Virus record (IMG/VR): IMGVR_UViG_3300047318_000447
Span: 1 to 48,604 of that record
Direction: 5' to 3' (one strand)
Length of the DNA stretch: 48,604 bases
Source of the DNA: a virus
Shown: positions 1 to 48,604 of the stretch, piece by piece
How the letters are laid out: every line of letters starts with the position of its first letter
How positions within the stretch are numbered: the first letter of the stretch is position 1
Program-made: the position numbers and the translations under genes
The notes under the pieces: model-generated
Told to the model about the DNA's origin: nothing
The model's database searches: none
The model's input: the letters and a program-made list of their open reading frames with translations, nothing else

Positions 1-2
1 CG

Positions 3-38
3 CGCGGCCGGACCACCCCCGCTGTCAGTGCCCGGTGA
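3..38 (+). CDS. 3' end of an upstream gene (partial)
   Basis: Frame 3 is open from the window edge to a TGA at 36-38, followed 30 nt later by a strong ribosome binding site and a new start. This fits the tail of a gene that begins outside the window. Only eleven codons are visible, so nothing can be said about function, and the other two frames are also open here. Confidence 0.25.
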   Translation, partial: RGRTTPAVSAR

Positions 39-67
39 CACAGTGGACGCCACGAGGAGGGGACACC

Positions 68-202
68 GTGCGCGCACACCGAACACCATCACTCCACGCT
101 GTCGACCGCCCGACCGCCCGCGGCTTCCAGCTCAAGGGCCTCGAAGGCGTCGCCGGCGACGATCCGACCCTGCCGACCCTCACCGCACCGGACGCCCCAT
201 GA
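68..202 (+). CDS. Small hypothetical protein, 44 aa
   Basis: A GTG start is preceded by GAGGAGGGG at good spacing, and the TGA stop overlaps the ATG of the next gene in the ATGA arrangement, which indicates translational coupling. The peptide is basic at its N-terminus and ends in a Pro/Asp-rich tail, with no recognisable domain. The strong ribosome binding site and the coupling are the evidence that it is real. Function unknown. Confidence 0.5.
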   Translation: MRAHRTPSLHAVDRPTARGFQLKGLEGVAGDDPTLPTLTAPDAP

Positions 203-408
203 CCGGGCAGCCTCAAGGCACGTTCACCACCGACCAGGTCGCCATCGTGCTGGGCATCTCCACCGCCGGCGTCCGCAAGCTCAAGGCCGCCGGCCGCATA
301 ACCCCCATCGGCGGCACCCCACGCCACCCGCTCTACTCCGCCGCCGTCATAGCCACCTACCAACAGCAGAAGACCGGCCCCGACCACGCCCGAAACCCGG
401 CGGTTTGA
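199..408 (+). CDS. Small helix-turn-helix DNA-binding protein
   Basis: A 69-residue protein. Residues about 8-50 read as a MerR/excisionase-type helix-turn-helix: a TTDQVAIVLGIS helix, then a turn and a second helix (STAGVRKLKAAGRI), then a short beta-wing region with conserved Gly/Pro and a Tyr. Its ATG overlaps the previous stop (ATGA). The stop codon overlaps the -35 of a candidate promoter that starts the next unit. Such proteins in phages act as excisionases or local regulators; which one cannot be told here. I chose the short start because the longer upstream frame lacks a ribosome binding site and overlaps the 44-aa gene. Confidence 0.65.
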   Translation: MTGQPQGTFTTDQVAIVLGISTAGVRKLKAAGRITPIGGTPRHPLYSAAVIATYQQQKTGPDHARNPAV

Positions 409-432
409 CCAAAACCGTGATCAGGGTACGAT
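405..432 (+). promoter_or_regulatory. Candidate vegetative promoter TTGACC-N16-TACGAT
   Basis: The -35 hexamer TTGACC (405-410) and the -10 hexamer TACGAT (427-432) are 16 nt apart, close to the main vegetative sigma consensus of Streptomyces (HrdB). Transcription would start near 439, read about 30 nt, meet the hairpin at 471-500 and then reach the gene at 523. Confidence 0.5.
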
Positions 433-470
433 GACAACGCCACTGCAACTGGCATGCCTTCTTCCCCTTG

Positions 471-500
471 AGCCCCGCAGGCCCTCCCGGCCGCGGGGCT
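471..500 (+). terminator. Leader hairpin / intrinsic terminator upstream of the gene at 523
   Basis: AGCCCCGC (471-478) pairs with GCGGGGCT (493-500), and inside it GGCC pairs with GGCC around a CTCCC loop. A short TTT follows. It lies between the promoter at 405-432 and the gene at 523, so it may attenuate that transcript as well as end transcription from upstream. It resembles the hairpins at 14895 and 23711. Confidence 0.6.
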
Positions 501-522
501 TTCGCGTTGCAGGGAGAAACCG

Positions 523-741
523 TTGAGCAAGCCTCAGTTCCTCGCACCGATGGCCGGCGCCGTCCAGTGGACCGGCCGCCCCCCGGGAACCCTCTGGCGC
601 TGGGCACACGAGGGCCGCATCACCCGCTACGGACACGGCCGCGGCAACGTCCGCTTCGACCTAGTCGAACTCGAACCCAAGGCCCACGACGGCACACCGT
701 GCCCCACCCCGAAGCGCCGCCCCCAGGCCCACGCGGCCTGA
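523..741 (+). CDS. Small winged-helix/MerR-like DNA-binding protein
   Basis: A 72-residue protein with a TTG start behind GGGAGA. Residues about 14-52 hold a helix-turn-helix followed by a wing (WTGRPPGTLWRWAHEGRI, then Tyr, Gly-His-Gly-Arg-Gly and a second strand), typical of MerR- or excisionase-like phage proteins. The tail is basic and rich in Pro and His. It is the second such protein in the first 750 bp. Likely a local regulator or packaging-linked DNA binder; the target is not evident. Confidence 0.6.
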   Translation: MSKPQFLAPMAGAVQWTGRPPGTLWRWAHEGRITRYGHGRGNVRFDLVELEPKAHDGTPCPTPKRRPQAHAA

Positions 742-763
742 CCCCTCACCACGGAGGCCGCCC

Positions 764-976
764 GTGCGCATCACCGTCACCTCCGGCGACCGCCAGGTCC
801 ACATCGCCGTCAAGGGCAGCTCCGGCAAGAAACTCCGCAAAGCCGAACGCACCGCAAGGCGCCTCCTCGACGCGGGCCCCAAGCCCACCGAGGACAACCT
901 GCCCTTCGGCTTCGCCGTCGGCGCTGACACCGAACGCGCCGACCGCCACCCCCCACGCGAGCACGAAGCCGAATAG
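764..976 (+). CDS. Hypothetical protein, 70 aa
   Basis: The GTG start sits behind GGAGG. The N-terminal half reads as a short beta strand pair (MRITVTSGDRQVHIAVKG) followed by a basic helix, and the C-terminus is charged and disordered. There is no recognised family. It lies between the small DNA-binding gene and a pair of strong hairpins, so it is probably the last gene of the short unit that begins at 523. Confidence 0.5.
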   Translation: MRITVTSGDRQVHIAVKGSSGKKLRKAERTARRLLDAGPKPTEDNLPFGFAVGADTERADRHPPREHEAE

Positions 977-1024
977 CCCCTCACCCAGACACCCCGCCGG
1001 CGACCTCGACCGCCAGCGGGGCCC

Positions 1025-1102
1025 GCGCGCCCCGGAGCTAACGCCCGGGCGCGCCACCCACGCCTGCCCGGACCGCTCTGAGGGGGGCAGGTCCGGGCAG
1101 GC
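1025..1102 (+). terminator. Tandem strong hairpins (double terminator or structured leader)
   Basis: Two consecutive GC-rich inverted repeats. GCGCGCCC at 1025-1032 pairs with GGGCGCGC at 1047-1054. A perfect 13-bp arm at 1062-1074 (GCCTGCCCGGACC) pairs with 1090-1102 around a 15-nt loop. Neither has a U-tract, as is common for Streptomyces terminators. They separate the unit ending at 976 from the gene starting at 1131. Confidence 0.55.
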
Positions 1103-1130
1103 CACCCCTCACCCACCCGGGAGCAGCACC

Positions 1131-2300
1131 GTGCACGCCTTCTCCGTCGACTACCGCAAGGACGAGCCCAACCCCACCGCCCGCGTCGACCGCGGCTTCT
1201 GGCTCCGCGACCTGCCACGGCCCGCCGTCCTGTGCCGGCTCCTCGGACACAAGCCCGTCGTCGACGGCACCGCCGCCACCTACAACATGGCCGGCAGCCG
1301 CTGGGTGTGCTGCGACCGCTGCGGCACCCGCCCCGACCCGCAAGGCCACCTCGACCCCGCGGTATGGGACATCGGCGACCGCTACACCGGCCCGCACGGC
1401 CCGGCACGGCAGTACCCGAAGGCCCGCAGCACCCCCGAAGAGACCGTCGCCGCCGTCGCCTCCTACGTCCACCCGCCCATCCCCGGACCGTGGAGCCGCA
1501 AGCTCACCTGGACCCTGGGCGGACAGGCCATCCTCGGCCGCTCCCACCCCGGCTGGTCCGCCGAGATCAAGGTCGGAAACCGCGCGAGCGAGCACACCCT
1601 CGCCGCCCACATCCACCTCCACCCCTTCGGCGCCCTCTACCTCCACACCGAGAAGCTCGGCACCTGGCTCCAGCGCCGCCTCAACCCCACCGGCTACGAC
1701 TCCCGCGTCACCGGAATCGCCACCCAGTTCGGCGGCATCGACTGGAACCTCTGGGCCAACCGCAACGAACGCTCCCGCACCGCCCCGTGGTGGATGCACG
1801 GCACCATCAAGCTCGACCCCCGCGACAAGCTCCTCGGCCGCCTCCGCTACGACTACGACGACACCGGCGACAAGGTCACCGCGATGGTCCGCCTGCCCCA
1901 CGGCGACGACCACACCGTCACCCTCCAGCTCCAACGCTGCACCTACGGCCGCAACCGCCGCCGCTTCCACTCCTGGACCGTCGACTGGACATGCCAGGAC
2001 GGCATCACCACCAGGCCCTACTGCGGCGACGTCTACGGCTCAGGAGTCACAGTCAGCCAAGCCGCCGTCGACAACAACACCTGGCCCACGGAAGCCGCAG
2101 CCGCCATCACCCTCCAGATCACCGAGATGCGCAGCCGCTCCGCCATGCGCCACCTGCCAGGCACCGAGGAACCTGCCGATCCGCAGCCCGTACGAGCCGA
2201 GACCACCAGCCGCGTCCTCAACGACAGCAGCCGCGACCTCCAGGCCACCGACAGCGCAGCCCCGGCCGAGACACCAAGCGAACCCCGGAGGACCACGTGA
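1131..2300 (+). CDS. Hypothetical phage protein, 389 aa, with N-terminal Cys/His cluster
   Basis: The start is GTG at 1131 behind GGGAG; earlier in-frame codons run through the hairpins and small genes and are rejected. The N-terminal 70 residues carry CRLLGHK and WVCCDRCG, a likely zinc site. The middle is rich in Trp, His and Tyr and alternating hydrophobics, suggesting a beta-rich globular domain, and the last 60 residues look disordered. The stop overlaps the GTG of the SGNH hydrolase gene (GTGA), so the two are co-translated. I recognise no family; a structural or virion-associated role is only suggested by position. Confidence 0.6.
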   Translation: MHAFSVDYRKDEPNPTARVDRGFWLRDLPRPAVLCRLLGHKPVVDGTAATYNMAGSRWVCCDRCGTRPDPQGHLDPAVWDIGDRYTGPHGPARQYPKARSTPEETVAAVASYVHPPIPGPWSRKLTWTLGGQAILGRSHPGWSAEIKVGNRASEHTLAAHIHLHPFGALYLHTEKLGTWLQRRLNPTGYDSRVTGIATQFGGIDWNLWANRNERSRTAPWWMHGTIKLDPRDKLLGRLRYDYDDTGDKVTAMVRLPHGDDHTVTLQLQRCTYGRNRRRFHSWTVDWTCQDGITTRPYCGDVYGSGVTVSQAAVDNNTWPTEAAAAITLQITEMRSRSAMRHLPGTEEPADPQPVRAETTSRVLNDSSRDLQATDSAAPAETPSEPRRTT

Positions 2301-3085
2301 CCACCCCGTACGGCCCGTACGGCCTCTACAGCCCGGCCACCTCCCAAGCCATCACCGCCGGCGGCTCCGACGAGGGATGGGTCGAGAGAACCGGCGTCGG
2401 CTGGGACGGGCCCGTCGCCGCCTACAACAACAGGGTCACCGAGGAACGCGCCAACCTCATCGCCCTCGACCTGCGCGACAACATCGCCGCCCTGCGCCGC
2501 GACCTTGGCATCCCGCCCATCGGCACCGTCCGCATCCTCGCCGTCGGCGACTCCATCACCGCCGGCTACGGCAGCCTCGACGGCGGCGGCTACCAGGCCT
2601 GGCTCACCGACCTCCTCGCGCGCCGCCACATCACCACCCAGATCACCACCGTCGCCCAAGGCAGCCGCACCCTGCGGTACATGGCGCCCCTCGCCCTCGC
2701 CGCCCTGCCCACCGCCCGACCCGACATCGTGCTGCTCAACATCGGCACCAACGACGCGAACCAGAACGACATGGTCGACTGGCAGAACCGCCTCGACACC
2801 TTCATCGGCCAGATCCTCGCCAGTAGCTCGACCGTCCGCGTTGCCGTCGCCCGCATCGCCATCTCCCGCCCCGAGGCCCTCGCCGCCGCCGAGGCCACCG
2901 TCAACACCCTCGTCGACGCCGTCGTCGCAGCCCGCCGGGCCTCCGGCCGCGTCGTCTCCGCTGACATGACCGTCGTCCCCCAGCAGTGGAACGACATCGA
3001 AGGCATCCACCCGATCGACCCCGGCTACCTGCGCATGGCCCAGCAGTGGGTCGCCGCCATCAACCCCTGGCTGCCCACCACCTGA
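2297..3085 (+). CDS. SGNH/GDSL-type hydrolase
   Basis: A 262-residue protein. The SGNH blocks are visible: block I AVGDSITAGYG with catalytic Ser86, block II around QGSRTLRY with the oxyanion Gly, block III NIGTND at 148-153 with Asn152, and block V near WNDIEGIHP with His238. The acid is Glu235 or Asp233 rather than the usual Asp three residues before His. Known SGNH enzymes hydrolyse esters of sugars, lipids or cell-wall polymers. It is co-translated with the preceding gene (GTGA overlap) and lies left of the packaging genes. It may modify host surface polymers as a virion or late protein; the substrate is unknown. There is no clear signal peptide; the first 70 residues are a non-catalytic extension. 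Confidence 0.8.
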   Translation: MTTPYGPYGLYSPATSQAITAGGSDEGWVERTGVGWDGPVAAYNNRVTEERANLIALDLRDNIAALRRDLGIPPIGTVRILAVGDSITAGYGSLDGGGYQAWLTDLLARRHITTQITTVAQGSRTLRYMAPLALAALPTARPDIVLLNIGTNDANQNDMVDWQNRLDTFIGQILASSSTVRVAVARIAISRPEALAAAEATVNTLVDAVVAARRASGRVVSADMTVVPQQWNDIEGIHPIDPGYLRMAQQWVAAINPWLPTT

Positions 3086-3101
3086 CCTGGAGGTGACCGC
3101 G

Positions 3102-3461
3102 ATGGCCCGACGCCGCGCCCTCACCATCTGCAACGTCCCCCGCTGCCCTGAATACACCGACAGCGGACGCTGCGAGGATCACCGCCGCGAAGCCGACCAA
3201 CGCCGCGGCACCGCAGCACAACGCGGCTACAGCGGCCCCGACTGGGCTCGGGCCCGCGCCGCCGTCCTCGCCCGCGACCCCCAGTGCGTCCTCGGCTGCG
3301 GCCGGCCCTCCACCGTCGCCGACCACTGGCCCACCAGCCGCCGCGATCTCCTCGCCGCAGGAGTCACCAACCCCGACGCCCCCGAACGCATGCGCGGCGT
3401 CTGCCGCCCCTGCCACAGCACCGAAACGGCACACCACCAACCCGGCGGCTGGAACACCTGA
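3102..3461 (+). CDS. HNH endonuclease
   Basis: A 119-residue protein starting at ATG 3102 behind GGAGGTG; a GTG at 3093 falls inside that binding site and is less likely. Zinc ligands are suggested by Cys62/Cys66 and CRPCH at 101-105. The HNH core has Asp74-His75, Asn90 and the terminal His pair. Small HNH proteins next to terminase genes in cos-type phages help the terminase cut the concatemer; a second HNH gene lies nearer to the terminase. Its C-terminal 12 residues (ETAHHQPGGWNT) recur exactly at the end of the unrelated gene at 3747-4013. Confidence 0.8.
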   Translation: MARRRALTICNVPRCPEYTDSGRCEDHRREADQRRGTAAQRGYSGPDWARARAAVLARDPQCVLGCGRPSTVADHWPTSRRDLLAAGVTNPDAPERMRGVCRPCHSTETAHHQPGGWNT

Positions 3462-3519
3462 ACCACCGGAACCAAGCCCCCCTCACCCAGGGCCGACACA
3501 GGGCCGGAGAGCACACACG

Positions 3520-3750
3520 ATGACCACGACCTACCGCCGCCTCGCCGAGGTCTCCCTCGAAGAGGCAATCAGCCAACTCCGTCAGCTGCCGCCCGGCAGG
3601 GTCCGCACCGACGAGATGCTGGCCTGCTCCGCCAACGTCCAGGCCCGCGCCACCATCGGCCTCATCCAGGCCCTCCTCTACCTCGGCGACGTCCTCCAGC
3701 AGAACGCCAACGGCCACACGGCGGCGCAGTCCGGCGAGACACAGACATGA
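3520..3750 (+). CDS. Hypothetical helical protein, 76 aa
   Basis: ATG behind GGAGAG. The sequence is predicted largely helical (SLEEAISQLRQL, then a long helix ATIGLIQALLYLGDVLQQ), with no cysteines or signal peptide. Its stop overlaps the next ATG (ATGA). It belongs to the coupled run of six small genes between the two HNH genes. Function unknown. Confidence 0.55.
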   Translation: MTTTYRRLAEVSLEEAISQLRQLPPGRVRTDEMLACSANVQARATIGLIQALLYLGDVLQQNANGHTAAQSGETQT

Positions 3751-4013
3751 CCGGTGAGCCCATCATCTGGGTGGACCCCGACCGCCTGCCCGACGGATGT
3801 GCACTGCCACCACGGACAACCACACGGCACACCGTGCTGATCCAGCCGGCGCCGGACGGCGGCATCATGATCACCGAAGAGCACGAGTGGTTGCCGGAGG
3901 AATGGCGCACTCTGCTTGCCGCCTTGCCCAAGCCCCTCGCCAACCTGATGACCTGGACGACAGCCAACGAGGCCGAGACCGCACACCACCAGCCCGGAGG
4001 GTGGAACACGTGA
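3747..4013 (+). CDS. Hypothetical protein with an HNH-like C-terminal tail
   Basis: An 88-residue protein, start coupled by ATGA. The first 75 residues have no nuclease motif; they resemble a small alpha/beta protein with a conserved EEHEWLPEEW stretch. The last 12 residues, ETAHHQPGGWNT, are identical to the end of the HNH nuclease at 3102-3461. The DNA matches at about 35 of 41 positions by my count, and most differences fall at third codon positions. This looks like a duplicated 3' segment fused to another gene. The Cys-rich HNH core is absent, so nuclease activity is not expected. Confidence 0.6.
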   Translation: MTGEPIIWVDPDRLPDGCALPPRTTTRHTVLIQPAPDGGIMITEEHEWLPEEWRTLLAALPKPLANLMTWTTANEAETAHHQPGGWNT

Positions 4014-4243
4014 CCTGGATCGGATACACCGCAAGCGTGCTGACACTGCTCTTCGGCACCGGCACGATCATCTTCATGGTCATCAACGGCAGACGAGTCA
4101 GACAACTCGACGCCCGCACCGCAGCCACCGTGCTTGAGACCGTGGAGACGCTGCGCGAGACCGCCCGGATCCAGGCCGAGACCAGGCGCATCCTCACCGA
4201 GAAGACCAGCGAGTACATCGGCCTCACGGACGTGAGGAAATGA
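4010..4243 (+). CDS. Small membrane protein with coiled coil
   Basis: A 77-residue protein, GTG start coupled to the previous stop (GTGA). Residues 3-26 form one hydrophobic segment, followed by Asn-Gly-Arg-Arg and then a charged heptad-like helix of about 45 residues (LDARTAATVLETVETLRE and onward). This is a single-span protein with a cytoplasmic or periplasmic coiled coil. Similar small phage proteins exist in lysis and superinfection contexts, but the position here, far from the endolysin, gives no specific role. Confidence 0.55.
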   Translation: MTWIGYTASVLTLLFGTGTIIFMVINGRRVRQLDARTAATVLETVETLRETARIQAETRRILTEKTSEYIGLTDVRK

Positions 4244-4623
4244 GCAGCCAGGTCCTGATGGACATCACGCCCGAGCACACCGACCGCCACCGCTACACCC
4301 TGCTGCAGTGGATCGAGGCCAACGGCATCGACCCGAAGCTGGTACCGATCGATCAGCCGATCACCGTCGAGCAGGTCGACGGCCGCACCGTCATCTGCTA
4401 CCGCGAGATCCAGCTCTCCTCCGAGGGCCGCCACCTGCTCGACCCAGAGCACCCCTGCCAGGTGCTGACCGTGAGCCGGACCACCGACCAGCGCGTCGCT
4501 CTCATCACCGTCGCAGTCGAGCAGCTGCTGGCCGATGTTGCCACCGCTGCCTATGCGCACGCACACCCGATGCACTGGGTGGCCGGACCCGCCACTTCCG
4601 ACACCGCAGGTACGGACACGTGA
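4240..4623 (+). CDS. Hypothetical protein, 127 aa
   Basis: The ATG overlaps the preceding stop (ATGA). The first 85 residues look like a compact alpha/beta fold (WIEANGIDPKLVPID, then beta strands ITVEQVDGRTVICYREI). The C-terminal part is a helix followed by a flexible tail. The layout, a residue-numbered strand pair after an Ile-Asp-Pro turn, is typical of small actinophage proteins of unknown function. Its stop overlaps the next GTG. Confidence 0.55.
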   Translation: MSSQVLMDITPEHTDRHRYTLLQWIEANGIDPKLVPIDQPITVEQVDGRTVICYREIQLSSEGRHLLDPEHPCQVLTVSRTTDQRVALITVAVEQLLADVATAAYAHAHPMHWVAGPATSDTAGTDT

Positions 4624-4853
4624 GCGGGAACAGCGAGCAACCCCGACAGCGGCCCGCCACCCCGTACGTCTTCCGCCCGGGCTTCCGAGGCTGGCTGCAC
4701 CGCCTGGCCACCGAACCACGCGACACCATCTACGGCACAACAGGACGTGCGCTCTGCCGGGCCGGCCATCACAACGCCGCGTGCGACGGACAGCCAGGCC
4801 ACCGCTACCCGCCCTGCACGTGCCTGCTCAGCCGGATCCACCAGCGCCTGTAG
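4620..4853 (+). CDS. Hypothetical Cys/His-rich protein, 77 aa
   Basis: GTG start coupled by GTGA. The C-terminal half has C-R-A-G-H-H, C-D-G, and PPCTCLLSRIH, a spacing that could hold a zinc ion. The N-terminal half is Pro/Arg-rich. It is the last of the small coupled run before the second HNH gene. Function unknown. Confidence 0.45.
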   Translation: MSGNSEQPRQRPATPYVFRPGFRGWLHRLATEPRDTIYGTTGRALCRAGHHNAACDGQPGHRYPPCTCLLSRIHQRL

Positions 4854-4906
4854 ACCCAGCCCCTGCCACTGCACCCCAGCACCTGGCCACAGCAGGGGAG
4901 GCGAGC

Positions 4907-5476
4907 ATGCCGACCCGCACAGCAGCACCCACCACCTGCACCCAGCCAGGCTGCACCGCCAGACACCGAGCACGCGGCCTGTGCAGCACCCACTACAACC
5001 AGCGCCACCAGCCAGCCAGGCACACAGCCAGACCCACCGCATGCACCATCTGCGGCACACCCATACAACGCCCGACCAAGGCCGACCGACGCCACGTCTG
5101 CTCCACCACCTGCCGCACCCAGCTGCAGCACGGACCAGACGCAGGCCACAGCCACCGCTACAGCTGGGCCCGCACCGCAGCGCTCCGAGCCAGAGCAGCA
5201 GGCGCCACCATCGTCCAGGTGTACGGCCGCCTGGACGTCTTCATAAGGGACGACTGGACCTGCTACCTCTGCGGCCAACCCACCGACCCCGGCGCCTCGC
5301 CCTTCGCCCCCTCCAGCCCCACCGTGGACCACGTGGTGCCGCTGTCCAGGGGAGGCGAGCACAGCATGGCCAACGCCCGCACCGCATGCCTGAGCTGCAA
5401 CAGCGCCAAGCACGCCGACCTGATCACGCCTCTGGTCACTGCCCGTAGCCAACAGGCCGGCACCCCAGGGGGGTGA
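4907..5476 (+). CDS. HNH endonuclease adjacent to terminase
   Basis: A 189-residue protein, ATG behind GGGGAGG. The N-terminal 75 residues carry extra zinc-finger-like pairs (CTICG at 46-50, CSTTC at 65-69). The HNH domain follows: C119-x2-C122, DH at 141-142, Asn156, C161-x2-C164-Asn165 and His168, the classical Zn-stabilised beta-beta-alpha-metal nuclease. Established work on cos phages shows that HNH proteins next to terminase subunits stimulate cos cleavage. Gene order here (HNH, gap, small terminase, large terminase) fits that role. Homing activity is an alternative. Confidence 0.85.
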   Translation: MPTRTAAPTTCTQPGCTARHRARGLCSTHYNQRHQPARHTARPTACTICGTPIQRPTKADRRHVCSTTCRTQLQHGPDAGHSHRYSWARTAALRARAAGATIVQVYGRLDVFIRDDWTCYLCGQPTDPGASPFAPSSPTVDHVVPLSRGGEHSMANARTACLSCNSAKHADLITPLVTARSQQAGTPGG

Positions 5477-5638
5477 CCCCCTCCCCCCGCCAGCACCAGG
5501 ACCGCGGGGGAGGCATCTCCCTGTGTGTACGGGTCTGGTAACCCCAGGGGCCGCCCCGACCAACACACAGCGTGACCCGCCGCCGGCCGCAACGGCCGGC
5601 GCTGACGTGCCGCAACGGCACCGAGGAGAGTGATCACC
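5477..5638 (+). other. Intergenic hairpin cluster before the terminase genes; candidate cos region
   Basis: No gene. Three hairpins lie in 145 bp: CCTCCCCC...GCGGGGGAGG (5480-5513, one bulged C), CGCCGGCC-GCAAC-GGCCGGCG (5581-5601) and GTGCCG-CAA-CGGCAC (5607-5621), the last just before the ribosome binding site GAGGAGAG. Position between an HNH gene and the terminase genes is where many actinophages place their cos site, but no cut site can be read directly. The hairpins may instead only end or delay transcription. Confidence 0.4.
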
Positions 5639-6130
5639 ATGGGCGGAGTGGGCCCGGCCCCCAAGCCCGACAACGAACGCCGCCGGCGCAACGCCACCGT
5701 GGCCATGACCCAACTGCCCGCCGAGGGACGACAGGGCACCGCGCCCCGCTTCCCGATCCTGCCCTACATGAACGACGACTCCCCGGGCCTCGAGGACCTG
5801 ATCCGTGACCGCGAGGCCAAGCTGTGGGTCGAACTCTGGGCCACCCCGCAGGCCGTCATGTGGGAGCGCACGCACTCCGAGCTGACCGTCGCCCGCTTCA
5901 CCCGCTTCTCCGTCCTCGCCGAGACCGGCAACCTCAAGGCCGCCACCGAGGCCCGCCAGCTCGAGGACCGCCTCGGCCTCAACCCCCAGGCGATGCTCCG
6001 ACTGCGCTGGCAGGTCGCCGCCGACGAGGTCGCCGACCAACGCGAGGAGCGCACCCAGCGCACCCGGGCCGCGGGCAGCGCCCGCAGCCGGCTCAAGGTG
6101 GTCGACACCAAGGCGGCAGGGGCCGGCTGA
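5639..6130 (+). CDS. Terminase small subunit
   Basis: A 163-residue protein, start ATG 5639 with GAGGAGAG upstream (a GTG at 5630 lies inside that binding site). The N-terminal basic segment (GPAPKPDNERRRRNAT) and following ELWATPQAVMWE and helical pair match the P27-like small terminases common in actinophages. It binds the packaging initiation site and loads the large subunit. The C-terminal tail is basic. The stop overlaps the ATG of the large subunit (TGATG), as expected for a co-translated terminase pair. Confidence 0.8.
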   Translation: MGGVGPAPKPDNERRRRNATVAMTQLPAEGRQGTAPRFPILPYMNDDSPGLEDLIRDREAKLWVELWATPQAVMWERTHSELTVARFTRFSVLAETGNLKAATEARQLEDRLGLNPQAMLRLRWQVAADEVADQREERTQRTRAAGSARSRLKVVDTKAAGAG

Positions 6131-7698
6131 TGCCCTGGCGGGGCCCTGACTACAAGGGCGAGTTCCCGTCGCTGGGCTGGACCGTAGGCGAGTGGATCGA
6201 GGGGCACTGCGTCATCCCTGACGGGGACCGCCTCGGCGACCCGTACCTCCTGACCGACGAGATGTGGACGTTCCTGGTCTGGCACTACCGGCTCAGGCCA
6301 GCCGCCACTCAGGACACCTGGGCGTCCGCCTGGGCGTACCGCCGCTCACAGCTGGTCCGTCCTCAGAAGTGGGGAAAGGGGCCCCTGACCGCCGCGATGA
6401 TCTGCGCGGAGGGCGTCGGGCCGGTGCGGTTCGCCGGCTGGGACGCCGACGGGGAGCCCGTCGGCCGGGAATGGGCCACTCCCTGGATCCAGGTCACGGC
6501 CACCAGCGAGGACCAGACCGACAACGTCTACCGCGCGTTGCGGCCGATGATCGACGAAGGGCCGCTCGCCGAGTGGATCCCCGACACCGGCGAGACGCGC
6601 ATCAACATCCCCGGCGGGGGCCTCATCGAGCCGGTCACCAGCTCGAAGAACGCCCGCCTCGGGCAGCGCATCACCTTCTCGGTGCAGGACGAGACGCACT
6701 GCTGGACGGAGTCCAACGGCGGCGTCGCCATCGCCTCCACCCAGCGCCGCAACCTCTCCGGCACCGGCGGCCGCGCGGTGGAGACCACCAACGCGTGGGA
6801 CCCGTCCGAGCAGTCCGTGGCGCAGCGCACTGCGGAAGCGCCCGTCAAGGACGTCTACCGGGACCACCGGCAGGCCCCGCCGGTGTCGCTGAGCAACAAG
6901 ACGGAGCGCAAGAAGGCCCTGCGGATCGCCTACGGCGACTCCGCGCGCCGCCCCGGCGGATGGGTCGACATCGACCGGATCGACGGTGAGCTCGCCGAGA
7001 TCGCGGAGAAAGACCCGGCGCAGGCGGAGCGGTTCTACCTGAACCGGATCGTCGCCGGTACCGGCGCGTGGCTGGACCGGGACCGGTGGGACGCCCGCGC
7101 GAAGCCCCGCACCATCCCCGACGGGACGGCGATCGTCCTGGGCTTCGACGGCTCCGACATCGACGACTGGACCGGGATTCGCGCCGAGACCCTGGACGGC
7201 TATCAGTTCACCCCGACGTACGGACCGGACGAGCGTCCGACGATCTGGGACCCGGCGGACTGGGACGGGCAGGTGCCGCGCCTGGAGGTCGACGCGGCCC
7301 TGGACGAGCTCATGGAGCGCTACCGGGTGCTGCGGATGTACGCCGACCCGCCGTACTGGAAGACCGAGATCGACACCTGGGGGGACCGCTACGGCACGCG
7401 CTGCGTCGTGCGCTGGGAGACCAACGGAGTGCGGATGCACCCCGCGGCGGAGTGCCTGGTCACCGACGTCAACAAAAAGGACTCCTCCTTCTGGCACGAC
7501 GGCTGCGACCTGACGGGTCAGCACGTCGCCAACGCCCGCAAGGCAGCCCGCCCGGCCGGGCGGTACGTGCTCCGCAAGGCGTCGGTGCGGCAAAAGATCG
7601 ACCTCGCCGTCGTCAGCATCCTCGCTCACGAGGCAGCCGGCGACGCGATCCGCGCAGGCGAGGGCAACGACAACGAGAACTGGGTGTGGACGGCATAG
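6130..7698 (+). CDS. Terminase large subunit
   Basis: A 522-residue packaging ATPase and nuclease. The ATPase domain has a Walker A-like RPQKWGKGP at 77-85 and a Walker B QDE at 186-188 followed by TH. The C-terminal RNase H-like nuclease domain shows LGFDGSD at 337-343 and YADPPYW at 404-410 as likely metal-binding segments. It cuts the concatemer and drives DNA into the prohead through the portal. It lies directly between small subunit and portal genes, the standard siphovirus order. Length is usual for the family. Confidence 0.9.
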   Translation: MPWRGPDYKGEFPSLGWTVGEWIEGHCVIPDGDRLGDPYLLTDEMWTFLVWHYRLRPAATQDTWASAWAYRRSQLVRPQKWGKGPLTAAMICAEGVGPVRFAGWDADGEPVGREWATPWIQVTATSEDQTDNVYRALRPMIDEGPLAEWIPDTGETRINIPGGGLIEPVTSSKNARLGQRITFSVQDETHCWTESNGGVAIASTQRRNLSGTGGRAVETTNAWDPSEQSVAQRTAEAPVKDVYRDHRQAPPVSLSNKTERKKALRIAYGDSARRPGGWVDIDRIDGELAEIAEKDPAQAERFYLNRIVAGTGAWLDRDRWDARAKPRTIPDGTAIVLGFDGSDIDDWTGIRAETLDGYQFTPTYGPDERPTIWDPADWDGQVPRLEVDAALDELMERYRVLRMYADPPYWKTEIDTWGDRYGTRCVVRWETNGVRMHPAAECLVTDVNKKDSSFWHDGCDLTGQHVANARKAARPAGRYVLRKASVRQKIDLAVVSILAHEAAGDAIRAGEGNDNENWVWTA

Positions 7699-7711
7699 GG
7701 AGGTGGATCGC

Positions 7712-9217
7712 ATGGCGGAAATGACCCTGGAGCAGGCGGGACAGCTGGCGGACACTCTCATGTCCGAGCTGTCCACCCGCCGCGGTGACATCGACAAGCA
7801 CGTCGGCTATTTCCGGGGCAAGGCGCCCCTGCGGTTCGCCTCCGACCAGTACAAGGACTACTTCGCCAAGCAGTACGAAGGGTTCTCCGACAACTGGGTG
7901 AGCCCGGTGGCGCAGGCGCCGGTGGAGCGTCTGACCGTCATCGGCATCAAGGCGTCCGGCGAGGAGGAAGCCAACGCGGCCCTGTGGGAGGTGTGGCAGC
8001 GCAACGGCGCCGACGTCGACTCCCAGCTCGGTTTCCTCGGGGCCGGCCTCGGCGCACGGGCCTTCATCCTGGTGTGGGGCGACCCCGACGACGAGGAAAC
8101 CCCCGTCATCACCTTCGAGGACGCCCGCCAGGCCATCGTCCAGTACGAGCCCGGTTCCCGTCGCAAGCGCCGTGCGGCGCTGAAGACGTGGCAGGACGGT
8201 TCCCGGGAGTACGCCACCCTGTACCTGAAGGACTGGGTGTGGAAGCTGCAGCGGGCCACTGGCGCGGAGCCCCGCAAGTCCGCTCCGCTCGCCCAGGCTG
8301 ACGACCTGCTGCACTCCTGGGAGACCCGGGACATGGGCCACGAGCCCAATCCGCAGCCCAACCCGATGGGCTGCGTCCCGATGGTCGAGCTGGTCAATCA
8401 GCCGATGCTCGCCGACGACCCGATCTCGGACGTCGCCGGGGTCGTCGCCATGCAGGACGCCGTCAACCTCTTGTGGTCGCAGCTTTTCACCACCTCCGAC
8501 TTCGCGAGCTTCCCCCAGCGGATCGTCCTCGGCGCGGACGCCCCGATGACGCCGATCCTCGACTCCACCGGGCAGATCATCGGCAAGAAGCCCGTGCCGA
8601 TGGAGAAGTTCGCCGTCGACCGCGTCCTGTTCTTCGGCTCCAAGGACGCCAAGATCGCCTCCTGGCCCGCCGCCAACCTCGAGGCATACACCAAGGTCAT
8701 CGAGGTCGCCGTCGGCCACATCGCCGCCCAGACCCGCACCCCGAGCCACTACCTCATCGGCAAGATGGCCAACCTCTCCGGTGACGCCCTCGTCGCCGCC
8801 GAGACCGGCCTCGTCATGAAGTGCCGCGAGAAGCAACTGTGGTTCGGACAGGCCCTGCGCGAGGTGTTCCGCCTCGTCGCCCTCGCCCGCAACGAGAACG
8901 ACCTCGCCAAGGCCGTCGGTGCCGGCACCGTCCTGTGGGCCGACGTCGAGTCCCGCAACATCGCCCAGCTCACCGACAGCCTGCTCAAGCTCAAGCAGAT
9001 CGGTTTCCCCTTCCAGTACCTCGCCCTGCGCTACGGCCTCACCCCCACCGAGATCGTGGAAATCATGGAAATGCGCGAGGACGAAGCCGAACTCGACCCC
9101 GTCGCCGCCCTCGTGAACGGCGCCCGCAACAGCGGCCCCGCCGACTTCCAGCCCCCCGAGCCGGACGACACCGAACCGGCGGAAAGCGAGCCCGTCGGGG
9201 CCAACGCCGGGGGGTGA
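7712..9217 (+). CDS. Portal protein
   Basis: A 501-residue protein starting at ATG 7712 behind GGGAGGTGG. It has the features of SPP1 Gp6-like portals: an N-terminal helix with YFRGKAPLRFAS, NWVSPVAQAPVERL, the long central alpha/beta region with GHEPNPMG-type turn and LVNQP, and a C-terminal acidic tail. It forms the dodecameric ring at one capsid vertex through which DNA passes. It follows the large terminase and precedes the MuF-like gene with a 4-nt overlap (GTGA). Confidence 0.9.
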   Translation: MAEMTLEQAGQLADTLMSELSTRRGDIDKHVGYFRGKAPLRFASDQYKDYFAKQYEGFSDNWVSPVAQAPVERLTVIGIKASGEEEANAALWEVWQRNGADVDSQLGFLGAGLGARAFILVWGDPDDEETPVITFEDARQAIVQYEPGSRRKRRAALKTWQDGSREYATLYLKDWVWKLQRATGAEPRKSAPLAQADDLLHSWETRDMGHEPNPQPNPMGCVPMVELVNQPMLADDPISDVAGVVAMQDAVNLLWSQLFTTSDFASFPQRIVLGADAPMTPILDSTGQIIGKKPVPMEKFAVDRVLFFGSKDAKIASWPAANLEAYTKVIEVAVGHIAAQTRTPSHYLIGKMANLSGDALVAAETGLVMKCREKQLWFGQALREVFRLVALARNENDLAKAVGAGTVLWADVESRNIAQLTDSLLKLKQIGFPFQYLALRYGLTPTEIVEIMEMREDEAELDPVAALVNGARNSGPADFQPPEPDDTEPAESEPVGANAGG

Positions 9218-10251
9218 CGGACCCCATCGACGTCGCCCAGATCGCCCTACGTCACGCCGCCCGCCAACGCCGCATCGCCGCCACCGCCACCGCAGCGTCC
9301 GTCCGCGACTGGCGCCGCATCGACGGCCAGCACATCGACAGCTCATTCCTCGCCGTCGCACCCCACATCCTCACCGCACTCACCGCCGGCCAGAGCGCCG
9401 CCGCCACCGGCGCCGGCCAGTACGTCACCAACGCCCTCCACGCCCAAGGCGACACCATCCCCGCCGAAGGCATCCTGCGCCCCACCGCCTTCGCCGGGAC
9501 CTCCGCCGACGGCCGCCCCCTGGAGAGCATGCTGCGCCTGCCCGTCATCCAGACGAAGCAGGCCATCGCCGACGGGCAACCCGTCCACGCGGCCCTGAAG
9601 ACGGGGGAGCGGCTGCTGTCGCTGCTCGTCGACACGGAGGTGTCCGACGCCGGCCGGGCCGCCGAGAGCGTCGCCATGCACACCCACCGCTCGGTGCGCG
9701 GCTATGTGCGGATGGTCAGCTCCGGTGCGTGCGCCAGGTGCGCGCTCCTCGCCGGCAAGGAGTACGCCATCAACCGGGGCTTCGCCCGGCACCCGCATTG
9801 CCACTGCGTCCACGTACCCGTCAGCCACATGGGTCGCCACCCCGCGCACACCACCGATCCCCGCGACTACTTCAAGAACCTCACGCCCGCCGAACAGTCG
9901 CGGATCTTCACCAACGCGGGCGCGCAAGCGATCCGCGACGGCGCGGACATCTGGGCCGTCGTCAACGCCCGCCGCGGCATCTCCACCGTCGGCTCCCGCG
10001 TCATCGACGGCGTCACCCACCGCGGGCGCATCGTCCGACCCACCGCCTTTGGCCGCAAAATCTCCGCGACCACCGAAGGCATGACCCGCCGCGGCCTCCC
10101 CGGCAAACGCCTGCGCGGGCAACTCGCCCAGAAAGCCACCGGCCGCGGCGCCAGCCAGGTCGTGCGCCTCACCCCGGAAGCCATCTACCGCCTCGCCTCC
10201 GACCGCGACGAGGTCCTCCGGCTGCTCCGCCGCTTCGGCTACCTCTACTAG
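9214..10251 (+). CDS. MuF-like minor capsid / head morphogenesis protein
   Basis: A 345-residue protein, GTG start coupled to the portal stop. Residues about 165-205 hold the MuF signature: SSGACARCALLAGKEY, then F-A-R-H-P-H-C-H-C with four cysteines and histidines in zinc-like spacing. MuF/SPP1 Gp7 family proteins are packaged in the head near the portal and assist assembly or DNA ejection. The C-terminal 100 residues are basic and may bind DNA; I see no fused toxin or protease domain with recognisable active site. Confidence 0.8.
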   Translation: MTDPIDVAQIALRHAARQRRIAATATAASVRDWRRIDGQHIDSSFLAVAPHILTALTAGQSAAATGAGQYVTNALHAQGDTIPAEGILRPTAFAGTSADGRPLESMLRLPVIQTKQAIADGQPVHAALKTGERLLSLLVDTEVSDAGRAAESVAMHTHRSVRGYVRMVSSGACARCALLAGKEYAINRGFARHPHCHCVHVPVSHMGRHPAHTTDPRDYFKNLTPAEQSRIFTNAGAQAIRDGADIWAVVNARRGISTVGSRVIDGVTHRGRIVRPTAFGRKISATTEGMTRRGLPGKRLRGQLAQKATGRGASQVVRLTPEAIYRLASDRDEVLRLLRRFGYLY

Positions 10252-10255
10252 GCCC

Positions 10256-10276
10256 GGCGTCCCGCACCGGGACGCC
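10256..10276 (+). terminator. Short perfect hairpin after the MuF-like gene
   Basis: GGCGTCCC (10256-10263) pairs with GGGACGCC (10269-10276) around GCACC. There is no U-tract. It sits 5 nt after the stop and immediately upstream of a second hairpin that covers the scaffold ribosome binding site, so it may stabilise mRNA ends or partly attenuate transcription. Confidence 0.45.
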
Positions 10277-10280
10277 CCGA

Positions 10281-10295
10281 CTCCTGCAACAGGAG
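10281..10295 (+). promoter_or_regulatory. Hairpin sequestering the scaffold-gene ribosome binding site
   Basis: CTCCTG (10281-10286) is perfectly complementary to CAGGAG (10290-10295), which is the Shine-Dalgarno sequence 6 nt before ATG 10302; the loop is CAA. In the folded mRNA the ribosome binding site would be paired, giving a built-in brake on scaffold translation. Confidence 0.5.
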
Positions 10296-10301
10296 CCCGT
10301 C

Positions 10302-11105
10302 ATGACCAGCAACACCCTCCCCCTTCCGATCCACCCCCGCACCGGCCTGCGGGCCGCCGGCTGGCGCAAGGCACGCCCCGGCGAGGACCCCGCCCAGCTC
10401 CACCCGTTCTGGCCGATCCTCGGCGCGTCCCCGGACGACGAGAGCAACAACGAGGACGACGCCGACGACGACGAGCAGGACGACGAAACCGACGGCGAGG
10501 ACGACACCGCCGCCACCCAAGACGACCAGGACGACGACGCCGACGCGAGCGACAGCGACCTCGAGGGGGCCGACAAGCTCGGCGACGCCGGCAAGCGCGC
10601 CCTGGACACCATGAAGGGCAAGTGGCGCGCCGAGCGCGACCGCCGTAAGGCCCTCGAGGCGGAGAACGCCACCCTCAAGGCGAAGCCCGCCGGCGAAGAG
10701 CCCGACCCGGAGCACATCCGGGCCGAGGCCGACAAGGCGGCCACCGCCCGCGCCAACGCCCGGATCGTGCGATCCGAGGTCCGCGCGGCGGCCGCCGGCA
10801 AGCTGAACGACCCCAAGGACGCCCTGGTCCACATCGACATCGCGCAGTTCGAGGTCGACGACGACGGCCAGGTCGACGAGGACGAGATCGCCGACGCGAT
10901 CGAGGACCTCCTCAAGAGCAAGCCCTACCTGGGAGTGGTGGCCACGCCGCCCGAGCCCAGGTTCAAGGGCACCGGGGACGGGGGCGCCCGCAAGGGGAGC
11001 GCCGGACCGAAGCAGCTCACCGAACAGGACGTCAAGCGCATGACCCCCGAGCAGATCGAGGACGCCCACAAGAAGGGCCAACTCCGCGACTACCTCAGCT
11101 CGTAA
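10302..11105 (+). CDS. Capsid scaffolding protein
   Basis: A 267-residue protein. Residues about 45-90 are an extreme acidic tract rich in Asp and Glu. Residues 95-150 form a long charged helix/coiled coil (GKWRAERDRRKALEAENA), and the C-terminus is basic with KKGQLRDYL, the usual coat-binding helix of scaffolds. It lies directly before the coat gene. Scaffolds guide coat assembly and leave the prohead. No protease motif is visible, in keeping with P22-type assembly. Confidence 0.8.
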   Translation: MTSNTLPLPIHPRTGLRAAGWRKARPGEDPAQLHPFWPILGASPDDESNNEDDADDDEQDDETDGEDDTAATQDDQDDDADASDSDLEGADKLGDAGKRALDTMKGKWRAERDRRKALEAENATLKAKPAGEEPDPEHIRAEADKAATARANARIVRSEVRAAAAGKLNDPKDALVHIDIAQFEVDDDGQVDEDEIADAIEDLLKSKPYLGVVATPPEPRFKGTGDGGARKGSAGPKQLTEQDVKRMTPEQIEDAHKKGQLRDYLSS

Positions 11106-11123
11106 CCCCCTGAGAGGAACCCC

Positions 11124-11972
11124 ATGGCCATCAAGCGGTTCAAGCCGGAATTCTGGAGCGCCAAGCTCCTCGTCGGCCTGCGCAAGTCCCTCGTCTACGC
11201 CGGGCCCGGCATCGTCAACCGCGACTACGAGGGCGACATCAGCCAGGCCGGCGACACCGTCCGCATCACCTCGATCTCCCGCCCGACCATCGGCAACTAC
11301 GGCCCGGGCGTGACCATCGTCCCGGAGGAGCTGACCGACGCGCAGCGCACCCTCGTCGTCGACCAGCAGAAGTACTGGGCGTTCAAGGTCGACGACGTCG
11401 ACGCGCGCCAGGCTGCGGGCAACGTCATGCCGCAGGCGATCGACGAGGCCGGCTACGGCCTGTCCGACGTCATGGACCAGTACACCGCCAGCCTCTACAC
11501 CCAGGCGTCCGCCGCCAACCAGCTCGGCACCATCGCGGTGCCCGTTGCGAACCCGGGCTACTTCTACGAGAAGATCCTCGTCCCGCTGAAGGTCAAGCTC
11601 GACGAGGCCAACGTCCCCTCCCAGGGCCGCTGGTGCATCATCCCGTCCTGGCTCGAGGGTCGGGCCCTGCTCGACGACCGTTTCATCTCCGCCGAGAAGT
11701 CCGGCACCACCAACGCTCTCCTCAACGGGTTCGTGGGCCGCGCCGCGGGCTTCGACCTGATGATGAGCAACAACTGCCCGAACCCGACCGGCGACGACTA
11801 CGTCGTCATGGCCGGCAACAACACGGCGATCTCTTTCGCGGAGCAGATCAACAAGACCGAGGCCTACCGCCCCGAGTCCTCGTTCTCCGACGCCGTCAAG
11901 GGCCTGTGCGTGTACGGCGCCAAGGTCATCCGCCCCGACGCGCTGGCCACCGCCATCGCCTCCCAGACCTGA
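11124..11972 (+). CDS. Major capsid (coat) protein, P22-type
   Basis: A 282-residue protein, ATG behind GAGAGGAA. It matches the pattern of the P22 coat-like family of actinophages: N-terminal FKPEFWSAKLLVGLRKSLVYAGP, then NRDYEGDI and GDTVRITSISRPTI strands, VDDVDARQA, and a central W-C-I-I-P-S-W motif before the C-terminal A-domain-like strands. It uses the HK97 fold to form the icosahedral shell and lies in canonical position after the scaffold. It has no propeptide of the HK97 type. Confidence 0.85.
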   Translation: MAIKRFKPEFWSAKLLVGLRKSLVYAGPGIVNRDYEGDISQAGDTVRITSISRPTIGNYGPGVTIVPEELTDAQRTLVVDQQKYWAFKVDDVDARQAAGNVMPQAIDEAGYGLSDVMDQYTASLYTQASAANQLGTIAVPVANPGYFYEKILVPLKVKLDEANVPSQGRWCIIPSWLEGRALLDDRFISAEKSGTTNALLNGFVGRAAGFDLMMSNNCPNPTGDDYVVMAGNNTAISFAEQINKTEAYRPESSFSDAVKGLCVYGAKVIRPDALATAIASQT

Positions 11973-11986
11973 TCGGAGCCTGACTC

Positions 11987-12364
11987 ATGGCACGCACCCC
12001 TGTCGCCTACAGCAACCTCCTCCCGAACAGCTCCGTCACGGACGCGTCCCTGACCGCTGTCACCCTCAACCCGGGCACCAGCAACGGCCACACCATCGCC
12101 GCGGCCGTCCCCGAGCTGACCATCCTGCGCGTTGCGGTCGGCGCCACCGGCGGCAACATCACCATCAAGGCCGGTACCAACCCCCCGGCCGCCGCCGCGT
12201 CCCAGGGCGACCTCGTCGTCGCCATGACCGCGAACACCATCTCGTGGCTCGGCCCGTTCGAGTCCGGGCGGTTCATCCAGAACGACGGCACCATGCTCGT
12301 CGACGTGGCCGCCGCCGTCGTCCCGGGCACCATCACCGCCCTGCGAGTCCCGAGGAACACCTGA
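11987..12364 (+). CDS. Capsid decoration-like beta protein
   Basis: A 125-residue protein behind CGGAG. It is rich in Val, Thr and Ala with alternating strands (ELTILRVAVG, GNITIKAG, DLVVAM) and has no cysteines, fitting a small beta-barrel decoration or head protein placed after the coat gene. Its strand order (L-x-V, then a Gly loop, D-x-V, L/I-G-P, D-G, and a final LRV) is repeated in the protein at 14545-14874, so the two are probably paralogues or share a fold. Confidence 0.55.
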   Translation: MARTPVAYSNLLPNSSVTDASLTAVTLNPGTSNGHTIAAAVPELTILRVAVGATGGNITIKAGTNPPAAAASQGDLVVAMTANTISWLGPFESGRFIQNDGTMLVDVAAAVVPGTITALRVPRNT

Positions 12365-12365
12365 C

Positions 12366-12758
12366 ATGGCCGAGACGATCCACGTCCGCGGCGAGGGTGG
12401 CGGCATCCACGCCATGGATCTGCCGCTGCCCGAAGCCATCGCGGAACGCCTCACCAAGGGCCTGCTGACCCGCGTCAACGCCGACGGCAGTCCCTACGCC
12501 CCGGAGGGTCCCGCCAAGGAGCCCGCCGGGGAGAGGGACGCCGAGGACGCCCCCGACCCGGGCAGCCCTTCCGGTGACGCAGGGGACGCGGGCGGCAAGA
12601 CGGAACCCACCGAGGTCCCCGCCCCGCCCACCAAGGTCCCGGCCAAGGCCGCTCCGAAGGCCGAATGGGTCGGTTGGGCCGTCGTCAACGGCGCCGACCC
12701 GGAAGCCGCCGAAGCCATGTCCAAGGCCGACCTCGTCGAGCAGTACAGCAACCAGTAA
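12366..12758 (+). CDS. Head protein with C-terminal HeH/SAP-like motif
   Basis: A 130-residue protein. The N-terminus is a short strand-helix unit (AETIHVRGEGGGIHAM, then helix LPEAIAERLTKGLL). The middle is a Pro/Ala/Asp/Gly linker of about 50 residues. The last 30 residues (WVGWAVVNGADPEAAEAMSK, then DLVEQY) have the helix-extended-loop-helix pattern common in phage head and neck proteins. It lies between the decoration-like and adaptor genes. The precise role is unknown; it is likely part of the virion head or connector. Confidence 0.55.
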   Translation: MAETIHVRGEGGGIHAMDLPLPEAIAERLTKGLLTRVNADGSPYAPEGPAKEPAGERDAEDAPDPGSPSGDAGDAGGKTEPTEVPAPPTKVPAKAAPKAEWVGWAVVNGADPEAAEAMSKADLVEQYSNQ

Positions 12759-12773
12759 CGGGGGAGGTGCGCC

Positions 12774-13343
12774 GTGCTACCCGCACTCGCCACCGTGCAG
12801 GACGCCACCGACTACGGCTACACCCTGCCCCCGGCCACCGCCGACGCCCTGCTGTCCCGGGCCTCCACCCGGGTCCGCAGGGCCGCCGGCCAGCCCATCA
12901 CCGCATCCACCAGCACCGTGCAACTCAAGGTCGACGACGACGGCCTCACCCTGCCCGCTCCCCCCGTCACCGCCGTCACCGCCGTCGCCCAGATCAACGA
13001 CGACGACACCACCACCGCCCTCATTCGGGGCACCGAATGGTTCTGGGACGGCGAGCGCCTCACCTTCGCCTCCTGCCTCGTCACCCGCGCCCAGATCACC
13101 TACACCCACGGCTACCAGACCATCCCCGACGACATCGTCGAGCTGGTCTGCGAGATCGCCAACCGCCTGGGCGCCGTGCCCGCCGACGTCGAAGGATTGC
13201 TGCGCCAGCGCAGCATCGACGACTACGCGGAGACTTTCGCCACCGAGGCCATCGCCGCAGCCGGCGACCTCCTGCCGAGCGAACTGGGCGTCATCGCCCG
13301 GATCTTCGGAGAACCGGACGTCTGGGTGGTGAAGTCCAAATGA
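12774..13343 (+). CDS. Head-tail connector (adaptor) protein
   Basis: A 189-residue protein, GTG behind GGAGGTG. It shows the helical N-terminus and VTAVTAVAQIND / TYTHGYQTIPDDIVELVCEIANR pattern of Gp6/Gp15-like head-completion proteins: a four-helix core with an inserted beta region containing GYxxIPxD. It would dock under the portal ring. Its stop overlaps the ATG of the next gene (ATGA), the first of four coupled connector genes. Confidence 0.75.
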   Translation: MLPALATVQDATDYGYTLPPATADALLSRASTRVRRAAGQPITASTSTVQLKVDDDGLTLPAPPVTAVTAVAQINDDDTTTALIRGTEWFWDGERLTFASCLVTRAQITYTHGYQTIPDDIVELVCEIANRLGAVPADVEGLLRQRSIDDYAETFATEAIAAAGDLLPSELGVIARIFGEPDVWVVKSK

Positions 13344-13750
13344 TCGACCTGCTCGGGGTGCTCGCCCGCGCGCGTAGCACCGCCGAGGGCCTCATGCGCG
13401 AGCAGGTGCGCCTCGTGCGCCGCGGGCCCGACAGCTACGACGAGAACACCCACACCACGGTGCCGGGCGCCACCACCGAGCTGTACTCCGGGAAGGGCCG
13501 GGTCAAAGCCAACGAAACCGTCGGCCGCGACATCCAGGCCGGCGAACGCAACCTCATCACGGCTCGCTACCGCGTCTCCCTGCCCTGGGCCACGACCCTG
13601 CCCCCGGGCCTTCGGATCCGCGACGGCGACCAGATCGAGGTCACCACCTCACCGGACGCGCGCCTGGCCGGCCTGATCCTGTGGGTCGTCTCCGCCGAGT
13701 ACGGCTCCACCACATCCGCCTGGCGCCTGGAGACGGAGGACCGCTCATGA
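13340..13750 (+). CDS. Head-tail stopper-like protein
   Basis: A 136-residue protein coupled to both neighbours by ATGA. After an N-terminal helix it has a beta-rich body (REQVRLVRRG, LYSGKGRVK, YRVSLPW, IRDGDQIEVT, LWVVSAEY) typical of small neck proteins that close the connector and gate DNA. Family assignment rests on fold pattern and position between adaptor and tail-completion genes rather than on a diagnostic motif. Confidence 0.65.
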   Translation: MIDLLGVLARARSTAEGLMREQVRLVRRGPDSYDENTHTTVPGATTELYSGKGRVKANETVGRDIQAGERNLITARYRVSLPWATTLPPGLRIRDGDQIEVTTSPDARLAGLILWVVSAEYGSTTSAWRLETEDRS

Positions 13751-14130
13751 GCGCAGACGTCAACGGCCTCCACGAACTCGCAGCCACCCTCGCCCGCTCC
13801 GGCGCCGAGGCCGAACGGCAGGGCCGCCAGGTTGTCTCCCGCGGCGCCCTGAACATCAAGAACGACTGGCGCAACAACGCCCGGGCCACCGCCGGCCGGC
13901 ACGCCCGCCTCTACCCGCTGTCCATCGGCTACGACCTGCACGCGCAGCCCGGCGGCGGCACGCTCGCCGTCATCGGTCCCGACAAGGAAGGCCCGCAGGG
14001 GCCGCTCGGCAACATCCTCGAGTACGGCACATCCACGCAGGCCGGCCACAACGACGGCGGCCGCGCCCTCGACGCGGAGACGCCCCACTTCCTCGCCGCC
14101 GTCGAGCAGCTCGGCACGGGCCTGCTGTGA
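13747..14130 (+). CDS. Tail-completion / neck protein (HK97 gp10-like)
   Basis: A 127-residue protein. It starts with an amphipathic helix (DVNGLHELAATLARSG), then GALNIKNDWRNNAR, followed by strands and an LEYGTSTQAGHNDG segment with a C-terminal PHFLAAVEQ helix. This helix plus G-T-x-x-(M/Q)-x-x-x-P layout is typical of HK97 gp10-like proteins at the head-tail joint. Coupled on both sides (ATGA and GTGA). Confidence 0.7.
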   Translation: MSADVNGLHELAATLARSGAEAERQGRQVVSRGALNIKNDWRNNARATAGRHARLYPLSIGYDLHAQPGGGTLAVIGPDKEGPQGPLGNILEYGTSTQAGHNDGGRALDAETPHFLAAVEQLGTGLL

Positions 14131-14531
14131 CCGCCCCGAAGGTCCTGCCGCATGTCAAGGCCATGAAGACCGCGGTCGAAGCCGCGCCGCTCACGGTGTA
14201 CATCGGCGGCGTCCCGCCAGGCGTGACACCCCCGAAGGAGTACGTCGTCCTGTACGCCGACCCGGGGCACACCACCGCTGCGTCCCTCGCCGACGACCGC
14301 ACTGTCCTGGACCTCCTCGTCCAGGCCACCTGTGTCGCCACGACCGCCGAAGGGGTCCTCGGTACCCGGGACCTGGTCGCGCAGGCCCTGGACGGTCCGC
14401 TGACGGTCGCCGGCCGCGAGAGCTGGAAGCCGGAGCTGCTCGGCGGCCCGCCCGAGCAGCGGGACGACGACGTCACCCCGCCCTTGTGGTTCCTGCCGGT
14501 GCAGTACCGGCTGGCATCCATCCCCACCTGA
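14127..14531 (+). CDS. Tail terminator-like protein
   Basis: A 134-residue protein, GTG start overlapping the previous stop. It has a helix-strand start (LPHVKAMKTAVEAAPLTVY), PKEYVVLY, a DLLVQATCVATT strand followed by a long helix, and a C-terminal LPVQYRLASI strand, the fold order of lambda gpU-like and HK97 gp10-downstream terminators. It is in the expected slot immediately before the tail tube genes and would cap the tube end. Confidence 0.65.
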   Translation: MTAPKVLPHVKAMKTAVEAAPLTVYIGGVPPGVTPPKEYVVLYADPGHTTAASLADDRTVLDLLVQATCVATTAEGVLGTRDLVAQALDGPLTVAGRESWKPELLGGPPEQRDDDVTPPLWFLPVQYRLASIPT

Positions 14532-14544
14532 TCGGAGACCCCCG

Positions 14545-14874
14545 ATGGCCCTGCTGTCCCCGCAGGTCGTGAGCCTCGCCGGCACGACCCCCACCTACAG
14601 CGCCGCAGCCGCGTCCACGACGCTGCCCTGCGACGAACGCAACTTCCTGCACGTCAAGAACGCCAACGGCAGCTCCATGACGGTCACCCTGACCTCCACC
14701 AGCCGGGTCCGCGGCCAGCTCGCCGCCGACGTCGTCATCACCGTCCCCGCCACGACCGGCGACAAGATGATCGGCCCGATCACCGCCGAGCTTTTCGCCG
14801 GCGCCGTCGACGGCAGCTGCGCGGTCACCTACTCCTCGACCACCAGCGTCACCGTCGCCCTGCTGCGCATCTGA
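14545..14874 (+). CDS. Small beta protein, decoration or tail-associated
   Basis: A 109-residue protein behind CGGAG. It is nearly all beta: LHVKNANG, SMTVTLTS, DVVITVPATTGDKMIGPI, an L-F-A-G-A-V-D-G loop, then CAVTYSSTTSVTVALLRI. The order of strands and the Asp-Val, Ile-Gly-Pro and Asp-Gly landmarks match the protein at 11987-12364. It sits between the tail terminator and a strong transcription terminator that precedes the major tail gene. It may be a second decoration-type or neck-whisker protein. Confidence 0.5.
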   Translation: MALLSPQVVSLAGTTPTYSAAAASTTLPCDERNFLHVKNANGSSMTVTLTSTSRVRGQLAADVVITVPATTGDKMIGPITAELFAGAVDGSCAVTYSSTTSVTVALLRI

Positions 14875-14894
14875 CACCTTCCCCCGCTCACCCC

Positions 14895-14928
14895 AGCCCC
14901 CGACGCCTGACCGGCCGGGGGCTTCGTC
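14895..14928 (+). terminator. Intrinsic terminator before the major tail gene
   Basis: AGCCCCCG (14895-14902) pairs with CGGGGGCT (14916-14923), followed by TTCGTC. It reduces or resets transcription entering the tail genes. The 17-bp string GGGGCTTCGTCATGCCC (14918-14934) recurs exactly at 45470-45486, and the hairpin is related to those at 471 and 23711. Confidence 0.65.
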
Positions 14929-14946
14929 ATGCCCAGGAGGGCACAT

Positions 14947-15426
14947 ATGTCCGACGTCATCGGCGATGGCAAGACCCGGGTGGCCTGGGTCCCCAGCATC
15001 GCGAACATCAACGCCCCCACGGCCGCGGAGTGCACCGGCGGGATGGACATCACCGCCCGCATCACCGCGGACGGCCTGAAGATCGACCCCACCACCGCCT
15101 CCGTCGACACCGGCAGCCTCGCCTCCACGTACGACACGGAGGAGGTCGGCCGCACTAAGTTCGACAACGAACTCACCCTCAAGCGCGGCACCACCGGCCC
15201 CGAGGACCTCCCGTACAGCACCTTCGTCTACGGCACCCGCGGCTACCTCGTCGTACGCCGCGCCCTCGCCTACACCACCGCGTGGACCGCCGGCCAGCAG
15301 GTCGAGGTCTACCCGACCGTCTGCGGCGAGCGCATGAACAAGGCGTCCGCCGCCAACGAGGTCCTGAAGTACGGCGTGCCGATGCGGGTCTACTCCCCGC
15401 CGGCGACGGCAGCGGTGGTCGCCTGA
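14947..15426 (+). CDS. Major tail (tube) protein
   Basis: A 159-residue protein starting at ATG 14947 with AGGAGGG upstream; an ATG at 14929 would place the ribosome binding site inside the gene. It is a beta-rich tube protein (KTRVAWVPSIANINAP, ITADGLKID, DNELTLKRG, GYLVVRRALA, VEVYPTVCGE). It forms the tail tube by stacked hexamers. Position between the tail terminator and the frameshifting chaperone genes is diagnostic. The strong terminator and ribosome binding site upstream suggest tuned, high expression. Confidence 0.8.
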   Translation: MSDVIGDGKTRVAWVPSIANINAPTAAECTGGMDITARITADGLKIDPTTASVDTGSLASTYDTEEVGRTKFDNELTLKRGTTGPEDLPYSTFVYGTRGYLVVRRALAYTTAWTAGQQVEVYPTVCGERMNKASAANEVLKYGVPMRVYSPPATAAVVA

Positions 15427-15953
15427 TGCCTCACACCACCCCTCCGGCGGACATCGAGGCCATCATCGCGGGCGCCACGCTCCGCGAGGCCTCGGTGCCG
15501 CTGTGCATGGCCGGCCATCTCCAGGGCGAGTACGAGGAACTGGAGCGTCAGCTCGCCGAGGCCGCGTCCAGCGTCGGCACGTCCCTCGCAGGCAGTCCAC
15601 GCGTCGCCATCGCCGAGCGTATGGAGGAACTGCGCGAGGAGATGGCCGCGTACCGCGTCGTCTACCGTTTCCGCGCGCTGCCTCCCAGGGCCTGGTCCGA
15701 CCTGCTCGCACTTCACGCCACCGAAGGCGGCAGTCTCGACACGGATGCCTTCGGGCCCGCCGCCGTCGCGGCGTGCGCCGTCGAGCCGACCATGACCGTC
15801 GAGCAGTACGGACGTCTCGCGGAGAGGCTGACGAACGGCCAGCAGGAAGCCCTGATGGGCACCGTGTGGACGCTCAACACGGCGGTGCAGTCCGCGGTCC
15901 CTTTTTCGCTGCTCGCCTACGCGACCGCCGCGGACCGCACAGGCGAGAAGTAG
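15426..15953 (+). CDS. Tail assembly chaperone (gpG-like)
   Basis: A 175-residue protein, start coupled to the tail tube stop (TGATG). It is mostly helical, with a long charged helix at 30-75 (EYEELERQLAEAA, IAERMEELREEMAAY) and FRALPPRAWSDLLALH. It lies between tail tube and tape measure genes and carries a -1 slippery heptamer near its 3' end. Such chaperones coat the tape measure during tail assembly and are absent from virions. Confidence 0.85.
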   Translation: MPHTTPPADIEAIIAGATLREASVPLCMAGHLQGEYEELERQLAEAASSVGTSLAGSPRVAIAERMEELREEMAAYRVVYRFRALPPRAWSDLLALHATEGGSLDTDAFGPAAVAACAVEPTMTVEQYGRLAERLTNGQQEALMGTVWTLNTAVQSAVPFSLLAYATAADRTGEK

Positions 15954-16267
15954 AAGCCGCCCGGGCCTGGGGTGTCCCCCGCAGTGTCTTCCTCGGCCGC
16001 ACCCCCGGTCCGGGCGAGGCGCTGTGGACCGACTCCGATCGGGCCTGGGCGCTCGCCCTCCTCGCGGTGGAGGAGGAGACCTGTAAGGGCTGCGGCCAGT
16101 CTCTCGCGGACTCCATGAACCCGAGCCTCGAGGACGCCTGGCAGGCGGAAGTCCTGCGCTGCCACGCCTGCACCACCGCCGCCCACAAAGCGGAGGCCTT
16201 CGCGAAGAACGGCGACCCCGCCGGCGCCCACATCCACGTCCACCGAAGGAAGGGAAGTCGTGGCTGA
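15426..16267 (+). CDS. Tail assembly chaperone fusion (gpGT-like) made by -1 frameshift
   Basis: A -1 slip at 15899-15905 joins the first 160 codons of the gpG-like frame to the frame ending at 16267, giving a product of about 280 residues. The extension reads from FAARLRDRRGP onward and contains VFLGRTPGPGEALW, then CKGCG and CHAC pairs that could bind zinc. In lambda and many siphoviruses the G and GT products occur in a fixed ratio and the T part recruits the tube protein. The extension frame has no good start of its own. Confidence 0.8.
15899..15905 (+). promoter_or_regulatory. -1 ribosomal slippery site CCCTTTT
   Basis: In the chaperone frame the codons read GTC CCT TTT, so the heptamer is C CCT TTT, the classic X XXY YYZ layout. 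After a -1 slip both tRNAs re-pair well and the ribosome enters the open frame ending at 16267, bypassing the stop at 15953. Confidence 0.8.
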
Positions 16268-19200
16268 CCGTACCGTCAACGTCCGCCTCAACTTGGATAC
16301 CACTGCGTTCCGTCGCGGCTCCCAGCAGGCGGAGCAGGACAGCCGCCGCGTCGCCGCCACCGCGCAGACAGCGGCGCAGGAGACCCAGAACGCTTTCAAC
16401 CGGTCCTCCGAGGAGCAGATCGCCGCCGCCAACGCGGCGATGCGCGCCCAGCAGGCCAGCTTCGAGCGGACTGCGCAGGCGGCGGTCGCGGCGTCCCGGG
16501 TAACGGCGGAGGCCGCGCAGGTGGCGGCGCAGGCCACCGAGCGGGTGGCGGCGAACGCCGGGCACATCCCGGCCACTTTCGCGGCAGCCGGTACTTCCGG
16601 CGCAGCGGCGCTCGACGACATCACCGCCAGTGCGCTGGGCACCTCCCAGGCCCTCGCGCGGACCGGCGCCGTCACGGTCAACTTGTCCGAGTCTGCGGCC
16701 GCCGCGCTCGGCCGGCTGGCTGGCGCAGCAAACGGCGCGTTCGGCGACGTTACGGCAGCGGCTCGCCCGGCGGCGAGCTCCGTCCGTACGGTCGGCGTCG
16801 TGGCCGGCGAGATCCCGGCGACGTTCCGCACCGCGGCGACCGTCGCGGTCACGTCCCTGGCGGAGATCGCCGCGGCGAGCGCCCGCTCGTCCGTCGCGAT
16901 CGGCCAGACCTCCAGTGCCCTGACCGCAGCGAACCTCGCTGCCGCCCGCGGCGTGGAGCAGCTGTCCCTGGCCTCCCGCCTCGCGGTTTCTCAGGCGGCC
17001 GCGGCCGCAGGTGTCGTTACGGCGGAGGTCACGGCCGCGCAGGCCACCATGTGGGGCCGCGCCCAGATGGCCGTGACCGGCTGGGCGGCGACCGCACGCG
17101 CCCATACCGCGGCGGCCGCCACGGGCATGGTCAGCGCCGCAGAGCAAGGCAAGGGCGCATTCAAGATCATGCGTACCGCTGGTCTGGTGATGCTCGCGGC
17201 GTTCGCCGCAGCGTCGCTGACCGCCGCGCACTTCGAGAAGGCCATGTCGGGCGTTGCCGCCGTGGCCAACGGCACGGCCGAGGAGATGCTGCAGCTACGG
17301 GACGCCGCACTGGAGGCCGGCCGCGCAACGTCGTTCACCGCCTCGCAGGCCGCCAACGCAGAGGCGGAGCTCGCCCGGGCGGGTGTCTCCATCGCGGACA
17401 TCCTCGGCGGGGCCCTGCGCGGTGCCTTGTCCCTCGCGGCAGCCGGCCAGCTCAGCCTGTCGGAGGCTGCGACGGTCGCCGCCCAGTCGATGAACACTTT
17501 CGGCTTGCGCGGCCGGGACGTGGCACACGTTGCCGACGTCCTCTCAGCCGGCGCCAACAAAAGCGCCGCTGACGTGCACGGTCTGGGCGAGGCGATGCGG
17601 ATGGGTGGCCTGCTCGCGCAGCAGACCGGTCTGTCCCTGGAGGACACCGTCGGGACCCTCGCGGCTTTCGCCGACCACGCGTTGGTCGGCAGTGATGCTG
17701 GTACCTCGCTGAAGACGATGTTGCAGAGGCTCACCCCGCAGTCCACCGAGGCCGCGAACATGATGGACCAGCTTGGGTTCTCGGCCTACGACGCGCAGGG
17801 CAACTTCGTCGGCCTCACCCAGCTCGCCGCCCGCATGCAGCTGTCTTTCGCGAACCTCACGCCCGAGGCGAGGAACAGCGCGATGGGCGTCATTTTCGGC
17901 TCCGACGCGGTCCGCGCCGCAACGATCTTGTACGAGCAGGGTGCCGGTGGCATCGACAAGTACCGCGATGCCGTCAACGACAACGGCGCGGCCGCCCGTA
18001 CCGCCGCCATCCAGCTCGACAACCTGTCCGGCGACCTGGAGGCCCTCAAGGGATCCATCGAAGTCGCCCTCATCCAGGGCGGTACCGCTGCCAACGCGGT
18101 ACTGCGCGACATGGTCCAGTGGGTGACGAAGCTCGTCAACGCCTACTCAGACCTGCCCAGTTGGGCACAGAACTCCGCCGTCGCCATCCTCGGCATCGGC
18201 GGCGCACTCGCCCTCGTAGCCGGCGGACTCCTGGTCGTCATACCGCGCATCGCCGCCTTCCAGACGTCTCTCGCAACGCTGGCCATAACGATGCCCCGCC
18301 TCGCGGCAGCTGCCAGCAGCACCATGTCCATCCTGGGGGGGCCGTTCGGAATCATCTTGGGCGTCGCCACGGCCGCGCTGACGGTTTTCGGGCTCGCAAC
18401 ATCCGGCGCCAAGGAAAAGACCATGGGTCTGACCGAGGCCATCAAGGCAGACTCCAACGCGGTCGGCGCGAACGTTCGAGCGTGGCTGGCACACCGCCTG
18501 GAGACTGACGGCACGCTGCGCGCCGCTTCAAAGTTGGGGGTCAGCACCGCGGATTTGACGGCGGCGATCCTCGGCAGCGACGTCGCACTCACGAGCGTCA
18601 ACCGAAGCTTGGCCGACTACCGAGAGCGCGCCAACAACGCTTCGAACGTCACGCTGGCCGGTGCTGGCGTGGTTGCCGACTGGGGAAAGGACCTCGACAA
18701 GGTCAACGGCTCACTGTCTGGTCTCACGGGAGAGATCGGCAACGGCGTGGCGGCGGCAAAGCGGGAGGCCGAAGCATCCGGGGAGGCCGCCGACAGCACT
18801 ACTAAGCACGGCAACGCGGCCAAGAAGACCGCGAGCGACCTCGCCGACACCCGCAGCGAGGCCGACAAGCTGACCGACAGCCTGAACGCCCTGAACGGGA
18901 CGAACATTTCCGCCGCCCAGGCCGCCATGGGTATGCAGGTCAGCCTGGAGGGCCTGCAGAAGAGCGTGAAAGAAAACGGCACCAGCCTGGACATCCACAC
19001 GGAGAAGGGCCGGGCGGTCAAGGGCGCCATGCTCGACGCCGCCGAAGCCGCGCAGAAGCACGCCGAGGCGGTCCTCAAGCAGACCGGCAGCGTTGACCAG
19101 GCCACGGCGGTCTTCGGCCAGGACATCAGCGCCCTCAAGCGGGTCATGGAGCAAGCCGGATTCACCAAGGAGCAGATCAAGAGCCTCACCGACGCGTACG

Positions 19201-19922
19201 CGCAGCTTCCGCCGGCTAAGGAGACCAAGGTCACCGACCCGGGTGCGCTGGCGACGATCGCCGACATGGAGCGGGCCAAGAAGGCGGTTGAGGACGTCCC
19301 TGCCGGCAAGTCCGTGACGATGAAGGCCCTGACGAAGGATGCCGAGCAGGACCTGCAGTCGCTCGGCTTCAAGGTCGAGCACCTGAAGGACGGCACGGTG
19401 AAAGTCACCGTGCCGACCAGCGACGCCTTCAACTCGACCGCAGCGATTCAGGAATCCATCAACAAGATCAAGAGTCGTGCGGTCTCGGTGACGGTCGAGT
19501 ACATCAACGTCCAACGCAACCTGGGCACCTACCTGCCTGAGAACCGGCAGGCGAACGGCGGGATCACCGGCATGGCGTATGGCGGCGTCACTGCCGCCGC
19601 CAACGGCCTCGACACTCGGCAGGCCGGCTTCGCCTCTCAGGCGATCCTGTGGGCCGAGGCCGGCCGGGAGGCGTACATCCCGATGGACCCCGGCAAGCGG
19701 AGCCGCTCCACTTGGCTGCTCGGCCAAGTCGCCACTGAGTTCGGCTATCAGCTCACCCCCCTGGGACGGGACCTGACATCGGTCCGGCAGCTGGCCGGTG
19801 GGCCCGCGTCAGCAGCGGCAACCACCAGCAGGAGCGGCACCACCGTGAACCTCTACGGCGCCGACCGGGACTTCGGCGAACAGATGGCCGACGTCGTCCG
19901 CCACCTCGAGTACATCGGCTGA
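16260..19922 (+). CDS. Tape measure protein
   Basis: A 1220-residue protein, the longest gene, GTG start behind AAGGAAGGG and overlapping the chaperone extension by 8 nt. The first 350 residues are Ala-rich coiled coil. Residues 300-330 and about 640-720 contain hydrophobic stretches of transmembrane type. The middle 350-620 has the conserved tape-measure region (FTASQAANAEAELARAGV, QSMNTFGLRG, LKTMLQRLTPQ, NSAMGVIFGSD). It sets tail length and is ejected through the host envelope. At roughly 0.15 nm per residue a tail near 180 nm is expected. No lytic domain is obvious. Confidence 0.95.
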   Translation: MADRTVNVRLNLDTTAFRRGSQQAEQDSRRVAATAQTAAQETQNAFNRSSEEQIAAANAAMRAQQASFERTAQAAVAASRVTAEAAQVAAQATERVAANAGHIPATFAAAGTSGAAALDDITASALGTSQALARTGAVTVNLSESAAAALGRLAGAANGAFGDVTAAARPAASSVRTVGVVAGEIPATFRTAATVAVTSLAEIAAASARSSVAIGQTSSALTAANLAAARGVEQLSLASRLAVSQAAAAAGVVTAEVTAAQATMWGRAQMAVTGWAATARAHTAAAATGMVSAAEQGKGAFKIMRTAGLVMLAAFAAASLTAAHFEKAMSGVAAVANGTAEEMLQLRDAALEAGRATSFTASQAANAEAELARAGVSIADILGGALRGALSLAAAGQLSLSEAATVAAQSMNTFGLRGRDVAHVADVLSAGANKSAADVHGLGEAMRMGGLLAQQTGLSLEDTVGTLAAFADHALVGSDAGTSLKTMLQRLTPQSTEAANMMDQLGFSAYDAQGNFVGLTQLAARMQLSFANLTPEARNSAMGVIFGSDAVRAATILYEQGAGGIDKYRDAVNDNGAAARTAAIQLDNLSGDLEALKGSIEVALIQGGTAANAVLRDMVQWVTKLVNAYSDLPSWAQNSAVAILGIGGALALVAGGLLVVIPRIAAFQTSLATLAITMPRLAAAASSTMSILGGPFGIILGVATAALTVFGLATSGAKEKTMGLTEAIKADSNAVGANVRAWLAHRLETDGTLRAASKLGVSTADLTAAILGSDVALTSVNRSLADYRERANNASNVTLAGAGVVADWGKDLDKVNGSLSGLTGEIGNGVAAAKREAEASGEAADSTTKHGNAAKKTASDLADTRSEADKLTDSLNALNGTNISAAQAAMGMQVSLEGLQKSVKENGTSLDIHTEKGRAVKGAMLDAAEAAQKHAEAVLKQTGSVDQATAVFGQDISALKRVMEQAGFTKEQIKSLTDAYAQLPPAKETKVTDPGALATIADMERAKKAVEDVPAGKSVTMKALTKDAEQDLQSLGFKVEHLKDGTVKVTVPTSDAFNSTAAIQESINKIKSRAVSVTVEYINVQRNLGTYLPENRQANGGITGMAYGGVTAAANGLDTRQAGFASQAILWAEAGREAYIPMDPGKRSRSTWLLGQVATEFGYQLTPLGRDLTSVRQLAGGPASAAATTSRSGTTVNLYGADRDFGEQMADVVRHLEYIG

Positions 19923-19935
19923 GAGGAGGACACGC

Positions 19936-20805
19936 GTGGCCGGATACACGCCCGGCGCGACGCTCGGTGGCCGCCGGGCCGACCTCGGCGCGGTCCCCCT
20001 GGGAGGGGTGGACAGCGCCGGGGTCGCCTGGGGTCTCGCGAAATTGGACGGCTGGGACTCCCCGGACGTCAGGACGCAGTACACCGACCGGGAAGCCGAC
20101 CACGGCTCCTGGGCCGGGCCGACCTACCTCGCGGCCCGGGCCATCACCGCGACCGGCACCATCACCGCCCCGGACCTGCCCGCCCTCGACACCGCCATGG
20201 AACAGCTCAGAGCTGCGGCTGCCCTGACGGACACCCTGCTCACCGTCTACGAGACCACCCCCAAGCAGGCCACAGTCAGGCGGTCCGGCCGGGTCCTGAT
20301 GGACCCGGTCACCGACCGGATCGCCACGTACAGCGTGCTGCTGACCGCGGCGGACCCGCGCCGCTACAGCACCACCCTGCAGTCCCAAAGCACCGGGCTG
20401 CCATCGACGAGCGGCGGCGTGACCCTGCCGATCACGCTGCCCCTCACGATCACGGCGACGACGGTGTCCGGCGCGATCACCCTGGTCAATGCCGGCTCGC
20501 TCGCCACCCGGCCGGTCCTCACCGTGACCGGACCAACCACTGGCGGATTCACGATCATCGCGACCCGGCCCGACGGCAGCATCACCCAGCAGACCTACAC
20601 GGACACGCTCCTCGCGGGCGATGTCCTGGTCCTCGACTCCGATGCCCGGACCGCCGTCCTCAACGGGACGGTGAGCCGGCGCCTATACCTGTCCGGCACC
20701 TGGCCGGAAATCCCCGCACAGTCCCAGCTGGCCCTCAGCTGGACCTGCCCCGCCTACGACGCGGCCGCGATGCTCACCGGCACCGCCCGATCCGCCTGGA
20801 TGTGA
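19936..20805 (+). CDS. Distal tail protein (Dit-like)
   Basis: A 289-residue protein, GTG behind GAGGAGGAC. The N-terminal 130 residues form the tail-hub domain pattern: VAWGLAKLDGWDSPDVR, then YLAARAITATGTI, a helix and VLMDPVTDRIATYSVLLTA. The rest is beta-sandwich with LTLVNAGSLATRPVLTVTG, the usual carbohydrate-binding or galectin-like half of Dit proteins. It forms the hexameric hub at the tail tip and follows the tape measure as expected. Confidence 0.8.
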   Translation: MAGYTPGATLGGRRADLGAVPLGGVDSAGVAWGLAKLDGWDSPDVRTQYTDREADHGSWAGPTYLAARAITATGTITAPDLPALDTAMEQLRAAAALTDTLLTVYETTPKQATVRRSGRVLMDPVTDRIATYSVLLTAADPRRYSTTLQSQSTGLPSTSGGVTLPITLPLTITATTVSGAITLVNAGSLATRPVLTVTGPTTGGFTIIATRPDGSITQQTYTDTLLAGDVLVLDSDARTAVLNGTVSRRLYLSGTWPEIPAQSQLALSWTCPAYDAAAMLTGTARSAWM

Positions 20806-20814
20806 GGAGGCCAG

Positions 20815-21927
20815 ATGGCCAGCACCGATCCACTGTGGGTCCCCTCGACCACCTACGACGAGACCGAGTTCCGCAAGATGGACTCGATGCTCGTGATGGC
20901 GGACGGCACCGCGCTCGGCTCCCGACCGGGTATCCGGCCGGGCGATCCGGGCCTGGCGGTCAGCCTCGCCGGAACGACCGTCAACGTGACTGCCGGCGTT
21001 GCCGCGGCCTACCGCTCCGGGCAGGGCGTCTACCGCGCCCAGATGGCCGCGAGCAGCCCGGGCACACTCGCTGCCGCCAACGCCACCTTCGCCCGAATCG
21101 ACCTCGTCTACCTGCGTGTGTGGGACACCGCGGTGGACGCCAGCGGATTCCGCAAGGCGGACACGTTCCTGCTGACGGGCACGGCGTCCGCCTCACCGGC
21201 GATCCCGTCACCGGGCGCCACAGAGATCTACATCCCCCTCGCGACGATCAACGTCCCGAACACCGGCGGCGGCGGCACCGGCGCGGCCACCGTATCCACC
21301 GCGATCCGGCAGATCACCGTCGCCCCGGGCGGCATCCTGCCGTGCCTGTCCACCGCCGCACCCAGCACCGGCGGCCCCGGCCAGATCATGTACTACACCG
21401 ACACCGGCGCCTACTGGTACTTCCTCGCCGACGGCACCACCAAGGCCCTGCTGGTCGACAGCCCCGGCGGCACCGGCGTCGGGAAATTCACCAGCATCCA
21501 CAAGGCGGCGAACCAGTCCGTCACCAGCAGCACCACCCTGGTCAACGACACCCACCTGGCGCTCGCGGTCGTGGCGAACGCGGTCTACGAGCTGGAAGGT
21601 TTCATCGCGTACGACGGGGCCACCAGCCCCAGCGACATCAAGATGGACTGGACGCTCCCCGCGTCCGCAACCCTGCTGTGGGGCCCGCTCGGCGCGGCCA
21701 CCGGCGGCGCCGCCGCATACGCGCCGCTGGCCGTGAACGCGGGCACGCCGCTCACCGCTGGCACATACGGCACCGGCGGCGCCTACACCGCCCTCAACCC
21801 GCGCGGGAGGCTCGCCACCGCCGGCACCGCGGGCACCCTGCAGTTCCGCTGGGCCCAGAACACTTCCAACGCCACCGCGACCACCATCTACGCCGGGTCC
21901 TGGATCCGGCTGCGGCGGGTGTCCTGA
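20815..21927 (+). CDS. Minor tail / receptor-binding-type protein
   Basis: A 370-residue protein behind GGAGG. Residues 1-125 have the conserved actinophage tail segment DETEFRKMDSML, GIRPGDPGLAVSLAGTT, then AQMAASSPGTLAAANATF and DLVYLRVWDT, which resembles the N-terminus of tail fibres attached to the baseplate. The C-terminal 200 residues are Gly/Thr/Ala-rich beta sequence, likely a trimeric tip with host-recognition function. Placement next to the Dit-like gene supports this. Confidence 0.65.
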   Translation: MASTDPLWVPSTTYDETEFRKMDSMLVMADGTALGSRPGIRPGDPGLAVSLAGTTVNVTAGVAAAYRSGQGVYRAQMAASSPGTLAAANATFARIDLVYLRVWDTAVDASGFRKADTFLLTGTASASPAIPSPGATEIYIPLATINVPNTGGGGTGAATVSTAIRQITVAPGGILPCLSTAAPSTGGPGQIMYYTDTGAYWYFLADGTTKALLVDSPGGTGVGKFTSIHKAANQSVTSSTTLVNDTHLALAVVANAVYELEGFIAYDGATSPSDIKMDWTLPASATLLWGPLGAATGGAAAYAPLAVNAGTPLTAGTYGTGGAYTALNPRGRLATAGTAGTLQFRWAQNTSNATATTIYAGSWIRLRRVS

Positions 21928-21928
21928 C

Positions 21929-23008
21929 GTGGGGACACCCATCTACCGGTACCTGGGCTGTGACCTGCGGACGGGCCGCATCGCCGAGGAGCTCCGGGCC
22001 CTGCGGCCCACCGGCGCACTGTCGCGCCGGATGGGCGCCAGCACGAACACCACGTTCGAGCTGGCGCTGGCCGGCGCGCCCCGCGAGTGGGAGGCCGCGA
22101 CCGACCCCGCTCGCACGCTGATCGTCGCCGTCGACGAGGACACCGGGCTGCCGGTCTGGTCCGGTATCCCCCTGCCGCGGGCCGGCGGCAGCGCGAGCAC
22201 CGCAAAGATCACCACGGCCACCCCCGAGGCCTACCTGGAGCGCCGCTACCCCACCTACAGCGGCACCGGCGTCGACCTCGGCACTGCCATGGCCGGCGTG
22301 TGCGCCCCGCTGCTCGTCCAAGGCCCGGCGCTCACCATAGACGCGACGTCGGTCGGTGTGAGCGTCGACTACACGGTCGCGGACACCGACGACAAATCGG
22401 TGCTGTCGTGCCTGCAGGAACTGGACGCGCTGGCCGATGTGGGCGAGTGGACGATCGATACGATCTGGGCGGACGCCGCGCAAAGCGCCGTCCAGCTGGT
22501 GGTGCGAATCCGTCCGCTCCTCGGCGTACAGACGGCGACGCCGGCGGCTGTGTTCGACATGCCGGGCTGCCTCACCGACTATGTCCTCACCGAGTCCTAT
22601 GAGCGAGGCAAGGGCGCGACGTCGGTCATTGCCCGCGGCGAGGGACAGGGCGCGTCCCGGCTCACGTCGGCCGCGCACACCGCGGACGCGCTGATCGCAT
22701 CCGGCTGGTGCCTGTGGGAGCACCGGTACACACCGGCCACCCAGGTGACCGACACCGGCCAGCTGGACGCCCACGCGGCCCAGGCCCTGGACCTGCTCCA
22801 GGGCGGCTCCAGGGCCTGGACGCTGGCTGCGGCCACTGCAGCTGCGCCCCGGGTCGGCAGGGACTGGGGGCTCGGAGACAGCGTGGCCATCGACATCGAG
22901 TCCTCACCTCGCCACCCGGACGGCGTCACAGCTGTCGCCCGGGTCTACGGCTGGGACATCTCCGCGACCGGCGACCAGGTCACCCCGATCCTGCTGGAGG
23001 ACGCATGA
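21929..23008 (+). CDS. Tail-tip protein, Gp37-like
   Basis: A 359-residue protein, GTG one nucleotide after the previous stop. It reads as a baseplate protein: RTGRIAEELRALRPTGALSR, WEAATDPARTLIVAVDEDTG, YLERRYPTYSGTGVDLG, and a C-terminal DWGLGDSVAIDI then VYGWDISATGDQVTPIL. This arrangement is that of the ReqiPepy6 Gp37-like family, a tail-associated protein related to Tal/gp27 hubs. It probably forms the tip next to Dit. The ATG of the next gene overlaps its stop. Confidence 0.7.
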   Translation: MGTPIYRYLGCDLRTGRIAEELRALRPTGALSRRMGASTNTTFELALAGAPREWEAATDPARTLIVAVDEDTGLPVWSGIPLPRAGGSASTAKITTATPEAYLERRYPTYSGTGVDLGTAMAGVCAPLLVQGPALTIDATSVGVSVDYTVADTDDKSVLSCLQELDALADVGEWTIDTIWADAAQSAVQLVVRIRPLLGVQTATPAAVFDMPGCLTDYVLTESYERGKGATSVIARGEGQGASRLTSAAHTADALIASGWCLWEHRYTPATQVTDTGQLDAHAAQALDLLQGGSRAWTLAAATAAAPRVGRDWGLGDSVAIDIESSPRHPDGVTAVARVYGWDISATGDQVTPILLEDA

Positions 23009-23586
23009 GTATCCGCCAGGACCAGATGCCCGCCGGGCCGTCGGGCCCCGCCCGCCGAATCGCCGACATAGAGCGGACCCTGCGCGAGCGCGCAGCCCAG
23101 CTCGCCGACACCGTCCGCCGGACGGACGGCACGGTCGCCATGCTCATCACCACCCTGTGGTCGCTGCTGGACCGGGCGGGCAACGTCGTCATCTCCGAGG
23201 ACACCAGCGGCGTCGGCCTCGGCCGCCCCTACCTGCCGATCCCGTTCGCGTTGGCCCGGTACACCGACTGGCCGGCCAGCACCTCGGCCTCCTTCGAGGA
23301 CATCCACCGGGCGAGCATCAAGAAGATCAACCCGTTCGCGTACCTGGTCATCGGCCACACCACGGACGTGTCTGGTACCACCGGCGACCTCCAGGTCACC
23401 GTCAACGGCGCGATCCTCGGGTCGACCATAGCCGTGACGTTCACCCAGGCCGCGGTCACGATCGCGCCGTTCCAGCTGCCCGGCCTGTTCCGCGACCAGG
23501 TCGAGCTCCGCGTCCGCGTCCGCCGCACAGCCGGCAGCGGCGCCGTGCGGTGCGTCGTCCTCGCCGCGTCCGGCATCGAATCGTAG
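23005..23586 (+). CDS. Minor tail protein
   Basis: A 193-residue protein coupled to the Gp37-like gene (ATGA). It opens with a Gly/Pro segment and an amphipathic helix (RRIADIERTLRERAAQLAD), followed by a beta-rich domain (YLVIGHTTDVSGTTG, LQVTVNGAILGSTIAV, VELRVRVRRTAG). The helix plus beta-sandwich form fits a short fibre or accessory tip protein. No enzymatic motif. Confidence 0.6.
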   Translation: MSIRQDQMPAGPSGPARRIADIERTLRERAAQLADTVRRTDGTVAMLITTLWSLLDRAGNVVISEDTSGVGLGRPYLPIPFALARYTDWPASTSASFEDIHRASIKKINPFAYLVIGHTTDVSGTTGDLQVTVNGAILGSTIAVTFTQAAVTIAPFQLPGLFRDQVELRVRVRRTAGSGAVRCVVLAASGIES

Positions 23587-23597
23587 GAGAGCGCCCC

Positions 23598-23705
23598 GTG
23601 GCCGATCCGCCCGTTCTCGAGGTTCCGCCCGGGCACCTCGACGTTGTCCTGCCCGAGCCGATCAGCGAACAGCCGCCGGACCCTGACCCCGCCCCGGAGG
23701 CTTGA
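23598..23705 (+). CDS. Small Pro-rich protein, 35 aa
   Basis: GTG behind AGGAGAG, ending just before a strong terminator. The peptide is acidic and Pro-rich (PPVLEVPPGHLDVVLPEP and a Pro-Asp tail). Short Pro-rich proteins at this position, at the end of the tail operon, are common in actinophages and usually unassigned. The ribosome binding site and the clean position between gene and terminator argue that it is real. Confidence 0.5.
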   Translation: MADPPVLEVPPGHLDVVLPEPISEQPPDPDPAPEA

Positions 23706-23710
23706 CCGCC

Positions 23711-23740
23711 AGCCCCCGTGCCGCCCGGCCCGGGGCTTTT
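23711..23740 (+). terminator. Intrinsic terminator between tail and lysis genes
   Basis: AGCCCC (23711-23716) pairs with GGGGCT (23732-23737) and is followed by TTTT. It ends most tail transcription before the endolysin gene. The downstream string CATGCCCAGGAGGCAC closely matches 14929-14945, so hairpin and ribosome binding site seem to travel together. Confidence 0.7.
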
Positions 23741-23760
23741 CCATGCCCAGGAGGCACCTC

Positions 23761-24687
23761 ATGGCCTGGTACCCCGGCGCGGAGCGCATGGAGCTCCAGC
23801 CCGAATCAGACGCGCAAGCCGCGATCGTCCCCACCCAGTTGATCCTGCACAGCATCGCGGCGCCGTGGACGCCACGGCGGATCTTCGAGTACTGGCGGGA
23901 CGGCACCAACCTGGAGAGCCACTTCGGCCTCGGGTACGACGGCGCGATCGCCCAGTACATCGGTACGCAGACCAAAGCCGACGCAAACATGTACGCCAAC
24001 CGCCGGCCGGACGGTACCGGCGCGGTGTCGGTCGAGACGGCGTCGAACCTGCAGCACACCGACCCGTGGACGGATGCGCAGGTCGAGGCGCTGATCCTGC
24101 TCGGGGTGTGGATGCACCGGCAGCACGGCCTCCCGCTCCGCATCTGCCGCTCGCACGACGACCCCGGGTACGGCTACCACTCGATGTTCCCGCAGTGGTC
24201 GGACGGCGGGACGGCCTGCCCCGGCGACGCCCGGGTGCGGCAGTTCCACGAGCGCATCATGCCGGAGATCGTCGCCCGCGCGACCGGCAGCCCCGCACCT
24301 ACTCCTACTACTCCCGTCCAGGAGGACGACATGCCACTGACCCCCGCCGAAATCCAGGAGATCGCGGCTGCGGTCTGGAATACACCCTTGCCGCGCGTAG
24401 ACGGGTCCTGGATCCAGGACCCGGCCCGGCCTACGGTGCCGGCTCTGTGGCTGGTCGCGGGCATCGCGCCCGCTCAGTACCAGCTCGCGCAGCTGCAGGC
24501 CCAGCTGACGGCGCAGGCTGCCGTCCTGAAGACCGTGCTCGACAGCCGCCCGGGCGTCGACACGGAGGCGGTCCTCGCTGCCATCCGGGACGTCGGCGCC
24601 CAGGCCGCGGCGGCTGTCGAGCACGCCCTGGCCGAGGGCGTGGACGTCCGCGTCGCCGTCGGCAACACCACCACGAAGGAGAACTGA
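23761..24687 (+). CDS. Endolysin, N-acetylmuramoyl-L-alanine amidase
   Basis: A 308-residue protein, ATG behind AGGAGG. Residues 20-165 form an Amidase_2/PGRP domain: zinc ligands His30 and His140 and the ACPGD segment at 152-156 with Cys153, plus YIGTQTKADANMYANRR and SHDDPGYGYHSMFPQW. It cuts the amide bond between muramic acid and the stem peptide. A Pro/Thr linker (165-185) leads to a helical C-terminal domain of 118 residues with an internal start at codon 191. It follows the tail terminator and precedes the membrane proteins. No signal peptide, so a holin is needed. Confidence 0.9.
   Translation: MAWYPGAERMELQPESDAQAAIVPTQLILHSIAAPWTPRRIFEYWRDGTNLESHFGLGYDGAIAQYIGTQTKADANMYANRRPDGTGAVSVETASNLQHTDPWTDAQVEALILLGVWMHRQHGLPLRICRSHDDPGYGYHSMFPQWSDGGTACPGDARVRQFHERIMPEIVARATGSPAPTPTTPVQEDDMPLTPAEIQEIAAAVWNTPLPRVDGSWIQDPARPTVPALWLVAGIAPAQYQLAQLQAQLTAQAAVLKTVLDSRPGVDTEAVLAAIRDVGAQAAAAVEHALAEGVDVRVAVGNTTTKEN
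24320..24687 (+). other. Internal translation start inside the endolysin gene
   Basis: AGGAGG at 24320-24325 lies 5 nt before an in-frame ATG at 24331 (codon 191), exactly at the linker-domain border. Translation from it would yield a separate 118-residue C-terminal subunit with helices (MPLTPAEIQEIAAAVW, then QLAQLQAQLTAQAAVL). Other phage endolysins are known to make such subunits, which assemble with the full enzyme and carry wall binding. Confidence 0.6.
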
Positions 24688-24690
24688 CTC

Positions 24691-24912
24691 ATGCACGTTC
24701 GCGCCAAGTTCCGCTGCTCCAGCACTGAGTCGTTCGGCGCAGGCGCCGCACGCATCTTCAAGTTCACGGCTGCCCTTGACCAGGACACCCCGGAGAACCA
24801 GCGGTTCGCCAAGTACACGCCCTGCGGGTCTCTGCAGATCCACGTCGACAACCCCAGCGTGGACTTCGAGATCGGCAAGTTCTACTACCTCGACTTCACC
24901 CCCGCGAACTGA
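24691..24912 (+). CDS. Conserved small phage protein, 73 aa
   Basis: ATG behind AAGGAG, 3 nt after the endolysin stop. It is a small beta protein: RAKFRCSSTESF, a strand, AALDQDTPENQRFAKYTP, then GSLQIHVDNP and a C-terminal G-K-F-Y-Y-L-D-F. This pattern is familiar from Streptomyces phages but has no assigned function. Located within the lysis cassette, it might accompany lysis or be a late structural protein. Confidence 0.6.
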   Translation: MHVRAKFRCSSTESFGAGAARIFKFTAALDQDTPENQRFAKYTPCGSLQIHVDNPSVDFEIGKFYYLDFTPAN

Positions 24913-24924
24913 TCGGAGACCCCC

Positions 24925-25293
24925 ATGCCCAAGATCTTCGGCAGAGAGCCCGCCCTTCTTCTGGCGCTGGTCGCCGCTGTCGTCAACGGCCTGCCCGGCT
25001 TCGGGGTGGACCTGACTACCGGCGAGCAGGCCGCTCTCAACACGGCCGCCGCGACGGTCGTCGCCATCGCCATTGCGGTCATCGTGCACGACGGGCTCGG
25101 CGCCGCGATCCTCGGCCTGATCCAGGCCCTCGGCTCGCTGGTGATCGGCTTCGGCTTCCACTGGTCGACCGAGCAGCAGGCCGCGGTCATGCTCATCGCC
25201 ACGGCGGCCGTCGCGGTCTGGACCCGCACCCAGGTCACCGCGCCCGTCGCCGCGAAGTCGTCGCCTCCGGCCGTCGTCGTCGGACTCTCGTGA
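24925..25293 (+). CDS. Holin candidate, multi-span membrane protein
   Basis: A 122-residue protein behind CGGAG. Three hydrophobic segments are evident: about 9-26 (LLLALVAAVVNGLPGFGV), 38-78 (two adjoining spans through AAATVVAIAIAVIVH and ILGLIQALGSLVIGF), and 88-100, separated by short acidic turns, with a Lys/Pro tail. Size and topology suit a class I holin or a phage membrane partner. Placement after the endolysin supports a lysis role; which of the three neighbouring membrane proteins makes the lesion is not decided by sequence. Confidence 0.65.
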   Translation: MPKIFGREPALLLALVAAVVNGLPGFGVDLTTGEQAALNTAAATVVAIAIAVIVHDGLGAAILGLIQALGSLVIGFGFHWSTEQQAAVMLIATAAVAVWTRTQVTAPVAAKSSPPAVVVGLS

Positions 25294-25727
25294 GGTGCGC
25301 GGCGGTTCGGCGGCTGCGCAAGCTTCTGGGCCGCCGCGGCACCCCCCTCTTCCTCCTCGGCATCGGACAGATCTGCTGGGGCGCCGGCTACGTCGCCCAA
25401 CCCCTCACAGGCCCCGGCCTGTCCATGCTCACCCGCATCGCCCCGCTGCACTGCTGGGCCTGGCTGTGGATCCTCTCCGGCACCGTCGCCTTCACCTGCT
25501 CCTGGCTGCGGATCGGCCGGGACTGGATCGGCTTCTACGCCGCCTGCATCCCGCCCCTGATCTGGGCGTTCGCCTACGGGACGGCCACCGTCACGGGGGA
25601 GTACGAGCGAGGAGCCTTCGTTTTCGGCTGGTATCTGACCAGCCACGTCGGCATGACCCTGTGGGCGGCGACCATCCCGGAGCCACCCCGCCGCCGACGC
25701 TCAACCGAGAATCGCGGTGGTTCATGA
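25290..25727 (+). CDS. Membrane protein, four predicted spans
   Basis: A 145-residue protein, GTG overlapping the previous stop. A basic N-terminus (RRLRKLLGRRGT) precedes four hydrophobic spans around 19-40, 50-70, 80-97 and 108-128, and the C-terminus is again basic. Trp-rich loops (LHCWAWLWILSG) lie at the membrane edge. It may be a second holin, an antiholin or another membrane protein of the lysis cassette. No enzymatic motif. Confidence 0.55.
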   Translation: MRCAAVRRLRKLLGRRGTPLFLLGIGQICWGAGYVAQPLTGPGLSMLTRIAPLHCWAWLWILSGTVAFTCSWLRIGRDWIGFYAACIPPLIWAFAYGTATVTGEYERGAFVFGWYLTSHVGMTLWAATIPEPPRRRRSTENRGGS

Positions 25728-26086
25728 ACGCAATACTGGGCCTGGCCGGCGCCCTTGCGGGCGCGGCCGCGCTGGTCCTCGCCGGCCTCTTCGCCGCCCG
25801 GGCCACCCGCCACGCCGCACTCGCCACCGCAGAGGCGCAGCGCGCCTCCGCCCTGGCTGCGGCGGAGCCCGCCCAGCGCACGGCCGACCTGCAGGCCTTC
25901 AAGGAGATCCGCAGCGACATGCAGCAGGAGATCGCCGAGCTCAAGGCCACGACCGGCACGCTCACAACCCTGGTACGGGCCTTCGCCGTCTACGTCTCGG
26001 AGCTCACTGCGCAGATGCGCCACCACGGGATTGAGCCCCCGGCGCCGCCCGACCGGGTCAACGAGTACAACCGAACTGGAGTGTGA
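25724..26086 (+). CDS. Single-span membrane protein with coiled coil
   Basis: A 120-residue protein, ATG overlapping the previous stop (ATGA). One N-terminal hydrophobic span (3-30) is followed by a long heptad-patterned region (QAFKEIRSDMQQEIAELKA, then LTTLVRAFAVYVSELTAQM). This layout is that of spanin-like or Rz-like proteins and some holin accessory proteins. Since Streptomyces lacks an outer membrane, a spanin role is unlikely. It is the last gene before a bidirectional terminator. Confidence 0.55.
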   Translation: MNAILGLAGALAGAAALVLAGLFAARATRHAALATAEAQRASALAAAEPAQRTADLQAFKEIRSDMQQEIAELKATTGTLTTLVRAFAVYVSELTAQMRHHGIEPPAPPDRVNEYNRTGV

Positions 26087-26116
26087 CTCCGGCCAACCTT
26101 CGAGCCGCTCCGCGAC

Positions 26117-26156
26117 AACCGCAGCCCCCGCCGGCCACCGCCGCGCGGGGGCGGTT
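26117..26156. terminator. Bidirectional terminator between late genes and GntR gene
   Basis: AACCG (26117-26121) pairs with CGGTT (26152-26156), and CCCCCGC (26125-26131) with GCGGGGG (26145-26151), with a small bulge. TTT follows on the plus strand and the complementary AA precedes it, so it can serve both the rightward lysis operon ending at 26086 and the leftward gene ending at 26165. Confidence 0.7.
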
Positions 26157-26164
26157 TCGCGTAC

Positions 26165-26944
26165 CTACGCCCGGTACACCAGCGACCCGCGATCCCCCCG
26201 CACCACCGTCCGCTCCGCATGCACCGGACGCCCGTCCTCACCCAGGAACAGTCGGGTCACCTCGAGGACCGGCGCAGCCGTACCCCCGCCGAGCAGGTCC
26301 CCCTCTTCCACCGTCGCCGGCCGCGCCACCACCTCTTCCTCCACCTCGCGGATCTCCACGCCCAGTTCCGCCATCCGCTCCCGCACGCTGCGCCCGGCGA
26401 GGGCGCCGTCCTCGGGCAGCATCACCGGGCTCTGGCCGACGATCGTGTACGGCTCCCAGCACGTTGTGAGGCGCACCAGTGCTCCGGTGGACCGGAACTG
26501 GTAGGCCGTCTCCACCACCCGCTCCCCGGGCTCGATCCGCAGCAGCCACGCCAGCGTTCGGTCCGCCAGGATCGTCTGGCTCCGGCATGCCCACTCGCCC
26601 AGGCGTCCGGCGGGGCGTTCCTGCTCGCGTAGCGGCACCACCTGCGCTCGGCCGGCCTCGGTGTCGACCCGGACGATGCGATGGCGCACCGTGCGGCGCC
26701 GAACGAACGTCCCGGCGCCCTGGTGGGCCTCGAGTAGGCCCTCGGCGATCAGGATTCCGCGCGCTTTGTGCAGGACGCTGTCGGAGGACTTGTACCAGGC
26801 GCAGAGCTCCTTGTGGGTAGGGATGCGTTCACCGGGCAGCCACTCGCGTGCTTCGACGATCCGCCGGCGCAGGTCGGTAGCGATCTCCACGTACTTCGGG
26901 GTGGTCGTGCGCTCGATCGGCACTCGTGCCCGCCCCTCTGTCAT
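26165..26944 (-). CDS. GntR-family regulator with UTRA domain
   Basis: A 259-residue protein from ATG 26944 (a GTG at 26950 is possible). Residues 17-82 are the GntR winged helix: YVEIATDLRRRIVEAREWLPGERI, HKELCAWYKSS, ARGILIAEGLLE, then GAGTFV. Residues about 105-255 match the UTRA ligand-binding fold of HutC-type regulators, ending in ERTVVRGDRGSLVY. Such proteins bind a small effector and repress nearby genes. A dyad lies upstream at 26963. The gene is transcribed away from the neighbouring ATP-binding gene. No clear Shine-Dalgarno is visible. Confidence 0.85.
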   Translation of the reverse strand: MTEGRARVPIERTTTPKYVEIATDLRRRIVEAREWLPGERIPTHKELCAWYKSSDSVLHKARGILIAEGLLEAHQGAGTFVRRRTVRHRIVRVDTEAGRAQVVPLREQERPAGRLGEWACRSQTILADRTLAWLLRIEPGERVVETAYQFRSTGALVRLTTCWEPYTIVGQSPVMLPEDGALAGRSVRERMAELGVEIREVEEEVVARPATVEEGDLLGGGTAAPVLEVTRLFLGEDGRPVHAERTVVRGDRGSLVYRA

Positions 26945-26962
26945 CCCCACAACCGCGACACA

Positions 26963-26980
26963 TGTCCATTTCGTTGGACA
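26963..26980. promoter_or_regulatory. 18-bp dyad TGTCCA-N6-TGGACA (candidate GntR operator)
   Basis: Perfect 6-bp arms flank TTTCGT, 19 bp before the GntR start and about 95 bp before the divergent ATP-binding gene. Size and symmetry suit a GntR-type dimer. The first G and A of each arm continue with partial symmetry. Confidence 0.5.
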
Positions 26981-27075
26981 GCATCCTGCGCAATGCGTGA
27001 GGGTGCCAAAATGTTGCGCAATGATTCACTTTGCGTGACCGGCCGATAGGTGCGCAGCTACCGGGGAGAGTTCCA

Positions 27076-27474
27076 GTGGACACGTCGAGCCTCGACGTTA
27101 CCCGGACGTTCGACAGCGTTCCGCGGTCCGCCCGTGACGTACGGGAGTTGGTGCGCCTTTGGCTTGCCGTCACCTGGGTCGACGTCCCACAGGAGCGCGT
27201 CGACGACGCGGTCCTCGCCGCATCAGAGTTGGTAGCGAACGCTCTCCGGCACGGTGGCGACTCCATCACGGTGCGCCTGATCCGCAGCGCACGAGGGTGT
27301 CGTATCGAAGTGTTCGACTCGGGCCTGTCGACCTGTTCGCCGCCGGCCGAGCCCGGTCGGCGGCATGCCGAGGGGCAGCCTTTGGCCCTGGGCATCGCTG
27401 CTGCCCTGGGGCCGCTGGGGCAGGTCTTGGACGCTCGAGGAACAACCCTGTGGGTCGACCTGACCTGGCGGTAG
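27076..27474 (+). CDS. ATP-binding protein, anti-sigma (RsbW/SpoIIAB)-like
   Basis: A 132-residue protein, GTG at 27076 behind GGGGAGAG. It has the HATPase_c landmarks: N-box ELVANALRHG at 51-60, G1 box DSG at 81-83, and a C-terminal GTTLWVDLTW strand. The G2 segment (GQPLALGIAAALG) is altered from the usual G-x-G-L, so binding may be weak. In Streptomyces such proteins act as anti-sigma kinases or as orphan regulators paired with nearby transcription factors. Its position beside a GntR gene points to a host-like regulatory cargo carried by the phage. Confidence 0.75.
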   Translation: MDTSSLDVTRTFDSVPRSARDVRELVRLWLAVTWVDVPQERVDDAVLAASELVANALRHGGDSITVRLIRSARGCRIEVFDSGLSTCSPPAEPGRRHAEGQPLALGIAAALGPLGQVLDARGTTLWVDLTWR

Positions 27475-27614
27475 GCCTGCGCCGGTCGAATACTTTTACA
27501 CGGCAGGATCAAGTAATGTCGGGATCAAGATCGCCTTGCGGCCCGGCTCCGTGCGGAACCTTCCGAACCTCGCGGCGAACGCCCCACCCGGTTGCCGCCA
27601 ACGTCTCTCGGCAA

Positions 27615-28586
27615 CTACCTGCGCGAACTTCGATTGTTGGCGCCGCCCCTGCCGAGCTGCTGCAACGAGGTCGGCACCGGCCAGCCGGCCCCGTGCGGGT
27701 GAAGCGCGTTGAGCCGACGGATCCACTGCGAGCAGCTGCCCTGCAGGCCGCGGACGGACATGCGCATCCCCGGCAGCACCATCCGCTCCCGACCGTCGTC
27801 GTACGTACCTGTCGCATGGTGCAGCGTGATGAACAATGCCTGGTTCGCGTAGGCATCGGGCCCGGCAGACAGGTGCTCCGCGACGATCGCCCGCCGCAGG
27901 GGTAGCCACTCACGGAGCACAGCGCGCGTGTTCGCGGTCAGGCGGACCGTCTCGACGGTCGTCGCGCTGCGCCCGGGTGGGTTGACCGTCACGCGGATCG
28001 TCTTCAGGTCCGGCCCGAGGTCGGCGGTGTCGGTGAGGACGAGGCCCTCGGGTGGAACGCCCGTGTCCCACAGGATCTCCAGGGCCAGGAGTGTCCGCAG
28101 GCGGAACGGTTCCTGGCGGGGTGTCGTGGGCTCGCACAGGGCGCGGCGCAGGACGAGGTGCCCGGGGCGATCGATCGGGTCCTCGGTGTGTTTGGACCAG
28201 GGGCGCATGCCGCGTTGCTGCCACCAGTACGGTGCGTGGCCGGCGGCTCGGTTGAGGTCGGCGAGGCCGTCCATGAGGTGGCGCTGGCTGGCGGCGGTGA
28301 GCGGCCGGCCGGGGTGGTCCTTGCGGTAGCGGCCGGTCTTGGCGCGGCCGAGGACGGTGTCGTCCTGGTCGGGGTGGCCGATGGTGTCGGCGTGCAGGTA
28401 CGCGGTGAGGTTGCGGAGTTGGGTGGGGGTGCAGTCCTCGGCGGCGTTCTTCAGCAGGGTGGTGACGGAGCCGAGCCGGCGCGTCCGGGAGGGGGAGGTG
28501 GCGATGGCCGGGTCGGCGGCCGCGCGTGCCTTCAGGGCGTCGAGGGCCACCAGCAGGGAGTCGGGCGCGCGCGTCGTCATGACCAT
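27615..28586 (-). CDS. Tyrosine-recombinase-like protein lacking catalytic residues
   Basis: A 323-residue protein (ATG 28586, or 28580). It has an N-terminal helical SAM-like part and a C-terminal part resembling the phage-integrase catalytic domain (ALEILWDTGVPPEGLVLTDT, LTANTRAVLREWLPLRR). The ArgI position in TG-x-R is Pro, and no H-x-x-R box or C-terminal Tyr is visible before the stop. The end (TSLQQLGRGG) is short, and a second frame continues about 45 codons, so a 3' frameshift is possible. It may be a dead recombinase, a DNA-binding relic or a family I do not know. It follows the gene at 28609 on the same strand. Confidence 0.55.
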   Translation of the reverse strand: MVMTTRAPDSLLVALDALKARAAADPAIATSPSRTRRLGSVTTLLKNAAEDCTPTQLRNLTAYLHADTIGHPDQDDTVLGRAKTGRYRKDHPGRPLTAASQRHLMDGLADLNRAAGHAPYWWQQRGMRPWSKHTEDPIDRPGHLVLRRALCEPTTPRQEPFRLRTLLALEILWDTGVPPEGLVLTDTADLGPDLKTIRVTVNPPGRSATTVETVRLTANTRAVLREWLPLRRAIVAEHLSAGPDAYANQALFITLHHATGTYDDGRERMVLPGMRMSVRGLQGSCSQWIRRLNALHPHGAGWPVPTSLQQLGRGGANNRSSRR

Positions 28587-28608
28587 AGGGTAGGAGTCGG
28601 CCGGCCGA

Positions 28609-28977
28609 TCAGACGTCGTCGGGGCCGAGTTCCTCGCGTTCGGCGACCCACGCGTCGATGTCGGCGAGCTTCTTGCGGTCCGCGATGTCGTCCGCGTTCG
28701 CGTGGACAGCCCAGGATCCGGATGGGGTCTGCGTGACGCGCTGATCAATGTTCCCCGTGAGGATGATCCCGATGATGGTGGCGTACTCGCGGACCACCTC
28801 GGCAGGGATGTCGTGCTCGACGGTCGGGTCCTGCGGGGGCGGATTGGCTGACGTCTGCTGGAGCATCTCCCCGAGCAGCTGGAAGTGCTCGGGGTCCATG
28901 GTGGCCGACAGGGCCTCGATGTAGACGTGGGCGGCGTCGTGCTGGCGCGGACTGTCGGTCATGTGATCCCCTGACAT
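28609..28977 (-). CDS. Hypothetical protein, 122 aa
   Basis: ATG 28977 behind GGAG; an alternative ATG at 28962 has AGGGG. The sequence is acidic and helical (HVYIEALSATMDPEHFQLL, EVVREYATIIGIILTG), with a C-terminal DIADRKKLADIDAWVAE helix. No known family. Its stop lies 22 nt before the recombinase-like gene, so both form one leftward unit. Confidence 0.55.
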   Translation of the reverse strand: MSGDHMTDSPRQHDAAHVYIEALSATMDPEHFQLLGEMLQQTSANPPPQDPTVEHDIPAEVVREYATIIGIILTGNIDQRVTQTPSGSWAVHANADDIADRKKLADIDAWVAEREELGPDDV

Positions 28978-29047
28978 GCGGTGATCTCCGCACGCTACGC
29001 CCCTGCCCGGTGATCGCGCTACGGGTCGGGCCGGGTGAGAATGCGGG

Positions 29048-29080
29048 TGGGCCCGGCGCAGGTCGAATGCGCCGGGCCCA
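29048..29080 (-). terminator. 13-bp perfect hairpin ending the unit 30600-29092
   Basis: The arm TGGGCCCGGCGCA (29048-29060) pairs exactly with 29068-29080 around GGTCGAA. It lies 12 nt after the stop of the gene ending at 29092 on the minus strand and separates it from the next leftward gene at 28977. No U-tract, as often in Streptomyces. Confidence 0.65.
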
Positions 29081-29091
29081 TCTCTATCTGA

Positions 29092-29649
29092 TCAGGCCGC
29101 GACGAGAGTGGCGAGACGCTCGCCGGTCGCCGGGTCGGTGGCGGTGACGTCGAACGCGTCGAGCGGCGGGAACTCCATGAGCCGCAGCCCGCGTCGGGCG
29201 GCGGGTCCGAGCCACCTGGCCCAGCGGGCGCCGTCGTCACGGCCGATGTTGTCGAGGTGCCACGGATGGACCACGACCTCCCGACTGTCCAGTTCGCGGC
29301 TGCCGCAGCTGATAGCGACCACGACGACGCGCGGCTTGATGTCGGTCATCGGGTGGTACTGGATGCCGCCGCGGGGCCCGAACTCCAGCATGCCGTTCGG
29401 CTTGGCGGCGTCGGGCGTCTCGTACAGGTAGATGCAGGACTGGTCGGTGCTGCCGCCCCACTGCGCGTCGGGGCGGTCCTCGCGGTGGACGTGCCGGGCC
29501 GCGTCGACCGCGGTGACGGCGCCTCCGGGGTAGAGGCGGGCCCGCATCGAGGCGTGGACGGCGCGCGTGGACGGCCACCACTCCATCCGGGATCGGTCGC
29601 TGTGCGGGCCCGGCTCGTCCTTCAGCGGGTCCCAGATGCCGTAGATCAT
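29092..29649 (-). CDS. Hypothetical protein, 185 aa
   Basis: Start ATG 29649 behind GAGGAGAG, with earlier ATGs rejected for lack of a binding site. It has an alpha/beta pattern with conserved WWPSTRAVHASMRARLYPGG, CIYLYETPDAAK, GPRGGIQYHPM and RVVVVAISCGSREL blocks, reminiscent of a small beta-barrel catalytic or nucleotide-binding domain. No family is recognised. It is the third gene of a leftward unit starting at 30600. The terminator at 29048 follows. Confidence 0.55.
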   Translation of the reverse strand: MIYGIWDPLKDEPGPHSDRSRMEWWPSTRAVHASMRARLYPGGAVTAVDAARHVHREDRPDAQWGGSTDQSCIYLYETPDAAKPNGMLEFGPRGGIQYHPMTDIKPRVVVVAISCGSRELDSREVVVHPWHLDNIGRDDGARWARWLGPAARRGLRLMEFPPLDAFDVTATDPATGERLATLVAA

Positions 29650-29702
29650 GATGCTCTCCTCATTGTGGTTGGTGCGGAGGTGGGTCGAATTGACGGCGCA
29701 GC

Positions 29703-29984
29703 TCAAGCCGTCAGGTCGCGGAGGCGGGCGGCGTACGCGTCAGCGATCCGCAGTGCCTCCTGGAGGTCGGCCAGCTTCGCCCGCTCCAGGTCGGTCTGCG
29801 CGGTGCGGCGTTCAGACGTCAGCTCATCGATGCGAGCCGGGTTGGGCTCCGGGTGCTGCTGCTCCAGGATGATCTGTTCCGCGTACCAGGCCATCACGCC
29901 CAGCACCGCGTCCGAGGCGCTCTCCCTGGCGCTGCCGTACCCCGCGAGGCCGGAGTAGTCGGGGCGTGGTCCTTTGGCGGTCAC
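29703..29984 (-). CDS. Hypothetical coiled-coil protein, 93 aa
   Basis: GTG 29984 behind GAGGACC, 7 nt after the previous stop. The N-terminus has YSGLAGYGSARESASDAVLG, then a long helix (IDELTSERRTAQTDLERAK, LADLQEALRIADAYAARLR) with heptad character. It probably oligomerises. Middle gene of the leftward three-gene unit opposite the integrase operon. Function unknown. Confidence 0.5.
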   Translation of the reverse strand: MTAKGPRPDYSGLAGYGSARESASDAVLGVMAWYAEQIILEQQHPEPNPARIDELTSERRTAQTDLERAKLADLQEALRIADAYAARLRDLTA

Positions 29985-29991
29985 GGGGTCC

Positions 29992-30600
29992 TCACTGCTC
30001 GGCGGCAAGGCGGTAGATGGCCCGGTCGGGGTCGGTCTTGACGATGAGGCCGGTGGCGGCGATGCGGCGCAGGACGGCCCGGACGCGCTTCGGGTCGACG
30101 ATCCGGTCGGCCTCGCGGAGCGCCGTGACGGCCCGGGCGGGGTCCCAGGTACCGCCGTGGGTGGTGATGGCGGCAGTGAGGATCTCCTGGTGGGTGCTGT
30201 CGACGATGGCCTCCTCGAAGATCGGGACGAGGCGGTTCGGCATGAGGTAGCCGACGACGGGGCCGAAGCCGGGACCGCGGTGCTGGACGGGAGGCTCCAT
30301 CTTGTCGGGCCACCAGCCCTTGCGGACGCCTCGCTCCAGGACGATGGTCAGCGGTCCGCTGTGGCCGCGCAGGCCCCGGCCCTCTTCGCGAAGGTCCTCG
30401 GCGGGGACGAACCCGTCCCGGATGACGGCTTCGCGCAGGATGCGCTTCGCCCGTGGCGGGAGGGCGAGGTAGTAGCGGTGTGCGCGGTCGACGGTCCAGG
30501 CCCGGTCGGGCTCGACGAGGGTGACGTTGGCGATGTGCTTGGCGAGCAGGGCGCGGAGGTCGGCTTCGAACTCCGGGCTCGATTCGATGTTCAGGAGCAC
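29992..30600 (-). CDS. Winged-helix-like regulator candidate, 202 aa
   Basis: GTG 30600 behind AAGGG. The C-terminal 60 residues (RAVTALREADRIVDPKRV, RAVLRRIAATGLIVKTD, then RAIYRL) read as a winged helix. The N-terminal half is a separate helical domain with ALPPRAKRILREAVIRDGFV. It is divergent from the integrase unit across a 180-bp gap that holds a 21-bp dyad, so a role in lysogeny control is plausible. Excisionase is another option. The family is not recognised. Confidence 0.5.
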   Translation of the reverse strand: MLLNIESSPEFEADLRALLAKHIANVTLVEPDRAWTVDRAHRYYLALPPRAKRILREAVIRDGFVPAEDLREEGRGLRGHSGPLTIVLERGVRKGWWPDKMEPPVQHRGPGFGPVVGYLMPNRLVPIFEEAIVDSTHQEILTAAITTHGGTWDPARAVTALREADRIVDPKRVRAVLRRIAATGLIVKTDPDRAIYRLAAEQ

Positions 30601-30707
30601 GGCGGCCCTTACATTAGAGGTGACTAGTGGTCAGGTAGACCGTATCCCTCCCAGACCGGTCCGTCCACCTCTATCCAGCTTCTGTATAACCGAGCGCGGG
30701 CATCGTC

Positions 30708-30728
30708 CGCATAACGTTCACTTATGCG
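30708..30728. promoter_or_regulatory. 21-bp perfect dyad CGCATAA-N7-TTATGCG
   Basis: 7-bp arms with a 7-bp spacer, 15 bp before the -35 of the promoter for 30781 and 108 bp before the divergent gene at 30600. It is the only strong dyad in this gap and lies where a repressor or recombination directionality factor would be expected to act. The similar half-site GTATAAC lies at 30684-30690. Confidence 0.6.
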
Positions 30729-30742
30729 ACTTTTCACTCATT

Positions 30743-30770
30743 CCTGACGTGGCCTCTGGATCGCGATAAG
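30743..30770 (+). promoter_or_regulatory. Promoter CTGACG-N16-GATAAG for a leaderless mRNA
   Basis: The -35 CTGACG (30743-30748) and -10 GATAAG (30765-30770) place the start site at about 30777-30781, which is the GTG start codon of the next gene. No Shine-Dalgarno precedes that codon, so the message is probably leaderless, as is frequent in actinobacterial repressor and integrase genes. Confidence 0.5.
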
Positions 30771-30780
30771 CTCACATATC

Positions 30781-31086
30781 GTGACTCAGAATCAGGCTCC
30801 CGCGATCACCACCGAGCACCTCGAAGCCCTGCGCGCCTTCGCCGACACCATCCAGAGCGAGGCCTACACGGAACCCTCCGGGCCCACGTCGCGCCGCGCC
30901 CAGCGCCTGTTCGGCACGCTCGTCTTCGGATCCATCGGCTACCTCTCCGCAAGCCTCAACAATCGCCCCTCCTGGCACGAGAGCGACGACCGACGCTGGT
31001 GGCTGCTGCTGCAGGTCGTCGACGTCTACAAGGACCGCCCCGACTTCCCCGAGAGCATCCGCCCCTTCCTCGACACCTCGGAGTGA
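30781..31086 (+). CDS. Hypothetical protein upstream of integrase, 101 aa
   Basis: GTG start without Shine-Dalgarno, 10 nt after a -10 element. The protein is acidic, helical, with EHLEALRAFADTIQS, an LFGTLVFGSIGYLSASLNN hydrophobic stretch, and a Trp-rich RRWWLLLQVVDVY segment. No HTH or zinc site is visible. The ATG of the integrase follows 2 nt after its stop, so the two are co-transcribed. It may modulate integration (for example as a directionality or accessory factor), but this is inference from position only. Confidence 0.6.
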   Translation: MTQNQAPAITTEHLEALRAFADTIQSEAYTEPSGPTSRRAQRLFGTLVFGSIGYLSASLNNRPSWHESDDRRWWLLLQVVDVYKDRPDFPESIRPFLDTSE

Positions 31087-31088
31087 CG

Positions 31089-32147
31089 ATGAGTACCGAC
31101 CTGGTCCCGGCCGCCGGCCGACCCGCACCCACCCCGGCGCCCGCGTCCGGATCGGTGCCGGCGCCGCACGAGTACGACGACGAGCTGCTCGCGCGCCTGG
31201 CCGCCCTCGACGAGGCCTCCGACGCACACGCCGCCGAGCAGCGCCCCGCCAACACCGTCCGTTCCTACGCCTCCGACTGGCGCACCTGGCAGACGTTCTG
31301 CGCTGGCATCGACGTCCCGGTCACCGCCGCCACCCGCGGCACGTTGCGTGCCTTCGTGAAATGGCTGTGGGACGTGGAGCACCGGGCGCCGAGCACCATC
31401 GACCGCAAGCTCGCCGGCGTCGCCGTCACCCTGCGCGGTCCCGACTTCGGTGTCGTCGTCGACCCGGCCGCCACCGCAGCCGCCCGCCAACTCCTCAAGG
31501 ACTACCAGCGCCAGGCCGCCGAGCAGAAGGAGGCGCCGCGCGGCCGCGGCAAGGCGCCGGCCCTGCGCGTGCGCGCGCTGCGCCAGATCGTCGCCGCCTG
31601 CCCCGACGACCTGCCCGGCCTGCGCGCCCGGGCGGTGGTGCTGATCGCGTTCTCCATCGCCGGGCGCCGGCACGAGGTCGCCGCCCTCACCGTGCGATCC
31701 ATGGAGGAGGTGGAGGAGGGCCTGCGCGTGGACGTGCGGGTCTCCAAGACCCACCCCCGCGTCGTACCCGTCCCCTTCGGCCAGAATCCCGACACCTGCC
31801 CGGTGCGGGCCTGGCGGGCCTGGCGCGACGCCGCCGAACTTACCGAGCCCGACAGTGCGGCGTTCCGCGAGATCCACGCCTCCGGCTCGGTCCTGGGCGG
31901 CCTCACCCCAGCCGGCATCGGCACCGTCATCACCGCCGCCGGCCAGCGCGCGGGCGTCAAGCTGCGCTTCACCGGCCACTCCGCGCGCTCCGGAATGGCC
32001 ACCGAGGCGCGCCGGGCCGGCAAGGACCGCAAGGCCATCGCCGCCATCACCGGCCACAAGCCCAACAGCCCCGTGCTCGACGGCTACATCCAGCTCGCCG
32101 ACGAGTTCGACGAGACCGACAACGCCCTGTTCGGGATCGGCCTGTGA
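31089..32147 (+). CDS. int: Tyrosine site-specific integrase
   Basis: A 352-residue protein, ATG 31089 just after the previous stop with a weak GGAG. The core-binding domain spans about 50-145 (NTVRSYASDWRTWQTFC). The catalytic domain has Arg193/194 in AGRRHEVAAL, Lys220 in RVSKTHPR, H297-x-x-R300 in GHSARSG, His323 in TGHK and nucleophile Tyr333 in LDGYIQL, so all catalytic residues are present. It integrates the phage by strand exchange between attP and attB. The attachment site is not recognisable here; flanks of this gene are the place to look. Confidence 0.9.
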   Translation: MSTDLVPAAGRPAPTPAPASGSVPAPHEYDDELLARLAALDEASDAHAAEQRPANTVRSYASDWRTWQTFCAGIDVPVTAATRGTLRAFVKWLWDVEHRAPSTIDRKLAGVAVTLRGPDFGVVVDPAATAAARQLLKDYQRQAAEQKEAPRGRGKAPALRVRALRQIVAACPDDLPGLRARAVVLIAFSIAGRRHEVAALTVRSMEEVEEGLRVDVRVSKTHPRVVPVPFGQNPDTCPVRAWRAWRDAAELTEPDSAAFREIHASGSVLGGLTPAGIGTVITAAGQRAGVKLRFTGHSARSGMATEARRAGKDRKAIAAITGHKPNSPVLDGYIQLADEFDETDNALFGIGL

Positions 32148-32148
32148 C

Positions 32149-32634
32149 TCAACGCCTGGCGCCGCCCGAGCTCGACGGGGAACCGCCCCGGCGCCACGTC
32201 GACGGCTTTTGGGAGCGGAACGTCTCGCCGGACAGGATCGCGGCCCGGTTCTCCTCGAACTCCCGGGCCCCGGCGCTGCTCGGTGCGGCGCTGTCGGGGA
32301 ACACGCAGAGGGTGTGCGCCCACCCGGCGAAGATCTTCGTGACGAGGGTCTTCGCCGGGTAACCCTCATCGCACATGGGGCACTTGCCGGGGAAGCGGGA
32401 CGGGGTGCCTGGGCCGCGGCGCTGCTCGGGCGCGTCCCACTGCACCGCCGCAGGGGCGGGCCGTTCCGGGCGCTGGCCAGCGGGCGGGGTGGAGGCCCCG
32501 GCATGGCCGGCCTTCGTCGCCTTGTCCAGGCAGGCGCGGTGGGTGTGGCCGCCCTTGCGGGTACGGACGCGGTCCTCCCGGCGGGCCGGCTTGCGGCAGA
32601 TGACGCACAGGATCGGCTGGTGATTGGTGCTCAC
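32149..32634 (-). CDS. Zinc-ribbon protein, 161 aa
   Basis: Last gene of the leftward operon, converging on the integrase. GTG 32634. Two metal-type clusters: CVICRKP followed by HTHRAC near the N-terminus, and CPMCDEGYPAKTL with HTLC farther on, each of Zn-ribbon spacing. The middle and C-terminal parts are Pro/Arg-rich. Function unknown; a role in host take-over or nucleic-acid binding would be typical for such early proteins. Confidence 0.6.
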   Translation of the reverse strand: MSTNHQPILCVICRKPARREDRVRTRKGGHTHRACLDKATKAGHAGASTPPAGQRPERPAPAAVQWDAPEQRRGPGTPSRFPGKCPMCDEGYPAKTLVTKIFAGWAHTLCVFPDSAAPSSAGAREFEENRAAILSGETFRSQKPSTWRRGGSPSSSGGARR

Positions 32635-32680
32635 GAGCGGCAGGGTAGCGGCCCGGAGGCCCGGCCGGGGCCCGGTTTGA

Positions 32681-32884
32681 CTACAGGCCGGGCAGCATGT
32701 CCTGGTCGACGTCATGGCGGGTGGTGTGCTCGCGCTGGTGGTCGCAGTCGGGGCCGAGGCGGCGGGCCCGGGACTCGGGGGCGTGGAGCGGCCGGTGGCA
32801 GCGGCGGCAGGTGACACGGGCAGCGAGCCGCCCCTGCACCGGTTCGTCGGCGAGGGGCAGCTGCGCGTTGGCGGGGCTGGTCAT
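32681..32884 (-). CDS. DUF6011-like zinc-binding protein, 67 aa
   Basis: The sequence CRRCHRPLHAPESRARRLGP followed by DC fits the small C-x2-C/R-x-L/G-x-G-P-x-C pattern found in many actinophage and plasmid proteins. The pattern and length match the family I know as DUF6011, whose function is not established. Its ATG overlaps the stop of the previous leftward gene (ATGA). A short basic His-rich tail follows. Confidence 0.65.
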   Translation of the reverse strand: MTSPANAQLPLADEPVQGRLAARVTCRRCHRPLHAPESRARRLGPDCDHQREHTTRHDVDQDMLPGL

Positions 32885-33093
32885 TGGGCGGGCCGCAGGC
32901 GAGCGACTTCGGCTTCCAGCTCGGCGATGCGGCGGGCGGCGGCGGCCGGGGACAGGACGGTCTGCAGCGGCGTGCCGGCCGGTAGGCAGTCGGGGTGCCA
33001 GAGGCGGCCGTCGGCACCGACGTGCCAGGTGGTGAGGGGCTTGCCGCAGGCGGCGGCGCAGGTACGGACGGTGACCTTCGGGATCTCGATCAC
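32881..33093 (-). CDS. Hypothetical Cys/His protein, 70 aa
   Basis: GTG 33093 with AAGGAG upstream; the longer frame is rejected. CAAACGK with WHVGADGRLWHPDC gives a four-ligand metal site. The C-terminus is a coiled-coil helix (RRIAELEAEVARL) that should dimerise. The stop overlaps the next ATG. Unknown function. Confidence 0.55.
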   Translation of the reverse strand: MIEIPKVTVRTCAAACGKPLTTWHVGADGRLWHPDCLPAGTPLQTVLSPAAAARRIAELEAEVARLRPAQ

Positions 33094-33095
33094 TG

Positions 33096-33398
33096 CTACT
33101 CCTTGATCAGTCGGGCTTCTAGGGGGCGGACGAGGTCCTGCAGTTCGCGGATCACGGTGCGGGACTGGCCGCAGGCCTCGCATTCACCGGCCTTCGGCTT
33201 GCACGGGTCAGGGATGGTCGCGAGGAGCTTGCGGTGCCTGGTGGCGACCCGGTCGGCTGCCGCCTTGGTGGGCTCCTCCGCGAGGGTGTGCATGCCTTCT
33301 CCGAAGCAGCCCGGCAGATCTTCACAGCGTTCGTCGCAGCAGCCGGCGATCCACCGGCCGGTCGTCTCTTCCTGGACGACGAAGACGCTGCTGCTCAC
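33096..33398 (-). CDS. Hypothetical Cys-rich protein, 100 aa
   Basis: GTG 33398 behind AAGGAG, overlapping the previous stop by 4 nt. The N-terminal half is beta-like (VFVVQEETTGRWIAGCC) with DERC and C-F-G, the C-terminal half has CEACG after a helix and ends in a charged helix. CxxC and spaced Cys residues suggest zinc binding. Typical small early phage protein; function unknown. Confidence 0.55.
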   Translation of the reverse strand: MSSSVFVVQEETTGRWIAGCCDERCEDLPGCFGEGMHTLAEEPTKAAADRVATRHRKLLATIPDPCKPKAGECEACGQSRTVIRELQDLVRPLEARLIKE

Positions 33399-34192
33399 GG
33401 CTTCTCCTTCCGTGCCTTCACGCGCATCCCGGCGATCCAGGCCTCGTAGCGGCGGGTCTCCTCGGCGGCCAGGCGCTGCGCCTCGGCGACGGCCTCGTGC
33501 CGGTCGTAGCGGTAGATGGCGTTGCGGGTCAGCTCTCCGCGGTACCTCCACTCGCGGCCGGTCCACACCTGGTCGCCTGGCTGCAGGTTGGGATTGAGGA
33601 TCAGCCAGCCGTCCTCCCAGCCCTTCGGGTAGCCGGTGGTGTTCTTGCGGACGATGAGCGGCTCCGGCTGCATGCTGGGTGCGCCGTCGGGCCGGCCGGG
33701 GTCGGACGCCTCCGGGCAGGGGATGCGCAGCTCGGTGGCGAGAGCGACGTGCGCGGTGTCCGCGGCGTTGTCCTTCCTGGCCCACTCCTCGTCGTGGGCC
33801 TTCCCGCCGGCGTAGCCGCGCTGGAACGCCGCGCGCCGGTCCCGCTCGTTGCCCTTCGCGAGCCACGGCCACAGTTCCTCGGCGGCCTCCACGTGCCGGG
33901 CGACGACGGCCGGGTCCTCCTTCTCCAGCTCCTCGATGCGCCGCCAGTCGTACGCGCGACCGAGCTGGTCGGCGAACAGGCGCAGCACCGCAGGGTGGTC
34001 GATCGGGACGGTCTCGTCGGCGGCCGCGGCCACGGTCGCCTTCACGAGCTGGTGCAGCAGGTCGGGTACGGTCTCGCGGCGCAGGGAGACGGTGAGCGGG
34101 TAGGCGCCAGCCGCGTCGATGTCGTTCTTCGGTCCGATACCGTCGAGTTGCCCTCGAATGGGGAGGGTCACCCATCCTTCGGAGGCGTTCAC
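33395..34192 (-). CDS. Hypothetical protein, 265 aa
   Basis: GTG 34192 behind CAGGAG. An N-terminal alpha/beta region of about 115 residues carries PLTVSLRRETVPDLLHQLVK and a helical segment DWRRIEELEKED. The middle has HDEEWARKDNAADTAHVALA, and the C-terminus is a separate beta-rich module with VWTGREWRYRGELTRN and a terminal helix rich in Arg and Glu. It may be a fusion of a regulatory and a binding module. No family recognised. Coupled to both neighbours through 4-nt overlaps. Confidence 0.5.
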   Translation of the reverse strand: MNASEGWVTLPIRGQLDGIGPKNDIDAAGAYPLTVSLRRETVPDLLHQLVKATVAAAADETVPIDHPAVLRLFADQLGRAYDWRRIEELEKEDPAVVARHVEAAEELWPWLAKGNERDRRAAFQRGYAGGKAHDEEWARKDNAADTAHVALATELRIPCPEASDPGRPDGAPSMQPEPLIVRKNTTGYPKGWEDGWLILNPNLQPGDQVWTGREWRYRGELTRNAIYRYDRHEAVAEAQRLAAEETRRYEAWIAGMRVKARKEKP

Positions 34193-34422
34193 GACTGCTC
34201 CTGGGGGACGTAGTGGTGGTGGCTTGGAGTGCCCTGCATGAAGCACCCGTGGCAGCGCGGTCCGTCCGGCCCGGGTTCGTGCTGATCGGCCGGATGCCGG
34301 CAGGAGCAGACCGGAGGGGCACCGGTGCCGTACCGGCAGGAAGCGAGGTGCGGGAAGGGATGCAGGTTCGAGGTGACACCACACCCGTCCCCGTCGCAGG
34401 TGTCGAAGCCGGGGCGGATCAC
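34189..34422 (-). CDS. Small zinc-finger-like protein, 77 aa
   Basis: GTG 34422 behind AAGGAG. It is dense in Cys and His: CDGDGC, C-R-Y-G, VCSCRHPADQHEPGP, then RCHGC, which can make one or two zinc sites. A C-terminal His-rich patch (HHHY) follows. Its stop overlaps the next GTG. Function unknown. Confidence 0.55.
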   Translation of the reverse strand: MIRPGFDTCDGDGCGVTSNLHPFPHLASCRYGTGAPPVCSCRHPADQHEPGPDGPRCHGCFMQGTPSHHHYVPQEQS

Positions 34423-34424
34423 GG

Positions 34425-34679
34425 CTACTCCTTCGGCGGCTGGTGGCAGGCGCAGACGCACGGCGCCCCGCAGTGCTTGCACTCCGCGGGCCTCTTCGCG
34501 CCCTGCAGGCCGGTCATAGCCTGGCAGTAGGCGTGGTCGCCATGGTGGCAGCCGGTGGACAGGTAGCGGTGCTCGTCGCCGCCGGGGTCGGCCGCGGCGA
34601 GCATCTCCGCGATGGCGAGCTCGTCGAAGTTCTCCAGGAACCAGCGGGCCCGGTCCGAGAGGTCGTCCCAAGCGCTCAC
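34425..34679 (-). CDS. Hypothetical Cys/His-rich protein, 84 aa
   Basis: GTG 34679 behind GAGG, 4-nt overlap with the upstream gene. The first half has an acidic helical region (WFLENFDELAIAEMLA), the second half a cluster CHHGDHAYC ... CKHCGAPCVCACH, probably a zinc-binding knuckle pair. The next start is 3 nt beyond its stop. Function unknown. Confidence 0.5.
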   Translation of the reverse strand: MSAWDDLSDRARWFLENFDELAIAEMLAAADPGGDEHRYLSTGCHHGDHAYCQAMTGLQGAKRPAECKHCGAPCVCACHQPPKE

Positions 34680-35299
34680 CGCTGCGCCTCTACTCGCGCA
34701 ACCGCGGCCTGTAGCCGTTCCGGGGTGACGCCACGCTCGCCGCCCATCATGAGGCACCGCATGAAGTCGGCCTCGCCGAGCTCCGTACCGGCAGCGACCA
34801 AGCCGGTCGGCTCGCGCTGCTCCACGGTGCCGTTCACCACCCGCCATTCGGCCACGAATTCCCCGTCTCCCTCCTCGGTGACGAGTTGGGCGGTGAGGTC
34901 GAGGAAGGGGAAGGCCGCAGCGATGGTCTGCCAGTCAGCGGTGACATCCTCCGTCGACGGCCACTTGCCGATGTTGTAGTTGGAGCAGCCGATGGCGCCG
35001 GTCCAGTCGCACCAGCCGTGTGGCCCTCCGATCCAGCTGGAGGCGATGCGGGAGGTGTGCAGGTACTGCAGGTCGAGGATGCCGAGGCGGGTGTTGGTGT
35101 CCCTGACGGAGGCGGCGGTGTGGAATCCGTGGGTGTCGAGGTCGATGTTGAGGATGCGGGCGACGGTGCGGTTCCACTGCTGGTCGTTGACGTGGAGGAA
35201 CCACAGGCAGGACGTGCGGATCAGGATGTTATCCGCCTGGTCCTCCGTCACGGGCACGCCGGCCACGATCAGGCGGGGCCACTTGGTCAGGTCGGTCAT
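34676..35299 (-). CDS. Hypothetical protein, 207 aa
   Basis: ATG 35299 behind AAAGAGAG. It has an alpha/beta pattern with TKWPRLIVAGVPVTEDQAD, the conserved patch WIGGPHGWCDWTGAIGCSNY, IGKWPSTEDV, and FLDLTAQLVTE strands. The GCSNYNIGKWPS-like block, repeated in many Streptomyces phage genomes, is characteristic but of unknown function. A gap of 114 bp with palindromes precedes it, so it may have its own promoter. Confidence 0.55.
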   Translation of the reverse strand: MTDLTKWPRLIVAGVPVTEDQADNILIRTSCLWFLHVNDQQWNRTVARILNIDLDTHGFHTAASVRDTNTRLGILDLQYLHTSRIASSWIGGPHGWCDWTGAIGCSNYNIGKWPSTEDVTADWQTIAAAFPFLDLTAQLVTEEGDGEFVAEWRVVNGTVEQREPTGLVAAGTELGEADFMRCLMMGGERGVTPERLQAAVARVEAQR

Positions 35300-35364
35300 G
35301 GTGGGACTCTCTTTCAATCTACTGACTGGTAGCGATGCGACCTGCGGAAACGCGGCATCCTCGC

Positions 35365-35394
35365 CGTGACGTGTCACGCCCGGGATCACGTGAT
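35365..35394. promoter_or_regulatory. Two adjacent palindromes in the gap before the gene at 35299
   Basis: CGTGAC-GT-GTCACG (35365-35378) and ATCACGTGAT (35385-35394) have centres 18 bp apart. Both contain CACGTG or GTGAC-like halves. The gap of 114 bp is the only sizable one inside the leftward operon. They are candidate operator sites; no convincing promoter hexamer pair was found. Confidence 0.4.
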
Positions 35395-35413
35395 GACCCT
35401 TACGTTCCCGCGG

Positions 35414-36037
35414 TCAGGTCGTGGCGGCGGCGTTGACGCGGTCATATTCGGCGATGCCCCGCACCAGCGCGTGGCAGGCCCACAGCCACTCCCAGGACCA
35501 GTCGTCGAAGCTCTGCTCCCAGCCGGCCGGGAACCGCAGCTCGTAGCCGTCGTGGTCGAACCAGGCGACGGCTGTGCGTGCCCCGTCCTCGTACTCCAGG
35601 TTGTGCTCGTCACTCTCCAGGATCTGCTCCCTCACGGCCTCGCTCAGGCCCGGGTGGGCGGCCTCGTCGGCGGCTGCCTTCGCTGTCAGCCAGGCGCAGA
35701 ACTTGTCCTGCGACCAGTCCCGGAGCTTCCCTGCGCGGACTAGCTCCTGCCAGTAGCCGGGGTTGATGCCGCCGTCGTGGCTGGAGCCGCGGACCATGTC
35801 GAACAGGTCGGCCGTCGGGTAGAGGGACAGGGTGAAGGTGGGGCCATCGGCGCGGATCGTCATGCCGTTGGGCCAGGTGATGAGGTCGAATCGGTGGTTG
35901 CCGATGCGCTGGGGGTCCTCGTAGCGCAGGTGTCGGTATCCGTCGTGGTCGTGGAGGACGGTCAGCTGGTGGTCGGCGGTTTCGCGCTTGAAGCGGTCGG
36001 CGATCTGCTGGGCGTCCTGGTCTGTGATGGTGCTCAT
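35414..36037 (-). CDS. Hypothetical protein, 207 aa
   Basis: ATG 36037 behind AAAGGAG. Residues 1-90 form a beta-rich module (HQLTVLHDHDGYRHLRYED, FDLITWPNGMTIRADGPTFT), then DMVRGS and a helix pair; residues 140-205 have RTAVAWFDHDGYELRFP and WSWEWLWACHALVRGI. It is the kind of conserved early actinophage protein for which no function is known. Its start overlaps the stop of the next gene upstream by ATGA. Confidence 0.6.
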   Translation of the reverse strand: MSTITDQDAQQIADRFKRETADHQLTVLHDHDGYRHLRYEDPQRIGNHRFDLITWPNGMTIRADGPTFTLSLYPTADLFDMVRGSSHDGGINPGYWQELVRAGKLRDWSQDKFCAWLTAKAAADEAAHPGLSEAVREQILESDEHNLEYEDGARTAVAWFDHDGYELRFPAGWEQSFDDWSWEWLWACHALVRGIAEYDRVNAAATT

Positions 36038-36360
36038 GCGGGGGTCTCCTTTGTGGCGGGGTGCTGGCAGTCGAGCTGGTGGCAGTCGGAGGTACCGGTG
36101 CAGCGGGGGCAGGGCGGTTCGGTGGGGATGTCGCGGTAGTCGATGTGGGGGATGCCGGCGACGACTTTGGCGCTGCAGTACTGGCAGTGGTACTGGCCGA
36201 GGGGGACGCCGAGGAGCTGTTGGGGGCCTCAGGGCCAGGGGCAGCGTTCGCCTCGCTCGTTGAGGGGTGCCTGGATGGTGAGGTCGGTGGAGAGGTCGAG
36301 GCTGACGGCGGCGGTCGGGCTGATGTCCTGCCAGGGCCGGGGCTGTGCGGGGGCGGTCAT
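36034..36360 (-). pseudogene. Zinc-ribbon protein gene interrupted by an in-frame TGA
   Basis: The frame opens at ATG 36360, reads 43 codons to TGA at 36231-36229 (codon 44), and then continues in the same frame for 64 more codons to TGA at 36034. After the first stop the frame encodes YHCQYC and CPRC with conserved HIDYRD between them, clearly a protein domain. The last codons overlap the next gene start (ATGA). Nonsense mutation, base-call error (TGG or GGA would restore it) or programmed readthrough are possible. Without readthrough the product is a 43-residue peptide. Confidence 0.65.
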
Positions 36361-36385
36361 CCGAGGGACACCTCTGGGTCGTCGG

Positions 36386-36565
36386 TCACGGCTGGCCCGG
36401 ACTGTCGAGGATTTCCGCAACGCGGGTCTGGACGTAGGCGTCGTGGCTGGTGGTCTGGTCCGGCGTCGGGTGCCACGGGTTGTAGCCCGGGTTCGCGGCC
36501 TCGTACTCGCGGCCGGCCTGAACGTGCGCACAGTAGCGGGCCTGGTCGAGGCTGTCGCTGTTCAT
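36386..36565 (-). CDS. Hypothetical small protein, 59 aa
   Basis: ATG 36565 overlapping the stop of the gene at 36562 (ATGA). The protein is acidic with SLDQARYCAHVQAGREYEAA, NPGYNPWHPTPDQTTS, then a C-terminal helix VAEILD. No family. Its stop overlaps a GTG (36389) that opens a 10-codon mini-frame leading into the ATG at 36360. Confidence 0.55.
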   Translation of the reverse strand: MNSDSLDQARYCAHVQAGREYEAANPGYNPWHPTPDQTTSHDAYVQTRVAEILDSPGQP

Positions 36566-36774
36566 CGCTGCTCCAGGGCGTAGCCGGTGCGGCGGAGCTG
36601 GCCGGTCTTGGTGGTCGCGGTGTCGTGGAGGGCGGCGAGGAGGATGCTGCGGGGGCGTTTGCCGGTGACGGCGTCGACGACGGTGGCGCTGTTCGGGTGG
36701 ATCTCGACGATGCGGATGCTGGGGCCGCCGCGGGGGTCGCAGGATCGGTAGGTCTGGCCGGCTTCGATAGGCAT
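36562..36774 (-). CDS. Small beta-barrel-like protein, 70 aa
   Basis: ATG 36774 behind AAGGAG. Strand-rich sequence: IEAGQTYRSCDPRGGPS, IRIVEIHPNSATVVDAVTG, RPRSILLAALHDT. The G-x-x-Y-x-x-x-D and R-I-V-E-I pattern resembles small SH3-like phage proteins of unknown function. The next ATG overlaps its stop. Confidence 0.55.
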   Translation of the reverse strand: MPIEAGQTYRSCDPRGGPSIRIVEIHPNSATVVDAVTGKRPRSILLAALHDTATTKTGQLRRTGYALEQR

Positions 36775-36784
36775 GCGGTTCTCC

Positions 36785-37399
36785 TTACAGGGGTTGGCCG
36801 TCGCAGTCGGTGTACCCGTCGGCGGTGCGGTGAGGCTCGAAGCAGCCGGCGTGGCGATCTTCGTCCTTGGTCAGCACGCGGTCGGCGATGGCCTGGAGCT
36901 TGTCGGCGAAGTGCTGCTCGGGGGTGTCGGTGAAGCGGTGGAGGGCGACGAGGGCGGTGACGGCGACGTCGCACAGCTCGTCGGCGACGTCGGCGGCGCT
37001 GTGTGTCTGGCCTTTGCGGGGGTTCTGGCCGACGTAGCCGATGTACGCCTGGGAGACTTCGCCGACCTCCTCGGACAGCTTGAGGAGGCGCAGCGTGGTC
37101 TCGTGCTCGTCGGTGCCGTTGGCCTGGTCGAGCCAGTCGACGAGGCGGCGGATGGCGGCGAAGGTGTCGGCCTGCTGGGCCTTGTGCTGCTCGTAGGTCG
37201 CGAGGATGGCGGGCAGGGCGAGCTCAAGGGCCGGGATGTCCCATGTGCCGAAGAAGTAGTCGCCGGTCGAGAGGCAGTTGGCGGGCCAGGCGTCGCACAT
37301 GCACTGGCCCTCGTGCCAGTAGTCGTTGACGGCTTTGTTGCCGGCGTCGGCGAGGCGCTTCAACAGGTCTGCGGGCAGGTCGGGTGCGGTGTCGGTCAT
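36785..37399 (-). CDS. MazG-like nucleotide pyrophosphohydrolase
   Basis: A 204-residue protein, ATG 37399 behind GAGGAA. Residues about 100-165 hold the MazG/all-alpha NTP-PPase core: EEVGE at 110-114 and DELCD at 140-144 with spaced helices (LRLLKLSE before, VAVTALVALHRF after), matching the EExxE and ExxD metal-binding pairs. The N-terminal 90 residues are an added helical domain with C-M-C-D. Phage MazG-type enzymes hydrolyse (d)NTPs or modulate ppGpp, favouring phage DNA synthesis. The C-terminal 40 residues are a Cys-containing tail. Confidence 0.75.
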   Translation of the reverse strand: MTDTAPDLPADLLKRLADAGNKAVNDYWHEGQCMCDAWPANCLSTGDYFFGTWDIPALELALPAILATYEQHKAQQADTFAAIRRLVDWLDQANGTDEHETTLRLLKLSEEVGEVSQAYIGYVGQNPRKGQTHSAADVADELCDVAVTALVALHRFTDTPEQHFADKLQAIADRVLTKDEDRHAGCFEPHRTADGYTDCDGQPL

Positions 37400-37411
37400 G
37401 GTGGGGTTCCT

Positions 37412-37705
37412 CTACTGAAGGCCACTGAGGGCGTCGGCCTGGACCTGCGGGTCGTCGACGATCGCGCGCACGTAGTTCGGCAGCCGGAGTTGGACGACGC
37501 GGGCCAGGACCGGTGGGAGGCCCGCGGTGTAGTCGTGGGTGGCGAGGGTGAGCGCGAGTGCTACGCCGAGGCCGGCCTGTTCCTGTCCGGCAAGTTTGAG
37601 GATGTGCGGGTAGAACTTCTCGACGACGTGGGGCTCGTTGTCGACGGCGATGAGGCGTTGCCTGAGGTCGTCGTAGGCGGGGAGGACGGTGGTTGGGGGC
37701 TGCAT
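37412..37705 (-). CDS. Hypothetical protein, 97 aa
   Basis: ATG 37705 behind TGGAG; it begins 2 nt after the preceding stop at 37708. Helical, with AYDDLRQRLIAVDNEPHVVE, a hydrophobic helix GLGVALALTLATHDYT, and AIVDDPQVQADALSGLQ at the end. No zinc site or membrane span. Second gene of the leftward operon. Function unknown. Confidence 0.5.
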   Translation of the reverse strand: MQPPTTVLPAYDDLRQRLIAVDNEPHVVEKFYPHILKLAGQEQAGLGVALALTLATHDYTAGLPPVLARVVQLRLPNYVRAIVDDPQVQADALSGLQ

Positions 37706-37707
37706 GG

Positions 37708-38274
37708 CTACTCCAGGGTGTAGGCGGTGAGGATGGCGGTGTACCGGTCGTGGGCGTCGCTGTGGGGTGCGCCGAGGTTGTCGAGGGTCTGCAGGGCGGT
37801 GCGGGCGGCGGCGGTGATGGCGGTGCGGGTGGCCCAGGTGGGGTCGGTGACGGGGATGGTGCCGGCTCGGGCGCATTCGGCGACGTAGGCGTCGACGCTC
37901 TGGATGGTGGCGTGGGCGGCGCGGTGTCCGGTGGCGGCCTGGTAGTACATGGCGATGCGGCGGCGGCCGCGTTGGTCGAGGAGGTGGGACCAGAGGTCGT
38001 GGTCGGAGGCGCGGCGGGTCCAGCCTGCGGGGAGGGTGGCGGTGCGGAAGAGCGGGTCGCGGGGGTCGATGGGGCCGAGGATGAGGCCGAGGGCGCGGTA
38101 GTCGGCTTCGCGGCCGTCGAGGTCGGCGGGCAGGCGGTTGGAGTGGACGAGCTGGCGTTGGCCGGCCTTGTCCTGGGCGGCTGCTTCGGCGGCTACGGCG
38201 CCGGGGCCCATGGTGTCGGCGAGTAGGAGGAGGGTGGCGGTGGGGCCGCTGCCGGTTTCCAGCGGGTCGCGCAT
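37708..38274 (-). CDS. Hypothetical protein, first gene of leftward operon, 188 aa
   Basis: ATG 38274 behind CAGGAG. The internal block GLILGPIDPRDPLFRTATLP, W-T-R-R-A-S-D-H-D-L-W-S-H, and RRRIAMYYQAATGHRAAHAT is a pattern found in many phage genomes without assigned function. A compact, mostly helical domain follows. The candidate leftward promoter lies upstream at 38425-38453. Likely an early gene product. Confidence 0.6.
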   Translation of the reverse strand: MRDPLETGSGPTATLLLLADTMGPGAVAAEAAAQDKAGQRQLVHSNRLPADLDGREADYRALGLILGPIDPRDPLFRTATLPAGWTRRASDHDLWSHLLDQRGRRRIAMYYQAATGHRAAHATIQSVDAYVAECARAGTIPVTDPTWATRTAITAAARTALQTLDNLGAPHSDAHDRYTAILTAYTLE

Positions 38275-38304
38275 ACGGGCTCCTGACGGGTCGTGAGACG
38301 GATC

Positions 38305-38380
38305 TTCCGTTTCCCCGGAACTTCGGTCTATACTGGCCACCTCGTTGGACCGTCACCAAATACTGGCGTCGGTCCTTTTT
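38305..38380 (+). promoter_or_regulatory. Promoter-attenuator cassette, copy A
   Basis: TTCCG-N6-CGGAA dyad (38305-38320), -35 TTCCGT (38305-38310), -10 TATACT (38329-38334), 18-nt spacing; start near 38341. About 6 nt later begins an intrinsic terminator: GGACCG (38347-38352) pairs CGGTCC (38370-38375), then TTTTT. A transcript of about 40 nt should result unless terminated RNA polymerase is released from the hairpin. A collinear copy lies at 44288-44363. On the minus strand the same -10 area also reads TATAGA. Confidence 0.6.
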
Positions 38381-38424
38381 GCGTTCCTGGGCGGCGTCGG
38401 AGGTGGCTCCGGCGGCGTGTCCTC

Positions 38425-38453
38425 ACCATAGACCGAATCTATTGCACATGCAA
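38425..38453 (-). promoter_or_regulatory. Candidate leftward promoter TTGCAT-N17-TATGGT
   Basis: On the minus strand TTGCAT (38453-38448) and TATGGT (38430-38425) are 17 nt apart, a good vegetative match, with start near 38418. It would drive the leftward operon that begins at 38274. The -35 and spacer lie inside operator 1, so bound repressor should block it. Confidence 0.5.
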
Positions 38454-38461
38454 TAGATTCG
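38434..38461. promoter_or_regulatory. Operator 1: 28-bp dyad with 13-bp perfect arms
   Basis: The arm CGAATCTATTGCA (38434-38446) is perfectly inverted at 38449-38461, with CA between. It is distinctly AT-richer than the surroundings and covers the leftward promoter. Its core recurs at 38516-38527. Confidence 0.75.
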
Positions 38462-38515
38462 TGTCAGAGTGGCTCCACCGGGGCCTGCGGCCCCATCCGG
38501 CATGCGGGCTATCAC

Positions 38516-38527
38516 TTGCATGTGCAA
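38516..38527. promoter_or_regulatory. Operator 2: TTGCATGTGCAA core, related to operator 1
   Basis: The 16-nt string TTGCATGTGCAATAGA (38516-38531) is shared with the reverse complement of operator 1. Centres of the two operators are 74 bp apart, close to seven helical turns, so two dimers could be joined on one DNA face. It lies 22-100 bp before the two possible starts of the next gene. Confidence 0.7.
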
Positions 38528-38626
38528 TAGAGAACCGGAGACACTGACGTGGACAGGACCCGAACGCGCCCCCCAGGAAGGCCCCACCCCTCGGAGCGGC
38601 GCGCACCGCCGAATCGAGGACACCGA

Positions 38627-39160
38627 GTGCCACAGCCCGAGCGAGCGAAGAACCCGAGCCAGCGCGACCAGGTCCGGGAGGCCATCGCCGCCCTGCGCGC
38701 CGGCACCAGCCCGCGCCCCGACCTCGCCGACGCCGTCGACAAGTTCTTCACCGCGGTGACTTCGCCCAGGCAGAGCGAGACGGTCCCCATGTACCTCCCC
38801 AAGGAGACCTGGCGCCGGGCCGAGGAGAAGGCGACGCAGGAGGGCCGCAAGCGGGCCAACGTGATCGAAGAGGGGTACACCGAGTTCCTCGCCGGCCGCT
38901 GGCTCCCCACGCGCTGGCCCCGGGGCCGCGTCACCGACGCCGAGGCGGGCCCCAGGATCACCGCCAGCATCAGGGTCAAGACCGACCGACTGCGCGAGCT
39001 GGAGGAGTACGCAGCCGCCAACCCCGCGCTAATCGGCTGGGAGCCCTCGCCGGCGCAGGTCGCCGCTGCATGGATCAAGCAGTACGTCGACGCGGAGCCC
39101 GTCGCCCCTCGAAGCAAAAGCCGCCAGGCTTCCAGGCCCGGCAAGTCCCAGGCCGAGTAG
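38627..39160 (+). CDS. Candidate tandem ribbon-helix-helix regulator
   Basis: From GTG 38627 (GAGGA upstream; a GTG at 38549 would add 26 low-complexity residues) the protein has 177 residues. Two segments have strand-helix-helix form: VPMYLPKETWRRAEEKATQE and GYTEFLAGRW, then ITASIRVKTDRLRELEEYAA with QVAAAWIKQYVD, as expected of two RHH units in one chain. It lies directly downstream of the twin operators. A role as their binder and as a repressor of the leftward and its own genes is inferred. Other DNA-binding or partition-type proteins are possible. Confidence 0.5.
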   Translation: MPQPERAKNPSQRDQVREAIAALRAGTSPRPDLADAVDKFFTAVTSPRQSETVPMYLPKETWRRAEEKATQEGRKRANVIEEGYTEFLAGRWLPTRWPRGRVTDAEAGPRITASIRVKTDRLRELEEYAAANPALIGWEPSPAQVAAAWIKQYVDAEPVAPRSKSRQASRPGKSQAE

Positions 39161-39172
39161 CCGACACGGATC

Positions 39173-39202
39173 CTCGGCCTGGTCCGCCGACAGCAGGCCG
39201 AG
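39173..39202 (+). terminator. 9-bp hairpin after the candidate regulator
   Basis: CTCGGCCTG (39173-39181) pairs with CAGGCCGAG (39194-39202) around a 12-nt loop. No U-tract. It lies between the regulator stop (39160) and the next ribosome binding site (TAGGAG), so it may lower transcription into the recombination gene. Confidence 0.5.
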
Positions 39203-39245
39203 ATCCCGTGGCCATCACCATCACAGTCCTGTAGGAGACACACCC

Positions 39246-40265
39246 ATGGCAGGCCATCAGGCCGCCGGCGAAGCCGGTGGCTTCCCCCAGCACACCCAAA
39301 ACCCGCCCCCCCACACCCCCGCGGCCACGCTCGCGCCGCTGAGCGCCGAACAGCTCGCCGCCCTCCAGCGGTTGCGTGCGCCGTTCGCCGCCGAGCAGGT
39401 CTCCAGCCGACCCGAGATCACCTGCCCCGCCTGCGCGGACGGCAAGCACGGCCGCTGCGCCGAGCACGACAAGACCGTGTGCCCCGTCTGCGGAAGTTAC
39501 GTCACCACCGCGCACATCGACCTCGACTACGTCGGGCACGCCGAGATCACCGGCCGCCTCCTGGACGTCGACCCCCTCTACTCGTGGGAACCGATGGCCC
39601 GCACCGCCCGTGACCTGCCGCTCCTCGACGAGTACAACGGCCTGTGGATGACCCTGACAGTGTGCGGCGTCACCCGCTACGGCTACGGCGACGCCTCACG
39701 CCGCGGCATGAACTCCACCTCCGTGAAGGAGATCATCGGCAACGCCCTGAGGAACGCCGGCATGCGCTTCGGCATGGGCCTGGAGCTGTGGAAGCCCGGC
39801 GCCCGGGCCGCCGTCGAACCGTCCGAGGCCGCGAAGATCTGCGAGCGCCTCGACGAGAAAGCGGTGTGGAACACCCCGAGGGCCCTGGAGGAGATGCGAC
39901 GCCGGGCCCGCAAGGCCGGCGTGCTCGGCCACGTCGTGGAGAGCGCCGGATGGCGCACCATCGGCGAGGTCATCCAGGACCGCCTCGCCATGCTCGCCGA
40001 GCCCACCGCGCGAGACGCCCGCGCCGAGGGCCCGCGCGAGGTCACCGCCGCCGACGCGCTCGCCGCCAAGGTCGACGCGGGCTGGGGCAACGTCATGGCC
40101 TGCGAGCAGACCCTCGCCGAGGCGCGCCACCGCCACCTCGCCGACACCCCCCACCCCGGCGACGCGCAGCGCCGCTCATTCGCCCAGGTGCTGGGCGAGC
40201 GCATCGCGCAGTTGCGTGAGGAGCGCTCCGGCCAGGACCGGCACCCGGACGCGGAGGTGGCGTGA
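39246..40265 (+). CDS. Candidate Rad52/Sak-like single-strand annealing protein
   Basis: A 339-residue protein, ATG behind TAGGAG. An N-terminal zinc finger (CPACADGKHGRC, CPVCG) precedes the conserved core, with HAEITGRLLDVDPLYSWEP, NGLWMTLTVCGVTRYGYGD and KEIIGNALRNAGMRFGMGLE. The last block (K-E-x2-x-D/N-A-L-R-x-A-x-R-x-F-G) is the hallmark seen in Rad52/Sak-type annealing proteins. The C-terminus is helical. It would anneal single strands in phage recombination and repair. Assignment is by pattern; ERF or RecT-like families are less fitting. Confidence 0.55.
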   Translation: MAGHQAAGEAGGFPQHTQNPPPHTPAATLAPLSAEQLAALQRLRAPFAAEQVSSRPEITCPACADGKHGRCAEHDKTVCPVCGSYVTTAHIDLDYVGHAEITGRLLDVDPLYSWEPMARTARDLPLLDEYNGLWMTLTVCGVTRYGYGDASRRGMNSTSVKEIIGNALRNAGMRFGMGLELWKPGARAAVEPSEAAKICERLDEKAVWNTPRALEEMRRRARKAGVLGHVVESAGWRTIGEVIQDRLAMLAEPTARDARAEGPREVTAADALAAKVDAGWGNVMACEQTLAEARHRHLADTPHPGDAQRRSFAQVLGERIAQLREERSGQDRHPDAEVA

Positions 40266-40570
40266 TGAGCAAGCGCAAGCCGCCGACGGCGGGGTTCACC
40301 TCGACCCTTGACGAGACGGAGTTCCTGCGGCACGGCGCGTGCCGCGGCCAGGACCCGGAGATGTTCTTCCCCGTCGGCAACACGAGCGAAGCCGCCCACC
40401 AGAGCGCCCAGGCCAAGGCCGTATGCCGGAGCTGCCCCGTCACCATCCGATGCCTGACCTGGGCGCTGGAGACGGACCAGGCCGCCGGCGTGTGGGGCGG
40501 CATGGACGAGAGCGAACGCCTCAACCTCCAAAGACGCGCCACCACGCACCGGACGGGGGCCGCGGCATGA
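40265..40570 (+). CDS. WhiB-family iron-sulfur regulator
   Basis: A 101-residue protein, ATG 40265 overlapping the previous stop, with GGAGGTG at good spacing (the GTG at 40262 is too near). The four cluster ligands Cys26, Cys54, Cys57 and Cys63 are present, and the turn motif GVWGGM at 75-80 precedes a basic C-terminus (RLNLQRRATT) that contacts DNA. WhiB proteins bind a [4Fe-4S] cluster and sigma factor region 4, changing promoter choice; phage WhiB proteins can repress host developmental or septation genes. Confidence 0.9.
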   Translation: MSKRKPPTAGFTSTLDETEFLRHGACRGQDPEMFFPVGNTSEAAHQSAQAKAVCRSCPVTIRCLTWALETDQAAGVWGGMDESERLNLQRRATTHRTGAAA

Positions 40571-40857
40571 GCGCGTTCACCGACGGCATCGCCGTGGGCC
40601 TTACCGCCGCCACCACCCTCGGCGTGCTCGCCGCCCGCGCCCGCCAGGCCTGGCGCCGGCGCCGCGCCCTGCGGGACTCGCCCTGCGGCGACTGGCACGT
40701 CGTCGACCTGGCGGATCAACTGCCGCCTGCCCGGTACGTGCCGCTGCGCGGCCCGGATCAGAGCCTGGAGCGTTTCCAGGTCGTGCGGGACGCGGAGAGC
40801 GTCCTGCGCGAGCGGCTGCCGGTCCTGGGGCCGCTGTACGTACACGAGGACCTTTGA
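40567..40857 (+). CDS. Small membrane-associated protein, 96 aa
   Basis: ATG overlaps the WhiB stop (ATGA). An N-terminal hydrophobic helix (IAVGLTAATTLGVLAARAR) is followed by Arg-rich sequence and then an alpha/beta region (WHVVDLADQLPPARYVPLRG, LERFQVVRDAESVL). A peripheral or single-span membrane protein. Function unknown. Confidence 0.5.
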   Translation: MSAFTDGIAVGLTAATTLGVLAARARQAWRRRRALRDSPCGDWHVVDLADQLPPARYVPLRGPDQSLERFQVVRDAESVLRERLPVLGPLYVHEDL

Positions 40858-40886
40858 GCGGTCCTCTGAAGAACCGGCCCACCTGG

Positions 40887-40916
40887 GGGGCGCCCGCCAC
40901 CCCCGGCGGGCGCCCC
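40887..40916 (+). terminator. Very stable 12-bp hairpin
   Basis: GGGGCGCCCGCC (40887-40898) pairs perfectly with GGCGGGCGCCCC (40905-40916) around ACCCCC, without a U-tract. It separates the WhiB unit from the gene at 40949 and probably acts as terminator or RNA-stability element. Confidence 0.6.
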
Positions 40917-40948
40917 ACAGTCCGTTCACGACAAGAGGAGGGATCGAG

Positions 40949-41230
40949 ATGTGGCTGACGGTCACCCTGCTGGCCGCTCTCATAGCGGGCGGCGCACTCG
41001 GCTGGGCCTGGACCTGGGCCCGCCAGCGCACCGCGCTACGGCAGGAACGCTTCGACCGCAGACGAGAGGCGCAGATAGCCGCCGCGGAGGCCGCCTTACT
41101 GCGCCGGGAGATGGACGACTGGACGCAGGCCGCGGGCGAGGCCATCGAGGCGAGAAGCGACGGGTCGCTGGCAGAGCGGCTGCACCTGCTGCTGTGGTCG
41201 GCGGAGATGACGCGAAGGGACCAGGCGTGA
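40949..41230 (+). CDS. Single-span membrane protein with coiled coil, 93 aa
   Basis: ATG behind GAGGAGGG. The first 20 residues are hydrophobic (WLTVTLLAALIAGGALGWAW), followed by basic charges and a long helix with heptad pattern (RREAQIAAAEAALLRREMDD, ending SLAERLHLLLWSAEMT). It starts a run of eight coupled small genes to 44282. Function unknown. Confidence 0.55.
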   Translation: MWLTVTLLAALIAGGALGWAWTWARQRTALRQERFDRRREAQIAAAEAALLRREMDDWTQAAGEAIEARSDGSLAERLHLLLWSAEMTRRDQA

Positions 41231-41640
41231 CGCAGCACCACAGCACCGAAGGCGAACCGTACGACGCCGCCGCCGCCGACGCGCTGGTCGCGGACGTCGA
41301 CGCGGCCGGCCGCCAGCTGGCACTCGGCTCCGCGCAGGTCCTCGGCGGCCTCCTGGCCCTCGGGCTACTGCGCTACGTCCGCACCCCCGAGACCCTCGTC
41401 GACGTCCTCGCCCCACAGATCCCACCCGGCCCCCAACGCGACCAGCTGGTGTTCATCGCCGGCGCCGCCGCCGGCCTCCACGCCGGCCAGCAACGCGCCC
41501 GCCCCTACTGGGACCCGCAGGAACTCCACGCCGCCGCCGACGAACTGTACGCGGCAGCGTTCACAGCGATGGGCTCCCTCGTCCGGGACGCCGCGAACGC
41601 CGCCCCCCGCCCACCGTGGACCACCGGGAGCGGCGCATGA
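41227..41640 (+). CDS. Hypothetical helical protein, 137 aa
   Basis: GTG overlapping the previous stop. Helical with ALVADVDAAGRQLALGSAQV, an Ala/Leu-rich hydrophobic stretch (VLGGLLALGLLRYV), and QLVFIAGAAAGLHAG. The C-terminus is Pro-rich. It may associate with membranes or with its neighbour. No family known. The stop overlaps the next ATG. Confidence 0.5.
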   Translation: MTQHHSTEGEPYDAAAADALVADVDAAGRQLALGSAQVLGGLLALGLLRYVRTPETLVDVLAPQIPPGPQRDQLVFIAGAAAGLHAGQQRARPYWDPQELHAAADELYAAAFTAMGSLVRDAANAAPRPPWTTGSGA

Positions 41641-42020
41641 CCCCACCCACCGCCGCACCCGCCCCCCGACGCGGCCAGCCACCCAAGCTCGACAGTCCCA
41701 CCGCGCGCCGCACCCTGCTGGACGCCATCGGCGCCGGCGCCACGCTCGCCCAGGCCGCCGCCGCGAGCGGCATCACCCGCGCGACCATCCACAACACCCG
41801 CCGCCGCGACCCCGCATTCGACCAGGCCCTCACCGCGACCCTCACCGCGGCCCGCACCCGGCCCCACTGCCAGAGCTGCCAAGCCCCCGCGCTCACCCTC
41901 ACCCCGCACGGCGTGACCTGCACCGCCTGCCACACCCGCTACGCCCTCGTCGCGGTCCCGCCCGTACGCGCCGTAACCCCACTCCTCCACGCCCCCGAGC
42001 CACTGGCGCACGCCAGCTGA
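41637..42020 (+). CDS. HTH plus zinc-ribbon protein, 127 aa
   Basis: ATG coupled by ATGA. Residues 20-65 form a helix-turn-helix (LLDAIGAGATLAQAAAASGI, TRATIHNTRRRD). Residues 80-105 give a zinc ribbon: CQSCQAPALTLTPHGVTC then ACH, with two CxxC pairs. This combination suggests a small DNA- or RNA-binding regulator. It is not the packaging terminase, which is already present. Confidence 0.6.
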   Translation: MTPPTAAPAPRRGQPPKLDSPTARRTLLDAIGAGATLAQAAAASGITRATIHNTRRRDPAFDQALTATLTAARTRPHCQSCQAPALTLTPHGVTCTACHTRYALVAVPPVRAVTPLLHAPEPLAHAS

Positions 42021-42036
42021 ACGGAGCCCCCCTCTC

Positions 42037-42333
42037 ATGACCGCCACCCCTCACATGCCCGCTCCGCTCGCCCTGGCCCCGGCCGCCGCGAACCCCGACC
42101 TCCTCGACCGTCTCCTCGCCGTCGTCGCGGACCTGGAGGCGAACGCCGGCCTCGGCAGCACCTGGCACACCAACATGGCGGCCGCCGCCCGGATCCGCGA
42201 AGCCCTCGGCCCCGAACACCTCCGACCCGCCGCGACCCGGCGCGACCAGATGCGCGCGGCGATGCTCGCCGCCCTCGGCGCCCCCACCCCGACGGCGCCC
42301 GCCACCGACCGCACCCTGAGGAGCGTCGCATGA
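42037..42333 (+). CDS. Hypothetical helical protein, 98 aa
   Basis: ATG behind CGGAG. Ala/Leu-rich and helical with LLDRLLAVVADLEANAGLG, then WHTNMAAAARIREALGPEH and a C-terminal RDQMRAAMLAALGA helix, flanked by Pro-rich linkers. No family. Its stop overlaps the next ATG. Function unknown. Confidence 0.45.
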   Translation: MTATPHMPAPLALAPAAANPDLLDRLLAVVADLEANAGLGSTWHTNMAAAARIREALGPEHLRPAATRRDQMRAAMLAALGAPTPTAPATDRTLRSVA

Positions 42334-42875
42334 CCGTCCGCCCGCAGCGCGTCAGCCCCGAGTGGCTGCGCGCCCACGCCGCTGCCCTCGTCCAGCCCGG
42401 CCCGCAGCCCGCCGCCGAGGCCACCACCCCGGTGCCCTGCTCGGCCTGCGCCTGCGCGGCCGGCCGCTTTCCGCTCGACCAGCTCGCACACCTCGACTGC
42501 GCCCGCGCCATCGCGGCCACAGGCAACCAACAAACCGTGGAGGAGGAGTGGCCCGCCCAGCACGTCCAGCTGGTGGAACACCTGTGCGCGGTCCGCCCCG
42601 GGCTGCGCCCCGAGCAGGCACACGCCGCCCTGCAAGGCCTGCGCACCCTGCGATGGACGCTGCACCCCGACCACCTGACGTGCGAGCCGGTCACGACGAC
42701 GCCCGCCACCGCCCCACTGGCGGCGTGCACCGCGACGGAGACCGGCCTCGACGAGCAGCCGCTCGCCTGCGTCCTCGCCGTCCACGACGACACCCCGTGG
42801 CACTACAACGGCCGCGACCTCCGGTGGCGCAGCGAGGGCAGCGGCCTGTCCCTGAAACGGGGCAGCACCCCGTGA
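42330..42875 (+). CDS. Hypothetical Cys-containing protein, 181 aa
   Basis: ATGA-coupled. An N-terminal basic helix (SPEWLRAHAAAL) leads to PVPCSACACAAGRF and DCARAIAATG, a possible metal site; the middle is helical (HVQLVEHLCAVRPGLRPEQA) and the C-terminus has beta-like segments with WHYNGRDLRWRSEG. No recognised family. Confidence 0.45.
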   Translation: MTVRPQRVSPEWLRAHAAALVQPGPQPAAEATTPVPCSACACAAGRFPLDQLAHLDCARAIAATGNQQTVEEEWPAQHVQLVEHLCAVRPGLRPEQAHAALQGLRTLRWTLHPDHLTCEPVTTTPATAPLAACTATETGLDEQPLACVLAVHDDTPWHYNGRDLRWRSEGSGLSLKRGSTP

Positions 42876-43219
42876 GCGCCCCGGTGGTGGCACCGCGGCG
42901 GGGGCCGGCCGCGACGCTGTACGACGCACTGTCGGACATCTGCTCCGCGGCGCGATCCACCCGGTGGGTAGACGGCGCGGAGTACGAGGTGTGGCGCCTC
43001 GTCGAGGACCAGGAGCGGGACGTCCAGGGCGTGTGGGGCCACTACAGCCCGCAGTCCATGCCCTCGCCGCTGCTCCTGGCGTGGATGCTGGCCCGTCAGG
43101 CCCACTGCTGGATCGGATGGGAGGACGGGCGGCTGGTAGAGGTGCCCATGGACGTATGGATGAGGCGCTACCGGGCGTGGGCCGGGGCGAGGGTAATGAC
43201 ACAGGAGGGGACACGGTGA
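42872..43219 (+). CDS. Hypothetical Trp-rich protein, 115 aa
   Basis: GTG coupled by GTGA. Alpha/beta sequence with LYDALSDICSAARSTRWVDG, EYEVWRLVEDQERDVQGVW, LLLAWMLARQAHCWIGWED and a C-terminal basic stretch. Conserved Trp spacing suggests a defined fold, perhaps protein binding. Function unknown. Confidence 0.45.
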   Translation: MSAPVVAPRRGPAATLYDALSDICSAARSTRWVDGAEYEVWRLVEDQERDVQGVWGHYSPQSMPSPLLLAWMLARQAHCWIGWEDGRLVEVPMDVWMRRYRAWAGARVMTQEGTR

Positions 43220-43542
43220 GTTACGACATCTGCCTGGACATCGACACGGGCGCCGGAGAGACGGTGACGGCCCTGGAGGTCGGCAACTACACGAGCAACG
43301 TGGCGTGGATGTGGTCCCAGGCGCTGGGCCACCCACTGCGTGAGCTGGACGGCCGTGGCGCAGCGGACACCGTTGACGTCCTGACGGCCGCCGTGGCCGC
43401 GATGCGGGAGCGGGCGCAGGAGTTCCGGGCCCAGGAACCGGAGAACGGCTGGGGCGACTACCAGGGCGCCCTCGGGTACCTGGAGCGCCTGCTCGCCGGG
43501 TGCCAAGCGCACCCGGCGACGACGATTCGGATCTCCAGCTGA
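43216..43542 (+). CDS. Hypothetical protein, 108 aa
   Basis: GTG overlapping the previous stop, with AGGAGGGG upstream. The pattern SYDICLDIDTGAGETVTALE, VGNYTSNVAWMWSQALG and WGDYQGALGYLERLLAGC, with paired Trp and Tyr, is found in other actinobacterial and phage proteins annotated only as hypothetical. Probably globular alpha/beta. The next ATG overlaps its stop. Confidence 0.55.
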   Translation: MSYDICLDIDTGAGETVTALEVGNYTSNVAWMWSQALGHPLRELDGRGAADTVDVLTAAVAAMRERAQEFRAQEPENGWGDYQGALGYLERLLAGCQAHPATTIRISS

Positions 43543-44282
43543 TGGCCGGCCGGCAGGCATCCGACCACGACGTCGCCGCCGAGTCGGGGGACGCACCGGC
43601 GTGCGGGTGCTGCGAACGGGCACTGCACCGGGAGGAGCTCGGCGCCGGACGGTCGGTGTGCCTGGTGTGCGAGCGGGAGGTCGCCCACCGCCTCACCGAC
43701 GTGGAGCAGCTGTGGAAGCTGCTGCCGGCGTGCACCGCGAAGGGCAGTCCACTGTCGGACACCGGGGCCGGCTCGGCGAGCACCGGCTCGCAGGCGCCCG
43801 GCAACCTCGCCGTGTTCAGCCTCCTGGCGGGGGACGTGCCGCGCCGGCTGCAGGTGCACGAGAGGGCGTGGCGCCTCATACGGGGCACCCCCGCCCCGGC
43901 CGATCAGCCTGCGGGGCAGGACCGGCAACTGCGGGACGTCCTGGGCTACCTGCGGATCAACCTCGACTGGGCGTGCCGCACCCCGGCCGCGGACGTGAAG
44001 ACGCTGCGCGGGGATGTGCGGCACCTCGCCGCGGAGATGATGTCCGCCATCACCGGGGAGCGCGACCGGCGGGTGACGGTGCCCTACCCGTGCCCGCTGC
44101 CGGCCCTCGGCTTCGCGGACGACGACGAGAGGGCGCCCGCCTGCGGGGCGCTGCTGCGGATGTACCCCGCCGAGCGGGAGATCCGTTGCACCGGCTGCAA
44201 GCGGCGAGTACCCAGGCACCACTGGCACCGGATCGGGCTGCTCGTCGGCTCGATCACGCTGGAGGGACAGGCGGCCGCGTAG
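43542..44282 (+). CDS. Hypothetical multi-zinc protein, 246 aa
   Basis: ATG 43542 overlapping the preceding stop (TGATG). It has a zinc ribbon near the N-terminus (CGCCERALHREELG ... CLVCEREVA) and a second at the C-terminus (C-P-L ... CGALLRMYPAEREIRCTGCKR followed by HHWH). The middle is helical with LRINLDWACR and LAAEMMSAITGERDR. Two ribbon ends flanking a helical body suggest a nucleic-acid-binding protein. It closes the coupled run; cassette copy B follows immediately. Confidence 0.55.
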   Translation: MAGRQASDHDVAAESGDAPACGCCERALHREELGAGRSVCLVCEREVAHRLTDVEQLWKLLPACTAKGSPLSDTGAGSASTGSQAPGNLAVFSLLAGDVPRRLQVHERAWRLIRGTPAPADQPAGQDRQLRDVLGYLRINLDWACRTPAADVKTLRGDVRHLAAEMMSAITGERDRRVTVPYPCPLPALGFADDDERAPACGALLRMYPAEREIRCTGCKRRVPRHHWHRIGLLVGSITLEGQAAA

Positions 44283-44287
44283 AAGGG

Positions 44288-44364
44288 TTCCGCGACCCCG
44301 GAACTTTCGTCTATGCTGGCCGCTCCGACGGGCCATCACCACTTCACGGTGACGGCCCTTTTTT
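44288..44364 (+). promoter_or_regulatory. Promoter-attenuator cassette, copy B
   Basis: TTCCG-N6-CGGAA dyad (44288-44303), -35 TTCCGC (44288-44293), -10 TATGCT (44312-44317), 18-nt spacing. The terminator starts 6 nt after the predicted start: GGGCC (44330-44334) pairs GGCCC (44354-44358) and TCACC (44336-44340) pairs GGTGA (44348-44352), followed by six T. It is collinear with copy A, about 55 of 76 positions identical by my count, and a base pair has changed from A-T to G-C. Confidence 0.65.
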
Positions 44365-44393
44365 GTTGCCCGAAACCAGCCGAGGAGACGTGC

Positions 44394-44648
44394 GTGGACA
44401 CGGTCGTACACGAGGGCGAGGCGGTCGAACTGCTGCCGGGCCCCGGCGAGGGGCAGGTGCCGGCGGGGCTCGGGGGCCTGCTGTGGGAGCACGGGCCCGT
44501 CGCGGACGGGCAGGCGATGGGTGCGCCGCGGTGCGGGTCCTGCTCGGAGCGTGCGGGGGTGGCGGTGCCGTGGCCGTGCGAGCCGGTGGGTGAGGGGGCT
44601 GTCGTGACGGTGAAGCCGTGGGGGTGGACGTTTCGTCAACGCGACTGA
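44394..44648 (+). CDS. Small protein downstream of attenuator B, 84 aa
   Basis: GTG behind GAGGAG, 30 nt after the terminator T-run. Acidic, Gly/Pro-rich N-terminal part (GEAVELLPGPGEGQVPAG), then CGSCSERAGVAVPWPCE with three Cys, and a beta-like end (VVTVKPWGWTF). It is the only gene between cassette B and the long intergenic region before the replication gene. Function unknown. Confidence 0.5.
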   Translation: MDTVVHEGEAVELLPGPGEGQVPAGLGGLLWEHGPVADGQAMGAPRCGSCSERAGVAVPWPCEPVGEGAVVTVKPWGWTFRQRD

Positions 44649-45033
44649 GGGGCCCCCGCCGGCGGTTGCGGGGCTGGTCGGTGCGGCGCGAGCACCCCGA
44701 TGATCTAGTCCCTGACATTACTTTGACATGGGATGTCAAACGCTCGACATGCCGATGCCGGAGAAGGGGGCCGGGAGACGATAGGGTCGGGTTGGCTTCC
44801 GCCCTGACCGGACGAGGCGTCAACCCTGCGCGCCGAGTGCGGCAAAGGGGGCTGTGCCCGCACCCGCTCAGCGGGTAGTCTGACGCCAGCAAGCTTCCAT
44901 CACAGTCGGTGAAGCGTTGCGCAACAAGACAACTGGACATGTAGAAGGGGCCCTGACTCCCCCTCGCGGCGCGCCAACGCCTTAGTGCGAGGAGAACGGA
45001 CCCCATTCGACAACCGAGGAAAGCGGTCGTCTG
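44649..45033 (+). other. Intergenic region with operator-like repeats, no convincing gene
   Basis: Holds a hairpin just after the stop at 44648 (GCCCC...GGGGC), the GACAT repeat group at 44714-44750, a perfect short hairpin ACCCGCT-C-AGCGGGT (44862-44876), and TTGCGCAA near 44917. A possible promoter TTGCGC-N17-TGTAGA lies before 44950. No open frame with normal codon use and a start signal was found. Confidence 0.5.
44714..44750. promoter_or_regulatory. GACAT repeat array with a 19-bp dyad
   Basis: GACAT occurs at 44714, 44725 and 44746 and inverted (ATGTC) at 44733. The central pair forms TTTGACAT-GGG-ATGTCAAA (44722-44740), and direct copies are 11 and 21 bp apart, about one and two helical turns. 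TTGACA is also a perfect -35 but no good -10 follows at 17 nt. Likely a protein-binding array or operator. Confidence 0.55.
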
Positions 45034-45225
45034 ATGAGCAAGAGTACCCGTGCATCCGTGCACGCGACCAGTGGGACCCGCTACTCCGGCGTGAACATCA
45101 CACCGCCGTCGAGTCGCGGGTCCTCGTGCTCCCGCCCGCAGACGACCGCCGCCGGCCCCGAGGCTTCCCGCCGCCCGTTCCGGGCCCCGGGCTTCCGTGC
45201 TGCTCAAGGAGTGGTGATGACGTAG
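45034..45225 (+). CDS. Possible small basic protein, 63 aa
   Basis: ATG 45034 behind GAGGAAAG at a long spacing of about 10 nt. Sequence is Ser/Arg/Pro-rich and probably disordered (KSTRASVHATSGTRYSG and onward). G/C at third positions is high, about 80 percent, which supports coding, but no homologue pattern is known. A micro-frame ATG ACG TAG with AAGGAG overlaps its end. Treat as tentative. Confidence 0.3.
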   Translation: MSKSTRASVHATSGTRYSGVNITPPSSRGSSCSRPQTTAAGPEASRRPFRAPGFRAAQGVVMT

Positions 45226-45512
45226 ATACCGCTGGGCGGGGCCACCTCACACGAGGCTCCTGCCGCCCGGCCGAACAGCTGCACCCGGTGCTACCAACAC
45301 CAAGCGCCTGACGGCCACTCACGTTCACCCGCTGCGGTCTTCCGGGCTACCAACCCGAATCCCACTGCGGTGTCCCACTAGGCCCGGGTACCAGCCGGCC
45401 CCTACGGGACGCATTCACCGCCCAGCTACGGGCGGGTCCTTCATTCGGTTCCCCAACCGAAACCCACGAGGGGCTTCGTCATGCCCTCTAACTCCCGAGG
45501 ACGTACCCAATA
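45226..45512 (+). ncRNA. Structured intergenic region upstream of the replication gene
   Basis: No gene in 287 bp. Several short hairpins: GGTG-CTACCAA-CACC (45287-45301) and CGGG-CTACCAA-CCCG (45343-45357) have an identical 7-nt loop 56 nt apart; CCGCCC-AGCTAC-GGGCGG (45418-45435); TTCGGTT-CCCC-AACCGAA (45444-45461). It ends in the dispersed 17-mer at 45470. It could be a leader RNA or part of the origin. Structure is by eye only. Confidence 0.4.
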
Positions 45513-46820
45513 ATGCAGCACACCGTGCCGCGCGTCGACTCCGACGTGCCCTCCGGCACCCCTTTCAACCCGAATGTGGCCGCCGACACCCCCTCCGCGC
45601 GCCCCCGAAGCGCCGTCCGGCGCCCCTGGACGCCCGACCCGAGCCAGACCGTCGCCCGCACGACCTCCCGCCACAGCGGCCCTCGGGCCTGGCGCCGCGC
45701 AGCAGAGCGGGCCCTGGAGGCCGGCCTGGTCCCGGGTGCGAACGCCGTCACCACCGTGGTCCTCGAGGACCTCGCCCGCCGCATGGACTACAGCACGGGC
45801 CACGTCCGGTACTGCCTCGCCGACACGATGGCCTCCACCGACCTCTCCCGCTCGACCGTCACCAAGCACATCAGACTGCTGCGGTCGGCCGGCTGGCTGG
45901 CCTGGGCGGAGCACGGCTCGCTGCGCAACGTCCTGCGGGGCCTGGGCCGGCCGGGGTACGCGCCCACGGCGACGGTGTACGCGGCGACGATCCCGCCGGC
46001 GTTCGACACCTGGGCGGGCAACCGGCTCGGCGGCGTCGGATACTCCGCCCGGGTCGTCGGAGCGACGGCGCGGGGCCGGGAGCAGCGGGTCGCGGAGGCT
46101 GTGGATAACTCGTCGCGGAAGGCTGTGGACAACCCGGCTAAACGATCTTCGCGGACCCCTTCCCTTAGGGTGGTTAAGGAGGAGGGTCAGGTTCAGGTAG
46201 TAGGTGGTTCTTCTACCGCGAAGCGGCAGCGAAAGACGACCATCCTCGGCAGCATTCCCACCGCCGACGCCGTCGCCCGGGCCCGCCGGCTCGCCGCCGA
46301 GATCCGACCGCTCGTCAACTGGCTCCAGAAGGCCAGCCGCCGACAGCTGTCCTGGGTGCTCCTCGACCTGGTGCTGATGGGCTGGGACGACCAGCGGATC
46401 CTGAACTGGGTGCGCGCCGCGACCCCCTACAGCCGCTCCGGTCAGGGCGTGTGGCGGCCCCGCTTCCCCCACCGGGTCCTGGCCGCGGCCCTCCTCGGTG
46501 AGGACCAGGACGCGCGGCGCATCGCCGACCTGGAGGCCCTGACCACCGCGGCCGTCGCACCGAAGGACCACGAGGCGTGGGGTGAGGTCTGGCGGACCTG
46601 GCAGGAGCAGCTCGCCGACAGCACCGAACCGGAGCGCACGGACGAGGACCGGTGCCAGGCCCGGGCCTACGTCACCAGCGGCTCCAGCCGGGCCTGCGGA
46701 ACCCTCGCCGAGGTCACCGGGCACATCGCCGTGTACGGCCTCGACGACGCCCTCGACCTGTACGGCACCCACCTCTGCTCCCTCGCGGAGCGCATGGACG
46801 CGATCGGAGCGTACGCATGA
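45513..46820 (+). CDS. Replication initiator-like protein with internal DnaA boxes
   Basis: A 435-residue protein, ATG behind GAGGAC. Residues about 70-135 form a winged helix (VVLEDLARRMDYSTGHVRY, STVTKHIRLLRSAGWLAW), the binding domain of phage and plasmid initiators. A low-complexity linker (190-250) contains the repeated AVDN motif encoded by the DnaA boxes. The C-terminal half is helical (RQLSWVLLDLVLMGW, RILNWVRAATPYS, HRVLAAALLGEDQD). The arrangement (binding domain, origin in the linker, helical partner domain) resembles lambda O. Replication initiation is inferred; related proteins occur in Streptomyces phages. Confidence 0.7.
   Translation: MQHTVPRVDSDVPSGTPFNPNVAADTPSARPRSAVRRPWTPDPSQTVARTTSRHSGPRAWRRAAERALEAGLVPGANAVTTVVLEDLARRMDYSTGHVRYCLADTMASTDLSRSTVTKHIRLLRSAGWLAWAEHGSLRNVLRGLGRPGYAPTATVYAATIPPAFDTWAGNRLGGVGYSARVVGATARGREQRVAEAVDNSSRKAVDNPAKRSSRTPSLRVVKEEGQVQVVGGSSTAKRQRKTTILGSIPTADAVARARRLAAEIRPLVNWLQKASRRQLSWVLLDLVLMGWDDQRILNWVRAATPYSRSGQGVWRPRFPHRVLAAALLGEDQDARRIADLEALTTAAVAPKDHEAWGEVWRTWQEQLADSTEPERTDEDRCQARAYVTSGSSRACGTLAEVTGHIAVYGLDDALDLYGTHLCSLAERMDAIGAYA
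46091..46134 (+). other. Candidate replication origin: two DnaA boxes in a tandem repeat
   Basis: TGTGGATAA (46100-46108) is the exact complement of TTATCCACA, and TGTGGACAA (46124-46132) of TTGTCCACA, the Streptomyces DnaA box. Both lie in two near copies of a 24-bp unit (CGCGGAGGCTGTGGATAACT and following). The next 80 bp (46139-46225) are the least GC-rich of the gene, a possible unwinding element. Confidence 0.65.
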
Positions 46821-47179
46821 CCGCCCGCCGCACCGCCACCAGCATCACCGACGACGAACTCGCCGCCCTGTACGACGAGCGGGACCTGCTCATCCACGAG
46901 CGGGACCTCCTGCGCCGGCTGACGGCCCGGCACGCAGACGTCCTCGCGAACTTCGCAGCCTTCGCCTTCGGTCGGGGCGACAGCCGCCGCCGGCTCCTGC
47001 GGCAGAAGTGGCTTACCGCCGACCGTGTCCTCGCCTCCCTGTCGGGCCCGGCCCAGGGCTGTGACTGCGCGGGCACCCTGCTGCGGCACATGTCGGAATG
47101 CGGGCACCTCGTGACCTGCCCCAACACGTGGACGACCCGCGACCGACGGCGGCACTACGGAAGGCAGGCCGACCGATGA
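46817..47179 (+). CDS. Hypothetical protein with coiled coil and Cys cluster, 120 aa
   Basis: ATG overlaps the initiator stop (ATGA). The N-terminus is a coiled-coil helix (DDELAALYDERDLLIHERDL, LRRLTARHADVLANF). The C-terminal half has CDCAGTLLRHMSECGHLVTC, a metal-type Cys/His cluster. Co-translated with initiator and DciA-like gene, so it may belong to the replication complex. No family recognised. Confidence 0.5.
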   Translation: MTARRTATSITDDELAALYDERDLLIHERDLLRRLTARHADVLANFAAFAFGRGDSRRRLLRQKWLTADRVLASLSGPAQGCDCAGTLLRHMSECGHLVTCPNTWTTRDRRRHYGRQADR

Positions 47180-47988
47180 GCACTCCCTCCGGCATGGACC
47201 TCGCCCGCCAGGCCCTCGCGGCGGCGAAGGCCGCCGCCCGCAAGAACGGCACCGGGCCGGGCGCCAAACCCAAGCCCAAGCGTCTCGTCTCCGTGAAGCG
47301 CGGCACCGGCGGCCGGGACCCGATGAGCCTCGGGACGGCCCTGGGCGCCGTCGTCGTCGAGAACGGATGGAACCTCGAGGCGAAGGCCGGCACCGTCGCC
47401 GACCGCTGGCAGGAGATCGCCCCCGCGGAACTCATCGACGTCGTGCGCCCGGGGCGCTTCGACGCCAAGCGCCGGGTGCTCGACCTGCACCCGGCCAACG
47501 GCACCGTCGCCACCCGGCTGCGCCTCACCACCCGGGATATCGTGGCGCGCATCAACGCGGTCGTCGGCGCGGGCACCGTCGTCGCCATCAAGGTCCTGCC
47601 CCCGGGTGCCGGCCCGCACCGCGGTGCGCCGCCGCCGCCAGCGAACCCTCACAACCCGCCGGCCGCGCCCCGTTCGGCGCCGTCCGGGGCGCCGCCGAAC
47701 GAGGCCCTCGTCGCAGCCCGCCGCAAGGCGAAGGAGCAGCGGGAGGCCCGGGACGCGGCGGCCGCCGCACGGGCCGAGGCGCTGCGCTCCCCGTGGGCGC
47801 ACCTGTGCCCGATCGCCCGGGAGCCGGAGGAGCAGTTCCTCGAGGGCATCCGAGCCCGGGCGGAGACCGAGGAGCAGGCGCGTCTCGCTTCGCACGACCG
47901 GGCCCTCGCTGTCGCCCGCCAGCAACGGCGCGCCCCTATCGCCCCCGCAGAGACCCAGCCGTCCGTCGCCGTCCTGCGCGCCAGCTGA
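47176..47988 (+). CDS. DciA/DUF721-like protein, candidate helicase loader
   Basis: A 270-residue protein, ATG coupled by ATGA. Residues about 50-150 match DciA: DPMSLGTALGAVVVENGWNL, VADRWQEIAPAELIDVVRPG, RRVLDLHPANGTVATRLRLT, then INAVVGAGTVVAIKVLPPG. In many bacteria DciA delivers the replicative helicase DnaB. The basic N-terminus and a helical Ala/Arg-rich tail of about 120 residues, with a C-terminal helix, are additional. Location after an initiator with DnaA boxes indicates that the phage carries its own loader or a competitor of the host one. Confidence 0.65.
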   Translation: MSTPSGMDLARQALAAAKAAARKNGTGPGAKPKPKRLVSVKRGTGGRDPMSLGTALGAVVVENGWNLEAKAGTVADRWQEIAPAELIDVVRPGRFDAKRRVLDLHPANGTVATRLRLTTRDIVARINAVVGAGTVVAIKVLPPGAGPHRGAPPPPANPHNPPAAPRSAPSGAPPNEALVAARRKAKEQREARDAAAAARAEALRSPWAHLCPIAREPEEQFLEGIRARAETEEQARLASHDRALAVARQQRRAPIAPAETQPSVAVLRAS

Positions 47989-48000
47989 CCGGAGCCCCTG

Positions 48001-48534
48001 ATGACCGACCCGTTCCGGCTGCTCGTCACCTCCTCCCGCGACCTGACCGACCGGGCCCAGTTCTGTCGAGCCCTGGAGACCATCGCGCACACCCACGGCT
48101 TCCACCGCCTCGTCGTCGTCCACGGCGCCTGCCCCACCGGCGGCGACCAGTTCGCGTCGCACTGGGCGCTCGCCGCAGCCGACGTCGGCGTCCTCGAGGA
48201 GCCGCACCCGGCCGACTGGGACCTGTGCGCGCCCGACTGCCCGACGGACGCGCACCGGCGCGCGAAGCGCCCCGGCGACACCGCCCACCCCGGCCGGCTC
48301 GACACCTACTGCCCGGGCGCCGGGCCCCGCCGCAACGCCCACATGATCAGCCTCGGCGCCGGCCTGTGTCTCGCCGCACCACTCGGCCGGTCCTACGGCA
48401 CCCGCGGCTGCATGCGCCTCGCGACTGCCGCCGGGATCCCCACCATCGAGCCTCGGGATGTTCTTCGCGGCGGTCTGTCAGAGCTCGGCGCCACTCTGGG
48501 CCGAAGACGAACCGCCGCGCCCGGCGCGGCCTGA
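48001..48534 (+). CDS. SLOG-family nucleotide-binding protein (DUF2493/YspA-like)
   Basis: A 177-residue protein whose ATG lies 12 nt after the DciA-like stop. It has the SLOG Rossmann pattern: LLVTSSRDLTDRAQFCRALE, VVVHGACPTGGDQFA with the Gly-rich loop, HPADWDL, PRRNAHMISLGAGLC and a last RSYGTRGCMRLATAAGIPTIE. A Cys-containing insert lies between the second and third blocks. Related proteins bind nucleotides or NAD-type ligands and appear in phages and defence loci, mostly without known activity. C-terminal tail is basic. Confidence 0.75.
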   Translation: MTDPFRLLVTSSRDLTDRAQFCRALETIAHTHGFHRLVVVHGACPTGGDQFASHWALAAADVGVLEEPHPADWDLCAPDCPTDAHRRAKRPGDTAHPGRLDTYCPGAGPRRNAHMISLGAGLCLAAPLGRSYGTRGCMRLATAAGIPTIEPRDVLRGGLSELGATLGRRRTAAPGAA

Positions 48535-48547
48535 CCCGGGAGCACCC

Positions 48548-48604
48548 ATGCAGCTGAACGACCGCCTTGCGGAACTCTCCGTCCTGCAGCCCGGCTGGCA
48601 CGAC
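48548..48604 (+). CDS. 5' end of a gene continuing past the window
   Basis: ATG with GGGAG upstream, 13 nt after the SLOG stop. Nineteen codons are visible (NDRLAELSVLQPGWHD). The L-x-L-P/Q-P-G-W-x-D ending is common near the start of small actinophage proteins of unknown function. The frame does not join sensibly to the beginning of this window. Confidence 0.5.
   Translation, partial: MQLNDRLAELSVLQPGWHD

Follow-up and report, generated by a model that had tools for sequence, protein, structure and literature searches.

Why would a phage genome carry, twice, a predicted promoter that runs straight into an intrinsic terminator? This arrangement is found at positions 38305-38380 (cassette A) and 44288-44363 (cassette B) of an IMG/VR virus record of 48,604 nucleotides, which was analyzed at its full length and is called the window here. 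The record carries terminase, portal, capsid, tape measure and integrase genes, and its portal protein is 63% identical to those of Streptomyces phages phiSASD1 and Dubu. For the annealing protein and a replication-type protein, the nearest phage relatives are those of Streptomyces phage ZL12. Judged by its genes, the early region belongs to the ZL12/pCQ4 phage-plasmid type, which differs from that of the portal relatives. A gene for a GntR/UTRA regulator (26165-26923, - strand) adjoins one with a histidine-kinase-like ATPase domain (27076-27474, + strand) between the structural genes and the integrase.

Two cassettes built from the same predicted parts

The preliminary description reported that the two 76-bp segments align without gaps and agree at about 55 positions, and both the coordinates and the count (55 of 76) proved exact on recount by direct alignment. 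No other pair of same-strand 76-mers in the 48.6-kb window scores as high, the runner-up diagonal reaching 51. Each segment consists, in order, of a TTCCGT or TTCCGC hexamer, an 18-nt spacer, TATACT or TATGCT, a 12-nt leader (7 of 12 positions identical) and a 29-nt hairpin that ends in T5 or T6, as had been described. The predicted parts are as follows, where L038, L039 and L040 are contigs of related phages described below.

Cassette A
38305-38310, + strand: -35-like hexamer TTCCGT (weak), assigned by sequence; TTCCG is kept in A, B, L038 and L039, not in L040
38311-38328, + strand: 18-nt spacer with the conserved CCCCGGAACTT, a candidate regulator site; 14 of 18 positions are identical in A and B, with CCCCGGAACTT unbroken, and a matching block occurs in L038, L039 and L040
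38329-38334, + strand: -10 element TATACT, predicted start ~38341; assigned by the rarity of TATNNT and its invariant T, A and final T (n=5)
38347-38380, + strand: intrinsic terminator, with the hairpin at 38347-38375 and T5 at 38376-38380; predicted fold -16.0 kcal/mol, z -3.9 against shuffles; both-strand scan
Cassette B
44288-44293, + strand: -35-like hexamer TTCCGC, assigned by sequence and the A/B alignment
44294-44311, + strand: spacer with CCCCGGAACTT, assigned by the A/B alignment
44312-44317, + strand: -10 element TATGCT, predicted start ~44324; assigned by the A/B alignment and the rarity of TATNNT
44330-44364, + strand: intrinsic terminator, with the hairpin at 44330-44358 and T6 at 44359-44364; predicted fold -19.0 kcal/mol, z -5.5 against shuffles; both-strand scan

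The hexamer TTCCGY is a poor match to a sigma-70 -35 element and was missed by a generic promoter scan. TATNNT is depleted in the window, with nine occurrences on both strands versus 22.5 expected from dinucleotide shuffles. Because the motif is this rare, the cassette -10 elements make up two of only four occurrences on the plus strand. The two hairpins, confirmed by coordinates and by folding, are also the only compact intergenic hairpins directly before five or more T residues in the record, according to a fold-based scan of both strands. Inspection by eye of the first transcribed bases of the cassettes showed no recognizable sigma-dependent pause element, and an Rfam 15 covariance-model search of the window returned no matches at the gathering score. 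These predicted parts support the original observation that a promoter running straight into an intrinsic terminator is duplicated in this phage. The cassettes are ordinary in their parts and unusual as a duplicated stand-alone unit.

Other hairpins occur elsewhere in the window. At 405-502, before the early structural genes, another promoter-like site (TTGACC-16-TACGAT) leads into a hairpin (GCCCCGCAGGCCC...GCGGGGC) that has no more than TTT behind it; the arrangement is unrelated in sequence to A and B. A terminator-like hairpin (CGCATAACGTTCACTTATGCG), A+T-rich for this genome, lies at 30708-30728 upstream of the integrase region.

A homologous family in related phages

A strict search with the 76-bp pattern returned no other viral contig, and a looser version gave 21 chance-like matches, mostly in apparent coding DNA. 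Four matches were obtained in GTDB genomes, none of them in Actinomycetota, and pattern and BLAST searches of phages and plasmids with the window's own 76-bp version yielded nothing convincing. Relatives were reached only by way of the replication-type protein (gene 45513-46820), which led to contigs L038, L039 and L040; a looser family pattern gave no contigs beyond two already known. As far as could be searched, the cassette is previously undescribed. The three contigs have in common the gene order of a 38549-like gene, a 43500-like gene and the replication protein, to which L038 adds the annealing protein and WhiB, and L039 adds WhiB.

The occurrence of homologous cassettes with covarying stems in related phages had been set beforehand as one half of a refuting test. 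The homologues were found, as evident by one copy at A's place in each of the three contigs, just upstream of the ortholog of gene 38549.

L038, 3954-4028: cassette upstream of gene 4247
L039, 3383-3458: cassette upstream of gene 3734
L040, 4657-4740: cassette upstream of gene 4868

Local alignments of the leader regions score above all 300 shuffles for A with B, L038 and L039, for L038 with L039, L040 and B, and for L039 with L040 and B; the pairs A/L040 and B/L040 are not significant against 300 shuffles. An intrinsic terminator is predicted in all five cassettes, whose hairpins have z-scores from -3.8 to -5.5. A covariance model built on A, B and the L038 and L039 copies, the recovery of which is expected, finds two full-length copies in the window and one each in L038 and L039, and matches L040 weakly at the exact expected place (12.7 bits, E 0.36). 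It returned no further convincing full-length copy from the whole records of L038-L040, ZL12, pCQ3 and pCQ4, and no convincing full-length match from the portal relatives Dubu and phiSASD1. The cassettes form a homologous family with alignable promoter and terminator at the same syntenic place, strong for L038 and L039, and for L040 weak by the model and significant pairwise against L038 and L039. On this comparative evidence the predicted promoter-terminator unit is real and inherited. Because the relatives carry one copy at A's place and the model finds no further copy, cassette A is the inherited one and B an extra copy in the window's phage, as far as these records reach.

Conservation is distributed unevenly within the unit. 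The first T, the A and the final T of the -10 element (T-A-N-N-N-T) are invariant in all five cassettes, with TATAAT in L039, as are some stem positions and the T-run. A spacer motif,.CC..GA..TT, is kept across the family in an alignment made by eye (CCCCGGAACTT in A, GCCGCGAGGTT in L038, GCCGGGAGATT in L040). Promoter part and hairpin are conserved to the same degree, and the 5′ tail or leader of the RNA and the hairpin loop are variable. The dyad TTCCG-N6-CGGAA, which had been listed among the shared parts of the cassettes, indeed has two exact copies in the window, both within the cassettes. It is absent from L038, L039 and L040, and we rejected it both as a conserved element and as the operator of the family.

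The stems give a mixed answer. The A-T pair of cassette A that is a G-C pair in B is a real compensatory change, but a further four stem positions are paired in one cassette and unpaired in the other. Among four sequences, double changes are found at 2 of 11 pairs, a number equaled in 54 of 500 shuffles. Therefore, the covariation, which had been offered as an argument for selected RNA structure, is weak by itself, and over four copies it is only suggestive.

Surroundings of the two cassettes

The genes upstream of the cassette differ between relatives: in L038 and L039 the cassette has a co-directional gene upstream, and in the window (A) and L040 its flanking genes diverge. The features around A and B are listed here.

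38438-38457, palindromic: perfect palindrome TCTATTGCA-CA-TGCAATAGA, operator-like site 1, downstream of cassette A; counterparts at the same place in L038, L039 and L040
38512-38531, palindromic: operator-like site, a second, inverted copy (2 mismatches), just upstream of gene 38549
38425-38453, - strand: divergent promoter-like TTGCAT-17-TATGGT overlapping operator site 1, directed toward gene 37708-38274; seen in the sequence, function putative
38549-39160, + strand: first gene beyond cassette A, predicted tandem ribbon-helix-helix DNA-binding protein (synteny, AlphaFold, Foldseek); its ortholog follows the cassette in three relatives
43500-44282, + strand: gene for a protein with Cys pairs directly upstream of cassette B, a speculative regulator candidate common to all four cassette phages
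44394-44648, + strand: small open reading frame directly beyond cassette B; no homologue found

The first gene beyond A, initially given as starting at 38627, more likely starts at 38549. The AlphaFold model of its product contains two ribbon-helix-helix units in one chain, and its best PDB neighbors by Foldseek are F-plasmid relaxosome chains (probability ~1.0, E 0.01), presumably TraY. Because of this tandem model and these neighbors, the protein is predicted to be a natural palindrome binder, and the palindromes look like a more suitable target for it than the cassette does. Weak relatives of the protein occur in pCQ3, pCQ4 and other Streptomyces plasmids of 85-93 kb.

Two inverted copies of the palindrome lie between the terminator and the 38549 gene in all four cassette phages. 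In L038, L039 and L040, a promoter-like site (TTR...-17/18-TANNNT) overlaps the first of them; the corresponding forward site at A in the window is weaker and does not match this pattern. In the relatives, transcription of the operon beyond A is thus probably possible without the cassette, and this weakens the earlier claim that full expression of the genes beyond A needs antitermination. The stretch 38425-38531, with the palindrome, its inverted copy and the divergent promoter-like site beside gene 38549-39160, has the look of an immunity-like switch region.

In five related phage-plasmids this gene region is present and the cassette is missing. A promoter-like site such as that of the cassette-bearing relatives is present in the S. 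europaeiscabiei element and ZL12, pCQ3 and pCQ4 gave no pattern match, and the S. albidoflavus plasmid falls outside this comparison. The gene order of pCQ3 and pCQ4 (ribbon-helix-helix-type gene, annealing protein, WhiB) is the same, and by eye the early-operon leaders of pCQ4 and ZL12 also contain a palindrome. However, no compact hairpin-T terminator or cassette was found in the leaders of pCQ3, pCQ4 and ZL12.

At B, there is nothing between the terminator and the next open reading frame, where no promoter-like site was seen, and for this reason either read-through or a short RNA is possible. Across nine related elements, the upstream gene 43500 is found together with the cassette, no homologue having been detected in the five cassette-free relatives (ZL12, pCQ3, pCQ4 and two other plasmids). 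Because the four carriers of both are close relatives, gene 43500 serves only as a lead. As a candidate antiterminator it was not taken further than that: the model of its product (pLDDT 70) has no significant match in the PDB and thus no informative fold match.

Downstream of B, a dyad (TTTGACAT-GGG-ATGTCAAA, 44722-44740) is a possible operator for the replication region, and genes for a DciA-like protein (47176-47988) and a YspA/SLOG-family protein (48001-48534) lie near the right end. Streptomyces phages Keanu and Hiyaa (L052 ~11270-11335 and L053 ~11190-11250) have a promoter-like TTGTCG-18-TACCAT/TACCCT followed by a hairpin and TTTT, directly before genes 87/92 and beside a distant homologue of gene 43500.

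Possible roles and comparison with known systems

We consider it a genuine possibility, somewhat short of an even chance, that the cassette is a stand-alone unit yielding an RNA of ~40 nt, and that a phage factor loading at the spacer, in the manner of lambda Q and AlpA, allows read-through of its terminator. A and B would be paralogues: compact, inherited transcription units, each combining a weak -35 with a conserved element between -35 and -10 and with a terminator starting a few bases after the predicted start. Because the terminator begins so close to that start, RNA polymerase would by default release the ~40-nt RNA. A phage- or prophage-encoded factor would recognize the spacer element and load on the starting polymerase, which would then pass the terminator. 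Transcription would enter the early operon at A even with the operon's own promoter held by a palindrome-binding repressor, and at B it would enter the genes beyond.

What the sequence and the comparisons above support is the unit with its family, location and predicted parts; the spacer-binding factor and the read-through we infer. The points in favor are the top-scoring A/B pair, the position of the sole two compact terminators behind such promoters, the syntenic homologues, and the retention of the -10 element, the terminator and the spacer motif. Against these stand the apparent promoter of the relatives' own operon beyond A and the five relatives that lack the cassette. No protein of the Q or AlpA family was recognized among the proteins scanned; unrelated Q proteins exist.

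The main rival to antitermination is that the cassettes are tiny RNA genes, whose terminated ~40-nt product acts alone while the genes beyond use their own promoters. This would suit the three relatives of A, where a separate promoter-like site over the operator, past the terminator, precedes the downstream gene, and it would suit a unit that stands alone in surroundings as different as those described above. However, there is no shared seed, because the single-stranded 5′ tail and the loop are the least conserved parts; conservation resides in the promoter and terminator, there is no Rfam match, and we judge this role to be on the unlikely side. RNA antisense to the leader of the divergent gene was rejected as a general role, as no divergent gene exists in L038 or L039 or at B.

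It is also conceivable, if improbable, that the RNA is waste and that the cassette acts in cis, with initiation and early termination loading or displacing polymerase or repressor by the operator or divergent promoter, and so tuning the switch. In favor of this, 57 bases lie between the end of cassette A and operator site 1, and transcription of the short RNA would run head-on toward the divergent promoter-like site at 38425-38453. Against it, no such operator adjoins B and the upstream gene in L038 and L039 is co-directional rather than divergent. That these are plain insulating terminators between operons, with a fortuitous promoter part, seems very unlikely to us. Termination at the end of an operon is natural at B (after gene 43500-44282) and in L038 and L039 because a co-directional gene lies directly upstream, but window A and L040 have no such gene, the rare TATNNT recurs at the same place before the hairpin, and the promoter part is conserved like the hairpin.

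A more ambitious form of the spacer-loaded antitermination proposal is that a phage-encoded antiterminator with no sequence relationship to Q or AlpA opens twin gates, through which early and replication transcription bypass repressor-controlled promoters; this we think unlikely. If true, the twin gates would constitute a new compact antitermination module of actinophages. We are not aware that processive antitermination or attenuation of early genes has been shown for Streptomyces phages of this type, and our literature searches turned up no case. The 76-base unit offers a defined test object, with two natural copies, a candidate binding element and cassette-free relatives as controls.

The early region of phiC31 contains promoters, terminators and conserved inverted repeats that are repressor operators. 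It resembles the window as a Streptomyces phage with repeated intergenic regulatory elements, but its repeats are repressor operators, and the early region of the window is of the ZL12/pCQ4 type. In comparison with lambda, the cassette leader is much shorter. Lambda Q provides a precedent for an antiterminator site in the -10/-35 spacer with a terminator downstream (PMC6606751). Lambda-type late promoters (PMC6606751, PMC7171158) share with the cassettes a promoter, a spacer element, a short leader and an intrinsic terminator. However, the cassettes are located at the early and replication regions rather than before late genes, and no pause element or Q homologue was recognized. For GafZ, a similar element between -10 and -35 has been proposed, again with a terminator downstream (PMC11150451). 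The two target promoters of AlpA have the antiterminator site between -10 and -35 and intrinsic terminators downstream (PMC7969949). The window differs from that system in that no AlpA-like protein was recognized, the terminator starts no more than ~10 nt past the predicted start and, in the relatives, the unit at A's place is followed by another promoter-like site with an operator. If they act in this manner at all, the cassettes would work like the AlpA, Q and GafZ promoters, albeit with no cognate protein recognized; what they share with the AlpA-controlled promoters of Pseudomonas aeruginosa is a pair of promoters, a common -35/-10 element and one or more terminators before the first gene (PMC7969949, PMC9371919).

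Follow-up and report, generated by a model that had tools for sequence, protein, structure and literature searches.

Two related palindromes, O1 and O2, in the divergent early control region of a linear virus record are best read as operators of a phage-encoded repressor, most likely the predicted tandem ribbon-helix-helix (RHH) protein encoded at positions 38549–39160. The probability of this reading, which is drawn from sequence comparison, is estimated at roughly three in four. The window, that is, the whole stretch of DNA analysed, is a virus record of 48,604 bases with 71% G+C, classed as linear and possibly a fragment. The features discussed are:

37708–38274, minus strand: first leftward gene, 188 amino acids, ATG at 38274–38272 with AGGAG upstream
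38425–38453, minus strand: predicted leftward promoter, TTGCAT (38453–38448), 17 bp, TATGGT (38430–38425)
38434–38461, no strand: putative operator O1, a 28-bp palindrome whose half-sites TTGCAC and TTGCAT would double as the two −35 boxes; a counterpart occupies the corresponding position in 34 relatives
38442–38470, plus strand: predicted rightward promoter, TTGCAC (38442–38447), 17 bp, CAGAGT (38465–38470), CAGAGT being a 2-of-3 match
38512–38531, no strand: putative operator O2, TCACTTGCATGTGCAATAGA, an imperfect palindrome with a 4-bp spacer as in O1, ending 17 nt 5′ of the start codon
38537–38551, plus strand: ribosome site (GGAG) and start codon (GTG) of the candidate repressor gene, in a context, GGAGGAMACTGGCGTG, that is conserved in relatives
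38549–39160, plus strand: candidate repressor, 203 amino acids, predicted single-chain tandem RHH protein with strands at residues 76–84 and 136–144
39161–39245, plus strand: region between the RHH and annealing-protein genes, predicted hairpin with the inverted repeat 39165–39181/39194–39210
39246–40265, plus strand: single-strand annealing protein gene (PHROG 3290, E = 2.5e-43), next gene of the rightward unit

Putative operators and predicted divergent promoters

O1 has the sequence CGAATCTATTGCA-CA-TGCAATAGATTCG, with perfect 13-bp arms around a 2-bp center, and contains 39% G+C versus 71% in the genome. It is the longest perfect close inverted repeat of the window, and arms of 13 bp were reached in one of 40 first-order Markov simulations. 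The position and arms of this dyad had been described in the initial annotation and were confirmed, as was a related site at 38516–38527 (TTGCATGTGCAA), which proved longer than stated and extends over the whole of O2. The 16-nt core said to be shared by the two sites is exact in inverted orientation, where the 16-mer TTGCATGTGCAATAGA in O2 matches the minus strand of O1 at 38438–38453, and agrees at 14 of 16 positions in direct orientation. With up to three mismatches allowed, the 16-mer matches the window at O1 and O2 only (0.04 matches expected). No further copy of TTGCAYRTGCAA with up to one mismatch occurs anywhere in the window, and a third operator site was not found there. The case for operator function is made more strongly by comparison with relatives than by the simulation of arm length.

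Two predicted promoters stand back to back here, and each half of O1 would supply the −35 box for one of them, a feature absent from the initial annotation. A sigma-70 consensus scan gave no promoter at 38200–38700, and the proposed boxes rest on comparison among relatives. A full TANNNT is located 16–19 bp from the TTG-box of O1 on the rightward side in 31 of 35 genomes and on the leftward side in 22 of 35, the window among these 22, against 4.5% in shuffled sequences. With only two exceptions this distance is 17 or 18 bp. The dyad lies near −30 of both predicted promoters, a position suited to repression.

We infer that the RHH protein binds to O1 and silences both promoters. A repressor on O1 would cover both −35 boxes, so that a single binding event would shut off the leftward gene together with the rightward RHH/recombination unit. 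The two −35 boxes adjoin each other and should leave no room for two polymerases at the same time, which would make O1 a two-way switch even in the absence of a repressor. O2, which closely precedes the ribosome site within the 5′ leader of the rightward unit, may be an additional site, weaker or acting later, that contributes autoregulation or a roadblock to transcription; its distance to O1 is not constrained. The RHH protein would also be expected at further operator-promoters belonging to other units, and would in this way control a small regulon.

The initial annotation placed these sites between leftward and rightward early operons. The rightward side is indeed a recombination/replication unit, while the leftward side is one unit, whose first gene varies among relatives. 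Behind the leftward promoter of the window and of the relatives L122–L147, at least three kinds of genes without evident similarity are found: one encoding a WYL-domain protein, one a basic protein of 112–119 residues, and the window’s own, for which no match was found among the first leftward genes of relatives. The leftward gene is disfavoured as the repressor gene, with at least three dissimilar kinds occupying its place. Two other elements were observed in this area. An inverted repeat, TTCGGTCTAT/ATAGACCGAA, is present at 38322–38331 and 38429–38438, one of its arms overlapping the leftward −10 region while the other falls within the leader. At 38346–38381, the plus strand reads GGACCG...CGGTCC followed by TTTTT, a terminator-like hairpin in the leader of the leftward unit that was not listed by the terminator scan.

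Conservation in Streptomyces phage-plasmids

The protein encoded at 38549–39160 gave weak tblastn matches in six Streptomyces plasmids of 85–93 kb, including pCQ3 and pCQ4, which share gene order with the plasmid-phage pZL12, and the pCQ4 protein as query retrieved 30 plasmid records of 85–102 kb. Another 20 records were added, with extra loci located through a conserved start-region pattern and a profile search. The comparison set contains 35 sequences, the window and 34 relatives, some of them near duplicates, and 28 remain below 75% protein identity. No phage record matched the window protein by tblastn or in the related-locus search with this protein alone, and a degenerate 16-mer scan of viral contigs gave unrelated matches only, among those inspected.

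Its genes and their order mark the window as distantly related to the Streptomyces phage-plasmids pZL12 and pCQ4. Common to phage-plasmids of this type and the window is the order integrase, leftward unit, divergent operator region, RHH, annealing protein, WhiB, HTH gene and DciA, with window homologues in this order at 30999, 38549, 39246, 40262, 45513 and 47098. The integrase of the window is 61% identical to that of pZL12; the remaining window genes match weakly or in few relatives. Phage-plasmids of this type are extrachromosomal replicons of ~85–102 kb; the window is a 48.6-kb virus record, classed as linear and possibly a fragment.

A search for the same dyad in related phages had been suggested, and a counterpart of O1 was found in the same divergent region of the 34 relatives, where the presence of the RHH gene beside it is partly by construction since the loci were found through this gene or its start region. 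A recognisable O2 is present in about 30 of the 35 sequences, just 5′ of the ribosome site and often with ATGGC as its left half; it was not identified in pCQ4, L142, L144 and L153. The earlier proposals of paired operators at a divergent early control point and of a symmetric binding protein as their reader are supported. Where the intergenic regions were read, O1 usually has the form ATTGC-N3 to N5-GCAAT with genome-specific flanks. The end of the O2 core is 18–20 nt from the start codon in 24 of 25 sequences read, while the 25th gave 26 nt from a site entered only in part. O1 and O2 agree in spacer length (3, 4 or 5 bp) in 22 of 25 sequences, a figure to be weighed knowing that the sites were read by eye and partly by matching the expected spacer. 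In pZL12 the spacers are mixed, with 4 bp at O1 and O2 and 3 bp at the other sites.

The centers of O1 and O2 (38447.5 and 38521.5) are indeed 74 bp apart, as first reported, and this distance had been taken to mean helically phased sites suited to looping or cooperative binding. According to this explanation, repressor dimers bound at O1 and O2 touch over a seven-turn loop and the phase is required. The 74 bp of the window correspond to 7.05 turns and several relatives have 74–77 bp. However, among the 26 genomes with both sites the spacing ranges from 53 to 84 bp, that is, from 5.05 to 8.0 turns of 10.5 bp, and spacings of 5.5, 6.5 and 7.5 turns occur. A Rayleigh test shows no conserved phase (R = 0.27, p about 0.2). 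Ten of the 26 genomes fall within 0.15 turn of a whole turn, against an expectation of 30%. Loops of 53–84 bp are also stiff, and O2 was not identified in pCQ4. The window’s value seems to be one within a broad range; phase-dependent looping is not supported, and a phased pair is very unlikely.

The distance from O2 to the start codon, in contrast, varies by 1–2 nt while that to O1 varies by tens of bp, which favors O2 being a translational operator or hairpin in the mRNA, locked to the ribosome site. Such a role is nevertheless unlikely: in most O2 sites one half does not pair fully with the other (ATGGC against GCAAT), so that a hairpin would be weakened, and the spacer agrees with that of O1 in most genomes. 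As a separate observation made by eye, inverted repeats of the GGCGU/ACGCC type span the RHH start codon in many relatives; some of these seem to carry compensatory changes (GGCAU/AUGCC in L132 and L140), and the window lacks such repeats.

Sites matching the operators also occur elsewhere in the relatives and were missed by the initial annotation. Scans of 24 complete records gave from none to eight sites per genome and pattern, and the reversed-pattern control gave 0 in all 24. A strict scan of 16 complete genomes identified 82 sites, O1 and O2 included, of which 74 were called intergenic by a simple codon-composition gene caller that assigns 80–87% of each genome to coding sequence; O1 and O2 account for six of the eight remaining sites. 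In 23 complete genomes, 69 sites remain when O1 and O2 are excluded, and 49 of these have a −10 element on exactly one side and none on both, compared with 3% per side in shuffles. Part of the remaining 20 sites represent other motif types (the AGTG group of pCQ4 and the GAC group of W09/W17). The sites of one genome usually share flanks and spacer, and under strict patterns no dispersed sites were found in W08, W13, W14 and W19. All six dispersed sites of two records with annotation are located in gaps between annotated genes; the flanking genes were looked up in these two records, and the label “early” rests on them and on the O1 neighborhood.

Most relatives have several operators at predicted phage promoters; the window has only O1 and O2. 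The other sites of several relatives are found at least 13 kb rightward of O1, which would place them past the end of the window. That the window lacks a third site is for this reason not read as evidence either way. The pCQ4 record also has, at 75115–77525 (L179), four copies of AGTGATTGC-N3-GCAATCAC, a palindrome cluster unlike the operators, possibly partition or replication sites.

Identity of the probable binding protein

The gene at 38627–39160 named in the initial annotation is retained as the source of the candidate binder, but its start is probably not at 38627 but at GTG 38549, since the ribosome site and the N-terminus are conserved from there in relatives. The protein model contains two β-α-α units in one chain, predicted with high confidence, and by prediction these units pair through their strands as in the ribbon-helix-helix superfamily. 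The best PDB match is the F-plasmid TraY (Z = 8.2), followed by DndE with a lower score and AvtR (5.2); Z for the best match is only about 8, and the Foldseek E is 0.025. The protein belongs to no Pfam or NCBIfam family and has a weak Arc-like PHROG match (E = 0.039). Homologues of 275–311 residues (L154 8328–9197, L148, L152, L153, L156) look like fused pairs, and one longer homologue, of 290 residues, is predicted to contain four RHH units.

The strongest link between this protein and the sites comes from pCQ3 and pCQ4, whose 188 reciprocal ORF pairs, spurious ORFs included, have a median identity of 92%. pCQ4 carries four operators of the CTCCATTGC type and none of the pCQ3 type, while pCQ3 carries four of the CGTATKGC type and none of the pCQ4 type, one chance-like match with four mismatches having been set aside. 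The operators are at orthologous places, with flanks about 82–87% identical in three aligned cases. The RHH proteins are 51% identical and differ at both predicted base-contact positions. The other DNA-binding candidates are nearly the same in the two elements: the 182-residue zinc-ribbon protein 95%, HTH_17 94%, WhiB 97%, the product of the HTH gene related to 45513–46820 95.5%, and that of the leftward gene 94%. The RHH protein is the only diverged one among the candidates compared, and the exclusion of rival binders covers these candidates rather than every gene; the neighboring annealing-protein gene has also been exchanged (29%), and ten ORF pairs in all are below 55%. At the level of sequence, the two elements represent a natural experiment in which the operators switched together with the divergence of the RHH protein. 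This switch and the associations of strand residues described next are what points to specific binding by the RHH protein.

Analyses across the whole family do not point to one gene. Strand residues 82 and 138 of the RHH protein rank 2–7 of 147 columns for association with the operator flank, an association that is confounded by ancestry and in which positions away from the strands, such as 180 and 91, score equally high. In the family-wide column association the RHH gene is 10th of 64, behind, among others, the 182-residue protein gene and the HTH_17 gene, and a Mantel test across genomes did not single it out. The zinc-ribbon protein, or the adjoining small excisionase-like HTH_17 protein, encoded upstream of one dispersed site, might accordingly be the binder. 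The 182-residue family is present in 23 of 23 complete relatives, and the association of both proteins with operator flanks is no weaker than that of the RHH protein. Either assignment is nonetheless quite unlikely given their 95% and 94% identities between pCQ3 and pCQ4, whose operator sets differ completely; the search used here also retrieved the HTH_17 gene from no more than 15 relatives.

Host repressors, too, commonly use palindromes that overlap −35 boxes, and a host regulator could be imagined to bind those found here. Such a regulator is the least probable of the binders considered, since flank and spacer vary between phage-plasmids and agree within a genome, although the named records all come from one host genus. 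A use as partition or replication sites (centromere or iterons) in place of operators would fit elements that replicate as plasmids. RHH proteins can also be centromere binders. TraY binds oriT (PMC12117103). The sites are, however, scattered singly at −35 positions of predicted promoters, and a ParA gene is located elsewhere in both records inspected, which makes this use highly improbable.

The RHH protein being the likely repressor, its role in the phage cycle is less clear-cut. It may maintain lysogeny (immunity), or act as a lytic-phase autoregulator, Arc- or Cro-like, that damps the early genes while another protein silences the prophage; the odds between the two roles are about even, and the second, though somewhat short of an even chance overall, fits nearly as well. 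P22 Arc is an RHH protein that acts in this manner, and the RHH gene heads the rightward recombination/replication unit, behind the promoter that it would repress. Against an autoregulator, pCQ3 and pCQ4 have four sites each and other genomes have several, spread over the genome at promoters, which resembles the set of a master repressor, and the RHH and annealing-protein genes are set apart by a gap in which a hairpin is predicted. In relatives (L122–L147) this gap is about 75–110 nt long, and hairpins were obtained in 12 of them folded singly (z from −0.7 to −3.5); their apical stretch, similar to GACGCCGACA, hardly varies. No consensus for the gap was obtained with RNAalifold, and Rfam had no match in 37–41 kb.

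Comparison with known repressors

P22 Arc and Mnt are phage RHH regulators that act on palindromic operators at early promoters, as is proposed here for the RHH protein; they differ in being single-RHH proteins that act at one region, in contrast to a tandem RHH protein with scattered operators. The region of the window can also be likened to the lambda OR, where CI and Cro act on paired operators between divergent promoters at the lysis/lysogeny switch. Unlike lambda OR, a single palindrome here would hold both −35 boxes, and the spacing of the sites is not conserved.

TraY is a monomer with the RHH dimer fold within one chain (PMC12117103), the same arrangement as that predicted for the candidate repressor, whose best structural match it is. 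TraY is a relaxosome protein, while beside the RHH gene of the window no relaxase gene was noticed, none having been specifically searched for; the four units predicted for one longer relative are a further difference. The cluster A mycobacteriophages L5 and Bxb1 likewise have a phage-specific set of repressor sites at several places of the genome, and the motif varies between related phages along with divergence of the repressor (PMC6550527, PMC9283540). Their stoperators, however, are 13-bp asymmetric sites found mainly in one orientation relative to transcription, and stop elongation (PMC6550527, PMC9283540), unlike the palindromes of ~20–31 bp found here, usually a handful per genome, which overlap predicted −35 boxes. 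A stoperator system does not fit these sites, which are palindromic and mostly at predicted promoters.

Operators of phage repressors are already known; a tandem-RHH repressor with scattered palindromic operator-promoters, and with both −35 boxes in one palindrome, would be a variant that was not found in a brief literature search. The same open-access search, which did not extend to the founding pZL12 paper, returned no paper on the repressor of these phage-plasmids. For the clade of Streptomyces phage-plasmids as a whole we tentatively propose, at somewhat less than even odds, that a single-chain tandem RHH protein of two or four units serves as the early master repressor and acts on genome-specific palindromic operators that double as −35 boxes. 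An exchange of the repressor gene, such as that between pCQ3 and pCQ4, would be followed by matching changes in the scattered operators, giving each genome its own operator or immunity type.

O1 would offer a compact two-way promoter design, and pCQ3 and pCQ4 provide a case of a probable repressor and its scattered operators changing together between otherwise very similar genomes. The operators form a short and explicit set that can be read in most of these genomes, so that immunity groups among dozens of Streptomyces phage-plasmids could become predictable.

Follow-up and report, generated by a model that had tools for sequence, protein, structure and literature searches.

Two copies of a predicted promoter-terminator unit in a virus related to Streptomyces plasmid-phages

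The analyzed DNA, referred to as the window, is a 48.6-kb stretch of an IMG/VR virus record from a phage that is kin to Streptomyces plasmid-phages. A replication-initiator-like gene is located at 45513-46820 on the plus strand and is also present in the plasmid-phage pZL12 and related plasmids. The matches to its product comprise pZL12, three viral contigs (~50% identity) and 89 plasmids, nearly all of them from Streptomyces. The window also encodes a single-strand annealing protein (39246-40265), without a match in a protein search of the viral contigs, an integrase (30999-32147) and a WhiB protein (40262-40570). This order of replication, annealing, integrase and WhiB genes resembles that of 85-94 kb Streptomyces plasmids like pCQ3, pCQ4, pSLE1 and others. 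Mostly non-coding DNA of several hundred bases upstream of the replication gene is kept across divergent phages with a mean column identity of 59% (window 44860-45512; L006 9400-10000; L007 9390-10000; L008 9470-10010). It contains a GGGGCC...GGACCCCA pairing, shows no match in Rfam and is perhaps a structured leader or an origin.

The unit described here, copy B, lies 1.1 kb upstream of the replication-initiator-like gene, between two genes of the same strand. The upstream gene (43500-44282, plus strand) encodes Cys-rich motifs and is kept in related phages with 38-41% identity. The gene behind copy B (44394-44648, plus strand) encodes 84 amino acids and has a coding-like GC content by codon position (0.81/0.58/0.88). 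An AGGAG ribosome binding site was read from the sequence at 44383-44387 (plus strand). The product has no match in Pfam, PHROGs or NCBIfam, and a search of the protein in the relatives gave short weak matches only. A perfect palindrome, TTGACAT-GGG-ATGTCAA, is found at 44723-44739 between gene 44394 and the replication leader.

Copy B (44288-44364) reads TTCCGCGACCCCGGAACTTTCGTCTATGCTGGCCGCTCCGAC-GGGCCATCACCACTTCACGGTGACGGCCC-TTTTTT. It begins with the dyad TTCCG-CGACCC-CGGAA (TTCCG-N6-CGGAA; 44288-44303, plus strand), whose left arm occupies the -35 position with an 18-nt spacer to the -10 hexamer TATGCT (44312-44317, plus strand). Transcription is predicted to start at 44324 on the plus strand, the seventh base after the -10 hexamer, as deduced from the position of this hexamer. 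A predicted intrinsic terminator follows at 44330-44364 (plus strand), with a hairpin at 44330-44358 and six T at 44359-44364. The hairpin, GGGCC-A-TCACC (ACTTCAC) GGTGA-C-GGCCC, has a GC-rich stem of 11 positions with one internal A-C mismatch, and is separated from the -10 hexamer by 12 nt. Alone it folds at -17.9 kcal/mol, and a 58-nt segment of copy B reaches -24.4 kcal/mol (z -3.7), a value which none of 200 shuffles equalled. With a stable GC-rich hairpin and a T-run directly after the stem, copy B has the sequence features of an intrinsic terminator. The first-pass annotation had described exactly this terminator from the GGGCC/GGCCC and TCACC/GGTGA arms and T6, 6 nt past the predicted start and followed by a gene 30 nt further on. 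The terminator is well formed by direct reading and by its fold, the stem does begin 6 nt past the predicted start (44330 versus 44324), and the GTG start of gene 44394 lies 30 nt past the T-run. A simple consensus scan of the window listed neither a promoter nor a terminator at copy B, owing to the non-consensus -35 (TTCCGC, 18-nt spacer) and the interruption in the stem. We call a putative promoter from the -10 hexamer, its conservation between the copies and the relatives.

The window contains one other copy. Copy A (38305-38382) is 72% identical to copy B (44288-44365) over 76 nt without gaps (E 5e-6). It carries the exact dyad TTCCG-N6-CGGAA at 38305-38320, the -10 hexamer TATACT at 38329-38334 and a predicted terminator at 38347-38380 (hairpin 38347-38375, five T at 38376-38380), all on the plus strand. 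The promoter half, CCCCGGAACTTnnGTCTATnCTGGCC, is near-identical in both copies; the hairpins differ and both fold. The exact dyad occurs at two sites in the window, one per copy, where 0.05 are expected. Likewise, a hairpin with at least five T and a -10 hexamer 8-15 nt upstream has two occurrences in the window, against none in 60 shuffled versions. Directly upstream of copy A lies a divergent gene (37708-38274, minus strand; GC by codon position 0.73/0.57/0.93) and no gene of the same strand, so copy A is not the end terminator of an operon. Behind it follows the gene 38549-39160 (plus strand), the first gene of a recombination/replication operon. It encodes a possible DNA-binding protein without a family match and without a match in a protein search of the viral contigs.

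Four related viral contigs contain one unit each, located ahead of the gene that is found behind copy A. Three of them (L006, L007, L008) were retrieved via the replication protein and one (L120) via the 43500 protein, so that the unit motif played no part in their selection. At the place matching the -10 of copy B, a TANNNT hexamer, as expected of a sigma-70-type (HrdB) promoter, is present in copy A and the four relatives (TATACT, TATAAT, TACGAT and TACAAT in the latter). A consensus -35 at 16-18 nt is lacking: TTCCGC or TTCCGT stands at 18 nt, and TTGACA is found in two of the six units. In all six, the distance from the -10 hexamer to the stem is 10-12 nt and the hairpin ends in T5 or T6.

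This arrangement is rare, as had been claimed from copy B alone. The window and the family DNA, 985 kb in total (contigs G001-G003 covered in part), contain 78 terminator-like sites; five of these have a -10 hexamer at 10-12 nt, and all five are the promoter-terminator unit. One other family terminator has a -10 hexamer, at 28 nt, and the remaining ones have none. Six shuffles of the same DNA gave about 590 terminator-like sites, none with this spacing. The presence of the spacing in the relatives and its absence from the shuffles suggest that hairpin and spacing are selected. A fortuitous -10 hexamer beside an ordinary terminator would agree with the non-consensus -35 and with the lack of a listed promoter at copy B in the generic scan, but the second copy, the orthologues in four contigs and the empty shuffles make such a coincidence very improbable. 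The unit is real, conserved and non-random.

In a small alignment of five sequences, three of twelve stem pairs show two-sided changes that keep the pairing. A covariance model built from copies A and B, L006, L007 and L008, with L120 left out, finds L120 with E 9e-16. The six units represent about three lineages, since L006, L007 and L120 have TTCCGnTTGCCGCGAGG in common. Rfam holds no family that matches the unit. Searches with nucleotide patterns of the unit in viral and genome contigs returned chance matches only, a blastn search of phages and plasmids with copy B returned only fragments (E 0.2 or worse), and no convincing match was obtained with the L006 and L120 versions. The GGGCC-N-TCACC stem also occurs without a promoter in the viral contigs L010, L012 and L013; the signature is therefore the spacing to the -10 hexamer and not the stem sequence. 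In pZL12, a TACAAT hexamer with two hairpins and T5 behind it was seen; as the covariance model gives no match there, it was not counted. A separate observation concerns strong terminators of the family, where RTGYCC stands a few bases past the T-run in 13 cases with about 3 expected from other T-runs (L068, L074, L086, L090, L095, L101, L105, L110, L113, L114, L115, L006 and L007; some loci overlap).

The TTCCG dyad over the -35, also pointed out in the first-pass annotation, was recovered, and its left arm is the conserved sequence at the -35 position: TTCCG is found there in copies A and B, L006, L007 and L120. The right arm, CGGAA, is restricted to the two copies of the window and absent from the relatives; L006 and L007 have GCGAGG...CCTCGC around the -10 instead. 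The complete dyad is thus specific to the source phage. At copy B it is a possible operator or factor-binding site, and the repressor role proposed for it is plausible. A phage-specific regulator acting at each promoter as a repressor, an activator or an antitermination loader would fit this pattern.

Counted from the seventh base after the -10 hexamer to the last T of the run, the predicted RNA measures about 50 nt in L008 and about 40 nt in the other five units. Only 4-6 unpaired bases precede the stem in all six units, about 6 in copies A and B, and no ATG lies ahead of the T-run in these two copies. Such a short leader can accommodate neither an aptamer nor an alternative fold nor a leader peptide, and a transcript of nearly nothing but hairpin counts against a leader peptide or an antiterminator fold. 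A riboswitch, a T-box or a leader-peptide attenuator would account for the order of promoter, terminator and gene; with 4-6 nt before the stem, no ATG in copies A and B and no Rfam match, it is nevertheless highly improbable. Conditional termination as such, which had been suggested for copy B, is plausible, and its riboswitch and leader-peptide forms are disfavoured by the leader of about 6 nt.

Between the -10 hexamer of copy B and the GTG of gene 44394 (44318-44394) no further TANNNT hexamer is present. Because of this, the gene can be reached by read-through only, either from the copy B promoter or from the upstream operon. Some 50 nt separate the stop codon of gene 43500-44282 from the hairpin of copy B, an ordinary position for a terminator, and copy B could double as the end of this same-strand operon. 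The unit might then be a plain, unregulated terminator that lowers expression or blocks transcription from upstream. We regard this as rather unlikely, because a -10 hexamer fixed at 10-12 nt is not expected of an end terminator and, except for the 28-nt case, is missing from the other terminators of the family. Moreover, the gene directly upstream of copy A, like that directly upstream of the L008 unit, lies on the opposite strand. Most likely, the terminators of copy A and L008 serve the unit's own transcript and not an upstream operon.

At copy A and its orthologues read-through is not needed, since the gene behind the unit seems to be served by a separate promoter with palindromic operators. 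Palindromes or near-palindromes are located ahead of this gene in the window (38436-38459 and 38516-38527) and in L120 (4382-4399 and 4464-4475), of the CTATTGCACATGCAATAG type and, in relatives, of the TTGCGCGCGCAA type. They are probably the gene's own operators. The separate promoter would suit a stand-alone gene for a tiny RNA, a hairpin of about 40 nt acting in trans on RNA or protein, with read-through being incidental. Promoter, short transcript and intrinsic terminator are the usual build of a small-RNA gene, and judged by the sequence the unit has a promoter and a terminator of its own. A possibly comparable short unit in ten related phage-plasmids, with no same-strand gene just behind it, points in the same direction. 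However, neither the loop nor the few unpaired bases show conservation among the copies or the relatives, so that no obvious pairing seed is left, and the gene that begins 30 nt behind copy B has no other promoter. A tiny RNA is possible and in our view less probable than conditional read-through.

In the ten Streptomyces phage-plasmids, a -10-like hexamer was seen on the other strand, ahead of a divergent gene that is mostly annotated as DUF6011. In nine of them it is followed by a hairpin, GGCCACC...GGTGGCC, whose T-rich tail is weak (L014 2286, L016 1955, L019 1968, L020 2052, L021 2482, L022 1915, L023 2165, L024 2085 and L025 2184). Their leader is a few tens of bases long, longer than in copies A and B, and TA---T does not vary across the alignment of the nine. 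The GGCCACC unit has no match in Rfam and is a candidate for a conserved small RNA. Given the different position and leader length and the weak match to the model, no homology to copies A and B is claimed.

Our preferred reading, held tentatively, is a regulated start-then-stop cassette present in two copies in the source phage. Host RNA polymerase would start at the promoter, with its phage-specific dyad and without a consensus -35, make about 40 nt of RNA, nearly all of it hairpin, and halt at the T-run. At copy B, gene 44394 would be expressed from the cassette promoter only upon read-through; at copy A, read-through would add to the transcription of the 38549 operon. Since the leader is too short to refold or to encode a peptide, any control would require a factor loaded onto the polymerase in the promoter region or a modified polymerase, or would amount to a small fixed leak. 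The two copies, the spacing in six units, the paired changes in the stem and a coding-like gene 44394 without its own -10 argue for the cassette. Against it count the lack of a Q-type antiterminator (PF06530, PF03589) and of a pause element, the likely own promoter of the 38549-type gene, and copy B itself, for which no counterpart was found behind the 43500 homologue in L006, L007, L008 or L120. Because the two copies differ in their need for read-through, we place conditional read-through only moderately above a tiny RNA and plain attenuation.

A more specific form of the cassette would be an undescribed device of Streptomyces-type plasmid-phages. In this form, regulated promoters would have a terminator within the first 40 transcribed bases, which is passed by means of a new phage-encoded antitermination factor loaded at the promoter, with the dyad as specificity site. 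This we consider distinctly unlikely. The switch between plasmid maintenance and lytic growth is poorly understood in actinobacterial plasmid-phages. A predicted promoter whose transcript would end after about 40 nt, kept in several of them ahead of the recombination/replication operon, is a concrete and easily testable regulatory site. It could lead to an antitermination factor or a tiny RNA beyond the families tested here.

In the literature on actinophages, no description of the promoter-terminator-gene layout was found. The cassette would be a variation on known promoter-terminator logic, and this variant appears to be new. At the Q-dependent late promoters of lambdoid phages (lambda pR', phage 21), a DNA site for the factor is combined with a promoter-proximal terminator, and the genes are read only by terminator-resistant polymerase (PMC7171158, PMC6606751). 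The cassette is similar in having a putative promoter, an early terminator and genes beyond. Its phage-specific dyad is in the right place for a possible factor site. However, the Q families PF06530 and PF03589 are absent from the phage record, which may be a fragment, and none of the six units has a -10-like pause element (TANNNT) in the first transcribed bases. The hairpin is also predicted near +6-7, and the terminator of lambda pR' lies about 190 nt from the promoter. Without these two Q families and a pause element, the cassette at most works like the Q type. The IsrK locus of prophage Gifsy-1 produces from one promoter a short terminated RNA and a longer read-through RNA that reaches the genes (PMC4825925). 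The short IsrK form acts in trans by binding to the read-through form. Compared with IsrK, the cassette RNA is almost only hairpin. The put RNA of HK022 suppresses pausing and termination (PMC9378689). Both put and the cassette place a structured RNA early in a phage transcript. Put has two hairpins, in contrast to the single hairpin and T-run of the cassette, which should cause termination. In conjugative plasmids of the pLS20 type, conAn lets polymerase pass the terminators within a long mobile-element operon only if it has started at the right promoter (PMC8955417). The proposed cassette can be likened to conAn in this promoter-dependent passage of terminators.
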